NCBI GenBank assembly: GCA_964036045.1
Contig: OZ038395.1
Location: 11,389,298 to 11,453,297, forward strand
From: Eutreptiella sp. 'Long Island Sound 2002'
Taxonomy: Eukaryota; Euglenozoa; Euglenophyceae; Eutreptiales; Eutreptiaceae
Direction of reading: 5' to 3'
Length of the DNA stretch: 64,000 nt
Notes under the pieces: model-generated
Databases searched by the model: none
What the model was told of the DNA's origin: nothing
What the model saw: the letters and a program-made list of their open reading frames with translations, nothing else
Translations under genes and position numbers: made by a program
Part shown: one piece after another, positions 1 through 64,000 of the stretch
Layout of the letters: every line of letters begins with the position of its first letter
How positions within the stretch are numbered: the first letter of the stretch is position 1

Positions 1-390
1 GGGGGGCCAGGGGGGGTACCCCCCCCCTCCTCCTGCGGTGTACGGCCGTTCTAATACATCACTGCAGCCCCCCCCCCCCCCCCCGCACGCCACACGCCAC
101 ACGCGGAACGCCACACAGAACAGGCCCACGGAGTCAACATGCGCATCAGCACTGGTCCAGGGGATGGGTGCAGGAAGAGCAGCCTGCCGCAGTGCCATGG
201 GCACATGGTCCACAGGGCTGGGGGAAAATTGGCTTACGCAGGAGGGGGGGTGTGTCGTTCAACCCCCTTTCCCGGACCCCCCCCCCTTCCGGGCTCCCAT
301 GACGGGGACCCCGACCGGCTGACAGGGGAGGTTGGGGGGGGGGGGGGGTCCTAAGGTACCACAACATATATGACTCAAAATGATCCCCCA
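1..390. repeat. Poly-C/poly-G bounded repeat, family L copy 1
   Basis: This stretch is framed by C and G homopolymers (C-run near 69-84, G-run near 333-349) and holds no convincing gene. The block at about 8-84 (CCTCCTGCGGTGTACGGC, then TTCTAATACATC) recurs at 51893-51970 and, more diverged, at 32085-32152. From about 352 the sequence (GGTACCACAACATATATGA, then GCTGATCATTTTGA) resembles 45804-45875. All short reading frames here are low-complexity Gly/Pro translations and were not called. Confidence 0.5.
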
Positions 391-980
391 CGATGCGCTG
401 ATCATTTTGAGGTATGCATCATGCGGATTATTTTGAAAATCATGGGAAAAAAAATTCCAGGCCGCTTCGCGGCGCAGTTGGTGAGTCATCATCAGAGGTT
501 TTAGACTAGCCTCTTGGGACTGGCCTGTCACGAGAGCCCCTTTCCTAGACCCCCCCCCCTCCTTTGGGAGGCTCGAATGACCCCCCCCCCCCCCCCCCCC
601 CGCGCAAGCCCATTTTCCCCATGCCCAGCCCCACGCCCAGGCTGCAGCCTGCGCCCTGCTGCAGTCCCGGTCCATAAATACGTGGGCTCATCGGCAAGTC
701 AAAAGGTGGGGGCTGCGGGGGCAGAATGACCCACGATCACGGGGGGGACGTCTCCTCAGTTCTGGTACGCGACTCCCCCCCCCCCCCCGCCCTGCCCTCC
801 GGGCCCACTTAGTTGCCAAGGGTCAACAGCTACCGGCCATACATATGGTGGTGCCAAAGGCAGAGCCTGTGCCCCCCCCCCCCCCGCCCCCCCCCCTCAC
901 CACCCCAAATCGCCCCACCTGGACCCCCCCCCCCGCCCAACCTCCCCCCCCCCATCGCCCCTCCCTGAACCCCCCTCCAA

Positions 981-1014
<34 letters not shown>

Positions 1015-1361
1015 GGCCTTCGGCCCACTTCTACTGGGGGGGAGTCGCATATAAAAGCGAGGAGACGGCCCCCCCGTGCCCACGATGGATCCCTTTGTCA
1101 GGAATCAACGGCATCCGCTGGGCCGGATGGTTCTACTTGAGCCGAGGGCTCATGGTACCGCAGGGCACGGGCCGCACGACTGCGGCCGGGCGCACAAACG
1201 GAATGACCTCTTTCCCTGGTCCGCCCACGTGACATGTGGCGCCCGCCCAATATACGATCGGTTTCCACTGGGCGTTGTTTTTCCGGCTGGACTTGCCAGG
1301 CAGACCACCAATGGACCTCGCAAAGGGCACTTCTGTTACAACTGCGATCAGACAGCACTTA
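391..1361. other. Gene-free, C-run-rich spacer
   Basis: There is no recognisable gene. The stretch contains several long C homopolymers, including one of about 30 bases at 981-1012 and others near 548, 580, 776, 873 and 925. Poly-Pro and poly-Gly reading frames across it are products of those runs. Confidence 0.5.
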
Positions 1362-1666
1362 GGGGGCGTTTTCGCACAGCGCGGGCACAGCGCGGGCACA
1401 GCGCCAATTATTACGGTGATTATCCAGGTAACAACCCTGAAAACCACCCCACCTGCGGAATCATGCACAATCAATTCAAAACTCAAAAATTCAAACATCT
1501 GATGCTTGCCATGGGTCCCAGGGACCTAAATTCTGCCCCCTATAGCTCCGTCCACTGCAGCAGCCATTCAATGACGTCCTTTCAATCTTCTGAACTTACC
1601 GAACCCCTGGTGGTGGAGAACAGCCAACTTTCCGCACAGCGCGCGCACAGCGCACGGTGCGCCCCC
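1362..1666 (+). mobile_element. MITE family A, copy 1
   Basis: This 305-bp element begins GGGGGCG and ends CGCCCCC, a 7-bp terminal inverted repeat. It is flanked by a direct TTA duplication at 1359-1361 and 1667-1669. The inside carries GCACAGCGC repeats near both ends, the core GTGATTATCCAGGTAACAAC, and the segment TGCTTGCCATGGGTCCCAGG. Three further copies lie at 56198, 58328 and 60448, all in this orientation. No transposase is encoded, so it is non-autonomous. A 3-bp TTN target duplication is compatible with PIF/Harbinger-like mobilisation; that assignment is inference. Confidence 0.8.
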
Positions 1667-1708
1667 TTAGAGGAGTGCTGTCTGATCCACAGGCGCACAT
1701 GCGCGCAC

Positions 1709-3885
1709 CTGCATTCGAGCACACGCAATCGAGCCGTTGCAAACCCGTCCTTCTCAAGACGCAGCATCACAACATCCTGCGAACCCAAGGCGATGGTTAG
1801 AAAGACATGGTGGCAGACACAGGGAAGTAATACATACCGCAAGGGCATTACCCTTCAGGGCCACTTCAGCCAGCTTCACCTTGCTCTCCTGCTGCAGAAC
1901 CTCCTTCTCCTTCTCCAGAACCTTCACCTTGTCTGCCGCAGTCTTTTTGGTGTCGTTGATCTGCGCCTGCAGCCTCCATCGCTCCGCAGTCAGCTCTGCA
2001 ATCTTTGCGTTCACTTGCTGCTGCTCCTCCCGCTCCTTCGCCTTCAAGGCATCCAACTGCTCCTGCATCTTCTTTGTATTGTTGAGGCATTTTTCGAGCT
2101 CGGACTTCTGCAGATTGGAGACCCTCCTCACCGCCGGCATCCCCATCTGCGCACAGAAGCGGCAGACTGGGTTGCTTGCACGTACCTCCCCCTCCCCCTC
2201 GTAATCTCCCCACCAAATGTCGTGACCGCCCCCCCCACCCCCACGGGGGGGGGGGGGGGTCACGAAGTGACGGTTCCCCCCCTGGGGGGGGGGGGGGGCA
2301 ATTGCACCACAAAACTGTACCGTAGTATCACAGTGTAAATCAGGTTCCGCGCCTTCAGCGCCTTGTAAAAATTTTCTGTGGCGCCTTTGGCGCGTAGTAT
2401 TTTCTATGTTTTTTGGGCCAAGTGACCGTCCCCCCCCCTTATTTTTTGGGTAGGTAATATACTTAGCAGAAAAAAAATTTTTACTCAGTAAATTACGTAG
2501 TAAAAAACCCACCCCGAGAGGAAAAACTTAGTAAATATTTTTTACTGAGTTTTGAAACTGAGTGAAGTTTTTTTTTGAAATTTTTTTTTCTAAGTTTTAC
2601 CACGGACCCGGGGGGGGGGGGATTGCAAGGGGGGAGGATTGCAAGGGGGGGGCAAGGTACATTCCCTCCTGCGTTTCTGACTCGTGCACTGACCACTGGT
2701 ACGGGAAGTCATATCCGGTTGTGTACCACCGCTGGCAGTGCCTTCGATTTCAAACCTGCACTGCCCAAGAGACCTCTTTACTTCCGCAGGCACATGCACG
2801 ACTTCCGTGGCACATGACCCCGATGTCTTTCACATGTTGGGGCAGCCTATTCCGGAGGGAGCTCCGTATGGACAGACAAGTGCGGCCGAGCCAATGGCTG
2901 AGGATCGGAATCTGGCCGCATGGCACTACGTGATGAGGCGGTAGTATATAAAGATAAGGCAATCATGTCCTCTCCATACATTTACCATCTGCCAACCCCT
3001 GGGAAGTCTGTGATGTAGTCGGAGTTGTCCACGGCTGTCTGCCAAACCCCCCCCCCCACGCCCCACGAGCACAATCACCCCCCCCCCCCATTTGGACAAT
3101 CTCACACCGATGCATCCGAACGCGGATGGTTCGGAGGTGAGCAATATCAAACTATTGCATCAGCACAAATCATGTGCCAATTTGCATTGCTGAAAGGGGC
3201 GCAAATTAGCACATCAGCACCCGTGTTCTGGCACACCTACTCTTGCCGGGCAATGACAAAGTGGTCGCGCGTTGGGACTCAAGCTGGTATACAGGGTCAC
3301 TGTGGACCCAGCGACCCAGCCGACCCAGCGGTGAGCCTGAGCGGGGGTGGGGTGGGGGGCGAATACATGATACACATCTCGAATGAATGGACTAGTACTA
3401 TGTAACACAGGGAGAACAAGGTGGAGGAGGCAGAAGAAGATGTTGCACACCTCCTGCTCCAACTCCTTCATTGTCTCCTTCATGTCTTCAATGGGCTGTT
3501 CCCACCCAGTGGTCGTGATGTTAATGACAGCTTTCGGCGCCTTCTCCTCCTTTTTGGCCTCCTTTTTGTCCTCTGCCTTGTCGTTTGGTGGGAGCATGGA
3601 CAGACGTGGACTGGGGCACACGGTATAAGGACTTCCCACTCCTCCATACGTTCCTCCATACATTCCTCCATACATTCCTCCAGACAATCCTCCAGCCATT
3701 CCTCCAGACATTCCTCCAACACTGGAAAGGAGGCCGTAGTTGCTTGGTAGTATGGTTCCGGGAGTTGTGCCGTAGGCGCTTGGAATCATGCTACCTCCGG
3801 AAAATGCGGAATATGTGCTCTCCAGGGAAAGGCGGGGGGCACCAAGCAGTCCACCAGAGAACGTAGATGGGTACGTTGTTAGCAT
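1709..3885 (-). CDS. Gly/Tyr/Met-rich coiled-coil protein, 3' incomplete
   Basis: Three exons can be joined on the minus strand, all in phase 0. Exon 3885-3451 reads 145 residues from an ATG: a low-complexity head with GGMYGGMYGG-type repeats, then a charged KKEAKKEEK stretch and a segment ending KETMKELEQE, followed by donor GTGTGC. Exon 2107-1838 (acceptor CTGCAG, donor GTATGT) is 90 residues of heptad-like coiled coil rich in K, E and Q. Exon 1776-1709 (acceptor TCGCAG, donor GTGCGC) adds 22 residues. Introns are 1343 and 61 nt. No domain was recognised. A structural or cytoskeletal role would fit the composition, but this is only a guess. The frame is open a little upstream of the ATG back to a TGA, so an upstream exon is possible. 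The 3' exons were not found; MITE A copy 1 begins 43 bp beyond the last visible exon. Confidence 0.6.
2224..2300. other. Paired C-run/G-run hairpins
   Basis: C-runs face G-runs twice within 80 bp (about 2229-2257 and 2274-2298), giving potential GC hairpins and G-quadruplex sequence. The pair lies inside the large intron of the coiled-coil gene. A similar C/G facing pair occurs at 45560-45588. Confidence 0.5.
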
Positions 3886-5026
3886 TGCTGTGGACGGGTA
3901 TGAGAGACTGCAACTGGTCGACAGTAATCACTGGTGGCGTGCAGATCTAACAATTTCGGAGATGTATTGGCCTTGTCCCTGTGCACTGGGAATAGGATTG
4001 CGGGAGGCTGGGCTTTAAAAAGAGTCTAAAAAAATAAGCTGAGAAGAGAAACAAGATCCAAATGTCACAGGGGTGTTGCAAAGTAGTGGAGGGGATTGCA
4101 TATTGGATCTTTGACCTGCACTCCACCGTGCACCAGTAGCCTTGTTTACCAGTGTTCACCATGGGAGTTGCATTGGGTGTGTCTAATAACACACTTGCGT
4201 GACACTGCTGGAGCTGATGAAACATAACTCCAACACAGCAGTTGCAACAGCATGAGTCATCATAAAAATCAGGGGCTGGGTCTTGAGCACGGATGGCTGA
4301 GAGCTATGAGTTTCTGCTGCCCACTGACATAGGATACCGCGTGTTTGTGCCTTGTTGGGGTGTTGTGAAAGTGATCGTGGGTCGTTGAGGGGTTGTAGGG
4401 GCTACAAGTGAAGAATCCTTCTCCCACAGACAAAGTATCTATATCTAACAAAAATTTCGTGATGATGATAGGGAGGGATATGCGCCGTACAGCACACCGC
4501 AAATTCTGACACAAGATTGTTCTCGCAAGCGGGGGGGGGGGGGGGGCTTACCTGGGGTCAGCAAGTGTTCCACAAACAGTTTTTTTCTGATCGAAGACAG
4601 AGTGCATTGAATCAATATACACATGCTTGCTGTTAAGAACCTGCGCAAAGCACGCGCACCATAGGCGGGGTGGCCCATGCAAAGGAAGACATCAGACAGT
4701 AAAACACGGACAGCAACATGTTTTTTGTGCCCCCCCGTATGGTGACGTGTGAGCTGTCACGTGTGTGCTGTTGGTTGAGACGGTGTCAGCAACAATTCAG
4801 CACATGCAGTTCACAAGAAGGAAATTATCAAGAGCCGCGCACGGCCCTGGGCGCCTTTCGCAAAAGGTCTGTGAGAGTAGTTTGGAATATGGACCTTTTG
4901 CGGGAGGAAGGAGGCAACATCATAGTCAAACTGCAGCTTGCGTACAAGCAAATCATGGTACAAAGACATCGCAGAGCACTGAGGCACCCCTCCCCCCTCA
5001 CCCCCCACTGGGAAGTGGCAGGTTTG
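3886..5026. other. Spacer without a recognised gene
   Basis: No supported gene was seen. The only notable feature is a G homopolymer of about 16 bases near 4531-4546. Short open frames exist on both strands but show no domain or compositional signature of coding. Confidence 0.4.
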
Positions 5027-6069
5027 CTATGCGCTGTAAAATGATCGAGTCGGTGCTCCGGTCACCGCACCACTCGTTGTGAGCACCAGAATGTGGTACA
5101 TGAAAAGATGCATAATTATACCATATTGATGCCATATTGATAGTTTGTCTCCCCTGTGGTGGTAGATACGAGGCTTGTTCCTACCCTCCCAGTTGAGGGC
5201 AACCACATCCCCCAACCCAAACCACTGTAACGACCCACTCTGCAGCCCCATCAATGCCCCCCGGCCGGTCGCGGTGGTAGTGCTACGTGAAGTGCGGTGC
5301 AAGCACCAAGCTGGGTGAGTATAGCCAAGTAGTTGGGGATAGGCACCGCTCGGGATGGTAGTTCTTTGCTGAGGTCGCAGCCAATGGATCCCGGACGCGT
5401 GCGTAATGTATTCTGTACCGTTGTGATGGAGCGTGCCCTGTGAGCCCAGAACAGCAACCCCATTCCGCCCAAGCAGTGGAGAGATGTGACATGGAGGACG
5501 TTGTACGAATTGTGAATGTCGATCTTGTTGAGTTCCATGCCCTCCGCCATAAGCACGAACCGGAAGCACATGGCCTCCATGGCTTTGAACATGGAGTTGT
5601 TGGGGAGAAACAATGTGCGGTACATCCATCGTGGGATCAAGATGGTGTTCAGCAACGGCACCCGCTCGAAAGCATTCAGTGGCAGGTATTGGTATCGCGC
5701 CAGATCAGATGCGGCCGTCCCCATGAAGTCATCATGTGCCTTTTGTTCCCAAAATGGGTGTGCCAGAAGGTGGCCGAGGTAGTGGAAGATAGGGGGCTGC
5801 AGCGGCAATCGCCCATCGCCCCACGTGATGGCGTCCCTGGTCGGGGACTCTCTTCGCACCACACCCTGACGGCGGGAGGGCGGGGCCCAACGGTACACTT
5901 GTGTCTTTGAAGAGTTTGTCTTGAGGCCCAGTATAGCACACAACTGACTGACGCGCTCCAGGGCGCGTTGCATCTCACGTTGGTTTGGGGAGAAAGGCGA
6001 GAGATGCGCGGAGAATGTGGTGTGTCTACAAATGTTACAACGTGAATCAGGAGGGTATGGTGTGTCCAT
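5027..6069 (-). pseudogene. Degenerate LINE reverse transcriptase fragment (copy 1)
   Basis: The minus strand encodes about 270 residues matching the end of the palm and the thumb of a non-LTR reverse transcriptase. A degraded active-site region (RHTTFSAHLS, where YADD would be expected) is followed by ERVSQLCAILGLKTNSSKTQ, then IFHYLGHLL and the basic LIPRWMYRTLFLPN. After about 5260 the coding sense continues in another frame (GLGDVVALNWEGRNKPRIYH), so at least one frameshift is present. No catalytic Asp pair is visible. A second copy of the same element, internally inverted, lies at 7226-7970. The sequence shows decay; the LINE assignment rests on the thumb motifs and the match to the second copy. 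Confidence 0.65.
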
Positions 6070-6134
6070 CGGGCCTATTCTAACCTAGCAACCGTATTGG
6101 AAAATTTTGTCATCCGTATCAAGTTGGTGCACTG

Positions 6135-6946
6135 TCAACATAACCACAATTCCCCTTCAACTGGCACGTGTCCCATTAGACTCACCCCACACACAACTGC
6201 ACCCCCGCCATTCTCTGTGACGTGTTTGCGCATATCAACACCCAAATACAGATTATCATACGATATTGCTTCATCCAATTCCATCAGCCAACCCCATTCC
6301 TCCACATCAAAGCCACATAAATTTTGGAATCTCCTCATGGTTTTGACCCTGAAATGTTGGGCATTCATGGGACAATGCTGAGTTATCCTGTTTATTCTTA
6401 AAGTATTTTCAGTAAACATGGTCGGTGAGCTTTGGCACAAGGCCATCCTTGCCATCGAGCTTTGAGTTCAGCCCCCCAAAAAGGATGCCGGCTCTTGCTG
6501 TACATTCGATGATGTGCTTGCTAGGAGAGCTTTCTCTAGGCCCATGCCTTCTAACTCTTGTGCACTTCGGCTCCCACCACCAATTCTTCCATAGGTTGCA
6601 GAGTTGCGTGGTAGGAGAGTCTTGCTTTTCCGCTTTGTGGTGTGCATGGGTGCCCCACTTCCAGCCCCTCTTGATTTGCGAGACATGCACCCCTGCTAAA
6701 GCAGTCGCGATAATATTGGAATGAGCTCGACACCATGTTGACGTTCAACGGCTGCTTGAATAAGACCGCTCCTCTGGTCGTCGTGAGGTGGTTCGAGGTG
6801 ACCCATATGCTATATCCTGCACTGAGAATATTGCTTCTGTGCTCCTCGGGTATGTCTCCCGCTTTTTCTAGAGACTTCAGAAGTGTGGCCCACGTAATGG
6901 CCCACACTATGTAATGCATTGGGAATCGAAAGGCCACGGCAATCAA
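6135..6946 (-). pseudogene. Possible upstream coding remnant of the same LINE
   Basis: Two minus-strand open stretches (6946-6551, 131 codons; 6455-6135, 106 codons) have protein-like composition, for example GYSIWVTSNHLTTTRGAVLF and GFDVEEWGWLMELDEAISYD. They lie just upstream of, and in the same orientation as, the reverse-transcriptase fragment. No domain was recognised and they are in different frames. They may be the eroded 5' part of the element or an unrelated gene remnant. Confidence 0.25.
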
Positions 6947-7225
6947 GTTTGTTGGGGGGGAAGGAGCTCCTTCCCTAGCTTAGATGCGCCAACCAACACC
7001 TCAGACGGGTGCTTCCAAACAGTCCTTTGCGTACACCTTTTCTTTGCCACCGGGATCCTGTCCAAAAGAATATTGGGGGGGCAACCCTATGCCACCCACC
7101 CTGTGCTTGCCACTTACAGGCATTGCCTTGTAGAAGGTCGTGGACATAGGAGGAGTCAAGCTACATGCATCATGTGATCGGGTTAGTGCAAGCTGATGTT
7201 AAATACTGCCTGTAGCGCTGCCCTA

Positions 7226-7970
7226 TTGATAGTTTGTCTCCACTGTGGTGGTAGATAAAAGGCTTGTTCCTAGTCGAGGGCAACTATATCCCCCAAGACG
7301 AACTCTTCAAAGACACAAGTGTACCGTTGAGCCCCGCCCTCCCGCCGTCAGAGTGTGGCGCGAAGAGAGTCCCCGACCAGGGACGCCATCACGTAGGGCG
7401 ATGGGCGATTGCCGCTTCAGCCCCCTATCTTCCACTACCTCGGCCACCTTCTGGCACACCCGACTTGGGAACAAAAGGCACATGATGACTTCATGGGGAC
7501 GGCCGCATTCGATCCGGCGCGATACCAATACCTGCCACTGAATGCTTTCGAGCGGGTGCTGTTGCTGAACACCATCTTGATCCCACGATGGACGTACCGC
7601 ACATTGTTTCTCCCCAACAACTCCATGTTCAAAGCCATGGACGCCATGTGCTTGCGGTTCGGGCTTATGGCGGAGGGCACGGAACTCAACAAGATCGAAA
7701 TTCACAATTCGTACAACGTCCTCCATGTCACATCTCCCCACTGCTTGGGCGGAATGGGGTTGCACCAAACGTTCTGGGCCCACAGGGCACGCTTCATTAC
7801 AATGGTACAGAACACATTACACATGCGTCCGGGATCTGGCTGCGACCTCAGCAAAAAACTACCATCCCGAGCGGTGCCTATCTGCAACCAGCTGGGTGCT
7901 CGCACCGCACTTCACGTAGAACTACCGCCGCACTTCACGTAGCACTACCGCCGCGACCGGCCGGAGGACC
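7226..7970 (+). pseudogene. LINE reverse transcriptase fragment (copy 2) with 5' inversion
   Basis: Bases 7226-7296 match 5137-5215 in the same orientation. The reverse-transcriptase portion from about 7295 to 7970 matches copy 1 in the opposite orientation. On the plus strand it encodes IFHYLGHLL, LIPRWTYRTLFLPN and HNSYNVLHVTSPHCLGGMGL, about 85-90% identical to copy 1 by eye. The switch falls at a shared CAA. A 3' tail in one orientation joined to an inverted 5' part is the known signature of twin-primed LINE insertion. The frame is short and broken, so it is not functional. Confidence 0.65.
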
Positions 7971-8585
7971 CAACCTCATCGATAGCGAAAGCTCCGATAA
8001 CCGCGTCGTCCTATTAGCCCGTAAAGAATGGGTGGGGGATGACCTCCACCCACACCACTACATGGCCCCACACCACTACGTAACCCCTGCCGACTCGGGG
8101 ATCCCCACCGCTACAGAGCGGGGGGCAAAATCAGAAGTGGCCCACTTGTGGGCAAAGTGGCTACGTCACCCCTGCCGTCTCGGGGATCCCCACCGCTTCA
8201 GAGCGGGGGGCAAAATCAGAAGTGGCCCACTTGTGAACAAAGTGGCTACGTAACCCTTGCCCTCTCGGGGATCCCCACCGCTGCAGAGCGGGGGGCAAAA
8301 TCAGAAGTGGCCCACTTGTGGGCAAAGTGGCTACGTAACCCTTGCCCTCTCGGGGATCCCCACCGCTGCAGAGCGGGGGGCAAAATCAGAAGTGGCCCAC
8401 TTGTGGGCAAGGTGGCTACGCCACCCTTGCCGTCTCGGGGATCCCCACCGCTTCAGAGCGGAGGGCAAAATCAGAAGTGGCCCACTTGTGGGCAAAGTGG
8501 CTACGTCACCCTTGCCGTCTCGGGGATCCCCACCGCTACAGAGCGGAGGGCAAAATCAGAAGTGGCCCACTTGTGGGCAAAGTGG

Positions 8586-9776
8586 CTACATCACCCCTGC
8601 CGTCTCGGGGATCCCCACCGCTGCAGAGCGGGGGGCAAAATCAGAAGTGGCCCACTTGTGGGCAAGGTGGCTACGTCACCCCTGCCGTCTCGGGGATCCC
8701 CTACGCTTCAGAGCGGAGGGCAAAATCAGAAGTGGCCCACTTGTGGGCAAAGTGGCTACGTCACCCCTGCCGTCTCGGGGATCCCCACCGCTTCAGAGCG
8801 GAGGGCAAAATCAGAAGTGGCCCACTTGTGGGCAAAGTGGCTACGTCACCCCTGCCGTCTCGGGGATCCCCACCGCTTCAGAGCGGGGGGCAAAATCAGA
8901 AGTGGCCCACTTGTGGGCAAAGTGGCTACGTCACCCCTGCCGTCTCGGCGATCCCCACCGCTTCAGAGCGGAGGGCAAAATCAGAAGTGGCCCACTTGTG
9001 GGCAAAGTGGCTACGTCACCCCTGCCGTCTCGGGGATCCCCACCGCTTCAGAGCGGAGGGCAAAATCAGAAGTGGCCCACTTGTGGGCAAGGTGGCTACG
9101 TCACCCTTGCCGTCTCGGGGATCCCCACCGCTACAGAGCGGAGGGCAAAATCAGAAGTGGCCCACTTGTGGGCAAAGTGGCTACATCACCCCTGCCGTCT
9201 CGGGGATCCCCACCGCTGCAGAGCGGGGGGCAAAATCAGAAGTGGCCCACTTGTGGGCAAGGTGGCTACGTCACCCCTGCCGTCTCGGGGATCCCCTACG
9301 CTTCAGAGCGGAGGGCAAAATCAGAAGTGGCCCACTTGTGGGCAAAGTGGCTACGTCACCCCTGCCGTCTCGGGGATCCCCACCGCTTCAGAGCGGAGGG
9401 CAAAATCAGAAGTGGCCCACTTGTGGGCAAAGTGGCTACGTCACCCCTGCCGTCTCGGGGATCCCCACCGCTTCAGATCGGGGGGCAAAATCAGAAGTGG
9501 CCCACTTGTGGGCAAAGTGGCTATGTCACCCCTGCCGTCTCGGGGATCCCCACCGCTACAGAGCGGGGGGCAAAATCAGAAGTGGCCCACTTGTGGGCAA
9601 AGTGGCTATGTCACCCTTGCCGACTCGGGGATCCCCACCGCTGCAGAGCGGGGGGGGAAATCAGAAGTGGCCCACTTGTGGGCAAAGTGGCTACGTCACC
9701 CCTGCCGTCTCGGGGATCCCCACCGCTGCAGAGCGGGGGGCAAAATCAGAAGTGGCCCACTTGTGGGCAAAGTGGC
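8586..9776. repeat. Seven-unit (595-bp) higher-order repeat
   Basis: Variant sites in the left half of the satellite repeat at 595 bp, which is 7 x 85. The CTACATCACC variant occurs at 8586 and 9181, and the CCCCTACGCTTC variant at 8701 and 9296. This indicates block duplication of seven units. The outer limits are approximate. Confidence 0.7.
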
Positions 9777-10379
9777 TACGTCACCCTTGCCGTCTCGGGG
9801 ATCCCCACCGCTACAGAGCGGGGGGCAAAATCAGAAGTGGCCCACTTGTGGGCAAAGTGGCTACATCACCCCTGCCGTCTCGGGGATCCCCACCGCTGCA
9901 GAGCGGGGGGCAAAATCAGAAGTGGCCCACTTGTGGGCAAGGTGGCTACGTCACCCCTGCCGTCTCGGGGATCCCCACCGCTACAGAGCGGAGGGCAAAA
10001 TCAGAAGTGGCCCACTTGTGGGCAAAGTGGCTACATCACCCCTGCCGTCTCGGGGATCCCCACCGCTTCCGAGCGGAGGACAAAATCAGAAGTGGCCCAC
10101 TTGTGGGCAAAGTGGCTACGTCACCCCTGCCGTCTCGGGGATCCCCACCGCTTCAGAGCGGAGGGCAAAATCAGAAGTGGCCCACTTGTGGGCAAAGTGG
10201 CTATGTCACCCCTGCCGTCTCGGGGATCCCCACCGCTACAGAGCGGGGGGCAAAATCAGAAGTGGCCCACTTGTGGGCAAAGTGGCTACGTCACCCTTGC
10301 CGTCTCGGGGATCCCCACCGCTGCAGAGCGGGGGGGGAAATCAGAAGTGGCCCACTTGTGGGCAAAGTGGCTACGTCAC

Positions 10380-12700
10380 CCCTGCCGTCTCGGGGATCCC
10401 CACCGCTACAGAGCGGAGGGCAAAATCAGAAGTGGCCCACTTGGGCAAAGTGGCTATGTCACCCCTGCCGTCTCGGGGATCCCCACCGCTTCAGAGCGGG
10501 GGGCAAAATCAGAAGTGGCCCACTTGTGGGCAAAGTGGCTACGTCATCCCTGCCGTCTCGGGGATCCCCACCGCTACAGAGCGGGGGGCAATATCAGAAG
10601 TGGCCCACTTGTGGGCAAAGTGGCTACGTCACCCTTGCCGTCTCGGGGATCCCCACCGCTGCAGAGCGGGGGGGGAAATCAGAAGTGGCCCACTTGTGGG
10701 CAAAGTGGCTACGTCACCCCTGCCGTCTCGGGGATCCCCACCGCTACAGAGCGGAGGGCAAAATCAGAAGTGGCCCACTTGGGCAAAGTGGCTATGTCAC
10801 CCCTGCCGTCTCGGGGATCCCCACCGCTTCAGAGCGGGGGGCAAAATCAGAAGTGGCCCACTTGTGGGCAAAGTGGCTACGTCATCCCTGCCGTCTCGGG
10901 GATCCCCACCGCTGCAGAGCGGGGGGCAAAATCAGAAGTGGCCCACTTGTGAGCAAAGTGGCTACGTAACCCTTGCCATCTCGGGGATCCCCACCGCTTC
11001 AGAGCGGGGGGCAAAATCAGAAGTGGCCCACTTGTGGGCAAAGTGGCTACGTCACCCCTGCCGTCTCGGGGATCCCCACCGCTTGAGAGGGGAGGGCAAA
11101 ATCAGAAGTGGCCCACTTGTGGGCAAAGTGGCTATGTCACCCCTGCCGTCTCGGGGATCCCCACCGCTACAGAGCGGAGGGCAAAATCAGAAGTGGCCCA
11201 CTTGGGCAAAGTGGCTATGTCACCCCTGCCGTCTCGGGGATCCCCACCGCTTCAGAGCGGGGGGCAAAATCAGAAGTGGCCCACTTGTGGGCAAAGTGGC
11301 TACGTCATCCCTGCCGTCTCGGGGATCCCCACCGCTACAGAGCGGGGGGCAATATCAGAAGTGGCCCACTTGTGGGCAAAGTGGCTACGTCACCCTTGCC
11401 GTCTCGGGGATCCCCACCGCTGCAGAGCGGGGGGGGAAATCAGAAGTGGCCCACTTGTGGGCAAAGTGGCTACGTCACCCCTGCCGTCTCGGGGATCCCC
11501 ACCGCTACAGAGCGGAGGGCAAAATCAGAAGTGGCCCACTTGGGCAAAGTGGCTATGTCACCCCTGCCGTCTCGGGGATCCCCACCGCTTCAGAGCGGGG
11601 GGCAAAATCAGAAGTGGCCCACTTGTGGGCAAAGTGGCTACGTCATCCCTGCCGTCTCGGGGATCCCCACCGCTGCAGAGCGGGGGGCAAAATCAGAAGT
11701 GGCCCACTTGTGAGCAAAGTGGCTACGTAACCCTTGCCATCTCGGGGATCCCCACCGCTTCAGAGCGGGGGGCAAAATCAGAAGTGGCCCACTTGTGGGC
11801 AAAGTGGCTACGTCACCCTTGCCGTCTCGGGGATCCCCACCGCTGCAGAGCGGGGGGGGAAATCAGAAGTGGCCCACTTGTGGGCAAAGTGGCTACGTCA
11901 CCCTTGCCGTCTCGGGGATCCCCACCGCTACAGAGCGGAGGGCAAAATCAGAAGTGGCCCACTTGGGCAAAGTGGCTATGTCACCCCTGCCGTCTCGGGG
12001 ATCCCCACCGCTTCAGAGCGGGGGGCAAAATCAGAAGTGGCCCACTTGTGGGCAAAGTGGCTACGTCATCCCTGCCGTCTCGGGGATCCCCACCGCTACA
12101 GAGCGGGGGGCAATATCAGAAGTGGCCCACTTGTGGGCAAAGTGGCTACGTCACCCTTGCCGTCTCGGGGATCCCCACCGCTGCAGAGCGGGGGGGGAAA
12201 TCAGAAGTGGCCCACTTGTGGGCAAAGTGGCTACGTCACCCCTGCCGTCTCGGGGATCCCCACCGCTACAGAGCGGAGGGCAAAATCAGAAGTGGCCCAC
12301 TTGGGCAAAGTGGCTATGTCACCCCTGCCGTCTCGGGGATCCCCACCGCTTCAGAGCGGGGGGCAAAATCAGAAGTGGCCCACTTGTGGGCAAAGTGGCT
12401 ACGTCATCCCTGCCGTCTCGGGGATCCCCACCGCTGCAGAGCGGGGGGCAAAATCAGAAGTGGCCCACTTGTGAGCAAAGTGGCTACGTAACCCTTGCCA
12501 TCTCGGGGATCCCCACCGCTTCAGAGCGGGGGGCAAAATCAGAAGTGGCCCACTTGTGGGCAAAGTGGCTACGTCACCCCTGCCGTCTCGGGGATCCCCA
12601 CCGCTTGAGAGGGGAGGGCAAAATCAGAAGTGGCCCACTTGTGGGCAAAGTGGCTATGTCACCCCTGCCGTCTCGGGGATCCCCACCGCTTCAGCGGGGG
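10380..12700. repeat. Nine-unit (761-bp) higher-order repeat, about three copies
   Basis: In the right half of the satellite, private variants recur every 761 bp. CAATATC is at 10589, 11350 and 12111, and the TGAGCAAAG variant recurs near 10950, 11711 and 12472. The rare CTTGAGAGGGGAGG unit recurs at twice that distance (11083 and 12603). The period is nine units including two 83-bp units (7 x 85 + 2 x 83 = 761), which are visible in each copy. Confidence 0.85.
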
Positions 12701-12716
12701 GCAAAATCAGAAGTGG

Positions 12717-12783
12717 TGCCCAAAAGAGGGCGGAATTGCTGCGTAACTCCTGCTTTCTTGGCGATCCCCAAAAAGGGGGGCTA
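12717..12783. repeat. Diverged satellite unit at the array edge
   Basis: Just past the regular array, GCCCAAAAGAGGGCGGAATT and TTCTTGGCGATCCCC form a strongly diverged unit. Very similar sequence occurs alone at 37541-37615 (GGGCCCAAAAGAGGGCGGAA), with weaker relatives at 49640-49690 and 63395-63450, so the unit also exists outside the array. Confidence 0.5.
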
Positions 12784-12896
12784 GACATGGCCCACGTTGG
12801 GCCGGGGCAAAAAGGCCTGTAGGGGCTGTCCTTAAGGGCTCGTCCCTTAAGGACCCCCCTGCACACCAGTGCCATGAAGACCCTTCGGCGGGCACG

Positions 12897-13858
12897 GTGC
12901 CCGCGGGATACCACCGTGTTACGATCGCAGGTATACCGTGCTACTCAAACCAGCAACGTCCAGCCGGAACGTCCCTATACTCCGATGGCAGCCTTCAAAC
13001 AGTTGAGGTCGCCGGCTCAGAATACAAGGCGGCTGGCGCCGCCGTGACAAAAGGGCCTCTTCGCATTCTTGCCCGGGTGGCGGGCCCACAACAGTCCTAA
13101 AGGGCTGAAATGTACGGGGTAGCCATTGGCACCGCCATCGCATCCAACCGCGACACTCAATATATTGACAACATGGCCGTCACAAAATGCGCTTCTGGCC
13201 GACCGACGCACGAATGCTCTGACGCCGATATTTGCCAAAAAGTGTGAGACCAGGTGCAACACAAACACGTCACTGCGGAGTGGATCGTCAGCCGGAGGCC
13301 CGCAAGGCGTAGGAACGCGAGTTCAGCGCAATGGGGAAGTAGACCTGCTCGCCAAGATGGCCACGCGCCTACCCCGGGCCGGGTTACGATCCTCAACATC
13401 CCGAAGATATTGCAATCTGCAGCGGACCCACCCCCACTCCGGCGCAAAAATGGATCCTCCAGCGGAGGCGTGTTGCCACTTTCAACGGTGCGCACTCGGT
13501 ATCCTGGCCTCCGATGTGCGGGGACCGACACATGCTCTGGATTAAATGGCTCTTGGGCCAGGTACGATGGGATGGGACAGGCGCGCTATGGGACCATACC
13601 ACCCCCAAATGTCCCCTCTGTCCCCTCCATCATGGTACCACTGTCCACAAACGCCTCATACACTGCATGCGTTGGAAAGTCGCATTTCGAAACATGTGGC
13701 TTAGCACCAGTGGACCATGGCAAGATACGGTAACGGAATGGTGCAACAGGGCGTCGGCGGCGGACCTACACCATGTATCCTGCCTTCGCATTCCATATTC
13801 CCTATGGGACCACATCCCCCGAGCACTGTGGGTAGACCTCAGGGAGTGTGTGGCCTAG
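12897..13858 (+). pseudogene. Decayed LINE RNase H and zinc-knuckle region
   Basis: Plus-strand frames read GTSLYSDGSLQTVEV followed by AAGAAVTKGP, which looks like the first strand and catalytic Asp of RNase H. A shifted frame then gives AEMYGVAIGTAIASNRDTQY (Glu-helix region), then VQHKHVTAEWIVSR, and finally TTPKCPLCPLHHGTTVHKRL, a Cys/His knuckle like those ending LINE proteins. Several frameshifts and a stop separate these pieces. The order and orientation fit the 3' continuation of the reverse-transcriptase fragment that ends near 7970, with the satellite in between. The RNase H call is moderately supported; the link to the upstream piece is inference. Confidence 0.5.
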
Positions 13859-14099
13859 CACCAGTACCACGCCCTACACAACATATGCCAACTGCGCGGC
13901 CAACTCACTATGCTCCCTCGCGACTCACAGGTGCCGGTCACGCCGTCCACAGCGGTGCCGGCATGGTACACAAAGCTGCGCCCATGAGCCGTACGGCCTA
14001 ACCCCACGGACTCTGCCTAAGCGCCAAAGCCCGGCATCTTGGGCCAACGCCCGCCACCGGACATGGCCCCTAGAAAGCGACGAAAGCTTGTCACCCTTG

Positions 14100-14437
14100 G
14101 GGGATCAATGGTCGGTTCCGATAGACTGAATGTCCCCGCCATAGACAATTCCAGCCATTAGTCCAGCAGTACTGCGTAGCTCAATCAATGCACGTGTCCC
14201 CTTCTTGGTTGGGGTGCTCCACTATGTAAGGTACAGTGAGGCGTTTCTTGCGGTTAGCTCTGTGGGTCACTTGTGTGCTTGTCCTGTCTGCCGACTCTAG
14301 TGAACAACCAGGATCAATAAATAGCAGTCGTCCTTAAGGTGTGGACTGCATTCACTGTTTACGTGCGAACTGACTGGGCTGCAAAGCATGGCACTCACTC
14401 GGCCTTTCCCCGCCAGTTGCTGTTTAGTTTCAAGAAG
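14100..14437 (+). repeat. Retroposon family K, copy 1
   Basis: About 338 bp starting GGGATCAATGGTCGGTTCCG and ending GTTTAGTTTCAA. A second copy lies at 62193-62533 (about 90% identical by eye) and a partial, diverged one at 54891-55001. Similarity between copies starts at the same base, which argues for a discrete element. Copy 2 has a 10-bp flanking duplication; none is visible here. Confidence 0.75.
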
Positions 14438-14557
14438 TGCAGGGAGTAACATACAGATTCAGCAAGGGGGGGGGGGGGGATACATACAGGAGAAAAGTAA
14501 AAGAACAAATGTAACGTGTGGGCCGAGTGCATTCTGTACTGTAAGAAGGGTGTGGCG

Positions 14558-15034
14558 TCATGTGTTAGAGTCCTCGTCCACAAAGGCCTGCACCACATGC
14601 TGGTAAGCTGAGACCAGACGGGGTAGCCCCATGCACCACAGCCGCATTGTACCCTTGGGAACACCAGCAATGCGTTGTGTTGTGATGCCAGTTTTCAGCG
14701 ACCTGTTGGTGTCGACATCCGTGATGACAACCGTTCGTTCCATGGAGTGTACTCCGGCGTGTCTTTTCGACTCTGGCTGGCGACTCACAGGGTGCGGGAC
14801 GTGCCGTTCGAGCCTGTGAGCCAATGCGGCAAGGAGACTGAATTGCTTTTGATCTGGTATAGATGGGACAAGCGTCCATGTTCGGTAGCTGTTGGATGCT
14901 GCTGCCAGATGCTCCGTGACGGTCACATCGTGCATCAGATTGTGGTCTTGCCTTCTCCGCTTTTGTTCTGTCCGTCCAGGATCAGACGACCTGCGTCCCC
15001 GCTTCCTCTTGCGAGAGGAATCGCCGGGTTCCAT
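14558..15034 (-). CDS. Small basic protein, possible LINE accessory ORF
   Basis: A 158-codon frame opens at an ATG in good context (CACAATGG). It begins MEPGDSSRKRKRGRRS, a strong bipartite-type nuclear localisation cluster continued by EQKRRRQ, then a mixed middle region and ends with VQAFVDEDSNT. No family was recognised. It lies 180 bp downstream, in the same orientation, of the large LINE ORF2, whereas LINE ORF1 proteins normally precede ORF2. It could be ORF1 of a truncated tandem copy, a captured host exon, or an unrelated gene. Retroposon K copy 1 lies about 120 bp past its stop. Codon composition is compatible with coding, but there is no independent proof. Confidence 0.4.
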   Translation of the reverse strand: MEPGDSSRKRKRGRRSSDPGRTEQKRRRQDHNLMHDVTVTEHLAAASNSYRTWTLVPSIPDQKQFSLLAALAHRLERHVPHPVSRQPESKRHAGVHSMERTVVITDVDTNRSLKTGITTQRIAGVPKGTMRLWCMGLPRLVSAYQHVVQAFVDEDSNT

Positions 15035-15060
15035 TGTGGCCGCAGCAATGCAGAGGTAGG

Positions 15061-18000
15061 CTAATCAGAAAAAAGGGGGGAGGGTTCGGGGGGGTAGGGC
15101 GGGGGAACGCTTGTCTACCTCGAGGGCTGGGTGACGTCCACGCGTTGCCCTTGCGGCCGCTGTGGGGGTCTCCCAGCGTTTTGGAGGGGGGGCACCCGGT
15201 GGATCCAGCCGGGCTTAGCGGCTGGCCTCCGTGGAGCACGACCGCACGCTTGGCTGGCTGGACGCTTCCCCGAAGGTGTTCCACGTGTCCGTATCATTGT
15301 CACTGTTGGAAGGGGTGCTCACACCCCCGTCAGACAGAAGTGTGAGGTTAAGAGCTGTGAGTAGGTGATGCCCTTCCGCAGAGGTTGCCCGAAGAGGTGA
15401 CTCGTGCAGGGGAAAATCCAGTCGTTTAACAACAGACGAGGTTGCTTCCAGTGAGGAGAGTTCGACTCTTTTGGGCGCCGCCGGGGTGCCCGTGTGGCAG
15501 AGCTGTAGCTGTGGCGTGCGGGGGTGTGGGTAGCGGGGGTGGAGCTGCCTGCCTTGATCGGCCAGGCGGTCCGCCTCATTATTGCCCTCGATGGTCACAT
15601 GCGAGGGGACCTTGATCCAGTGTACGGTGCGTGAATTGTTGTCAAGTTCCATTAGCAGTTGTTCCCACAAGGGGACATTGGAAACTGGTCCCGACGAGCC
15701 GACCCACCCCCGCAGTCGCCAGCGGCGGGCGGCCCCGGGTGCACCCAAAATGACGTATTGAGAATCCGTGCATAATGCAATGTCACCTGTGTGAAAGATT
15801 TTAAGTGCTCTAATGACCGCCAGTAGCTCGGCGGAATTGTTGGTTTGCCGGTAATCATCCGGGACATATGCAGCGATGCTGGTGTGGTGCTCACAGAAAA
15901 TGCCATACCCTGCTAGCCTGCCTGCCGGCCCCTCAACAGCGGAGGAACCGTCGGTATAGACTTGCGGGATGCCTTGGTCCTGTAGGTCCTGCAGGACTTC
16001 CTGCAGCTCCTCTGCTTTTTCAAGTTTGCGCATTTGTCGTGCCGTGGCGCGCGCCTTTGCTCTGGTGGGTGGGCGGGTAGGGGGGTTATTGGGGAATGAG
16101 GGGACCGGGTCCGGTTGTTCTGCCGTGGGTTGTGCAGTGGTGCACGAGCGGGACGATCGTCGCAGCTTGGTGAGGAACCAGGTGTGGATCGTACCCGGGA
16201 TGGGTAGGTAGCGTGGGCACGAGGACCAGAGGTTTAGGACATGATACCAGTGGTCACAGAATTTGTCCCACGTGACCCTGAAAAATGGCTGGTGTTTTTT
16301 GGTGCATCGTAGCGACCAGTTGGTGATAACGGCGGACCAGCCCACAAGGCCTGCTGGGGTGCTCAGGGAGGCCGCAGGGTCCTCTTGCAGAAGTTGGGAA
16401 ACGTTAAAAGGTTGGAAGCCCTCTGGCTTGAAGACCTGATTAATGAATGCAAAAGATTTTTGAACAAATTGGCAGTGATACAGTGTATGTGCGACGGTTT
16501 CTAGCTCCTGGTCAACAGGGCACCACACCTCTAGCGGTTTCCAGCTCTGCTGTCGTTGGCCTACTGGGAGCCTGGACCATAATGCCTTATGAATAAAATC
16601 CTTGTGCCGCGGTGGAAGGTTGCAACGCTGGAAGGCTTCCCAGACCGAGTCTGGCTGGCGTGGTTTCAGGGAGTATGGTTGTGAAAGAAGCTCCGCCACT
16701 GGTGCTCGTGTCCATGCATACCAAAAGGTAAGGTCCAGAGGGGGTTGGGGGGGCAGTGCAAAAGTGGGCAGGAGAGAGGCAGGGAGCAGTGGTTGATCCA
16801 CCTGGAGGCGGTGCCGATAGACGGGTTCCCAGGTGGGAGCAAGCATGGAAAAATAAGTGGGTTGTTCAAGCAATTGTCCAATTGTTAAAACTCCTTGGCG
16901 GATGAGGCGGGGCGAGAAGTAGGTGTGGCAGTGTTCATTCAAGAAAAAGGTCGAGTGCCACGCTGGGGCATCGCCGGGCAACTGGGCGGGGTGATCGAAG
17001 TGCACATCTTTTTTAACCAGTGAGAAAGCGCGTGCACACCACCCCAGGAAAGGCATAGTCTGTTTAACAACATTTGGTCCTAGCTGAAAGAAAGGCAGTG
17101 ATGTCGGGCTTAGGATAATACCCAGGTCGGTAGCAAATGGCTGGAATGACGTGTGTAAAATACTGGGAACGCTCAGTGGGTCTTTAACGTAAGCCACAAG
17201 TACTGATGCATGCTGCCAATACAGGAAGGTTTCCGGTGCGGCCAGATTGTATCCTCCCTTGTGCAGAGGGTGGGAGAGAATGTCCAACGTGATGGACCAG
17301 GAGTTGAGCTTTAATGCAACCTGGTAGACCGTGCGCAGTGCGCTCACCACAGGGTCCGAGGGGAAGACCACTCTCGCTTGATAAATCAGGAGAGGGAGAA
17401 TCCAGAGTTTCAGCAGGAGGACCCTTTCAGCTAGCGACAGGTCCCATGACTGCATTGCAAAGGCCCGACCTATGGCCTTTTGCAGCGCATGGGAGTATGC
17501 CACTTCTGGTGTGACATGGCCAAACTCAATCCCCAGGTATTTGTAGCTGTCTTGGAACTGCAGACCGGTCGAGAGTAGCTGGACTTTCAAGCTCTCTGTC
17601 CAGTGTCCCTTCGGGAGGATGGCTGACTTTTTGTGGTTAACCATCAGTCCTGAGTATTTAGAGAAGGCTTTGAGTGAGCCCCAGACTATTAAGAAAACAA
17701 AGACAGCTTGCGCTGGTTCCCCCGTTACGATGATGAGCAGATCATCCGCATAGAGCAGAATTTGTACCGTGTCAGAGACAGAGGTCAGCTTCTCAGCCAG
17801 TGGTGAAATCAGCATAGCGAATATAGAAGGAGAAAGGGGGCAGCCCTGCCGCACACCCGAGGCAGGGGAGAATCTGTGCTGGGGCATTACTCCTCCTCTG
17901 ACCAATAAACAAATTGGGGCAACAAAGAGATTCATGAGCAAATTAATTATCGGAAGCGGAATACACATGTCGACAAAAAAGGTCTTGGCAAAAACGTGAG

Positions 18001-19333
18001 AAACCGAGTCAAAGGCTTTGCTGAAATCCACTGGGCAGAAAATACCCTGTGGCGTTTCCGCAAACGTAGCAAAAGCCTGCCAGAGATTATCGAAGATATA
18101 GCGGCCTTTAATGAAACCTTTTTGTTGAATCGGGGTGATGGCTGCAATGAAATTCTGCAGCTGTAGCGCCACAATGTTCGCTACCCATTTGTTGCAAAAA
18201 TTTTGGAGCACCAGGGGTCTGAGGTCCTGCACCCCGGGCAGACCTGCCGTTTTTGGAATAGGATTCAGCATGGCCATGGACCAGGTTTCAGGCAGGGTAG
18301 GATTATCCAACAGTGATTGATAAATTTGGTGCATCAAAGGAACAAAGTGTCCCGAGAAACACTTATAAATAGCTCCTGTAAAACCGTCAATGCCCGGAGA
18401 GGAGGTCGCACTTAGGGCTTCAAGCGCCGCGTGCACTAGGTCAGCTGACGCTGGGCGAATGAGTAACTTGGCCATGTCAGCCAGGGGTTTACCCTTAAAG
18501 AAAGAGCGTAAGTACTCCGTAACCTGAGGGGAGGAGAGCCCTGAGACGGACATTTTGTCAGACCAGAAACCCAGCAGCTCTTGTGCTATCAACTCGGGGT
18601 CGGGGAGAACCTGGCCCGTTTTGCTGCGGAGCGTGTGCAGTTGCCGTTTCACCTGCAGTTGGCGGGTGAGGCGCCAAATTTCTTGCTTCCGCCGCCAGGG
18701 TTGTGAGGCCCATGGGTCGGATCTCGTGGTCTTCAACTTGTCTAGCACCAACTGGCCTGTCCGGTCCTCGTCAGCCTTTTCAGCCAGGGTGGCAAGGACG
18801 CGATAGGCCACATGAGGGTCGGGAACATCATATCCTTTAGACAAAAGAAAATCGTGGCCTCCGGGGGCTAACTTATGTGATGTGGATTCCCTCAATAGTA
18901 TTTGTACTTCGGTATAGCCCGTGCAGCAATGAGTCCTCTCATATGCGAGGGCTTGTCGGCGGATCAGATCCTGGGAGTCCGCCCATTGGGCGAAACCTGT
19001 AGTTTGCAAACTGGAGAGTCGTGCCTGTATGTCGTCTACAGTCTCTTGGGACTGCAGAAAGGAGACAGGACACCTTTTGCGACGCTGCTGGTCGCAGGAG
19101 GCAGATAAGAGCGAAAAAACTACAGCCTTGTGGTCAGAGGAAGCCAAAAAACATGGATAGCATTCACGTAAAACAGAGACAAAGTTGTGCGGTACCAGGA
19201 CGCGGTCAATCCGGCGTCTTCTGTCTGTGCTGATGTCCGTCATGTCCGCTTCGTGCTGACTGACGTCCGGTGGTGGGGCGTCCTTGGGGCATAAAGATGG
19301 GAAACCCCATGTCCACCCTTCCAGGGAGACTTG
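15061..19333 (-). mobile_element. 5'-truncated LINE
   Basis: This is the element carrying the ORF2 above. Its 5' end is taken at the stop near 19334, next to a tandem CACCCTTGT repeat. The 3' end is not defined by a visible poly-A tail. A T-rich/G-run block at about 15065-15100 could mark it on the minus strand. No clear target-site duplication was found. Confidence 0.6.
15215..19333 (-). CDS. Non-LTR retrotransposon ORF2: endonuclease end, reverse transcriptase, RNase H
   Basis: An uninterrupted frame of about 1370 codons encodes an APE-type endonuclease remnant, then a reverse transcriptase, then a C-terminal RNase H. The first part reads WTWGFPSLCPKD, then RRRRIDRVLVP and the terminal endonuclease motif SSDHKAVVF. 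The polymerase has PVDFSKAFDSVSH, SGVRQGCPLSPSIFAML and the YADD active site at 17741-17752. A Cys/His knuckle (CPVDQELETVAHTLYHC) follows near 16500. RNase H carries VYTDGSS, NSAELLAV, CTDSQYV and GNNEADRLAD, so all four catalytic acids are present. Domain order fits the RNase H-bearing I-type group of LINEs. Going 5', the frame meets a TGA at 19334-19336 and the first two-thirds of the endonuclease are missing, so the copy is 5'-truncated. The absence of stops across 4.1 kb suggests recent insertion. Confidence 0.92.
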   Translation of the reverse strand, partial: QVSLEGWTWGFPSLCPKDAPPPDVSQHEADMTDISTDRRRRIDRVLVPHNFVSVLRECYPCFLASSDHKAVVFSLLSASCDQQRRKRCPVSFLQSQETVDDIQARLSSLQTTGFAQWADSQDLIRRQALAYERTHCCTGYTEVQILLRESTSHKLAPGGHDFLLSKGYDVPDPHVAYRVLATLAEKADEDRTGQLVLDKLKTTRSDPWASQPWRRKQEIWRLTRQLQVKRQLHTLRSKTGQVLPDPELIAQELLGFWSDKMSVSGLSSPQVTEYLRSFFKGKPLADMAKLLIRPASADLVHAALEALSATSSPGIDGFTGAIYKCFSGHFVPLMHQIYQSLLDNPTLPETWSMAMLNPIPKTAGLPGVQDLRPLVLQNFCNKWVANIVALQLQNFIAAITPIQQKGFIKGRYIFDNLWQAFATFAETPQGIFCPVDFSKAFDSVSHVFAKTFFVDMCIPLPIINLLMNLFVAPICLLVRGGVMPQHRFSPASGVRQGCPLSPSIFAMLISPLAEKLTSVSDTVQILLYADDLLIIVTGEPAQAVFVFLIVWGSLKAFSKYSGLMVNHKKSAILPKGHWTESLKVQLLSTGLQFQDSYKYLGIEFGHVTPEVAYSHALQKAIGRAFAMQSWDLSLAERVLLLKLWILPLLIYQARVVFPSDPVVSALRTVYQVALKLNSWSITLDILSHPLHKGGYNLAAPETFLYWQHASVLVAYVKDPLSVPSILHTSFQPFATDLGIILSPTSLPFFQLGPNVVKQTMPFLGWCARAFSLVKKDVHFDHPAQLPGDAPAWHSTFFLNEHCHTYFSPRLIRQGVLTIGQLLEQPTYFSMLAPTWEPVYRHRLQVDQPLLPASLLPTFALPPQPPLDLTFWYAWTRAPVAELLSQPYSLKPRQPDSVWEAFQRCNLPPRHKDFIHKALWSRLPVGQRQQSWKPLEVWCPVDQELETVAHTLYHCQFVQKSFAFINQVFKPEGFQPFNVSQLLQEDPAASLSTPAGLVGWSAVITNWSLRCTKKHQPFFRVTWDKFCDHWYHVLNLWSSCPRYLPIPGTIHTWFLTKLRRSSRSCTTAQPTAEQPDPVPSFPNNPPTRPPTRAKARATARQMRKLEKAEELQEVLQDLQDQGIPQVYTDGSSAVEGPAGRLAGYGIFCEHHTSIAAYVPDDYRQTNNSAELLAVIRALKIFHTGDIALCTDSQYVILGAPGAARRWRLRGWVGSSGPVSNVPLWEQLLMELDNNSRTVHWIKVPSHVTIEGNNEADRLADQGRQLHPRYPHPRTPQLQLCHTGTPAAPKRVELSSLEATSSVVKRLDFPLHESPLRATSAEGHHLLTALNLTLLSDGGVSTPSNSDNDTDTWNTFGEASSQPSVRSCSTEASR

Positions 19334-19336
19334 TCA

Positions 19337-20218
19337 CCCTTGTCACCCTTGAGGATCTGTGGAAGCTGGCACACACATGATCTTGCATTTTCTTTTTTCC
19401 CTTTACTCTAGCGGCGCTTCATCCCCCCAGCAGCAGGTGTTGCTTCTGCAACACCTGCACTCCCCCTTAGGCGCGTTGGTTTTTGTAACTGTTTGTCGGG
19501 AGAGACACGGGGGCATGTGCTGTGGTTTGGTGTGGTCTACCGCTTGGGGGATGGGATTTGCTTTTCAGTGCGAATTGGGGCTGTCGGACGAGGTGTGGCA
19601 GGTGGTAGTTCCCAAGTGGCCCGCTTTCGGATACAATGTCCAGTATTTGATTACCCTGCGCCGTCCCTCGGGGAAGGGGGGAGGGAGGACGGGCAGCGGA
19701 GGGACCAGAACGCAGGGCAGGTCATCGCCTAGACCAAAGCTGGGATGCGGAATCAAAACACACTTCAGAATTTGGGTTGCTTTTGCAGTGGGCGAGCATC
19801 TTCTGGAGTGTTATTCCACTCATATGCCATTTTTGTTGCAGCGTTGGTGGTTTTGTTTGTCTACATCCGTCTCACTCAAAGAGTGTGCATGGGCAGAGTC
19901 GATTGGCAATTTATGATAACTAGTGATAGTGATATCCAAGCATGGTGGAGCACAAAAGATAATGAATGGGGCACATTGATGTCCAATCTATGTAGGCTAT
20001 CACCCGAGGTCAATCAGGGCGCCATTGGTAGCCAAATATATATCACAGCAAAGACCGCGGAAACACGGAGAATGTGGTGTGTCTACTTTTTTTTTGACTG
20101 ACTTCAGAAATTCAAAGAGTACTCAAGACTTGTGCTTCAAAAGACCCAGGGTTCACATGCGTATACCAGAGGACTCTCTTGTGTGGTAGGCAAACCGCCA
20201 CGCCATAAGGCAAACCTA
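19337..20218. other. Spacer without a recognised gene
   Basis: No gene is supported. A 185-codon plus-strand frame (19359-19916) has no domain, and its composition resembles translated non-coding DNA. Confidence 0.4.
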
Positions 20219-20395
20219 TAATGCGTTCATACTTAGCTATTGTATACCCCCAGGACACAGGTATACGGTCATCGCTCTCCAGATCAGTGCCGAATGTTGC
20301 CTCCAGATCAGTGCCGAATGTTGCCTTCAGTTCACCACTGCACTGCAGGTATCAAATGTTTCTTGGACTGTCTGTGTTAGCTTCCCTTCCCTCGG
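20219..20395 (+). repeat. Dispersed repeat family C, copy 1
   Basis: The core GCCGAATGTTGCCTTCAGTT, followed by TATCAAATGTTTCTTGGACT, recurs at 43990-44100, 44478-44672 and 47596-47770. In this copy the segment CCAGATCAGTGCCGAATGTTG is tandemly doubled. The better copies also share GGCATATGGTCAT upstream of the core. The ends are not defined. Confidence 0.6.
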
Positions 20396-20429
20396 TGCCA
20401 GTTGGCAGGAAAGCAATTATCGTGCAAAC

Positions 20430-21010
20430 TCTTGAATTTCGCGGAGCCCTAATTTTTTTGCAGGCCGATTTGAATTTCTATGCAAAAATTTTGCGTGTGC
20501 AGCCAGAATTTGGAAATATTAATGTATTTTTGCAATTGTTTTGGGGAAATTTCAATTTTTGCGCAGCTATTTGAAGCAAAAATTAGTTCTTTTTTTGCGT
20601 TTTTTTTGGCACATCTTGCACAACCAAATTCTTTAGTACACCTGATGTTGCTCTTCAAGAATGCATGCTTTTGAAGGCGCTCTGCTGTTCAAGAATGCAT
20701 GCTTTTGAAGGCGCCCTGGTAGGATGATGATGCTTGCCACCTGTCCCAGGGTCACAATTTCTGCACCTATCGGCCCATGCCGGCATGCCAGAAAATTTTA
20801 ATCTTAAGTCTGATGCTTGCCACCGGTCCCAGGGTCCCAAGGATTACAGAGGCATCCGTGCACAGATTTATTTAATTTTGCGCACCATTTTACCGTTTCC
20901 GAGGCCTTGCCCTGAAAAACAATTTAATTTTTGAATTTATTTTGTTTTTTTTGCGCATAAACACACTTTGCCCACAGAATTAAATATTTCCGCAAATCTT
21001 TGGGGTTTGC
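20430..21010. repeat. AT-rich block with MITE A relics
   Basis: Runs of T and TTTTGCG motifs dominate 20430-20640 and 20870-21000. A 34-bp tandem duplication (TCAAGAATGCATGCTTTTGA) lies at 20653-20715. Two segments, 20729-20775 and 20809-20850, match the centre of MITE family A (TGCTTGCCACCTGTCCCAGG). There is no gene. Confidence 0.5.
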
Positions 21011-23557
21011 ACTGCGTCTCGAAGCACGCAGATAAGCCCTGTTGCACTGTGCACAGAATGCACGAAGGTATCAAATAAGCACTTGCACCACTGCAGCAGT
21101 GCATGACCGAAGGCGACCGCTTTGCGATCATCTAATCATCTTCCAGTCCGCGAGTGCAGCGGCCCCAACACAGGCTTTGGGGTGAATAGTGACGGGCGCT
21201 CGATGTCTCCCACATCTCGAACCCTCCTGACAACTTGCAATTCCCAAATTTACATATATTTCAGTACGTTGCCGCACAGTCTACGACCCGTACCACGCAC
21301 CCTCGAGACTCAAGTCAAGCACTCGGATCACATCTTGTGTTCTACGACGGTGCCGTATCACGAGGAAGCACATCATGGATTCACAGCCACTGCTGGAGTC
21401 GCAGGAATGAGCAATGGAGCGCTTCAAAAGGGTGACGGTGCTCTGGGCTGTAGCTTGGTGGGGGAGGGAGGCACTGAGAGACAACACGAATAAATTAAAC
21501 GGTACTCGACTTATGCGGAAGTGCATCGAGATTCATGGGGCTCCACTGCTGATGTCACACGTGGTGGTAGCAGTCACCAATACGCAGTAATAACCAGCAT
21601 CAGCCACCAGAAGCCACCAGCAGCTGCCATCAGCCAACACCAGCAGCTGCCCGTCAACTGCGAGGCAAAGCACTGGTCTGAACCCCGAAAGCCCAGTCCG
21701 AGGTATCAATACCTTCAGTCAACCCTGTGCGCGGCTCTAGGGGGGCCAGTTCCCAGACTCCCCCCCCTTGCAGATTGCAAAAACACACTTGGCAAGACAA
21801 GCGGAGACGCGCATGCCTGATTTGGGGGATGGGAGGGAACAGCCAGACCGGAGTACACATATGTGCGCGCGTAAAGCGGACAAACAAGCGGTTGTCGGAG
21901 TGGGTGTGCCTCGTCCGGCCGCGAACAACCAAAAGTATTGCGCGACTGGGTGCACTTCTGTGACAGTGGGAGCGTGGGGCACGCACTCGATTGGGAGGGC
22001 ACAGCAGGCACAATGGACAGTGTCTGAGCGGCACACACACACCCGGTGGGAACTGCAAACACAAGAGCAAAAGCACAATGAAAGCGGTAGGAGAGCACTC
22101 CTCAGGAGGCGGGGAAGCAGAGCAGCGGCGGGCGTCTTCCGTTCCGCGGGAAGCGCTGATTGCATGCAGTCGTGTTCCAGACATGGCTCAGTGCAGGCAT
22201 GATGCCAGACATGTCCTCCCAACACTCTCGGCCTGTGGCACACCCACACAAACACGCGCGCGCGTGCACGCCGTCTTGTGAGGCCGGCGCTGCACAAGCC
22301 GAGTGTTGAGGGTTATGACCCCGCAACCGTGTATCCCGGCACCCGCAGAAAAATAAAGAAATGAATTGAGAAAGTGACCGACACAAATCCGTTGTGCTGG
22401 TTTGCGGTGTGGGCGGTCCGATGGAATACCGGGACAGGACCCACCACGGCGTGACATGAGGCCGCGCGTGCACACCGCAACGCATCTCATGCAGCATTGA
22501 GGTGACTGTCACGGACTTGGGGGTGAGGGGCACGCCAGCGATGTCTGACTCGCGTCTCACTGCCAAAGGAAAAGGTCTGCGGCAACCGAGGCACGCAACT
22601 TCCGAGCGCATTGCTAACGCCACCTGATCGCGCCTCCTCCACAAGACACACCCTCTCAGGACGAAGTAGAATGCCCCCCTTCCCCTGCACAAGGCCTCTG
22701 TTGGTACACAACGTCCCGGATGGACACCTGCCTCCCTCTAGAGTCCTGCATTGTTCCCGCTGCCTTTTGAGAGCCCTGCCTGCGTCTGCTGCGTCCGCCT
22801 GTTCTTCTGTCGCCTCCGCTGCACCGATCCGGTCCATGCCTTCCTGCATGTGCGGCCTCCTGCGGAGGAGCCTCGTGGTTTGGGCACTGTGCTGTTCCCC
22901 GTCCCTGTCCCTGTCTGTGTCCCAGGGAGGGGAGGGGGGGGGCGGGCATGAGCCCCTGCCTGTGTCCCAGGGACCGGGGGCAGGTTGGCACAAGGCCTCG
23001 GTATTAGGTTGTTTGCCTTTGGCGGCGCCCATCGGCCCTGCTCATTCTGACCCTCTGTGGGCTCGAATGTGTTTTGGTTGTGTCAACCGAGCCCCCGGAT
23101 GACTTGTCCTGTTTGACTACTCCGGGGGAGACGGGCTGTTGCCCGTGCCGTTGACCAGGGGCATCCAGATGCACAACACTCCGAGTCCATGCGGGGGTTT
23201 GCCGACTCCAGCACTGACTTGTGCGCGCTGGGGTGTGCATCTGCAAGAGGGGGGGGTAGGCGGGCATGAGCGGCTTGAGGTCGCTCACGAGGGGGTGGCA
23301 GGTAGGCTCGCGGTGCGGAAGATGGGCAGTGAAGATGCGCGACCCCGTCTGACTGGCTGTCCGTACGGGGCGGGTGTGCGGCAGCGGGGCGGGGCCGTGC
23401 TGCAGGGGGTTGGGTCCTGCGTGACACACAGAGACCGCCGGGCCGCCGCCCGGCCGGGGGTAATGTGAGAGCAGCACTCGGCCGACGCCCCATCAGTGCG
23501 CACGCGCAGCGTGTCGGTGTGCGCGGACGGGGTGCGCAATGGCGGCGCCCACTCGTC
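21011..23557. other. Spacer with repeat family F, no recognised gene
   Basis: No supported gene was found 3' of the IRE1-like gene. Bases 22030-22140 (GGTGGGAACTGCAAACACAA, then CTCCTCAGGAG) match a tandem pair upstream of MED31 at 54400-54645. The phrase GGCGGCGCCCATCGGCC near 23020 recurs near 55670 and 63905. Overlapping frames at 22487-23032 on the minus strand are Pro/Arg-rich without a domain. Confidence 0.4.
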
Positions 23558-26500
23558 TCACGCCCCTCCGTCGTTAAGGGACCCCAGCACGGCGCCGGTG
23601 CACAGCGCCAGCTCCGGAAGCGCCTCGACAACGTGCCTGGCGCTGCCTGGGGCCCCCACGGGCCGGCGCCTCACCGCCGGGGAGCGCGTCCCATGGGACC
23701 GGGTGCTCGTGGCCGTTGCGGACGAAGCGGCACAGCCGCCGCAGGCCGGCGCCGTACTGACTGTACACGCTCAGCGCCGCCAGAAGCGGCGCGTGGACCC
23801 GCGCCCTCCACTCGTCGGCCAGCGCCGCATACGCGGCCCCCAGCCCCGCGGACTCCGCCGCGTCCCGCAGCTCCGCCTCCGGGCGGTCGCGCGCCCTCAC
23901 CGCGCGGGCGGCGGCCACGACGTCTGCCGCCGTCCAGAACAGCGGGTGGCGAAGGCGAAGAAGAGCCTCAACAGAGGGCCGCTCCTCCGGCCGCATGCGC
24001 AGACGCATTGCGATCAGGTGCCGCGCCTCGAGGCGCTCCCGCGGGGACAGCGGCCCGGCGTCAACCGCCGACAGATTGAGCGCCCCCGCGCGGATGCGCT
24101 GGTTCTCTTGGAACAGGGCGTCCGGAGGGCCAGTGCCCGGACCGGTCTCCTGCAGCGGCATAGAAGCCAAGAGGGTGTACAGCCTGGCTGGGCCAACACT
24201 TTTTGTCGTGTCTCCAAAGGTGCCTCGATTGGTGGCTGCTCCGTCGGATTTCTGTGCGTGATGCCTGCGGCCGTTGTACCGTCCACGGCGCACGCCATCT
24301 ACGTGCTCCACGTACCGTCCAGTCCTTGTGCCTGACTGCTGTCGTTCCCGCTCTTTCCGCCTCGCTGCGCCTGTCCGTCTCAGTAAGACCCATTGCTGAC
24401 CCACAAAAAACGTGGGTGCCTCTTCTCGTACACCACGGCAAAATGTGACGCGAAAGGGGGCGCGAACTTCCGACACGAAAATTTCGCCATTCCAAATTAT
24501 CCAGGTTCCAGTCCGGTCCCGCCCGCCCGAAAAAAATTCTGGGCTATGGCACGTGTGCACAGGCGGCAACCCCCCCCCCCCTGTGTGACATTCCATTGGG
24601 TTGTTGTTGTTTCTTTACGGGGCCCTGGACAGTCACCCGTTCTTCCCTTCGCATTTTGCGTTGCGTCGCTGTGTTCTGTCGGCCGCTGTGTTCTGTCGGC
24701 CGCTGCGGCCGGTGCTCCTGCTGGTGTCGTTTCCGCGTTCACGGAGCCCAGTGGTTGGTGTGCCGGGGCTGTGCTGGATGTGGCATGGTTTGCGTTTGCG
24801 CGTCAGCGGCGCCCAGTAGTTGGCGTATTGGGGTTCCCTGCCCTCCAGGTATTCGTGGCGGAGATTTGCACTCAACCACACTGAGGACAGCTTCGGCTCG
24901 CCACCCAACGTGATGCACGCATGCAGGTCATCAGAATTCCGATCGAAGTCTTCCCTATGCATGGCCCTATCGTAATGTGACCCGCAAAACCATGCCCCCA
25001 AACGGGAGCGGGGCTAAGAGGACCTTCACTGCCTACAGCACAGAGGCACTCGGTGAAAGACATACCGTGCGAATCCTAATTATTTGCGGAATCCTAAGTT
25101 TTGCGTTGGGTGTTTTGAATTTTATTTAAGCAAAATTTTGCGGCAACACTTAAAACAGGGCAAAAAATATTTCTTTTTTGCGATTTTTTTCTGCGGTACC
25201 CGTTTTTGCGGAGCGTATTGAGACAAAAGTTTTTTTTATTTTTGCGTTTTTTTTTGCGGAACCCATTTTTGCGAAGGGCCTGGGTACCTTGGACTCTGGG
25301 ATTGCAGTCCAATCCTACGCAGGCATACAAATGTGGATCAGTTGAACTCTGGGATTGCAGTCCATAGACGATGGACCCCAGCTGCACAGAACTAGCCCCA
25401 TTATCTGCTTTGGGGCACAGCAATAATACATAATACATTCTCTGACAGCAGAGCAAGGAGCATAATGGGGTCTGAGAAACAGAAGGGTGGGGGGGTGGGG
25501 CAACAAGCAGTGGGGCAAACACAGCATCCGTCCGACAATTGTGGTATTTCTGCAAAGGGGGGCAGGGGCAAAAAAAATAATTTTTTGCGATTTTTTTTTG
25601 CGGAACCCATTTTTGCGAAGGGCACAAAGCCAAAAATTAATATTTTTTTTGCGTTTATTTTGCGGAAAACAACACCTTGGACCGGGAATTAATTATTTCC
25701 GCAAATAGTTAGGATTCGCACGGTATGCAGAGCATGACATGAAACACACAGACACCAAACAGTAAAAGGGCACACAAAGCAAAAGAAAAGAAGAATCAAC
25801 ACACCCAAACCATGCAAACAGAGAGACATGCAGTGTGTGATGACACCATTGCAAGGTGCAAGAACACAATACATGCAACAATACACAGGCAGAGTCCAGA
25901 ACATGAACACATCACCAACATAGATCAAATCCGTGGATGAGAGCCAAACACAGACTCTTCTCAGAAACACATACACCACAGGAGAACAAAGTCAAATGGG
26001 GCGCAGGCATGGCAGGGCCATGCAGGAGGAGCCAGCGGGTGTCAGCGAGCAGACCTGCGAGGGCGCGAAAGGGCTCGGCTGTTGCGTGACCAATTGGTAC
26101 GCCAGCACCCCCAGTGCCCAGACATCGACTTTGTTCGTCAGCTTCGGGGCGCCGCGGAGCATCTCCGGGGCGCGCCGGGCCATGTTGATCTCCAGGCCGA
26201 ACGTGGTCAGGGAGAAGGAGTTACTGGCGCCGCCCGCCGTGGCGACCGCGAGCTGGAGGTCATGCAGCAGCAGCGCCCCGTCCTCCGCGATCAGCACGTT
26301 GGTGGCATTCAGGTCGTTGTGGCTCACGCTGTGGGCGTGCACGCCCCGCAGCGCCTCCGCGACCTCGCGCAGCACGCTGACCGGGCCCCCCGGCGTCCGC
26401 AGCCGCGCCTCGATCTCCGCCAGCTCCGGCGGGGCGGGCGCACCGTCCAGTGCGAGGGCCAGCGCGAGGGAGCCCCGGCAGCGCTCAAACCACAAGTAGA

Positions 26501-28781
26501 TCCAGTCGTCGTCCGCGTGCAGGTCGAAGTACCGCGCGACGCGCGCGCGCTTCCCCTGAAGCGCAAAGACGTGGTCCACCTCCCGCTTCACCAGGCTGAG
26601 CTGGTCCTGGCCCCGCTCCCCCGGATCGCGGCGCAGGCGCTTGACTGCGGCCGGGACCGGAGGTGCGCGCCCCTTGGGCACAAACTCCCCCGTGTACACG
26701 ACCGTCCCCGCGGATCCCTCGCCGAGCACCGTCCCCTTGTCCCACGCCATCTGGGCTCCCGCGGGTTGCCAGGTGCCGACCTCCCGTGGCTGCCACGGCA
26801 ACGCGTTGCCGGGCGGTGCGGCCGCGGGCGGCAGCACCGGCACGGCCCCGATGGCCGTGACGTCCAGACCCACCGCGCGCGCGCGGTCCAGCGCCGGCAG
26901 CAGCAGCGACAAGTCCGGCGACGCGCGCGCCCTCTGCACCTCCAGCACCGCGGCCCAATGCTGAGCCATCGCGGCCGCGGCTGCGAGCGGGCCGTCCAGC
27001 ATGTTCCCAACGTCGGCGCCGGCGCCACGCGCTGCCGCCAGAGCATCCTCGAGGGCCTGCAGCTGCGACTCGGCGACGCTGCCGAACGCCTGCGGGGGCA
27101 CCGCGTCCAGCGCGGCCTCCAACGCGTTCGTGAGCCGTCGGGTCTCGGTGATGTTGTCCCGCGCCTGCACCGCCCGCGCTGCCAATGGGCAATCGATTGG
27201 GACCCCGGCGGCACGTGCGCGTTGCAGTGAGGCCTCGAGCTGAGACGCGACGTCGGAGTCGGCACCCCCCGCCCCCCGGGCCTCGAGAGTGGCGGCCAGA
27301 GCAAGGGCCGCGTCCAGCCGCTCTAACGCCCCGCCCACGGCTGCAGGGGGTGTCTCCTGCTCCTCATCGTCCAGACAAAGTGGGTCCAGGGCGAGCGCGC
27401 GCACAGCGCGCGCCTCCGGCACGGCGCGCGCGTCCTTCTCGAGGGCCGTGGCCAAAGCGTGCAACTGCGTCGCAGCTTCGGCCTCCAGGCCCTTCCGCTG
27501 AGCACGGGCGGCGCTCCGCTCCGCTTCCAGCGCCAACGCTGCCTCTGCGGCGCGTGCCGCGGCGCGGGCGCGCACCAGCGCAGTATCGAGCAGAGCCTGG
27601 GCCTTGGCCCTTGCACGGGGGTCGAGATGCTCGCCCAGACCGACGAGACTGAAAGAGAGGCACTCGGCGGCGCCGCGCACTGCGGCCGCCAATTCGGCGT
27701 CCAAGCGCGCCGCATCCAACAGACCGCCATCCGGGGACAAGAGGACGATGTAGAACACAATGCTCCGTTGCGTCTGAGCGGGAGCGGGAGGCGATGATGC
27801 GGTATACCAGCGTGCCACAGGGTCAGTGGGATGGACAAACTTCTGGGGAACGCCTGCTTTAGGGGTCAGCAGCAGAGCTGCCAGCTGCCGTGCAGCAAGG
27901 GCATAGCCTCCTGCAACGACAGTTGTCGCGTATCCGCATTCTGCACCCAAAGCCAAGTCCGTCACCAGATGGGAAGTCTCCGCAGGCAATTTCTCCAACA
28001 AATCTCGACTCAGACGTTCTCCGGTGGCTTCTGCGAGTGCATCTACCCCCCCCCCTTGTATAAGCTACACCAATGTACGGAATTATTACGGTCCCTACGC
28101 CTACTGTAGCTTGGACAAGGGCGTAGCTTATACAAGGGGGAGGGGGGTACCCATATCTGCATCATTCCAGGGCTCGGCAAGCCGTACGAGCCGTACGTGT
28201 TTACCCGACTGAACGCCTCCAGCACGCGCAAGTCCTCTGCCATGGCATCCGGCACAATCATGCATAAGCCACTCTGCACTAGTGATGCCGTTTTCATTTT
28301 GCCCAGGCACACTTTCCAGCGAACACAGATATCGCAAATACGGCCTGAGCCCAGACACGTCTCTTACCGGCCCCCCAGCTCCTTGGTACAGGCAACGGCG
28401 CCCTCCCCGATGTGCGGGAGCGGCCAAAGCCCTTGGTTTGACTTTTGCTCGGGGGTTTGCGTGAGGAAGCGAAGCCCAGTGTTTTGTTTATCACAGCCGT
28501 TGTGCATGGAAGCCCTTTGACCGTTGTCAACGAAAAATCTTGCTCACCATTCAACTCCAGGTCTCGCCAGGGAGACGCATTGGCATCAAACTGCGGAGGA
28601 GGCTCCTGATCCAAAACAAACGCCTGCATTTCAGAATGGCCATGGAGCTCCATAAACGACAATGCCTGTCGAAAATCGCCTTCCAACTGGTCTTTCCAGG
28701 ACACCCCCGCCTTCATATAGTCGGGGAAGCCCCCCAAATCAGGGTATGGGATGGCCTTGGGCTGCTGCGGTTGTTTAGGAT
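23558..28781 (-). CDS. IRE1-like protein kinase with KEN ribonuclease domain
   Basis: Exons on the minus strand: 28781-28548, 28344-28150, 28045-26055 and 24149-23676, perhaps with a last piece 23646-23558. Junctions match in phase (donor GTGAGC with acceptor CTCAG; donor GTCTGC with acceptor CTGCAG). After a non-conserved region and a long Ala/Glu/Arg helical stretch comes a kinase: GEGSAGTVV loop (about 26701-26725), PAAVKRL lysine, HNDLNATNVLI catalytic loop, HDLQLA in place of DFG, and RRAPEML. The last exon gives PSVEALLRLRHPLFW and a KEN RNase domain with SVYSQYGAGLRRLCRFVRNG then HEH. The Tyr, Arg-Asn and the His four residues after Asn fit IRE1 catalytic positions. IRE1 splices a stress mRNA from the ER; here no luminal beta-propeller or membrane segment is seen, so a cytosolic RNase-L-like role is possible. 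The final 28-nt intron is doubtful; reading through it stops at 23574. The 5' end is not established. Confidence 0.75.
24577..24838 (+). repeat. Dispersed repeat family E, copy 1
   Basis: Starts CCCTGTGTGACATTCCATTG and contains TGTTCTGTCGGCCGCTG (tandemly doubled here) and GCTGGTGTCGTTTCCGCGTT. Further copies are at 38167-38405 and 42309-42500. It lies in the large intron of the IRE1-like gene. Confidence 0.65.
25061..25727. mobile_element. 667-bp element with 31-bp terminal inverted repeats
   Basis: The left end CATACCGTGCGAATCCTAAT (25061 onward, extending to 25091) is the reverse complement of 25697-25727 with one mismatch in 31. The inside is AT-rich with repeated TTTTTTTGCGGAACCCATTT-like blocks and a doubled CTCTGGGATTGCAGTCC. 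No transposase frame is present, so it is a non-autonomous DNA element. It sits in the 1905-nt intron separating the kinase lobe from the KEN exon. No clean target duplication was found. Confidence 0.85.
28046..28147. mobile_element. 102-bp MITE interrupting an IRE1-like exon
   Basis: It is bounded by TA at 28044-28045 and 28148-28149. Ends are inverted: C-run then CTTGTATAAGCTAC on the left, GTAGCTTATACAAGG then G-run on the right. The middle reads TACGGTCCCTACGCCTACTG. A second, larger member is at 55058-55426, also between TA dinucleotides. TA duplication and short inverted ends fit a Tc1/mariner- or Stowaway-like MITE. Removing the element plus one TA joins codons ATA TGG GTA GAT GCA and restores a continuous frame. 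Left in place, the frame ends at a TAG inside the right TA. Confidence 0.9.
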
Positions 28782-30174
28782 CTGCGGCGTCAGCGCTTCG
28801 CAACGCAGAGGCACTCCCATGCCCAGAGAGCGGGTGGTGCCGCAGACCCCAGGGAGTTCGGTGACCGTGCGTGCGGGACGTGGGACGTTGAGGCTGAGGC
28901 TACGAATGCCCGTGTCCGGAGGTGCAGATGGTGTGGCGGGGGCTGCACAGCATGCACAGGGTTTGGGGCGAGTGGTAGCAGCGCTGCCGGGCTGCGGCCC
29001 GTGGCTGACCCCCAGCACACCAAAGCGCCCAGGAGCCCACTTGCGAAGGCCGCCCAGGCGTTCATCCGCTGAGCCTCGTGGCGCAGTGAGCCCTCCACCA
29101 GCAGCATGCAGATGAGGACTGGAGGGAAGAGGTCAAGGGGGGCACGTGGCGTGCTGCCTGTGCACAAATGGGGGGGTGTTTGCGCCGTGTGCACCTTTTG
29201 AGTTGGTCATCCCTGGAAGTGCCGGTTGCTGCCGTCATTTTCGGTGCCTGAACCGTTGTTCTTGGAAGGGGGGTTGTCTCCCTTGCCCAGGCTTCCCGGG
29301 CAGAATCACCCCCTGCATACCGATGACCAGCAGTGGCCCAGATGCATCTTCCCAGAGGTAGCGACGGGAATGCTGAAGCAAACCGCTGGAGTTATTTTCA
29401 GTGCCATACCCTCAGGGCGGAGTGCATGCTCAATACGTCAAATTCTGTTACACTCGGGTTGCACTTTGTTGCATTCCTATTCTGCTTGAGTTACACCGTG
29501 TTGCAGCTGTGTTGCGTTTTGATACACCCCTGTAATGCTTTATTGCTCATTGCTTGGGTCCTTTTGGGTTACACAACAGCATAATGCCTAGAGGACACAT
29601 CCATTGTCTTAGAACATGTGCATTTTTTTGTCGGAAAGTTTTTGCGCCAAAATTTGCAGCAATTTTGAAGCAAACTTCTGTATTAACAAAGGCGTACCAT
29701 GCAGGCCTTGGCGGCAGAGGGAAGCGAAATTCAACTTCGGGAATGACTGCCTACGCTCAAAGGACTGCTAGAAATGGCAGTGCCAGTATAAACATGCATC
29801 AGCAGGAATTCCATTTTATTGCTCAGAATTTGGATACCACAGGGGTGAAGTGGCGGGCAGAACTGCGGCAGTCTCCTAGCCCTCCCCCTGAGCGCGTGCG
29901 GCGCTCCGCAGGGCGCCAGAGTGGAGCAGCGCCTGGGCTCTGGCCCAAACACCGCAGTGGAGACTGATGCCCAAAGCGCCCAGAAGCTTGAGTCCCTCTG
30001 AAATGCCTTTATTGTGAAGAACCACGCACACCCACCCCCCACACACACCCTGAAGAGCTCATAGGGGGAGAGGGCGCTTGATGTGGAGCGTGCGCCGCGC
30101 AACTGCAAGGGCAACTCGGGACAGCCAATGGAAAGAGCATAGCGGAACGCGTAACACAAAACAATGGTGGCAAA
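28782..30174. other. Spacer or intron, no recognised gene
   Basis: No domain was recognised on either strand. If the exon at 35539-36054 belongs to the IRE1-like gene, this stretch would be intronic. A short AT-rich block with TTTTTGCG motifs lies near 29625-29680. Confidence 0.35.
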
Positions 30175-30540
30175 GGGGGAATGTTTGCCTGCCACGCGCC
30201 CGGCGCGTGCCCGGCGCGCTACCGTTGTATTCAGTATATCATCTCTAGCCCCAAATTTATCCTCACCTTGGGAAGTCCCCCAAGTAGACCGCACTCGACC
30301 GCAAACCTTCCCTGCAAGGCACCTTGCATAAGCCAAAATATGAGAATTCAACAACACAAAATGTCACTCCCACCACTTCCAACCACCACCCTTGCTATCG
30401 TCATAAACTGGGTGCAAAGGATGGGCCAAATTCTTAGACACGGCGAGAAGATACTCCAAATTGTTTGGTGAGGTGGGGGCAAAAACAGGCACGGGTGGGG
30501 AATGGTCAAAAAAAGATGCCCGGCGCGCTAATACTCCCCC
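30175..30540 (+). mobile_element. MITE family D, copy 1
   Basis: 366 bp starting GGGGGAATGTT and ending AATACTCCCCC (imperfect 11-bp inverted ends), flanked by AAA at 30172-30174 and 30541-30543. The inside carries CGGCGCG-rich blocks near both ends and AAGTAGACCGCACTCGACCG in the middle. Copy 2 at 49236-49599 is about 85% identical by eye, and a rearranged copy starts at 37019. Confidence 0.8.
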
Positions 30541-31588
30541 AAAGAATGTCTGCTTTTGGTCTGACAAGGGTGTTGTTTGCACACAGAAGACACACGCAAG
30601 GAGAGCAAAGTGCCGTGGAGGTCCATAAAGCCATGTCTTTGGAAGCTCATCAAATTGAAATCCTGAAGCAGGCCTGCTAGGTTCACATTCTGGTGACAGG
30701 GGCCCACAGATGGGGCACTGGGGCACTGAAAATCTGTAATGCGACGGTGGAAAAGCTCAGCCATGAAGCAGCCTACTCCATAAATGCACCACATTCTTTT
30801 ACACATGCTTGGGTGCAGCCCTGAGGGCACGCTTGGGGGCACGCTTGGGGTAATGGGGAGCAATCAATTCCATCATGCACTGAACGCATGCAGAGCAATG
30901 TTCAGTGGTCGCGCATTCCGAAACAACCATTAACTGCCTATAGCACCCTTTTTGAGGTTGCTATTGGCATCACCTTGCCCAAATTATTTGGACAAAGGGG
31001 TGCAACATTGCTCATGTCACATGGGTGAGGTTATCACCTTGTTTTTTGAGGATGGGGTTTTGTAATTTCTTGAAAATACAGCTGCATTTTGACCAAAATT
31101 GCAAAACCCCCACTCCGAAAAAAAAACAGTGAGACCTCTCATACATGTGATGGGAGCAATTTTGCACTGCTCGCTGTAAATAATTTCCACATGCCACTGG
31201 CAACCCCAAAGAGGGTGCCATGAGCCTTTGAAGGGGGCACCTAATGCCCGACTCCGCGATTTCAGTCCCATTTGTGTTTGAAATTTGGGAGCTGTCTAAA
31301 GGTTGTCTAGGCCTTTTTTGTCACTTAGCTCTGTATCGGGCTGGCCAAGCCAGGCCTGCCTAGGCCGAATCGTTGTGGTGTTGAAATGCAGTGTTCCGTG
31401 GTACATCTCTGGCTTTGTGCTACACGCACTTTGGCACCACAACGTAGATTTTATCTGTGCAACATGTGGAACCAAAAATTGGCATTGTTTCCAATGGTCC
31501 CTTTGGTCTAGCAGGCCTCAGAAATACCCGGACGAGGTGGGTGGTAATATACCCAGCAACGCACCCGTAATGTACCCAGTACCAGGAA
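30541..31588. other. Spacer without a recognised gene
   Basis: No supported gene, and no repeat match to elsewhere in the window was noticed. Confidence 0.35.
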
Positions 31589-31770
31589 AAATGGGGGGAA
31601 ATGGGGGGAAATGGGGGGAAATGGGGGGAAATGGGGGAAAACGGGGGGGAATGAGGGGGAAATGGGAGGAAATGGGGGGAAATGGGGTGTTATGGGGGGA
31701 AATGGGGGAAAACGGGGGGGAATGAGGGGGAAATGGGAGGAAATGGGGGGAAATGGGGTGTTATGGGGGG
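31589..31770 (+). repeat. Purine-rich GGGGAAATG minisatellite
   Basis: Nearly pure G/A sequence of GGGGGAAAT-type units (8-9 bp). A larger block of about 66 bp containing GGTGTTATGGGGGG is duplicated. Shortly after, 31826-31862 and 31990-32015 carry the complementary TTTCCCCCA units, so the two halves can pair as an imperfect inverted repeat. Confidence 0.8.
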
Positions 31771-32084
31771 AGGTGGGGGCAAATAACAAAAAGTGTGGGG
31801 CTAGGGTGGACTGGTTTGGTTCCCCCATTTTCCCCCAATTTCCCCCAATTTCCCCCATTTTTCCTTGAGAGCTTTCACCAATGCACCCCCCACCATAGCC
31901 TTGCTGCCAATCAAAACCATGTTTTTTGGCCTTTTTAGCCCCAAAATTCTCCATTTTTCCATTGAGCATCCAAAATTTCCCACACTTTTCCCCATTTTCC
32001 CCCATTTTTCCTAAATCAGCCCATTTCGGATAAGTGCACGGTGACGTTCCGGAAACGGGTATTTCTGAGGCCTGGTCGGGGGGG

Positions 32085-32152
32085 GGGGGGGTCGGGGGCA
32101 GGGGGTCCTCCTATGGTTGTCAGCCATTCTAATGTTATCCTTCAGGGCAGGG
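32085..32152 (+). repeat. Family L, diverged copy
   Basis: TCCTCCTATGGTTGTCAGCC, then ATTCTAATGTTATCC, aligns at roughly 70% with the blocks at 8-84 and 51893-51970, and again lies between G-runs. Confidence 0.35.
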
Positions 32153-32640
32153 GGGGTGCCTACATCACACGAGCACCACGTCCGCCTTTTCAACTATTTC
32201 CCCAGCAAGCACCCCCACTGTGCCCACGCATGAAGAGGGGCGCACTAGGGTCTCCAGAGCGAAGAGCAATAACGTCACAACATCCAGTGGTCTCATCGCT
32301 GAGAAACGTACCGCCACAGTTCCACTTGGGGGGCGGTAGATGGGTGGATCGGGGGGGCTGTTGCGTGGGTTGCCCCCTGCCCCCCCATCAAATTCAGCAC
32401 CGCAGTACCCGCCCCAATAAAAAAAGCTGATGGTGGAGCCCAATGCAATGACAATGGCAATGCAGATGACGTGGCGCCAAAGAAAATTCTATTGCCTTCG
32501 GCAGTGCACCTCGAAGAGAGACTGACAGTCAGCCAATCAGTCAGTTAGTCAGGCAAGCAGCCAGTCAGACAGAAACACACAGTTTGGGTTTTTTCATTGG
32601 CAGACTTGGCTTCAAGCAGTGGGGAGAAGAGATACTGTCA

Positions 32641-32717
32641 GATCAAGCAACGGTTGAACGGTAATGCACCCGACCGTAGACGCGTAGGTCAGCGGTACGA
32701 ATCCCGGTCGGCCGATC
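32641..32717 (+). tRNA. tRNA-like sequence, possibly tRNA-derived repeat
   Basis: A 77-nt stretch contains a near-consensus B box GGTACGAATCC (32694-32704, one change from GGTTCGANNCC). Some 30 bp upstream is an A-box-like GGTTGAACGGTAATGC. Between them, ACCGTAGA would place a GTA (Tyr) anticodon. Acceptor and T-stem pairing are poor. I read it as a tRNA relic or SINE head, not a working tRNA gene. Confidence 0.3.
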
Positions 32718-35538
32718 GCCGGCAGCCCCGGCCGCCCGGTCATCTCTGCCCAATCTGACCCTCGTTCAAACCCCGCTGAGCACAAACTTCTGAGCACAAA
32801 CTTTTGACCCCCTCCCAACCAACCCCCAAAAAAGTGATATCCAGTTTTAGGGGATAAAGGCCTCAGAGTCAAAAAATCCATTGGGGGATTGTCTTATTCG
32901 GCAAAATAATGATTTTACAAGGGGTTGGACATCAAATATCATGCCTTGGGGTATGCTACGCGAATGAACCCCCAAAAGGGGGACGACGCCTGCGCCTGCG
33001 CTTGATCTAACAACCTCTCTTCGAGGTGATTTCGCCGACCCACTGAGCGAAATGGGGGGGTCGGGGGTTCGCCGAACCCCCCTTCGCCAGCCAACTGATG
33101 TGGAGTGATTAATTGGGACTCTGCATACAACACCACCACCCCGCCCCCATGGACAGTCCCCCAGAACGCCCAACAGTCCCTGCAACCCTGACCCCCCCCC
33201 CCCCCGGGCTCGACTGTAAAAACATCACAAAGAACCACCGAAAGGGTGGGAAACTGCTGGCACCCTCAACCGCGATATTCTGCCAACACGACAACAGAGC
33301 TCAGTAGGCAAAACAAAAGTCCAAAATTTGTCCCACAAGAGTATCTGTTGTAGGGAAGAAGCTGGTTGCAGCCTCGGGTTAGCAAGATGGTAACTGGGAT
33401 AGTCAAAAACATGCAGAGTTGTCAAATGCTTCACAAGATATGACTGTCTCTCAGCCAGAGACTTGGCTGAAGCTTTTACATTCATTGTTCACACACATAG
33501 GGATGCATTCAGAAAAATACAGCCACTGGAAACCCAGTTGCTTCCCACCCACTTGGGTTATGGGTTCAGATTGGTGTAAGGCTTGGGTTTTAGGCGTTTG
33601 GGCTTGGGTTCGGTTTGCTTCAGGGCCTTTCTCGGGCAATTCAAGGAGCAGATTAGCTTCCAGATGATGCAGATGAAACCGGACACTTACTGCATGGCTG
33701 TGGTGTGACAGCACATGTTATGGCAAAGGAAAAACAAACAAAAAAGGCGGCGAGACCGAGTAGGAAAACATCAGAAACCGCCAACAGCCCAGTTTTTTCT
33801 TCAAGTAAGAAGGTTGCCCAAGGATCGGGAACATGGGTGAGGCGAGTGGGCGGGGCGGGGCGGGGCGGGCAGCATAGGTGGGCATGGTGGGATGGGTAGG
33901 GGCGGGCCCGCCTGAGCATGGGATATCTGCTCAAGTGTGCTACCATCACGAAATGTTCATGGAATCAGTTTGACCTTTTCGGCATATGCAAGCAGGAGTG
34001 AGGGTTTTCCAAACTGCAGCAAGAAAACCAGCAGCACTGAATGAGGAAGTTGAAGTACCAACCTCCCCACCTGTTTTTGTTCGGCTTCCCTCGATGCGGG
34101 CATTTGCCCATGCCTGAAAACCATTGCAGGGAGCCACAGCGCCCTGCTGGGGACCGAAACGGCCCGAGAGGGCAGCAGAAAGGAGCTTTGATGACGCAAA
34201 TTCTATGACTGTTTCCGCTCTGGTCTAGAGACAGCTGAGTGCCATCATTTGACTGCAGTCTGCGTGCTGAGAAATGATTGCACTGGGCAGGCTGGCATGG
34301 AGTTGTATACTGGCCACCGAATGCCCCAGCTCCCAGGCCATTTCGATTTCGGCACACGATGTGCAATGCGGGAATCGTCATTGCGTTGTGCTCTGGGAGG
34401 GCGGGATGTACACCCACGCTGTTGCTGTACCCAGCTTGGCCGTGGGCAGTCAGAGAGTGTTCCATACAACACCGGCCTTGGGACTTACGATGCCGGTCAC
34501 TTACGTTCAGCATCGTTCTTGATTTAGGGAGCTGGACCCTGTAAGGCCAACTGAGCACTCTATTTGGAATCATCGGACTCATCAATGATCACTTAAGCCC
34601 TGTGCCTTGGCCGGGTCATGGTCAACATCTCAATTGATGGCCCTTCCAACACTGAATTGCTTGCCTTCTGGCAGCCCATCCATGTTCCTGTTGGAGCGTG
34701 TTTTGGTCGATTCGAAACATGCCACCACACAATAACATACACCTCTTGGAAATGCGGCAAAGTGATAATAATAACTCCTCCTGCAAGAACAGAAGGAGAA
34801 CGAAGCAACAAACCAACTGGAAGCGCCTAATGACGAAATCAAACAACAAACATAACCGAAGTCGAGTCGGCTCACCTTGGCTCACTTGACTACATTCCGA
34901 AGAGGCATGATGAAATGGTAAGCAGTGAAACGAATGGAGATTGGTGAAATTGATGTTTCAACGAAGCATACACAAGACCTGGTAAACCTATTGACAGGGT
35001 ACATGCGGGCAAGGGATAGCAGCTGTAACAAGGAGAAAGAGCCGGAGGGCCAGAGAGTTCAGCCCTGACCACAGGGTGACAGCTTCTGCCTTTTTGGTTT
35101 TTAGCTGGCATTCATGCATTTTTGGGGGTGGGGAGGCTGCCTCGAAATGTTCACGAGTACTCAAGACAGTTCTTGGAAAGTGGGCGACTCAAGTATATGA
35201 TACACTGCATCGCTGTTAGACAGGGCACAGGGGGCAGACCCGTAGCTCATATCCAAGGAAAGAGGAGGCGCTCTCTAGTGCGTCAGGCCACCGCCACGCC
35301 TTAATGGCAAAAGCCTTTCCGGAGTACGATGGTTTTCGCTGCAACTCATGCATTTGAACGCCCGAGGCACGGCTTTGTTGTTGTTTTTGAAAAGGTCAAC
35401 AGATTAGGGGGCCCCCAGACCTCTGTTGCTGTCAAAAGGTGGGAGGCGGTGGGCGTGGGACATGCCGCATCATAATGCAAGGCGTGCCAGTGGGACCAGG
35501 TTGCACTGGATATCTACGAGGAGCGACGCCGCGGTCAC
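32718..35538. other. Spacer or intron, no recognised gene
   Basis: No supported gene. A C-run/CCCGGG block is near 33194. A 206-codon minus-strand frame (33965-34585) has no domain and was not called. Confidence 0.35.
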
Positions 35539-36054
35539 CGTTGATGGAGCAGTTTCCGGACAAATCATGGAGCTGCAGGGTCTTTTCTTGCTGAGCCAAC
35601 ACCTTCGGGGGCATGTACGCTGTGCGCATGAAGTAGTTGCCGGCCGCTTGTGGCCTTGGATCCAGTTCGTAGGCCTCAGTCAGAGAAGGTACGTCAGGGG
35701 GCTGGCCTCTGGTCTGGGTCAGTCTCATGCCGTCCACGACCGCGCGCACTCGATCCATCTGTTCATTTTTGGCGATGACACCCATTTCCTTGTGACTCAG
35801 ATACAAAGCGCTGGTGTACGCGGGTCTCGGGCTTTCTGGGCTTTCGAACTCGTGGCGCCAGGGAGACTTCGTGGTTGTATCAAGTTTCAGGGCAGTCCCG
35901 AGACCAAGCATACAGTTGAGCTCCCCATCGATCGCACTCGTGCGCTCGAGATCCGCATCCTGCACCAAAACCCCAATATCCTCCGTGTAGCCTCTGCTGG
36001 TCACTGGCGTCCCGGGAGACAACTCTGGCAGGGATATCATCGTCACAAGGAGCA
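35539..36054 (-). CDS. Unidentified coding exon, possibly 5' part of the IRE1-like gene
   Basis: A 172-codon open stretch follows an acceptor CTTCTGCAG at 36055 and can end at donor GGTGACC (35538). The text has protein-like composition, for example GYTEDIGVLVQDADLERTSA, then SHKEMGVIAKNEQMDRVRAV and NYFMRTAYMPPKVLAQQEKT. No family was recognised. Its end phase (1) matches the start phase of the exon at 28781, so it could be the preceding exon of the IRE1-like gene across a 6.8-kb intron. That is compatible with the sequence but not shown by it. Otherwise it is part of a separate gene. No start codon is assigned. Confidence 0.4.
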
Positions 36055-37018
36055 CTGCAGAAGCATGACAGGGCGCCTGACAGGTAACGAGCAGGAGAAT
36101 GCAGTTTCCTGTTCTGCCAGGCTTGCGAATTGACTGGCAACTGTTGCCAAACATCAACGGAACGCGGCCTGGCCCCCACGCCCGCAGCCCCCACCCCCAA
36201 CGCAAAAGGCCGGTGGGCCGCGGCTGCACGCCCCAAGGACGGGCGGTCGGGGGATGGAGAGTGCCCAACCCTGCACACCCCTCACAGAGCCACGAGGCGC
36301 CCCCCCCCCCCCCCCGGCGCCCTCCTGCTTCCTCCACGGCGCACAACGACAGCTCGCAAGAGCTGTCCTTCAGCACTTGGACTTCCAATCAGGGATGCTT
36401 TCAGCGCTCAAGCCCGCTGTTCAGCAACCCTTTCAACTACAATGAAGATGCTTCTCGAAGAAGTATGGAATGGGGCGCGCATGCAATCAAAGGCACATCT
36501 CCACACACTTCTGCAAGAAATGGACCCTAAAAGAGCCGGGTCTAAGTATAGTTTCATACATAACGCTAGCTTGTGCCATGTCTTGGAGAAGGCATGGTAA
36601 CTAATTCAATTGAAACCTCCCAACTTTTTGTTTTTGAGAGGGAAAAATTGACGCGTCCCGTAGTGCTATGCCGGCCTCCTGTGCATCGCCCTCCTATTCG
36701 GTGGTCATTAGGGTCAGGCTCACAATGTCTAGGAGGGGGATGTCAATGTTTGTAGCTAGGCTCAACAGATGTCATATCGGGTTGGGTTCTCATTTCGCCG
36801 GATGTTTTGCCGGATGTTTTTTTTGGAAAATTTTTTGTCCAATTTGCTCAAAAAGCAAGGCTTAATTGTTTTTGAGAAAATCAAGGTATAGAGTACTGCC
36901 GACATCCCTGATTCACCCACACTTTCGCTGGATCTAGCAAAAGTGTGCATCGAGATTAAATGTGAGCACGCGCGTCGGCAGCGGCACACGCAAGACCCCC
37001 GTGCACACATGCGCCCCC
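36055..37018. other. Spacer without a recognised gene
   Basis: No supported gene. It contains a C-run at 36300-36316. An open frame continues through the acceptor of the exon above but becomes Gly/Arg/Pro-rich low complexity. Confidence 0.35.
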
Positions 37019-37807
37019 GGGGGAATGTTTGCCCGGCGCGCGCCCGGCCCGCTACTTTTCTATTAACTATCCCGACTTCAGCCCCAGAATTACCCTCTCA
37101 TGGAGAAGCCCCCCAAGTAGACCACGTTGCACTGCACACCTTCCCTACAAAGCACATTGCATAATAAAGCAATAGCTGTGAATACAACAACACCAACTCT
37201 CATTTGTATTGTACTTAACAAACAACATTGGTCCCACAAGTGTGGGTGTCAATACATTCAGTACAATAGTACTCCTTACACTCATCACAAACAGCGATGG
37301 TGGAGCGCTTTTGCCAACACAACACACACAATTCTGCCTCATCCTCTGCCTCATCTTGCGTGGTGGCCGAGTTGCTTTCGTCGGTCCAAACATGAGGCGG
37401 GACATGCGAGTCCCTAACCCCAACTCAAGGCGCCACGCAACAAAGCGTGGATTGAGAGTCCCTAACCCCAACTCAAGGGGCCACGCAACAAAGTGTGGAT
37501 TCAGAGATTGCCCAAGTTTCCTCATCAGCACCAGAAGGTTGGGGCCCAAAAGAGGGCGGAAATGCTACGTTATCCCTGCATTCTCGGGGGTCCCCAACAA
37601 AGGGGACCAAAACAGAAGTCAAAACCTACGCTAGGGGTCGCCGTGATGCCCCTAGTATCTCAAAGTATGGGTCTCTAGTACAACCAGACGCCCAAATAGC
37701 TGCATTGCGCTAAGTGCGCCCCCTTAGTGCACCCCCTAAAAGGCCACTGGTGGGGCACGGGTCCAAAAAGATGCCCGGCGCGCACCCGGCGCGCTACCGC
37801 TCCCCCC
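37019..37807 (+). mobile_element. MITE family D, rearranged copy 3
   Basis: The left end GGGGGAATGTTTGCCCGGCG and the first 150 bp follow family D (GCCCCCCAAGTAGACCACG). The right end GATGCCCGGCGCGCACCCGG, then CTCCCCCC, lies about 790 bp away instead of 365. The middle includes a diverged satellite unit at 37541-37615 and a doubled CCTAACCCCAACTCAAGG segment. No target duplication is visible. It may be a larger family member or two truncated ones. Confidence 0.5.
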
Positions 37808-38166
37808 CTTGGGGTCCGGGGCTGGCCCGCCGGTCGCGGGTTCGCAGATGGGGAGTCTGTGCGGAGGCCTTGCACACGTGGGGGGCCAATGGAGGACGGG
37901 GGACGCCCTCCGTGACACAGCGGGGCTGAAGGCCACAAACGCCGGGAAGGGCGTGGGAAAGCGCTCCAGAGTACACAACGTGTGGCTAGTGGTCCGCCAA
38001 CGGGCCAGTCCTGGGCCGTCTCGACTTTCCGCTTCGATTGCGGACTGCCGCAGCGGTTGTCGAGAGACCACCGGCAGTCGAGCACCTTGAGTGCACATGC
38101 CGTTGATGCATTGGATGGGCCCCATGACATGTTTGAATTTTTTCTTCGAGATTTTGGACGACTTTG

Positions 38167-38405
38167 CTCCCCCTGTGTGACATTCCGTCGGGTTGTTGCT
38201 CCTTTACAGTCACCCATTCTTCCCTTCGCATGTTGCGTCGGGTCGCTGCGTTCTGTCGGCCGCTGCGGCCGGTGCTCTTGCTGGTGTCGTTTCCGCGTTC
38301 GCGGAGCCTAGTAGTTGGTGTGTTGGGGCTGTGCTGAATGTGGCAGGATGTGCCGTTTGCGCCTCAGCAGCGCCCAATAATTGGCGTATTGAGGATGTGC
38401 TGGTT
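38167..38405 (+). repeat. Dispersed repeat family E, copy 2
   Basis: It matches 24577-24838: CCCTGTGTGACATTCCGTCG, TGTCGGCCGCTGCGGCCGGT and GCTGGTGTCGTTTCCGCGTT, with internal short deletions. Confidence 0.65.
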
Positions 38406-38949
38406 GTTGCCGGGGTCGTTTGACTGTTTTTGCTGTCCACGCGCCTCTGTCCACAGGCCGTCCATGGCCTGCCTTGCTGTGTTTCTGTGTGCGTGAGGCC
38501 CAGGTGCCCTGTTCCTCCACGTGTTGTCCCGGCCGTCCACCATATGTCCTTTTCCCCCTCACAGCTGGTTTGCCCCTGATGGGCTCCCGCTCCTGTTGCG
38601 CAAACAGCCCATCTGGGCTGCGGGAGACACCCCCCACCTAATGCCCCCCGCCAAAAAAAATTCGGTGGCCTCCACGGCCAAATTTGCCCTTCACCATAAG
38701 AGGGACAGAGGGGGTTCGTAATTGTCGATTCTTCACCCCGGGCCCCTCAGAGCCCCCCTCCACCCAAAACAATCCGGTCACTAGTGTCTCCATCGCTGGA
38801 CTGGCCCCAGCGGCCCGACTGCCACCGGCCGCCGGCAGTTACCGTCAAACTTCCGGCGACTACGTGTCGCCGCGCGGGTCTGGCGCATCCCGGCCCCCGT
38901 CGGAGTGAGCCCGACCGACGTCTGGTGCCGATGCGGCGGCATGGGACGC

Positions 38950-39374
38950 GTGTTGGGGTGAGGCTGAGGCTATGGCTGTGGCTGAGGCTGGGGCTGAGGC
39001 TGAGGCTGAGTAGGAAACTCGCATTGAAGGTCGAGGGGAGGGTCATGTTCAGAGTTGATAAAAGACGTCGGGTTGGGATCGAGTTCGGCTGCAGTCAGGG
39101 TCCGCGCTGGTGTTGGTCCGCAGTCCGTGACTGCGATGAAGGTCAGGCACAGGGTCCCAGTCCGGGTCCGCAGGGGCGCCATCCCTGACGAAGGCGGCGC
39201 AGCCCCCCCACCCCCCCCCGCCACCGCCAGCCTTCGATGCGCAGCAGTCGCGGGCCCGCCCGGCGCAGCTGATGGGACCGTCACCGGCCTGGCCGCGACT
39301 GGGGCCACGGCGGAGGGCATTGGGGCTGTACAGCTTGGCACAGTACCAGCACGACGTCCCGCACACGCCCGCAC
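38950..39374 (-). other. Doubtful coding stretch with Gln-Pro repeat
   Basis: Open minus-strand frames overlap here. One carries a Cys-rich segment (CAGVCGTSCWYCAKLY, near 39370); another runs into a Gln-Pro repeat encoded by GAGGCT-type hexamers at 38955-39010. No domain or splice structure could be fixed, so this is recorded as possible coding only. Confidence 0.2.
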
Positions 39375-42308
39375 AGCCTAATGTCTTGACATAGGGGGCG
39401 CCCCGAGTGTGCATGCAGCGCAAGTATTTGGCCGTTACGGCAGCCTTCGCTCCTCGTGTGTTCGCCAACTGCCACCGATAGATGGTTGCCCATGTGGTGT
39501 TGCATGTGCTACGGGGGATGGGGGGAGTATTTGGCGTTGTGCGTGTGGACACATGGTGTACGTAATGGGGTTGTTGCAGGGACCGTCTAGAGGCTAAGTG
39601 CTAAGCACCCATGCTTTTCCCCAAAGCTGTGTAGTATATCTACTTGTCCTCGAGCTGCTGGTGCTGCTACTGCTGGCTTTCCCCCAGCTGCCGTATGCAA
39701 GCATGGCCAAACTCAGGGAAAATAACCAACGGGGGTGTCGTTGCATGGCGTGCGTGCGGTGCGGCACTGTTTTGATATTTCTGGAGATTTTGCTTGGTGA
39801 AGAGTCCCTCTCACGACCATTGCAGCAGGAGTTCATAGAATCTTCTTGATGGTGGAGTTGGGCAGGTGTGCCATGGAAGTGGGGTTGGGCACTTTCACCT
39901 CAGGTTTTATATTGCATTCTTTCACTTTACCAATTTACCAAATGGGGCAAAAAGCAGTGCCCATGTAAACCAACACACAGAAACGCTTGCATGGTGCGCG
40001 CAAAGTGCGTGCAACACCCTCTTAGATGGGGATCCTGTGCTGAAGACAAGGCTGTGCTTCCCCACAGGAGCGGTTGCAAGGGGCCCGGGCCCCATCGCAG
40101 CCCGTCTCACCAAAACTCCAAGCAACCAAACGGACATGGACTGGAGTCTCAAGCGGACTGCGGTTACAACACCGCTTCACAGACATGCCCAGGCCCCTCT
40201 TTGCCACAACATCCTGACAACAACGTCGTCACAAAATCTGCGGTTAGACACAAAAGTAACGGTCAGGCGCTCAGACATGGTCGTGCTCGCGCAAGGGCAC
40301 ACTCATCATTCAACGTGCGGCAGTTTCTCGGTCCGAGGCCTGCACAAAGGACGTTCGAGTCCTCATTGTGTGCAGTTCAGCTCCGGGTACGCATGCACAT
40401 ACTGAGGGTGTCCATTCTGGTCAGGCGCTCCACATCATCTGAGACAATGCTCACGGATACCAAGTTTTGCTTTTCAAACTGCCCCTTTCCATTGACGGAA
40501 TTGTTCGCGATGCTCACGGGTACCCAGTACAGTGGGCCATGAAGTGTAACCCCCCCCTCCCCCTCGCACAAGCATGGCCCAAGTCCTAGAACACCCCGGA
40601 AGCCATTTGTTCCCGTTTCCGTCTTCTTTGCCATTGTTTGCCCGTGAACCAGTCCCGCAATAAAGGTCTGCAGCAAGGCGTCTTGTGGAAAGACTGAGGG
40701 TGATGCCAAAAGGCTTTTGTTTATAGTTGTTCATGTGCTTCGACATGATGCTTCTGCGTGGAGATGAAGGGTGTGCAGGTGAATCCCCATTGGACCCGAG
40801 CCTGCGGGAACCGTGCTCCAGCGATGGCATACTCGGCGGCTGAGCCATGTCGTCGCCGCCTTCGCGCTGCCAACGCCGGCAAAGTCCACACCAGCATGAC
40901 CCCACCACAACCGCCTCACCTGCAGTCCTGGCCACAGGATCTGGGGTCAGGAAAACGGCAGGCAGATGGGCCCGCCGTGCCCAGACCATGTCCGTGCGAG
41001 TGCAGGGGCCTCCAAAGGTCAGGTGCGGACCCGCCCCTGTGCTCCAGCCAAGCCCGCCTGCACACGGCCTTGATCGCCTTCTCAGTTCCATCACGCGTCC
41101 GACTGGCCAGGTGATGTTTCATTGGCTCGTTGTGCTTCTCCCAACCCTCCCTGACGCGGGCAAGAGACAGGGGGGCCTTCTGGTTCAGGGATTTAACGCC
41201 GGGTCATCCGTCAGATATGTTCCGAGTTTGGTCGTGGCGTACATGCGGTGTTCCATGTTGGTTTGCTCTGATCTTGGAGGTTGTCCCAGCGCAGCCCGCG
41301 CACGGCACGCACAGCGCAGGCGCGGCGCATATGACACGGAGAAATAGGGGATTTTTGCTACAATTGGCCATATTCTTGCCTGCACAGACAGAAAGATTTG
41401 GTGCCTAGTATTGGTGTCGTGTTTGCTTGCTTCTGCAGCATGCTGTGTACATTTTCTGCAGACCTGAGCATATCAAACCTAGTTTTTAGGGTTTCAATAC
41501 CCCTTTGTGGACCGACCATCAGGGTCCCTTCTGGTCGTCACAAGACCAAGTTCGGTGCTGCAGCTCAGGATGCCGCCGTCCTTGAAATTGTTAACATCCA
41601 CATGCATAAAGGAAATGTGGAGGATTCTGGCAGATCTAGAAGATAGGCGTACAGATTTGCGCTGTTTGAGCATGCAGAAGTTCATCGGCCGGTCCATATC
41701 CCCAACCGGAAAGGGGACCTGAATGTGTCACCATTGTTCATACTCGGAATCCAAATCCAAAGTCTTGATACATACCATGAAACTATAGGAAAGGATGCAC
41801 AAACACCAACGAATGCACGAGAAATGAGGGCAGAGCATGCAAGCAACTCATTTCAATGCATAACAAGGCTCATTGCTACTGGTACTAGGCACTACTATGC
41901 AGCTTGGGTATGGTTCTATACACACACTGTGCACAGTGCGCAAGACGCCCCCTTGCGGTGTGGGGGGGTGTGGGGGGAGGTAGGTGTGCTGGACAGCAGT
42001 TGGCATGTGTGCACCGGAGCGCACACCCACCGTTCGGTTCGTTCAGGGACCTCAGCGGCCGCAAAATGTGGGCGTGCGCACAATCGCAGGGGCCCGGAGG
42101 CCATCCCGATGGGTCGATATGGGGTCCAGATCGGAGGCCCGGGCAGCCTCGCCCCAGAGCACGTGGTGAAGGCAGCACATGCCGAGCAGTCTGGGTAGGG
42201 CCTGCAGTGAGGGCCAGCGCTAAGACCCCACATTCTGTTCAGGGGCTCCACGTTGTCCAAGACAATGCCCACGGCTACGCAGTGCAGTGGGCCATGAGAC
42301 GCACCCCC
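39375..42308. other. Spacer without a recognised gene
   Basis: Many short frames on both strands have translated-noncoding composition. No domain, RNA gene or repeat family was recognised. Confidence 0.3.
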
Positions 42309-42500
42309 CCCCGCCGCCCTGTGTGACATTCTATCGGGTTGCGATTTCTTTCCGGGGCCTTGAACAGTCACCCGTTCTCCCCTTCGGGTGCTGCATCGGG
42401 TCAATGCGTTCTGGCTGGTGTCATTCGGAGTCCGTCGTTGGCGCACCGGGGGTTGTGCTGGTTGTTGCGGGGGTCGTTGTACAGTCTTTGCGCATGTTCC
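42309..42500 (+). repeat. Dispersed repeat family E, copy 3
   Basis: CCCTGTGTGACATTCTATCG, then AACAGTCACCCGTTCTCCCC, matches copies at 24577 and 38167. It is shorter because of internal deletions. Confidence 0.55.
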
Positions 42501-43335
42501 CATGGCTCCGCGTTCTGCACACAAATGATAGGGTCATCGCGCTCAGACAAGGCCCTGCTTGCACGACAATGGGGAGTGGGTGGGGTGGGGGAGGTCCACC
42601 CAGGGGTCCGCAGTCATCACGCCACCACCAGCACCAGGGAACTCGCGCACACCGTCGCCGCCGCACGACGTGGGGGTGCACTCCGGGGGCCGGCAGCGGC
42701 GCAAGCGGTGCCCGGCCCTGTCCCGCACGCCACCCACTAATGCCCGCCCCCGTCGTGCCCGGGAACCGGCTGCGTCCTGTTCCCATTTCCGCAGCACCAC
42801 GGTCCCTTCCTGAATGCTGGTGGCGGGTCCAGGCCCCGTTGTCACAGCCGTGAGTTTGGGGGAGCTGTGTGCGTGTCGCGGAGCGTGAGAACAAGGGCAG
42901 TCCGCACCCACGCGACGGTGTCGGATCGGGGGATCACGTTGTCACGGGCCCGCGCTGGCGAAGGTCCTGAACCCCGTCGGCCGTCGAGCGGTGAGCCTGG
43001 GCCCTTCAATGGCAAGCCCAGGCCGAGCGCAGCTGCCCCGAGACATCCCAAAAGGTCAGCCCTGACGGGCCAGAGTTGTGCCTCCATGGCCCACTGCCCC
43101 CGGCCGTGCAGCGGTCAACAACGCGGCGGTAGAGCGGACGGTTGGCATTCCTCAACCGCAGTTCATTGATTGTTGTGAATCGACGACCGGCGGCGGGCGC
43201 CGCGGGACCGCCCGACGGGTCTTTCCTCGGGCATCAGCGCTCAGTGGCCGGCAACATCAAACTTCCACCGCCGCGTTCTCTGACCACGTCCGCCTCTGCA
43301 CCGGATCACAGCCCCGATTGAACGTGCGGCCGCTG

Positions 43336-43686
43336 TCACGTCCGGGCGTTGCCCTGCGTCTGCGGGTGAAACGGCACCAGCCGCACCGAGTCCATGAGGC
43401 TCTGCGGCGGAATGATGGCCTTCCGCACGTCCGGCGGGGCCACCAGCGGCGGCGGCGGCGCGCGCGCCTCCCCGTCCACGCGGACCGTGAGGGCAACCCC
43501 GCAGAACCGGTCCGGGCGGTGCTCCGGCGCCGCGTGCGCCTCCTCCGGGGCGTACAGGACCGCAACCCCTGTCGTCGCGACACAGAACTCCTGGGCCGTC
43601 GGGAAGTGCGTGTGCAGCCACCGCGACTCGTGCGGCATCAGGAGGCCCCGGGTCGGGAAGCCGGACGCAGGAAACGGGTCTGCCAT
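43336..43686 (-). CDS. Orphan 116-residue protein
   Basis: An ATG in strong context (CGCCATGGCA) opens a 116-codon frame beginning MADPFPASGFPTRGLLMPHE and ending VPFHPQTQGNART. The middle holds HFPTAQEFCVATTGVAVLY and RPDRFCGVALTVRVDG, which look like alternating strands of a folded domain. No family was recognised. Third codon positions are GC-rich, as in the IRE1-like, MED31 and peptidase genes, which supports coding. No introns are needed, but further exons cannot be excluded. Confidence 0.45.
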   Translation of the reverse strand: MADPFPASGFPTRGLLMPHESRWLHTHFPTAQEFCVATTGVAVLYAPEEAHAAPEHRPDRFCGVALTVRVDGEARAPPPPLVAPPDVRKAIIPPQSLMDSVRLVPFHPQTQGNART

Positions 43687-43924
43687 GGCGAGTGGGGCCG
43701 CGGCGCACGGGGCATGCGCCAGCGGACGGTGGAGGGGACAAGGCGCTGCGGCGGGCCCTCACTGACGGGGGCCAGGGGTCCTACAGCAACGTGCGCCCGT
43801 GCATTGCGGTGACATACTTCCTATGATATGAAACAGACTGCCCATTTCCTGTTGGCGTAGGTTGCAGGCTGTAGGTTGTGTGGGGGTGTGTGGGGGGGCC
43901 ATGACATCAGGTGTTTGAAACAAC

Positions 43925-44100
43925 CCGGACGATCCTGACCTCACGCCAGACGCACTCGGTTCGATTCAAACCCGTTGTCCTTCGCCCCCAAATTGTTTTG
44001 CCGTGCTGCTCTCGCAGCGCAAACGAGACCTGCACCGAATTTTGCCTTGGGGTCACCGCACCAGCGCGGCCATCGAATGTTTCTGGGGCTCTCTGTGCGT
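43925..44100 (+). repeat. Dispersed repeat family C, partial copy
   Basis: CACCGAATTTTGCCTTGGGG, then GCCATCGAATGTTTCTGGGG, resembles the better copies at 44478 and 47596. Confidence 0.45.
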
Positions 44101-44439
44101 GGGGGGGGCAGGGATCATGAAGCAACGGATACTTAGCTACCGAAAGGCCCCCATGACGCAGGCCAGGCGGTCGTCGCTCTTTCGTTGTTCGAGAGTACGG
44201 CTGTCCAGTTCAGTTGCCGGCTTGTTCACACACCGACTCGTTCACACTTCCGATCATGGTCAACTCCAGTGGGGGGGGAGGGGGGGGCTGCCCTACACGT
44301 AACCACCCCCGGTGGGAGGAATGCCTTTCAAAGAGCGTAAGCCATGCGGGCCCAGTGTCATTAGGATCCCCTCTCTACGGCTCCCAGGAGCTGTGTGCAG
44401 GTTGCCACGTCTGCATGGGACTCCAGCCGAGCTGCTCCC

Positions 44440-44944
44440 CACGTCCTTCATCGCGTACTGTCCGTCTGAGTTACAAGGGGGGTGGGGGCCATAAAGCAAC
44501 GGATACAGACCTCACATATGCCCCTGTGTCACAGGCATATGGTCATCGCCACAAACTTCAGTTCAATGTTTGACCTTCTGCTTTGCAGTACACCTCAAAC
44601 GAGGGCCGAATGTTGCCTTGAGCTCACCGCAGTCAGCGGTTATCGAATGTTTCTTGGCCCATTTGGATAGCCCTATAAGCCTACACCCCGCATTGGGTCG
44701 GTTAGGCAAGCATCCCAGAATAACAAAAGCAACGGTTCCACGGCAGGCCAACCAGGACCTGGGCTCGAACCCGTGTTCTGTGGTGTGTGTGTGCAGTGCA
44801 TTTCCGGTTTGCTGCTTGGCCGTCACCAATATAACCGTTTTCCCAACCGCCCGCTCCCGTTTCCCAGTTTACCTCCCCGGGGTTCGAACTGTCCACATCC
44901 TTCATCGCGTACTGTCCGTCTAAGTTACAAGGGGGGTGGGGGGG
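44440..44944 (+). repeat. Family C copy 3 between a short direct repeat
   Basis: Family C occupies 44478-44672 (GGCATATGGTCATCGCCAC, GCCGAATGTTGCCTTGAGCT, TATCGAATGTTTCTTGGCCC). The phrase TCCTTCATCGCGTACTGTCC plus TTACAAGGGGGGTGGGGG occurs on both sides, at about 44444-44490 and 44896-44944, as a direct repeat of about 48 bp. Confidence 0.55.
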
Positions 44945-45088
44945 TGGGGGGTGGGGAGGAGCCCGAACAGAGACACCCGCGCGGAAACAAATGAAATGGT
45001 TCCATAACCTGTGCCATCTTGAGGTCTCCAAAGCGGAGAGTAACATGGCTACCTTTTTTGTTGCTCCGACTTACGCGTGCCTTGCAAG

Positions 45089-45218
45089 TGCTGGGTCAGA
45101 TGGACTGGTTCTGTGTGGCAGGCAAAGAACAACATATATTGTCCCGTGTGGAAACTGCACAAGCCGCCAACAACGGTGGGACGTTAATTGGAACCTTGTA
45201 ATCTGTCGCCAGTGAATG
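45089..45218 (+). repeat. Dispersed repeat family J, copy 1
   Basis: CTGTGTGGCAGGCAAAGAAC, then CCGCCAACAACGGTGGGACG, recurs at 52467-52600, with a shorter relative at 52230-52300. It ends close to ATCTGTCGCC in each longer copy. There is no coding signal. Confidence 0.5.
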
Positions 45219-47595
45219 GCTACATAAAGTGTCCACATCATACGAGGAACATACACCACTGCATTTGAACACCCCAGGAGTCTAGTGCTTTTAAATGGTG
45301 TTGAAAAAGGCATGAAAAAGGGGGGGCACCACCCCAAACCCTTGGAACTAATCCCCGTCTGGGGTTTGCGGTGCATGAATTTCTGCACCCCACCGCATCC
45401 AATGTTCCCCCGAGGGCTAGAGGCTCTGCCGGCTCAGATGAGGGTAGACACAACGACATCTGCCGCTTGGAGCGGCCTTGGCCTTCGTACCCTCCCCCCT
45501 TTCAATTCCCACAACAGTTCCCCCACCTGAGGGAACATGGCCAAGATGGCCAAAAGTGACCCCCCCCCCCTCGGGGGGGGGGGGGGGTGAATTTCAATGT
45601 GTGGCACACATGATATGCACAAAACAAAACATGCACAAAACAAAACATGCACAAAACAAAACATGCACAAAACAAGGGCATATGCTGGGGACCACAACAT
45701 CACGCCCAAGACCCGAGGGGGGCGGCCCGTTCAAAATTTGGACCCCAACCAGGTGCGACATCTTTTGGGGGTCTGGAGGGGGGGGTCGGCCGGTCAGCCG
45801 CCGGGGTACCCCAACATACATACCTCAAAATTATGTCCATGACATGCTGATCATTTTGAACATACACAACTAGAGTAAAAATTTTTCAGAAAAAATTTGC
45901 CCATTAGCCCAGGCTCCCATCAGCCAAGGTCCGACCCGGAGGTCATGTAGGGGGTCAAAATTTTTTCTGTGTTTTTCCCCCATTTTTTTTTGTTCCTAAC
46001 GCTCAAAGCGTCATTGAGTGTACTCGGAAGAACCCCGGAAAACTGAAGGTCCATTTATGTAAAGCACAAGTGCACCCACAAACTGAGTAGACTAGAGGTC
46101 CATGCATCGTACTGGCATAACATGTGTTGACCCTTCATGCAGTAGTGCAGGCCGTCTGCCACGCCTATCAGGTAGCGATCAGTGTGGAAGCTTTGTGCGC
46201 ATGTTGTTCAGGGAACGATAGCTACATTATCAAGGGCAGTGTATCCAGGGGGTGTATGTGCTGGTCGTGCCCACCCTAAAAATAAACACTGCCCTGAAGC
46301 TTTTTGGCCAGCGGCCAGTAGATTGTATATTTTGGTGTAAATTTTTGTGTCTTCCACCCTTTTGTGTGAGAAATATAAAAAAATTCTACAATTTTTCCTG
46401 CTTCATGCCTCTTTCTTCCTACCCATTCCCCAAATGTTTCATAAAAAAACGGTTAGTCCATTCATGCATGCGACCTCGACACCTCTCTCGTTGGATGCCG
46501 GATGTGTGTTGTTTATTCCTGATTGTGGTTGGACATCAGTGTTTATTTTTTTTCAACTCTAGATGGGTGTTGGCGCATTGGGCAAATTGGGTGCAGGTGC
46601 CACGGCCGCGCGTTGCGACCGCGCGGGTGAAGCTGCCACAAGGGATGATGGCTCGCCAAACGTGAAGGCATAGCCGTCCTGCGTGGCGTTGGCTTTGGCA
46701 ACCCGCGTGACTTGAGTGTGCTACATGCGTAGAGACCCTCCCTCCTCCAAACGTAAATAGCAAAGGGCCTCAGCAACGTTGGGGAAATGCATCCAAGCAA
46801 CACCTGGGGGGGCAATGGGGCCAAGCAACCACACCCATATGTCAGAACCCATGTCAAGACTAATAAAAAAAGGGGGGTGTGTGCAATGGCAGCATAGGGG
46901 AATAAAGGACACCCTTGTAAGCAACCTTGTTGTGCTGCCCAGTTTGGGGAGGAGGCCGCCCCTATCACCGACCTTTTTCTACTCTAAAATTTGTCTTGTC
47001 TTCTTTCCATACATTGTTCATTACCCTACCCACCTGTTGATACCAATGTTGTTGTGCCACCAAGTTTGGGGAGGAGGCCACCCCTGTCACCAACCCTCTT
47101 CTACTCGCAAGTTTCTCTCTTAACCATTTTCCTATGCATAGATTACCCTGCCCCACCACGCGCGCGAAACTTGCCTTGACAACTATGGAAGAATGGCAAC
47201 AATGTGAATGACAGAAAGCACACAACTTGCAAGACAAAGAAGGTCAATTGCGTCATGAAATAATGCAAACATAGCAATCCACACCAATTTACACCGAATT
47301 TACACCTGTAAACACCACCGTGGCCCAAAAAGCGGCCGTTTTCGTAAAATCTATACGCGTAAATTTGCCATTTGGCTAGCGTTCTGGCCAGTAACTAATT
47401 CAAGGCTGGTCGTGCCACACATGGGATGTATGCATGTATGTGTTTTTCACCCATTTTTGAATTCTCCACAAAAATCTAAGTATTTTGAGTATCAACACAT
47501 AGGGTAAAAAAAAAACTACCCCCTCAGAAAATTTCCCCCAATATCTCAAATTGGAGAAAGACAGGTTCGAAAACTCTGGGGGGTCTGGAGGGGCC
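45219..47595. other. Spacer with small tandem repeats
   Basis: There is no recognised gene. Contents: a C/G facing pair at 45560-45588; a 16-bp repeat ACATGCACAAAACAAA, about four copies, at 45626-45677; a segment resembling 352-420 at 45804-45875; and a tandem duplication of about 120 bp (AGTTTGGGGAGGAGGCC) at 46922-46983 and 47047-47108. Confidence 0.45.
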
Positions 47596-47770
47596 ATGAG
47601 CAACGGATACTGAGCTCGCATATACCCCCGTGTCATAGGCATATGGTCATACCCACCATTCTCGGCTCATTGTTCTGCCTCGCTGCACTGCAGCAAAAAC
47701 CAGACTAGCCCCGGATGTTGCCTTGAGGTCACTGCGCAAGGCGGCTATCGAATGTTTCATGGGCCGCCTG
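47596..47770 (+). repeat. Dispersed repeat family C, copy 4
   Basis: GCCATGAGCAACGGATACTG, GGCATATGGTCATACCCACC and GGATGTTGCCTTGAGGTCAC match the copy at 44478 along their length. Confidence 0.6.
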
Positions 47771-49235
47771 GGTCAGCTCTTCTTTCTCCCATAGGTGCCG
47801 GCTAGCCTTAAACCTTGCATCTGGGTGTTGGTTTGCAACAAACCCTGCATCTGGGAGTTCACTCTACAAACCTTGCATCTAGGAGTTAACTCTTCTCTGT
47901 AACTCACACAAAACAAAAGCAACGGCTCCTTGGTTGGCCGGCCGGGGCTGAGCTTTCTGTTTGGGGGGTGATCTTACTTGTTTCCTCCGTACCTGCCATA
48001 CCTACTCCACTACTCCGTTTGGGAAAGGTCCAATGTGAGGTGTGGCGGCGCACATCCCCACCAGCACAATCACCACTCTGCCTTGCCATCGGCAGTTGCG
48101 TACCACAACAAAAGAACAGCCTGACCGCTGTGTCGTTACCGAGTCTCCAACCAACTCATCATCTCATGTCCACCAAAACAAGGGGGTTTCGGGGCATTTT
48201 CCCAGCCCCCTCGGGATGCGAACCACCGATGTCACTCCGTGGAAGACTAGGCATGTACCGGTGTACCAAAGGCCGCGGTGACAGTTTAGGCCCAACAAGG
48301 GCTCTTGAGCTGGCATGACTGGGGTTCAATAACAAGCACGGTTCAGATGAAGGTTTAGGTGGAAGGCAATAGGGGCTCAGTTTCAGTCTCCTGCTCTTTT
48401 GCATCACTTGAGGTCGCCGCGGGTCGTGTTGCTCTTGTCTTTTGTTCGACCGGCAAGCCACACTGTCACCCTGACTTCCCACCCAAAGGGGTGGTGCTGC
48501 GTGATATGTTTCCTGATCCACCTCACGTGCCCCACAAAGTGAAGCTGGGATTTCACATCCAACGAGAGGGGTCTTGAGGGGGGGGGGATCTAGAATTCAA
48601 ACAAGCCGCCCCCCTTGCCAGGACCACAACAACGCATCTAGGACCGCATCAACACACCCAAGACCACATCAACGCATCCAAGACCACATCAACACACCCT
48701 AGTCCACATCAAGGCGACCGACAAACAACTTGAACACACAACTGAACTTAAACAAGTTGCAACTTGACATACGCGCGTGTGTGTGAATTTAATTATCCCT
48801 TGTAATTGAAGTGCCTAGTCGCAGAGGTCGCGAGTATTGCTAGTTCAGGTCTCAGTGAGAAGATAGTTGTTTTGATTTACCATCCATCATCGATATTTGT
48901 GGCGTTGGGCCCTCGTTGCAAGATTTGTGTTGTACTGTGTTGTAGGGCCTTGCTTGTCTATGAATTGGGACTGATAAAGTGGACTGAGTGAATATCCGAG
49001 AACAAGAACGGCCATTGGTGTGCACTGCTTCCTTGTGTGGTTCGAACGCTGCGTGGTCTCTTACACAGGCGGTACTACTGCAGACATGGCAGATACACAA
49101 CCCTTGCCGTCTCACAGAAAACTGAAATGGTTGGAGAACCCCTACTCTCTCGGCAAAAAGTGGAAGCACCACATGACCCATGTTGTCTTGGGATCTCCAA
49201 CGTGGAGAGGAATGACGTGGGCCATCCACCTCAAT
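47771..49235. other. Spacer with a 20-bp tandem repeat
   Basis: No gene is supported. Bases 48613-48720 hold about five imperfect 20-bp units of the type AAGACCACATCAACGCATCC. The rest shows no recognised feature. Confidence 0.35.
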
Positions 49236-49599
49236 GGGGGAATGTTTGCCCGACGCGCGCCCAGCGCACAACCTTTGTATTCAGTATCCTATCTCCAGCC
49301 CCAAGTTTATCCTCACCGAGGGAAGCCCCCCAAGTAGACCGCACTAGACCACAAACCTTGTTGCAAGGCACGCTGCACAAGCCAAAATATGAGAATTCAA
49401 CAACACAGAATATCACTCCCACCACTTCCAACCACCACCCTTGCCATCATCATAAACTGGGTGCAAAGGATGAGCCAGATTCTTAGACACTGCCAGAAGG
49501 CACTCCAGATTGTTTGGTGAGGGGGGGCAAAAACAGGCAAGGGTGGGGAATGGTCAAAAAACGATGCCCAGCACGCGCCTGGCGTGCTAATACTCCCCC
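49236..49599 (+). mobile_element. MITE family D, copy 2
   Basis: 364 bp from GGGGGAATGTT to AATACTCCCCC, flanked by AAT at 49233-49235 and 49600-49602. It is co-linear with copy 1 at 30175. Just beyond, 49640-49690 carries a diverged satellite-like unit, and a second family-D-like right end occurs at 49714-49755 (GTGTGCTAACGTTCCCCC). Confidence 0.8.
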
Positions 49600-49759
49600 A
49601 ATAGCACCGGAGGGTTAAAGGAACACAGCCAAAAGTGGCGATGCAACCCTTGCCGTCCCATCGTCCCCAAAGCGGGGGGGAAGCACAGCGGTTGCTTAGT
49701 CTAGTGTTGGTCGGGGCCCTAAAATTGCTCAGCACACACTAGGTGTGCTAACGTTCCCC

Positions 49760-52180
49760 CAAAAAAACCACGATGCCTTCCTTTGTGCCCCTCAGAGGTG
49801 TGTTTGAGACCCCTGAAGCCGGCATCTCTCTTGTCTTCACAAATGCAACCCCCAGGGTTCTAACAATGGCCTTGGTGAGCTTGCAAGAAATGAAGTGGAG
49901 TGGAGTGGATTGGAGTGGTGTGGTGTGGCTCTGCGCCCTTGGTATTTGTTGGGGGTGCGGGAGGGGGAATGGAATGTCCGTCCTGCTGATCACAGCCGCA
50001 ACACAATGCCCCCATGGGTGCCTCACATCAACGCACCCTGAACAGCCCCAACACCACCACCACTGAGAAGACCAACACCAAGGCCAACTCCAACTTGTCT
50101 CTTGGAGAGGGGGGCATTCCACCTCAGCGCATTGGACTCCCCCCCAAGGGTCCGAGATGGGACCCCCCTACACAGGAACACAATTTTGAGGCACCCCATT
50201 GTGGCAGATTTTTGGGGGAAACAAGCGCAGCACACATTGCACCGCTGTGCACTGCGCGCCGGCTCTTCATCGCTATTTTTTTACGCATTTTTGGGCAGAG
50301 TTATGGGGTGGTAGGGCCACTTTTGCAACTTATGAAATGAGCGGGTCAAACAATTTCAATTCCTCGTCAAGATTGGATGTACACTGCATTGAAACCCGAT
50401 CCACTTCCTGTGGCCTGCGGCATAGGCGCACAGTCCGGGCCAAGCGCCCAACAGCCAATGCACCTTTCTGGCGCAGGCGTGATGTCAAAAAACACGTGCG
50501 CGTGGGACAAAAGATGATGCCGGAGGCCCCTGTTTGGTTTTGCTTTGCTTCCTCCTACTTTTTTGTCATCGATATGCCATTGTACTTGCCACATGCCTGT
50601 GGTTTCAGGTCTGAGACGAGGCGCTAGGGAGCGTAGGTGAGTGGAGGGGAGAAGCAGTACAATGTGTCCAACCGAATCCCAAATCCCAAACTCCCTGCGA
50701 AGGTTGATCAGATTTCAGCGGAGTTGCAGCTCAAACATGCCCAGCTATACGCACCCCCCCCGCCCCCTTTGGGGAGACATGAACAATTATGTGGCTACCT
50801 GAAAGCGTAGGCATTGATCGAAAAATTGATTCAAGCCCCCCCCCCCCCCCCGCCCTGTGCCATGGATGGTGGCGGCGGTGGTGGCAGTTGTTGTGGGGCA
50901 GCTCCGACTTGAGGGTTGGGGGGGGGGGGGTCTCATCCCTACAAAATGGGGGGTCATATGCAGAACGCTATGGAAGCACGCACCAAAAAGAAAGACAATT
51001 GCCCATCGCTGGACCGTCGAGGACCCTCTCAGTAATGCCCCCATAACCGCAAGTCATCCCGCACCAACTGTTTTGTCTGTGGAGTCTCAAACGCACGTAC
51101 ATCTCCGCACGGCATCGCGCTAAACTTCGTGGAAACAAGGTTCGAGCCAAGGTATCACAGACTGGGAAAGCGACGAGGGATTGCACCAGAGGAGGTCCTG
51201 AGGGCAATGTCCCGGTGCCAGCGCGCCCACTGGGGCCGGATTGCACAACATCTCAAGGGGATCTCGCTGGAGGTTCCCCACTGGGAGCGGGGAAGCGGGG
51301 CGGTGCTGGGGTTCACACATCCGTCCCCCAAAACATGAGGCCCCCCAAATAACGGTCGGTGAAAAAGTGGAACTACGTCCGCAGGCCACCCCTGAGCCCC
51401 GAACAGCCCCGCCTGTTCGCGGGGGCGGTGGGTCTGCAGCCCTGTGCCCTGCCTGGCCCTCTCCGGTGGTATCCCATGAAAGGGGCCGTCTTTGTTTATA
51501 AGAAGAGGGGGGGGGGTCTTTTGGCTCTGAGACACCCCCCCCAAAAAGATCTTGACCCCAAATTTGGCTGAGGGAAAATCCAACTTGAATAAGCAGCCCC
51601 TTTGTGGGACCCACCCAGAACCCCCCGCCCCCCAGGGAAGTATTAGAAGGGGGGGAGGGGGTCTGAAAGGAGGGAGGGGGGGGGGGGTCTGAAGGGAGGG
51701 GGGGGGGGAGGGAGGGGGGGGGGGAAGGGAGGGCGGGGTTCGGCCGGACCCTCCCTCCTCCCAGGGACCCCCTGTGGTCCCCACCAAAGGCGGCCAGAAA
51801 TTTTTGAAGCATAAATCCTCTTGGCACCGAAGGCGCCGAAGCAAAATTTTGGCTGTCAGCCTCAAACATTACAAGAGGAGGAGGGAGGGGGGCAGGGGGT
51901 CCAAGGGGAGGTACCTCCCCCCCCTCCTGCAGTGTACGGCGGTTCTAATACATCCCTGCCGCCCCCCCTCATAAACAAAGCCTGGTTAGGGGCCCCCAGT
52001 CACCCCCTGTCTTCCGTGGCAGTGTGCGTTGGGTCCACCCCAGTCGGATCATGGCTCAGTGGCCCGTGGGGGGAGGGAGGGGGGGGCATTAATGGTCCTG
52101 GCAAACCACCAGCCGACCCACCCACCCACCCACCCACTTCAGAAAAACGCTTCCTCCGGGACAAATTCGAATGGTTTCGA
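49760..52180. other. Spacer with G/C runs and family L copy 2
   Basis: No gene is supported. Heavy G-runs lie at 51645-51740. The family L block (CCTCCTGCAGTGTACGGCGG, then TTCTAATACATCCCTG) is at 51893-51970. Pro-rich minus-strand frames over 51120-51869 are translations of the G-runs. Confidence 0.4.
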
Positions 52181-52229
52181 CCGGCCGGAACTTGAAAATT
52201 TTTTTTGTACTCAGACTCACGTGTGTCCC

Positions 52230-52600
52230 GTAGGTACTCGGTCAGACGGACCGGTTCAAGCATGACAGACTAAGTACAACGTGTATTGTCCCGTGCAGAG
52301 CATTGCTCGCATGCCGCATGCCGCGTGCCGCATTCTGTATTCGACCAACCGGAACTTGAAATTGTAAGTACACAAACGCTCTTTTTTGGGCCTCTGACCC
52401 CTCCTCCAGCGGGGGCCGCAAGCAGGTTTCTTGTCTTTTTTTGGGGGGGGTCCGATCTGCGTGTGTCTCGTAAGTGCTCGGGCGAACGGACCGCTTCTGT
52501 GTGGCAGGCAAAGTACAACTTATAATAATGTCCCGTGCGGAAGCCCCAAAAGCCGCCAACAACGGTGGGACGGTGATTTGAACTGTGGAATCCGTCACCC
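52230..52600 (+). repeat. Family J copies 2 and 3
   Basis: Two tandemly placed relatives of 45089-45218: a partial one at 52230-52300 and a fuller one at 52467-52600 (CTGTGTGGCAGGCAAAGTAC, CCGCCAACAACGGTGGGACG). Each is preceded by CGGAACTTGAAA, at 52187 and 52352. Confidence 0.5.
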
Positions 52601-53795
52601 GCGGATGCAGTGGGCCGCGACCGCCACGCCACGATGGCCTCCCTGAAACGGTGGTGCGCATCCGCAGTTCGTTTCTCATACCCCCATATCCAGCCAAGGG
52701 GGCAGGGGCGGGGGGGTGGGGTGGTTTGCCCACGAAGCCATCGCGTCCGGTTGCCCGGCGCGTGCCCGGCATCCAACTCAACGTCCCGGCCATCCATCCC
52801 AATGCTTTACCCCCGTCATACCGAGCGTGCGGTGCTCTTCTCACAATCACAAAAGCACAACCCATTCAAAGACTGGACGAAGTGGTGGCGAGGGGGTGTA
52901 ATGACAACATGAGCCTCTCTTGGAATCGTTGCTTGCTCCCTTGGGCACTAAAATAAGTGCCCAAATCCCATTGTGCTCGGCGAGGGCGGACAATCCCATA
53001 CAGACACACACCCCCAAACGACCGGAGGTGGGACGGTGACGGTGACGATCGAAACTTTGCCTGGCACGCCCGGCGCACTACCGTTCCTTCATTGGGTCGT
53101 GCCGTGTGCCACGTGCTAGTGGCCGTCCCCCCCGGGCGCCTGAGGGGACCGTCGCTCTGGCCCTACTCCCCCACGGAGGGCAAGGGACCAGTCGCTCGCA
53201 GCCCAATTTCGTGGAAAGGGGCGGCGGGTTGCGGTGATCGGTGCGGCTGCGGACTCCGGCGGCGGTGGAACGGCCCCCTCCCACTGAACGAGGCCGTGCC
53301 ACTCTGTGGGCGTCGATGTCTGTTCGGTGTCGTGTGCGGGGGAAACGGGGGCCCTTTCCCTCCCCAACCAGCTGCAGACGGTTAGTCAATTGTTCTTTTT
53401 AGCAAGGTCATACTGACTGGATTTATCCCTGATGTATCACTAGTAATAGGCGTGCGTTAAGCGTTGAGGAATGACAGAGAAATGCCTCAGGTGCATTCTT
53501 GTTATGTTATGCTTATGCTCGTGTGTAACTCTGATTGCATTGAGGTAGGCTGACTTTGTTTTGACTCAGTTGCTTGTCTTCTGTTCCTACATACTCCCAA
53601 CCCTCTCCCACCCTCTCCCAACCCTCTCCCACCCTCTCTCAACCCTCTCCGGACCGCGTTGGAGTTCGCAGGCGCAACAACGCGCCCCGCGGTAGCGCGC
53701 CTCAAAGCGGCGACCGCGGCGGCGCCGCGGCGCATGCGTTGGCCCGCTGGACCGGAATCCGCGCGATCGCCGACGCGCCGGGCAGACACCCCCGC
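52601..53795. other. Spacer 3' of MED31
   Basis: No gene was recognised. A CCCTCTCCCAA tandem repeat lies at 53594-53650, just beyond the MED31 stop codon on its 3' side. Confidence 0.4.
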
Positions 53796-54326
53796 TCACA
53801 ACGCCATCGCAGAGCCATCCGCCGGAAGAGGCAGCCCACCGCCGGGCGCACCAGGAAACGCACCGGGGGCGGCTGCGGGCTGCGCCGGGGGCCCTCCGGG
53901 GGGCTGCACCGCCGGCGCCGGTGCGGCGGCCGGGGCCGTGGGCTGCGGCACTTGCATCCGCACCAGCTCCTCCTCGTGGTGCTTCCAGTGCAGGATCTGT
54001 TGGCCCCGCAGCCAATTCACGAACTCGGGCTTCTGCAGTTCCCCTCGGAAGCGGGGGTCCTGCAGCTGGTCCAAGAAGTACAGGCACTGCGGGTACATCA
54101 GCAGCCGGGCGTACTCCGGCCGCTTCCAGTACTTCAGGTACTCGAGGTAGTGCACAAAGGCCGGCTGCTTGAAGTAGTCGCGCTCGGCCAAGTGGCGCAG
54201 GTACTCGACGTTCGCGAGCATCTGCACGAACTCGCACTCCTGAATGAAGCGCACGCGGTCGTCCACCTCCGCCAGGGCGTCATCGTCGGGGGAGGCCGGC
54301 GCCGGGCGGTCGATCAGCTCATCCAT
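53796..54326 (-). CDS. MED31: Mediator complex subunit 31
   Basis: This encodes a 176-residue MED31 (Soh1), a subunit of the middle module of the Mediator co-activator that links transcription factors to RNA polymerase II in the nucleus. From the ATG at 54326 it reads MDELIDRPAPA, then the family core: RVRFIQECEFVQMLANVEYL, LAERDYFKQPAFVHYLEYLK, YWKRPEYARLLMYPQCLYFL, then DPRFRGELQKPEFVNWL and QQILHWKHHEEEL. This covers the whole single helical domain of about 95 residues. A Pro/Ala/Gly-rich tail of about 45 residues follows and ends at TGA. The start is chosen because the core begins about 25 residues later and the in-frame sequence upstream becomes low-complexity repeat. No intron interrupts the core. 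Upstream (54400-54645) is a tandem pair of repeat family F, which may form the 5' region or promoter. Confidence 0.93.
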   Translation of the reverse strand: MDELIDRPAPASPDDDALAEVDDRVRFIQECEFVQMLANVEYLRHLAERDYFKQPAFVHYLEYLKYWKRPEYARLLMYPQCLYFLDQLQDPRFRGELQKPEFVNWLRGQQILHWKHHEEELVRMQVPQPTAPAAAPAPAVQPPGGPPAQPAAAPGAFPGAPGGGLPLPADGSAMAL

Positions 54327-54399
54327 GCGGCTGCGTCGCAGTGGCCATGCAATTGCAGTCTGCGGGGCATGGGAAGAGGACTCGCGGGTTGGCGCCCCA

Positions 54400-54645
54400 A
54401 CACACACACGCTGGGAACCGCAAACACGAGGGCGAAAGCACGAGAAGAGCGGGTGGAGAAAACCCCTCAGGAGCTGCAGGGCGGCCCTAGACATCTGTCG
54501 GTCTGTTGAAGTTGAACACACACACACACACACACAGAGACACACGATGGGAACTGCAAACAAGAACAGAGCAAGAAAAGCGTCGAAAGAAAACTCCTGC
54601 GGAGCTGCAGGGCAGCCCTGGACGTCTTTCGGTCGGTTGGGGACA
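54400..54645. repeat. Tandem pair of repeat family F upstream of MED31
   Basis: Two units of about 130 bp share GGGAACTGCAAACAAGAACA-type sequence, AAAACTCCTGCGGAGCTGCA and CAGGGCAGCCCTGGACGTC, separated by a CA microsatellite (54519-54538). A single relative lies at 22030-22140. Confidence 0.55.
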
Positions 54646-54890
54646 GCGCAATGTGCGGCACTGATCAGTGCAGATGCAATGCAATACTGAGTATCCCGAT
54701 TCCTCACACACACAAACACATACATGCGCACGCGCAGTGCACAACGACCAGCAATGTTTCAGCGCTTGAGTGGGTGGTCCTTGGACAGTGTTTCCAGGCC
54801 AAAAAGCGCCGTTGACGAGCGGTGGTCAGTGACAAGACCATGTACACGAGAGTGCAGCCCAAAACAAAATTGTCCAGCGCACTGCACCGG

Positions 54891-55001
54891 GGGATCGGTA
54901 TCGATCGACTGAATGTCCCCGCCCCAGACGCTTTCCGCCGTTAGTCAAGAGGCCCTCCCACAGATAAAAGGGCCCCCTTCTTGGTTGGGGTGTCCCACTA
55001 T
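54891..55001 (+). repeat. Retroposon family K, partial copy 3
   Basis: GGGATCGGTATCGATCGACT, then GAATGTCCCCGCC and CCCTTCTTGGTTGGGGTGTC, matches the first third of family K at about 75-80%, with CTCCCACAGATAAAAGG in place of the middle. Confidence 0.55.
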
Positions 55002-55057
55002 CATGCAGCATTGGGTTGCAGTTGCAAGTAGAATGTTGGTATGAGCAGGAGGAACTA

Positions 55058-55426
55058 CCCCCCCCCCCCCTTGTATAAGCTACGCAAAAGTCCCAAATGA
55101 ATACGGTCCCTACGCCTACTGTAGCTTGGACAAGGCCGTAGAGCCCGAGGTTCAAAAAGAGAAGGTTGCATGGTGAGCTGGTCCAAGATAGGGGAATACA
55201 ATGCATCAATATCCCCAAAAGCAGAGCTATGTGGGTTCAAGTGGGCAAACACTCACAACAAATGTGTCCATGACCCTATTGAGCTGGCAAATTTGTCACC
55301 AAACCCACATCTTATGTGGCTGCACTACATTTGGTACCGAATCAAATTAGGTACCAAATTAATACGGTCCCTACACCTGCTGTAGCTTGGACAAGGGCGT
55401 AGCTTATACAAGGGGGGGGGGGGGGG
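55058..55426. mobile_element. 369-bp MITE related to the element in the IRE1-like exon
   Basis: Flanked by TA at 55056-55057 and 55427-55428. The ends are C-run plus CTTGTATAAGCTACGC and GCGTAGCTTATACAAGG plus G-run. The internal block TACGGTCCCTACGCCTACTG, TAGCTTGGACAAGG is present twice (about 55099-55137 and 55364-55402). About 225 bp of unrelated sequence lies between, so it looks like a 102-bp-type element carrying an insert. Confidence 0.85.
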
Positions 55427-55428
55427 TA

Positions 55429-56197
55429 CCACAAGCATGATCCAGCCCCCCTTGCCCTCTACAATCACAGCACAGCCGTGTCACGTCACATCTCTGACCA
55501 AAAAACCCTTGGTCAGAAAACAAAAAAGTGGCGGCGCACACAGTGGCTGCCTGTGCATATAACCTGCGGTCAGTCGAACCCCAGGTTTAAACAGTTTAGA
55601 CCACACGCGACTCCTCTCTTAGTCCGTATTTAGTTGCACAAGGCCTTGGTGGTTGGCTCTGTTAGCCTGTGGCGGCGCCTATTGGCCTCTCGGCATCCGT
55701 ACTACTGCGGACATCCGTACTACTGCGGGCATCCGTACTACTGCGGGCATCCGTACTACTGCGGGCATCCCCCTGCCTGGGGTAGGGGGGGGGGAATCCA
55801 GAATGCACCTTCTGCCCATGGCGTCCTCCCCTGACGGCCTGATCAGTGCCCGGTATGGGGGGCACAACGAAACCACTCTAAAACACTAGAGATGAATACC
55901 AACCTGACCTGGGCCACGGGGATGGCCCAACACCATTCTCCTGGCAAGCACAGCGACGGAGCGACAGGGGGACTCATGGGATGAGAACCCGGTGTTCATC
56001 GGGTGGTTTGCTGGAAAACGAGCCACATCTTCAACCCGAGCAAACCTCCAGGCACTCGAAGGCAACCGAAATGCACGCACCGCAGCCGTCCGCAATCCTT
56101 CATCAGGAGTGTTCTCCCAAGTATCCAATCCCTGCCTGCCTCGATTTTTGTGCTGCATGCCTCAATTGCAATCTAACACGCATGAGATTTCGCCTTT
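55429..56197. repeat. Spacer with an 18-bp minisatellite
   Basis: CATCCGTACTACTGCGGG units of 18 bp repeat about four and a half times at 55692-55775. GGCGGCGCCTATTGGCCTC just before it recurs near 63910. No gene is supported. Confidence 0.5.
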
Positions 56198-56501
56198 GGG
56201 GGCGTTTTCGCACAGCGCGCGCACAGCGCCAATTATTACAGTGATTATCCAGGTAACAACCCTGAAAACCACCCACCTGCGGAATCATGCACAATCAATT
56301 CTAAACTCAAAAATTCAAACATCTGATGCTTGCCATGGGTCCCAGGGACCTAAATTCTGCCCCCTATAGCCTCGTCCGCTGCAGCAGCCATTCAATGACG
56401 TCCTTTCAATCTTCTGAACTTACCAAACTCCCGGTGGTGGAGAGCAGCCAACTTTTCGCACAGCGCGTGCACAGCTCGTGCACAGCGCACGGTACGCCCA
56501 C
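56198..56501 (+). mobile_element. MITE family A, copy 2
   Basis: 304 bp from GGGGGCG to CGCCCAC, flanked by TTT at 56195-56197 and 56502-56504. It is co-linear with copy 1 at 1362. Confidence 0.8.
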
Positions 56502-58327
56502 TTTTATGCCTGCATTTATCATCTCTTACAGCCACCACAACTGGTCCCACAGCGGTACAATCATCATTCTGCCCAAACGAAGCGGTGAAAGGCAAAGCGC
56601 TGTTTGACCAGGAGGTGGTTGTTGCGCAAGGCGGTCGTTGCGCAAAGAGGGGGGGGGGGGGGGGGCTGACAGTCATCACGCACAAACGCTGCGCGGGGGT
56701 ACTCCAACCTGCGCGCCCAAACGCCCATCGGCCATTCAGACATATGCGCCCCAGCTCGGCAACGCACGCACGATGAGGAACACGCGCGCGCGCGCACAAT
56801 CAACATGGCAAACTCTTAATCAATCTGAGTGCTCCGATGTGGCACGGCAAACAGAGAGCATGCCAATACCCTCTTGGCCCCTTTCTGCAACGAAGATGAG
56901 TGACGATCAAACGCGTTTCAGCCCACAGCTCTGTTGGGCGGCGCCGGCCCCCCGCGGCGAGTGAGGCACACAAACGCGTACCGGGAAGAGGGTACGGGCC
57001 GATGCTACACCCCACCACAGATCCAGTCTACGTCTGTCACTGCTGACTTCAGGGACTGCATGCCCCGTCCCTCAGGAGGGCGTGTGCTTGAAGCCGTGAT
57101 GGCAGGTCCTGTGCGGCCTTCCCCCGGCCCATGGCAGGCAATATGCCACATGATGCACGGCTTTGACCGGTGCATGCGCGTCATGCGGGGAAGTTGCAAA
57201 ACCCCCGGTGCATGCATGGGATCTGCTCCCCCCCCCCCCCGAAGGAACTCTGGGCTATGTCACGTGTGCATAAGCGGCAAACAGCACAAAGCGCAGAAAG
57301 AAAATGGGCTCGTCAGTGGCCTATAAGACCATAGGTACCTTTCTGTCACAGAACATGAGACACGAAGATGCCTGTGGGTGGGCCACAGAGATGCAAAGCA
57401 GTGGGTGTGCAGTGGTACACCAGTGGCCGACGCTAAGCTTTACCCACTGGACCTGTTTACCCCCCCCCCCCCCGCCTGCTGTGGCAGACATGATCTGCCC
57501 AAAGGAGGTCATCATCCAGAAGACGGTGCCTTGAGACTCCTGTGACAGTGCCCTCAGGTCGGCCTTTGACGGGCAATTGGGTGACAGGATGGCTGGGCCC
57601 AGTCACAACCCCCACTCTGATGGTAGAGCCAAGGGTTCAGCAAATTCGGTACCTGCACCTTGGCCATTGCGGATTACCAGCGAGACCCATTGCCTAGTTC
57701 ACTGGATGGCGTTTTGCTGCTTCCTTCCTGGTTCCCTGAGCACCTGTCCTGCTCAGCTGCTACACACTCACCACTTTGAGTCCCAGGCCATCTGCAAGAT
57801 CATGCTCAATGACTCCTGCTTGGGAGCATCTGTAGCAAAAATATTGTCTCAACACTGGATGAGTGCTGCGACGCAGTCCCCCTCTCAATATCCTCCCCCC
57901 TGGACGCGCACCCTACTGAGGCTGCAATCAGATCCTGTTCCGATAAGCACTCCGCAGTGCGTGCAAGTCTGTGGATTGGGTTGACGAGGGTCCTCCCATT
58001 GGTATGCACCCAGCCGGCTCCTCGGTTGTTCCCGCCACCTCAGTTGGCAAGAGATATGGTCCCCTCCGCGAACATCCTACACAGCCAAAATATTTGAAAA
58101 ATGGCATTTTTGGCCCCGTTTGACAGATTTTCAAACTGCGGTCTGCCACTTGCGAAGCCTGTTCCCAGCCGTTTGTGTTGAGTTTCTTGTTCAAAACTTT
58201 GCGTGATCGTACTTCATAACATCCAACACAATGCACCAAAAGATATGTTTTGACGAAGTTGCAACAGTTCTGCAACATTGCCGGTGGGGCCCTGCCTCGC
58301 TTCACCAACAGCGGGTGATGGCTCTTG
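56502..58327. other. Spacer without a recognised gene
   Basis: It holds G- and C-runs at 56647-56664, 57230 and 57460. A 67-bp segment at 57977-58043 (GTTGACGAGGGTCCTCCCAT onward) is repeated at 61508-61574 without any difference I could see. A 135-codon frame at 57577-57984 has no domain and was not called. Confidence 0.35.
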
Positions 58328-58620
58328 GGGGGCATTTTCGCACAGCGCGCGCACAGCGCCAATTATTACGGTGATTATCCAGGTAACAACCCTGAAAACC
58401 ACCCACCTGCGGAATCATGCACAATCAATTCAAAACTCAACAACTCAAACATCTGATGCTTGCCATGGGTCCCAGGGACCTAAATTCTGCCCCCTATAGC
58501 CCCGTCTACTGCAGCAGCCATTCAATGACGTCCTTTCAATCTTCTGAACTTACCGAACTCCCGGTTGTGGAGAGCAGCCAACTTTTCGCACAGCGCGTGC
58601 ACAGCGCACGGTACGCCCCC
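58328..58620 (+). mobile_element. MITE family A, copy 3
   Basis: 293 bp from GGGGGCA to CGCCCCC, flanked by TTG at 58325-58327 and 58621-58623. It is co-linear with the other copies. Confidence 0.8.
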
Positions 58621-58731
58621 TTGATGGCCAACCATTCCTAATGGCCCGCATCGTGTGAGGGATCGAGGTGTGGGGACCGGGATAAGGATGGAGCTGGGCA
58701 GTAGGCGCGGGGCTGCAGGGGTCAATATGGA

Positions 58732-59005
58732 GCTGCAGGAGTAGGCATGGCACTGCAGGAGTAGGCATGGCCCTGCAGGAGTAGGCATGGCACTGCAGGA
58801 GTAGGCATGGCACTGCAGGAGTAGGCATGGCACTGCAGGAGTAGGCATGGCACTGCAGGAGTAGGCATGGCACTGCAGGAGTAGGCATGGCACTGCAGGA
58901 GTAGGCATGGCACTGCAGGAGTAGGCATGGCACTGCAGGAGTAGGCATGGCACTGCAGGAGTAGGCATGGCACTGCAGGAGTAGGCATGGCACTGCAGGA
59001 GAAGG
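58732..59005. repeat. 20-bp minisatellite, about 13 units
   Basis: Units of GGCACTGCAGGAGTAGGCAT repeat with almost no variation. Exceptions are GGCCCTGCAGG near 58770 and GAGAAGG at the right end. The minus-strand frames reading PTPAVPCLLLQCHAYSCSAM are translations of the repeat. Confidence 0.9.
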
Positions 59006-59226
59006 CATGGGCCTCGAAAGCTGGTTCCCTGGTTCCGGCATCATCTACCGTGGCAGCGCAGCCAAATGGCCTCCTTTTTTTTAACTCATGACCGAACTTC
59101 CAAGCGTCTGCCAAGCGTTCGCAAAGTAGGTGAAGGGTCAGCGACATCCCCGGACTTGGGGGTAAGGTCAGGGTGCCCTCTCCTCTTCCCTGTCTAAGTA
59201 AGTGGCCCCCTTTTGACTTGGGAAGG

Positions 59227-59604
59227 GCGGCTCTGTTGGCGGGCCCTCGATGGACATGGGTCGCCATTTTTGGGTCAGACCAAGATGAGCTGGCGTAGCC
59301 TGCTCACTTCGCAGTACTCGAGACAACGTCTCAGAATCAAGGTTCAGAGCTGTCCAGTGCTACGATGATCCCAAAATGGCCATGGTAGCGGATCTGACAC
59401 GCAGTGAGGATTAGCTGAGTCTGAAACCAGGTGATACAGTGGGAGACTGCCACGTCCGTAGGCTTCCCAGTGTGCACAAGGCACAAGACTGTAGGCTGAA
59501 AAAGACAGCGGTGTGAAGCCTGAAGAATGAGATGAATCAGCGGGTTGTAGTTCATACACTATCAGCTCTGTTGGCGGGCCCTCTATGGACACCGGTCGCC
59601 ATTT
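59227..59604. repeat. Direct repeat pair, 336 bp apart
   Basis: GCTCTGTTGGCGGGCCCTCG, then ATGGACATGGGTCGCCATTT, at 59229-59268 recurs with three changes at 59565-59604. The segment between shows no gene. Confidence 0.5.
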
Positions 59605-60447
59605 GCTGACACCCGTGACAGTGGCCAACCGTGGGACGGACGCGGATCAACTTGGCTGAAACGTGTCCGTGTCACGGTATTCATCGGGGCTGCTTCCCAG
59701 CGGGTTCGGTCCATGGGCCAGCGGTATTGGCACGTATTGGAGGTGTCGGTCGCGTGAGTGGCGTCCGGACTGTCGTTTTGGCAACGGCGCACTGGGGACC
59801 TCCCATTCGCTGGGGCCCCGCGCTTCCCGTGGCCGTTTGTCCCCATGCATGCGCCGCACTGCACACACCGTCTGCAGTGCTGGCGTATGGGGGCGCAGGG
59901 GGGAAATGGGCCTAGTCTTCGCACAGCGCGTGCACAGTGCACGGTGCGCCCCCTCTGGTTTGTGCCGTACACGTTGCCTTGTGGTAAACAGCCTGGCAGC
60001 AGGCGCACAGAGATTGGTCGGGGGCTGAAACGCGTCGTTGACAGGGCACGAAAATGGCATCGTCCCACATTTTTCAACCCTTGGACAGGCGACCGAACGT
60101 CATGGCCGTTGCGGGACCCGGAAAACTCCGCCTCGACCCCAGCACAGCCTCGCCTTGACAATCGACCTCGGCTCACAGCATGTCCGGAATCCAGGTCGGT
60201 CGCCTTCTTGACAGCGTCCGTATGCCTGCACAACGCCCAGCCGATGTGATGCCTGGGATGGCGAGGCGCCAGTTCGTCCGCTGCCCCATGCCGCTCTCCA
60301 TCACTGATCGCAACGGTTGCGTCTGCACAACCCGCAGCTGATGTTCCAAACGGACGGCGTCGAATGGCTTCGCAACGGCTGTGCCCACTCCACTCCACTG
60401 GAATAACACTGTTTGGCCTTTCTAGGCTGCACCGGAGCAGCGACATT
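59605..60447. other. Spacer with a lone MITE A right end
   Basis: Bases 59920-59953 (CTTCGCACAGCGCGTGCACA, then GGTGCGCCCCC) match only the right end of family A. No gene is supported. Long minus-strand frames here begin inside MITE A copy 4 and were rejected. Confidence 0.45.
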
Positions 60448-60762
60448 GGGGGCGTTTTCGCGCAGCGCGGGCACAGCGCGCGCACAGCGCCAATTATTAC
60501 GGTGATTATCCAGGTAACAACCCTGAAAACCACCAACCTGCGGAATCATGCACAATCAATTCAAAACTCAAAAATTCAAACATCTGATGCTTGCCATGGG
60601 TCCCAGGGACCTAAATTCTGCCCCCTATAGCCCCGTCCGCTGCAGCAGCCATTCAATGACGTCCTTTCAATCTTCTGAACTTACCGAACTCCCGGTGGTG
60701 GAGAGCAGCCAACTTTTCGCACAGCGCGCGCACAGCGTGTGCACAGCGCACGGTACGCCCCC
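60448..60762 (+). mobile_element. MITE family A, copy 4
   Basis: 315 bp from GGGGGCG to CGCCCCC. It is co-linear with the other copies but has extra GCACAGCGC units. Flanks are ATT and GGT, so no target duplication is visible. Confidence 0.75.
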
Positions 60763-62182
60763 GGTACCAACCTGAGTGCCATGACATGGCATCCCACGCA
60801 AGGGGCTTGCTCATCTTTTGCCGCAGCGCGTGCCGAGCCATCAGCCCCTATCCCATTGTCTGTCCCCCGTCCGCAAACGCATGCCGAGGACCATACGGCG
60901 GGCCCACAGCGCACGTCACATGCGGCCAGGGGTCCATGGGGCCCACCACCCCCTCGACCCTCGTATGCCTCACCCCTTGCCTCGGAGGGGGGGGGGGGGT
61001 GTTGCGGACATCAAATCGGCCTTGACACTGACATTGAACGCGCAATGGGGGGGTGCCCACCCCCGATCCCGGCGCGCCACAGCACCGCCAACCGTCGGCA
61101 TGACGGCAGCGTGATTCCGTCCCCATGTCCGTCGCAGGCGCCCCCCCCCCCCCCCCCCTGCGTGGCTTTCCCGACTTCACAGAACCACCACCGGGACGCC
61201 TGAGGGTGTGCGGAGGTTTGCGCAGCCCCCCGTTCCTGCCACCCTCCACAAGGAGAACCGGCGGTCAGGAACGCCAAGACGCAGAGGCCCGACGGGTGGA
61301 TTGTGCGCCGGCGGCATCTCTGGACCGCCAACGCTTCCTCTGGTGGCCCGTGGCGGACTGATTCAGACCAGGTCTGACTTTCAAAACCGACCCGGACCGC
61401 CCGGTGCCGGGGCTGTCGCACGCGCGCCGTGCGGACCTTCCCCCAACGGAAACCCGCACACCTCTGCACATATCAGCGGCGGGATAGCGCTGAGCGATCA
61501 CGACACGGGTTGACGAGGGTCCTCCCATTGGTATGCACCCAGCCGGCTCCTCGGTTGTTCCCGCCACCTCAGTCTCTTGTGTGACCCCGGGCCAGATGGG
61601 CGGGCGACGCGCGCAATTCGACTGAGAAGCCTCAACAGACAGAGACCCGCCCGGCCTCGACGGCCTGCTGAGCGTCCGGCGGAGAAACTGCATCTCATTA
61701 GGATTCAGTTCGGAGCCAGTGTGCCACTCGCTAATACCCGCCCCCTTCGGACATGGACCCGACTTGGGGCCGGCTCCACATCATCGTGTTTGAGGTGGCG
61801 GGCGCCAGTGGCGCGTCTACCGGCACGAGGTGGGTGCGGGCCTGTGGAGTGCGGGCCATTATCCCTTTGTGCTTACCCTTTGCGGTCCGGATGAAGATGC
61901 GTTGTGCAATACCAGACTGACCCAAACTGCGTGCACGAAATAACATCGGGGATCATCGAGGGCGCCTGCGGTCATCGGGTGCGCGCAGGCGACAGCAGCA
62001 ATACTCATCCTTGTCAGCGTTGGGTGGTGAGTCGGCCCTCGCGATTCGGAAACCTCCGATTCGCGACATGGGGGTAGGGAATGTGCAGTTTATTGCCGCT
62101 GTAGTACTTCGTCTGTCGCCTGCGCGCAGAGCAGACACTCCCTCAAACCTGCGGCCGGGGACTCTGAAGGGTGCCACAGACC
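60763..62182. other. Spacer without a recognised gene
   Basis: G- and C-runs at 60988 and 61140; the 67-bp repeat partner at 61508-61574. No domain or RNA gene was recognised. Confidence 0.35.
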
Positions 62183-62192
62183 CAGCGGATGG

Positions 62193-62533
62193 GGATCAAT
62201 GGTCGGTTCCGATAGACTGAATGTCCCCGCCATAGACAATTCCAGCCATTAGTCCAGCAGTACTGCGAAGTCCAATCAATGCACGTGTCCCCTTCTTGGT
62301 TGGGGTGCTCCACTATGTAATGTACAGTGAGGCGTTTTTTGCGGTTAGCTCTGCGGGTCACTTGAGTGCTTGTCCTTTCTGCCTACTCTATAGAACAACC
62401 AGGATCAATATGAAGCCCGGCCGTCCATGAGGTGTGGACTGCATTCATTGTACTACTTGCAAACTGACTGGGCTGCATAGCATGGCACTCATTCGGCCTG
62501 TCCCCTTCAGTTGCTGTTTAGTTTCAAACAGAG
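62193..62533 (+). mobile_element. Retroposon family K, copy 2, with target duplication
   Basis: 341 bp flanked by the direct repeat CAGCGGATGG at 62183-62192 and 62534-62543. A 10-bp duplication and no inverted ends point to copy-and-paste retroposition. No coding capacity and no A-tail are visible. The insertion lies 54 bp beyond the stop of the peptidase exon and so probably in its 3' untranslated region. Confidence 0.8.
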
Positions 62534-62596
62534 CAGCGGATGGCCCGCTCCGGGCATTCCGTGGCCTCGGGGTTGGGGTCGTGGGTGGCGCTGCAC

Positions 62597-63041
62597 TCAG
62601 GCGGGCATCAGCGGCCCACGGCGCATGCACTGGAAGGTCGGCGGCGTCGGCAACGGCAGCCCCATCATCTCGTACAGGAACGAGACGCGCACGGCGGCCT
62701 CCTGCGGGCTGAACATCCCGTAGTGCCCGCCGGCGGCCGCGGCGCGCACAACCACCAAATGGTTTCCGCGAGCGCGCCGGGCCCGGCTCGCGTACTTGAG
62801 GGCGTGCCGGTAGGGGCTCAGCGGGTCGTCGCAGCACATGGACAGGTAGGCGTGGGGCCAAGCCCGCACGGCATCCGCGTTCTCGTACGGGCAGTAGCCC
62901 AGGATCGCATCCCAGTCCGCGGGGCTGCCGAGGGGGTCCCCCCATTCGTCGCGCTCGTGCTGCGTCAGCGGCAGCGCCGGGTCGAGCATGATGCTGGACA
63001 CGTCCAAGAAAGGGGCGTCCAGGATCATGCAGCGGAAGAGC
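62597..63041 (-). CDS. Oligopeptidase-B-like S9 peptidase, last exon
   Basis: One 148-codon exon follows acceptor CTGTGCAG and encodes the C-terminal end of a prolyl-oligopeptidase-family serine peptidase, closest by eye to oligopeptidase B, which cuts small peptides after basic residues. It reads LFRCMILDAPFLDVSSIMLD, then LTQHERDEWGDPL, ILGYCPYENADAVRAWPHAY, LSMCCDDPLSPYRHALKYAS and AAAGGHYGMFSPQEAAVRVS, ending at TAG or similar after MRRGPLMPA. The Asp after LSMCC and the His in GGHYG match the catalytic Asp and His of the family. The Ser elbow (GxSxGG) must lie in an upstream exon, beyond the sequence I could assign and probably right of the window. A disputed point is only the exact subfamily. 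Confidence 0.8.
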
Positions 63042-64000
63042 CTGCACAGATTTGCAGTCGATGATACGGACACGCAGGGACACTGCCGGCTTCGAAGGCC
63101 TTGATTTGCCAGGGGGAACATCCTCCGCATCCAAGCACACCCCTCCTTGCAGCTCCACACCTACCCACCGGGGCCCCATCCCAACCCCTCAAGCATGGGG
63201 GGGCGCCCAGGTGCAGCCCTTGACCCCGACACCCCCTAAACATTTTGGCCCCTTGAAGAGGGGGGGGGGGGGGGCTGGCACCAAAAACACCAACCGCTAC
63301 CCCCTGCCGGGGCTGAGCCTCGTTGGCCCGATGTTCCATGAGTAACAAAGCACATTTGTCCCCATTGGTCCCGGTGGCGGGGGGAACGATCGATGTGGCC
63401 ACAAAATCAGAAGTGGCTGCACAAATCCTGCCCTCTTTGGGGCCCAGGGACAATGCCCAGAAAAAACTGAGCATTTTGAGTACAAACACATGGGGTCACC
63501 GGTTCTCCCGCCCTTTTAAATGGGGCACCAAAATTTTTCGGCGCCTGCCGCGCCGGCCAATGTCTCCATTTTGGCTTCTACGATGGTCAAGGCCTCTCAA
63601 ACATTTTGGCCCCCCAGAAGGGGGGGGGGGAGGTCAGGGCCTGCACTTGGGCGGACCCCGTGCCCTCAAGCTTCATCTCTACTCCCGCAGCGCCAATCCC
63701 CCCCCCCTTGCAGCCCCACCCCTACCCCCTGCAGCCCCCCCCTACCCCTCCATATGTACCCCCGCAGCTCTGTCCCTGACACTGCGGCCACCGGCGAGCG
63801 GTTGACCACCAACTGCCATCAGCTGACGCCGGCCGCTGTTGGTGAAGCGCCACCCTGTTCACCGCAGTCCTGCACGTTGGCATGCCGGCTGCGGGACGGC
63901 CGACGAATCATGGCGGCGCCTATCGGCCTCTCACCACCGAACGGTCTTTCCCGTCCTGACCTCCCTTGCCCCCCCCTTCCCTTCTCGTGGGAGGTTGTGC
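63042..64000. other. Probable intron and spacer of the peptidase gene
   Basis: No further peptidase exon was recognised. Contents: G-runs at 63258-63275 and 63619-63632, a weak satellite-unit relative (AAAATCAGAAGTGGCTGCAC) near 63402, and GGCGGCGCCTATCGGCCTCTC near 63913. Confidence 0.4.

Follow-up and report, generated by a model that had tools for sequence, protein, structure and literature searches.

A TA-flanked MITE in a probable exon of an IRE1-like gene: ordinary insertion or intron?

Does a short transposon that lies in the reading frame of a protein-coding gene simply interrupt or mark an allele, or is it removed from the transcript as an intron? The question is raised by a 102-bp element in an IRE1-like gene of the window (the whole stretch of 64,000 nucleotides that was analysed), which an earlier note had presented as a MITE inserted in a coding exon and as a possible intron in the making. 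The element and its borders are as follows.

28149-28044, minus strand: TA to TA unit, 106 nt including both TAs, with 102 nt between them
28046-28147, minus strand: MITE body of 102 bp, whose terminal inverted repeats are imperfect and tipped with C/G runs
28148-28149, minus strand: 5' TA of the presumed target-site duplication (the relative at 55056-55428 is likewise bordered by TA)
28044-28045, minus strand: 3' TA of the presumed target-site duplication, which supplies the opening TA of the stop codon 28045-28043
28046-28055, minus strand: right-tip run of ten G, the length of which fixes the frame of the join with the downstream exon if the element is retained

Read on the minus strand, the element runs from a C-rich tip through TTGTATAAGCTAC to the inverse of TTGTATAAGCTAC and the ten-G run, and a repeat search delimited terminal inverted repeats with 31-nt arms that are 87% complementary. 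The RNA fold of 28044-28151 reaches -59.9 kcal/mol (z = -6.06), a stability equalled by none of 200 shuffled sequences. The 13-base core word TTGTATAAGCTAC, allowing up to two mismatches, occurs seven times in the window against an expectation of 0.31, three times in the 102-bp element and four times in the relative at 55056-55428. The description of a 102-bp, TA-flanked MITE holds in its coordinates, arithmetic, inverted ends and TA borders, and by these structural tests the element is a genuine insertion of an ordinary kind.

55056-55428, minus strand: 373-nt relative, arranged as terminal inverted repeat, core, unique middle, core and terminal inverted repeat, with TA on each side

Copies of this family were found twice in the window, with 102 and 369 bp between their TAs; both are bordered by TA (2/2), and no others were returned when the window was scanned with a regular expression for run-tipped elements that are flanked by TA and whose inner ends match. 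The longer copy has its two cores in direct orientation, 261 nt from each other and with 90% identity across 52 nt, and joining it at the cores gives a sequence of 112 nt that aligns to the 106-nt small element with gaps confined to the C/G runs. The differences that remain are run lengths, which are not equal at the tips of the two elements, and scattered substitutions. Since the small element matches the core-collapsed relative in this way, it is most simply read as a deletion derivative of such a longer element: it looks like a non-autonomous MITE that would have lost the stretch between two direct core repeats, an event we infer from the sequence match to this one relative. The relative has an 86-codon frame (55125-55382, plus strand) with a codon score at chance level, and no cut-and-paste transposase domain was recognised among the selected window ORFs given to Pfam. 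It lies outside any gene recognised in the window, as a plain MITE would predict, and about 300 nt past the 5' end of a Med31 frame (53799-54758, minus strand; Mediator subunit, Pfam 1e-34). Exact searches with the terminal-repeat or core patterns gave no hits in viral contigs or in genome contigs, and the 102-bp element had no match among phages, all in collections that may omit the window's own genome; Rfam at gathering scores gave no match.

The window is otherwise rich in repeats. A second family of 292-314 nt has full copies at 1363-1666, 58329-58620 and 60449-60762, besides which a left end occurs at 56199 and an unpaired right end at 59953; its ends are GGGGGCGTTTTCGCACAGCGC-like and CACGGTRCGCCCCC, with 11-nt GCACAGCGCGN units close to them, and the 12-mer AATTATTACGGT is common to the MITE and the three full copies. 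A minisatellite at 8076-12716 (85-bp unit, about 55 copies, 94% matches) carries several open frames, one of which gives a marginal and probably spurious match to Pfam CaM-KIIN (3.4e-6, 27.6 bits against a cut-off of 27). The frame 15218-19333 (minus strand, 1372 aa) matches reverse transcriptase and RNase H, with zf-RVT under the cut-off, and is probably a non-LTR retrotransposon to judge from these domains. A frame at 62600-63160 (minus strand) matches the prolyl oligopeptidase family (Peptidase_S9, 8.6e-10).

The gene that holds the MITE is composed of the following parts downstream of the insertion.

25995-28046, minus strand: 3' flanking exon, an open frame with an alanine-rich region and a protein kinase domain (Pkinase, 1.1e-19)
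24150-26054, minus strand: proposed GT-AG intron between the kinase and KEN-like exons, 1905 nt, phase 0 (worked out by hand)
about 23661-24149, minus strand: KEN-like (IRE1 RNase) exon, by matches to solved structures

Downstream of the element an open frame of 690 codons (25995-28064, minus strand) is intact, and positions 3-197 of the 263 in the Pkinase profile are covered before the proposed 1905-nt intron. Against solved structures the kinase frame matched 861 sequences, the best 60 of which include IRE1 at 1.3e-9, not in top place, whereas all 13 sequences matched by the KEN-like exon are IRE1 (best E 5.6e-7); the Pfam model Ribonuc_2-5A stays under its cut-off there (0.17), so that the KEN assignment is one of pairwise matches. 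The intron proposed to link the two exons, on grounds of domain order, has the borders CAG/GTCTGC and CTGCAG/GAG; ranked against the region's GT and AG sites respectively, its donor stands at the 93rd percentile and its acceptor at the 98th. A kinase domain followed by a KEN-like domain thus supports the earlier identification of the gene as IRE1-like. An AlphaFold model of the KEN ORF alone was of no use (mean pLDDT 38), and a search for literature on IRE1 in haptophyte algae found nothing useful. By eye, the protein carries HND...N and HDLQ (26055-26400, minus strand), the usual kinase motifs at those sites being HRD...K and DFG, and the KEN active-site stretch appears altered, as RNGHEH (23661-24149, minus strand). 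Upstream of the gene, the frame 29206-28793 (minus strand) looks by eye like a signal peptide and then an AFVA motif, and may be a first exon with complex-plastid-type targeting.

Whether the MITE interrupts coding sequence depends on its flanks. On the 5' side these are:

28151-28315, minus strand: 5' flanking coding stretch by codon usage, in the frame used downstream of the element
28316-28791, minus strand: further-upstream coding stretch in another frame, with its best codon segment at 28471-28791

Flanks were scored with a codon model whose coding set includes the gene's own kinase exon and whose null consists of overlapping windows, with two of the three null regions also feeding the background, and its ranks are a guide rather than probabilities. 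In the expected frame, the 50-codon stretch that ends at 28151 scores -9.2, negative in absolute terms, compared with -36.1 and -41.9 in the other frames, and none of 751 overlapping null windows exceeds -10.8. The 30 codons nearest the element score 6.2, where the highest of 1404 null windows reaches 3.6. Past the element, the opening 30 codons score -8.4 in the expected frame and -10.9 and -34.4 in the others, with the 95th percentile of the null at -9.0. An earlier model, trained on the kinase ORF alone, gave higher scores for both flanks and is not the one relied on.

Protein homology was available from P0002 (ENA, 1051 aa), the sole homologue found, which is 50% identical to the kinase ORF over 28% of that ORF. 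Upstream of the insertion P0002 aligns to 28470-28315 in the other frame (40%, E 2e-4 in a one-subject search), and its alignment resumes downstream from 27926. For the part of P0002 between these alignments, the best local match is the 5' flank in its expected frame (score 27, reached by 93 of 2000 shuffles), compared with 23 for another frame of that flank (556 of 2000). The 33-34 residues just 3' of the element have no counterpart in P0002, their best local score being 18, a value reached by 1405 of 2000 shuffles. Homologue searches were each limited to a capped set of just under 8000 candidates: the window protein retrieved itself and P0002 only, P0002 as query retrieved itself alone, and the N-terminal region, with E up to 10, retrieved the window's own protein and not P0002. 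With P0001, 28 pattern matches were returned from genome contigs and none was confirmed, in a collection that may omit the window's own genome.

Taken from codon usage and homology, we consider with good confidence that the 5' flank is exonic, and the 3' flank is probably exonic too, so the MITE probably sits in an exon. The claim that the frame is coherent on both sides is sustained by codon usage at the 5' border; it is weaker on the 3' side, and about 150 nt upstream of the element the frame shifts. There, at roughly 28317-28290 (minus strand) and near an A run, homology and codon usage both move to a different frame of the IRE1-like gene; a small intron, a genuine frameshift or a miscalled base in the A run could each be the cause. 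This change went unremarked when the start of the gene was placed at 28344. Two irregularities this close together, within some 150 nt, raise the likelihood that the 5' part is damaged or was mis-sequenced, and the upstream frame change fits decay or sequence error better than it fits a carefully spliced gene.

What happens to the frame at the element itself can be read directly. Exact removal of 104 nt, the element plus one TA, leaves ATATGGGTAGATGCA and an open frame, as had been stated. If the element is instead retained as assembled, the upstream frame stays open throughout it and meets a stop at 28045-28043, at its right edge. The prediction that retention produces a stop is correct to that extent; what it overlooked is that the stop hinges on the length of the terminal G run, which sets the frame of the join. 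A retained element translated in frame, adding about 35 residues, with the assembled G-run length due to sequencing error or slippage, is a reading we regard as quite unlikely. The tip run lengths do differ between the two window copies, and the Blepharisma study (PMC9942856) describes poly-C runs of variable length in a transposon there, possibly as assembly errors. Yet the element can also be read without a stop in a second frame (27862-28161), so that some 35 open codons are nothing unusual, and the protein would have to tolerate a 35-residue insert.

Splicing was assessed with splice-site scores based on a generic consensus. A GT-AG intron using the TA borders (28150/28043) would take out 108 nt in the wrong phase, and is rejected, in agreement with the earlier note that such splicing breaks the frame. 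The border donor scores -4.0 (63rd percentile of 334 GT sites), and the border acceptor, preceded by a purine run, scores -11.7 (2nd percentile of 319 AG sites). A search for in-frame pairs, limited to introns of at least 30 nt and to acceptors no more than about 70 nt past the element, returned 50 GT/GC-AG pairs, all weak, 32 of them GT-AG. The best pair, 28104-28031, scores just -1.4 bits on that consensus; with it, about 15 codons of the element would stay in the message and a few downstream ones would be lost. Another, 28150-28065, would join the 5' border donor to an internal TAG acceptor, removing 86 nt and adding six codons. The 32 GT-AG pairs compare with a mean of 13.6 in 300 base-shuffled elements, all 300 of which had at least one such pair; that in-frame pairs exist does not show that any is used. 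The statement that unusual splice sites would be needed is accurate for exact removal and missed these pairs, and the choice it left between exact splicing and a knock-out was too narrow, given the 50 pairs and the homopolymer-dependent stop.

The idea that the element is spliced out as an introner-like intron, either exactly in a hairpin-assisted, non-canonical way or through GT-AG sites inside it or at a border, can be weighed against these results, and we judge it unlikely. The open frame after exact removal, the in-frame pairs in excess of the shuffled mean and a strong hairpin that brings the ends together speak in its favour, and published work offers precedents, in Amoebophrya, whose introners have inverted repeats, form hairpins and use non-canonical sites (PMC7789003), and in introners that co-opt sites or add codons (PMC9860276). 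The low score of the best in-frame pair and the poor border acceptor tell against it; moreover, introner families are defined by many similar introns, and here the only further copy found in the window falls outside every recognised gene. More generally, it is unlikely that a family of C/G-run-tipped, TA-target MITEs of this protist is spliced from its transcripts through ends paired in a hairpin or through GT-AG sites inside the element, with insertions into exons persisting as new introns; such a family would be an introner type with a 2-bp target duplication and unusable border splice sites. An intron reading of the MITE is thus possible but unsupported, and the label of an intron in the making finds no support in border sites that are poor and out of phase.

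A larger intron reaching beyond the borders, in which the element lies or of which it is now part, would leave the coding sequence uninterrupted. It would account for the residues after the element that lack a P0002 counterpart, and the best in-frame pair spans the element interior into the 3' flank. Spliced alignments to P0002 left 5048 models past a no-stop filter (4990 two-intron, 33 one-intron and 25 intron-plus-exact-removal), and no model combining exact removal with a downstream intron passed it. The best two-intron model, with an intron across the element and weak sites, scored 157 (best of 4990), ahead of intron plus exact removal at 146 (best of 25), frameshift plus exact removal at 134 and one intron at 130 (best of 33); the top scores are a few points apart, and P0002 is distant and possibly an unspliced prediction. 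On the other side, the 5' flank is strongly coding right up to the border, CAG/TAG acceptors soon after the element are out of phase with the 5' border donor (checked by hand), and, among the best 25 of the 50 pairs, the two in-phase acceptors past the element end in GAG. The 3' codon score, at about the 95th percentile of the null, leaves room for such an intron. P0002 is the only homologue to bear on it, at the limited coverage given above, and we hold this reading to be rather unlikely.

The reading we prefer, at somewhat better than even confidence, is that of a genuine MITE, probably exonic and probably just disrupting or marking an allele. A non-autonomous cut-and-paste element, of Tc1/mariner type by its TA duplication and C/G-run-tipped ends, would have inserted into the IRE1-like exon, with its transposase presumably supplied from another locus. 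As assembled, the allele would have its upstream frame cut short at the right-border stop, and this copy most likely yields a shortened N-terminal product or represents an allele that is disabled or heterozygous. The downstream frame would still be intact because the insertion is recent or because the 3' part is expressed, and splicing need not be invoked. Three observations run against an ordinary insertion: the intact 690-codon downstream frame with its recognisable kinase domain, unexpected for an old knock-out; the number of in-frame GT-AG pairs relative to shuffled elements; and the top-scoring P0002 models, out of thousands tried, that put introns across the element. The first and last of these leave the larger-intron and introner readings some probability.

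Among known systems, a TA target duplication is the hallmark of Stowaway elements, in the nonconventional introns of euglenids the ends are joined by a hairpin, and Huff et al. 2016 belongs to the literature on such known kinds. Like Stowaway-type and Tc1/mariner-derived MITEs, the present element is short, has a TA duplication, terminal inverted repeats and a strong hairpin, and has the look of a deletion derivative; unlike them it has long C/G-run tips, and its superfamily is assigned by structure, with no transposase recognised among the ORFs scanned. Stowaways are described as Tc1/mariner-related MITEs in PMC8227079. PMC9942856 describes Blepharisma MITEs with C-run-tipped ends and TA-containing duplications that are removed as DNA; Bogo/BogoMITE and BstTc1 of that organism share with our element C-run-tipped inverted repeats, TA-containing duplications, variable runs and intragenic positions, and differ in having TAA/TTA or TATA target-site duplications and in being removed from the somatic genome.

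An analogous elimination at the DNA level, as of a TA-bound ciliate internal eliminated sequence cut out precisely to leave one TA, would suit an intragenic, TA-bound element whose exact removal keeps one TA, and C-run-tipped MITEs with TA-containing duplications are such eliminated sequences in Blepharisma (PMC9942856). A G+C content of 57%, the proposed 1.9-kb intron and abundant repeat DNA would be unlike a ciliate, and the second copy falls outside the genes recognised; we regard this explanation as extremely improbable.

For introners, Gozashti et al. (PMC9860276) report that one or both splice sites may be taken from the insertion site and that some introners add or delete codons, in hosts such as Florenciella, Aureococcus, Symbiodinium and Micromonas. 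The present element resembles these introners as a non-autonomous DNA element in an exon-like setting where site co-option is possible, but its border sites are poor, the canonical border pair breaks the frame, and it is known from DNA alone. With Amoebophrya introners (PMC7789003) it shares inverted repeats that join the exon ends, short direct repeats at the borders and, if removal is exact, non-GT-AG ends; there, however, splicing is backed by RNA-seq and the direct repeats are 3-5 nt.

As it stands, the locus documents one MITE family and one intragenic insertion, and it is a reminder that a frame left undamaged on either side of an insertion, suggestive of an intron as it may be, is not evidence for one. 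Should the element turn out to be spliced, it would represent the fresh birth of an intron from a DNA transposon, with the longer form of the family nearby as its likely precursor design.
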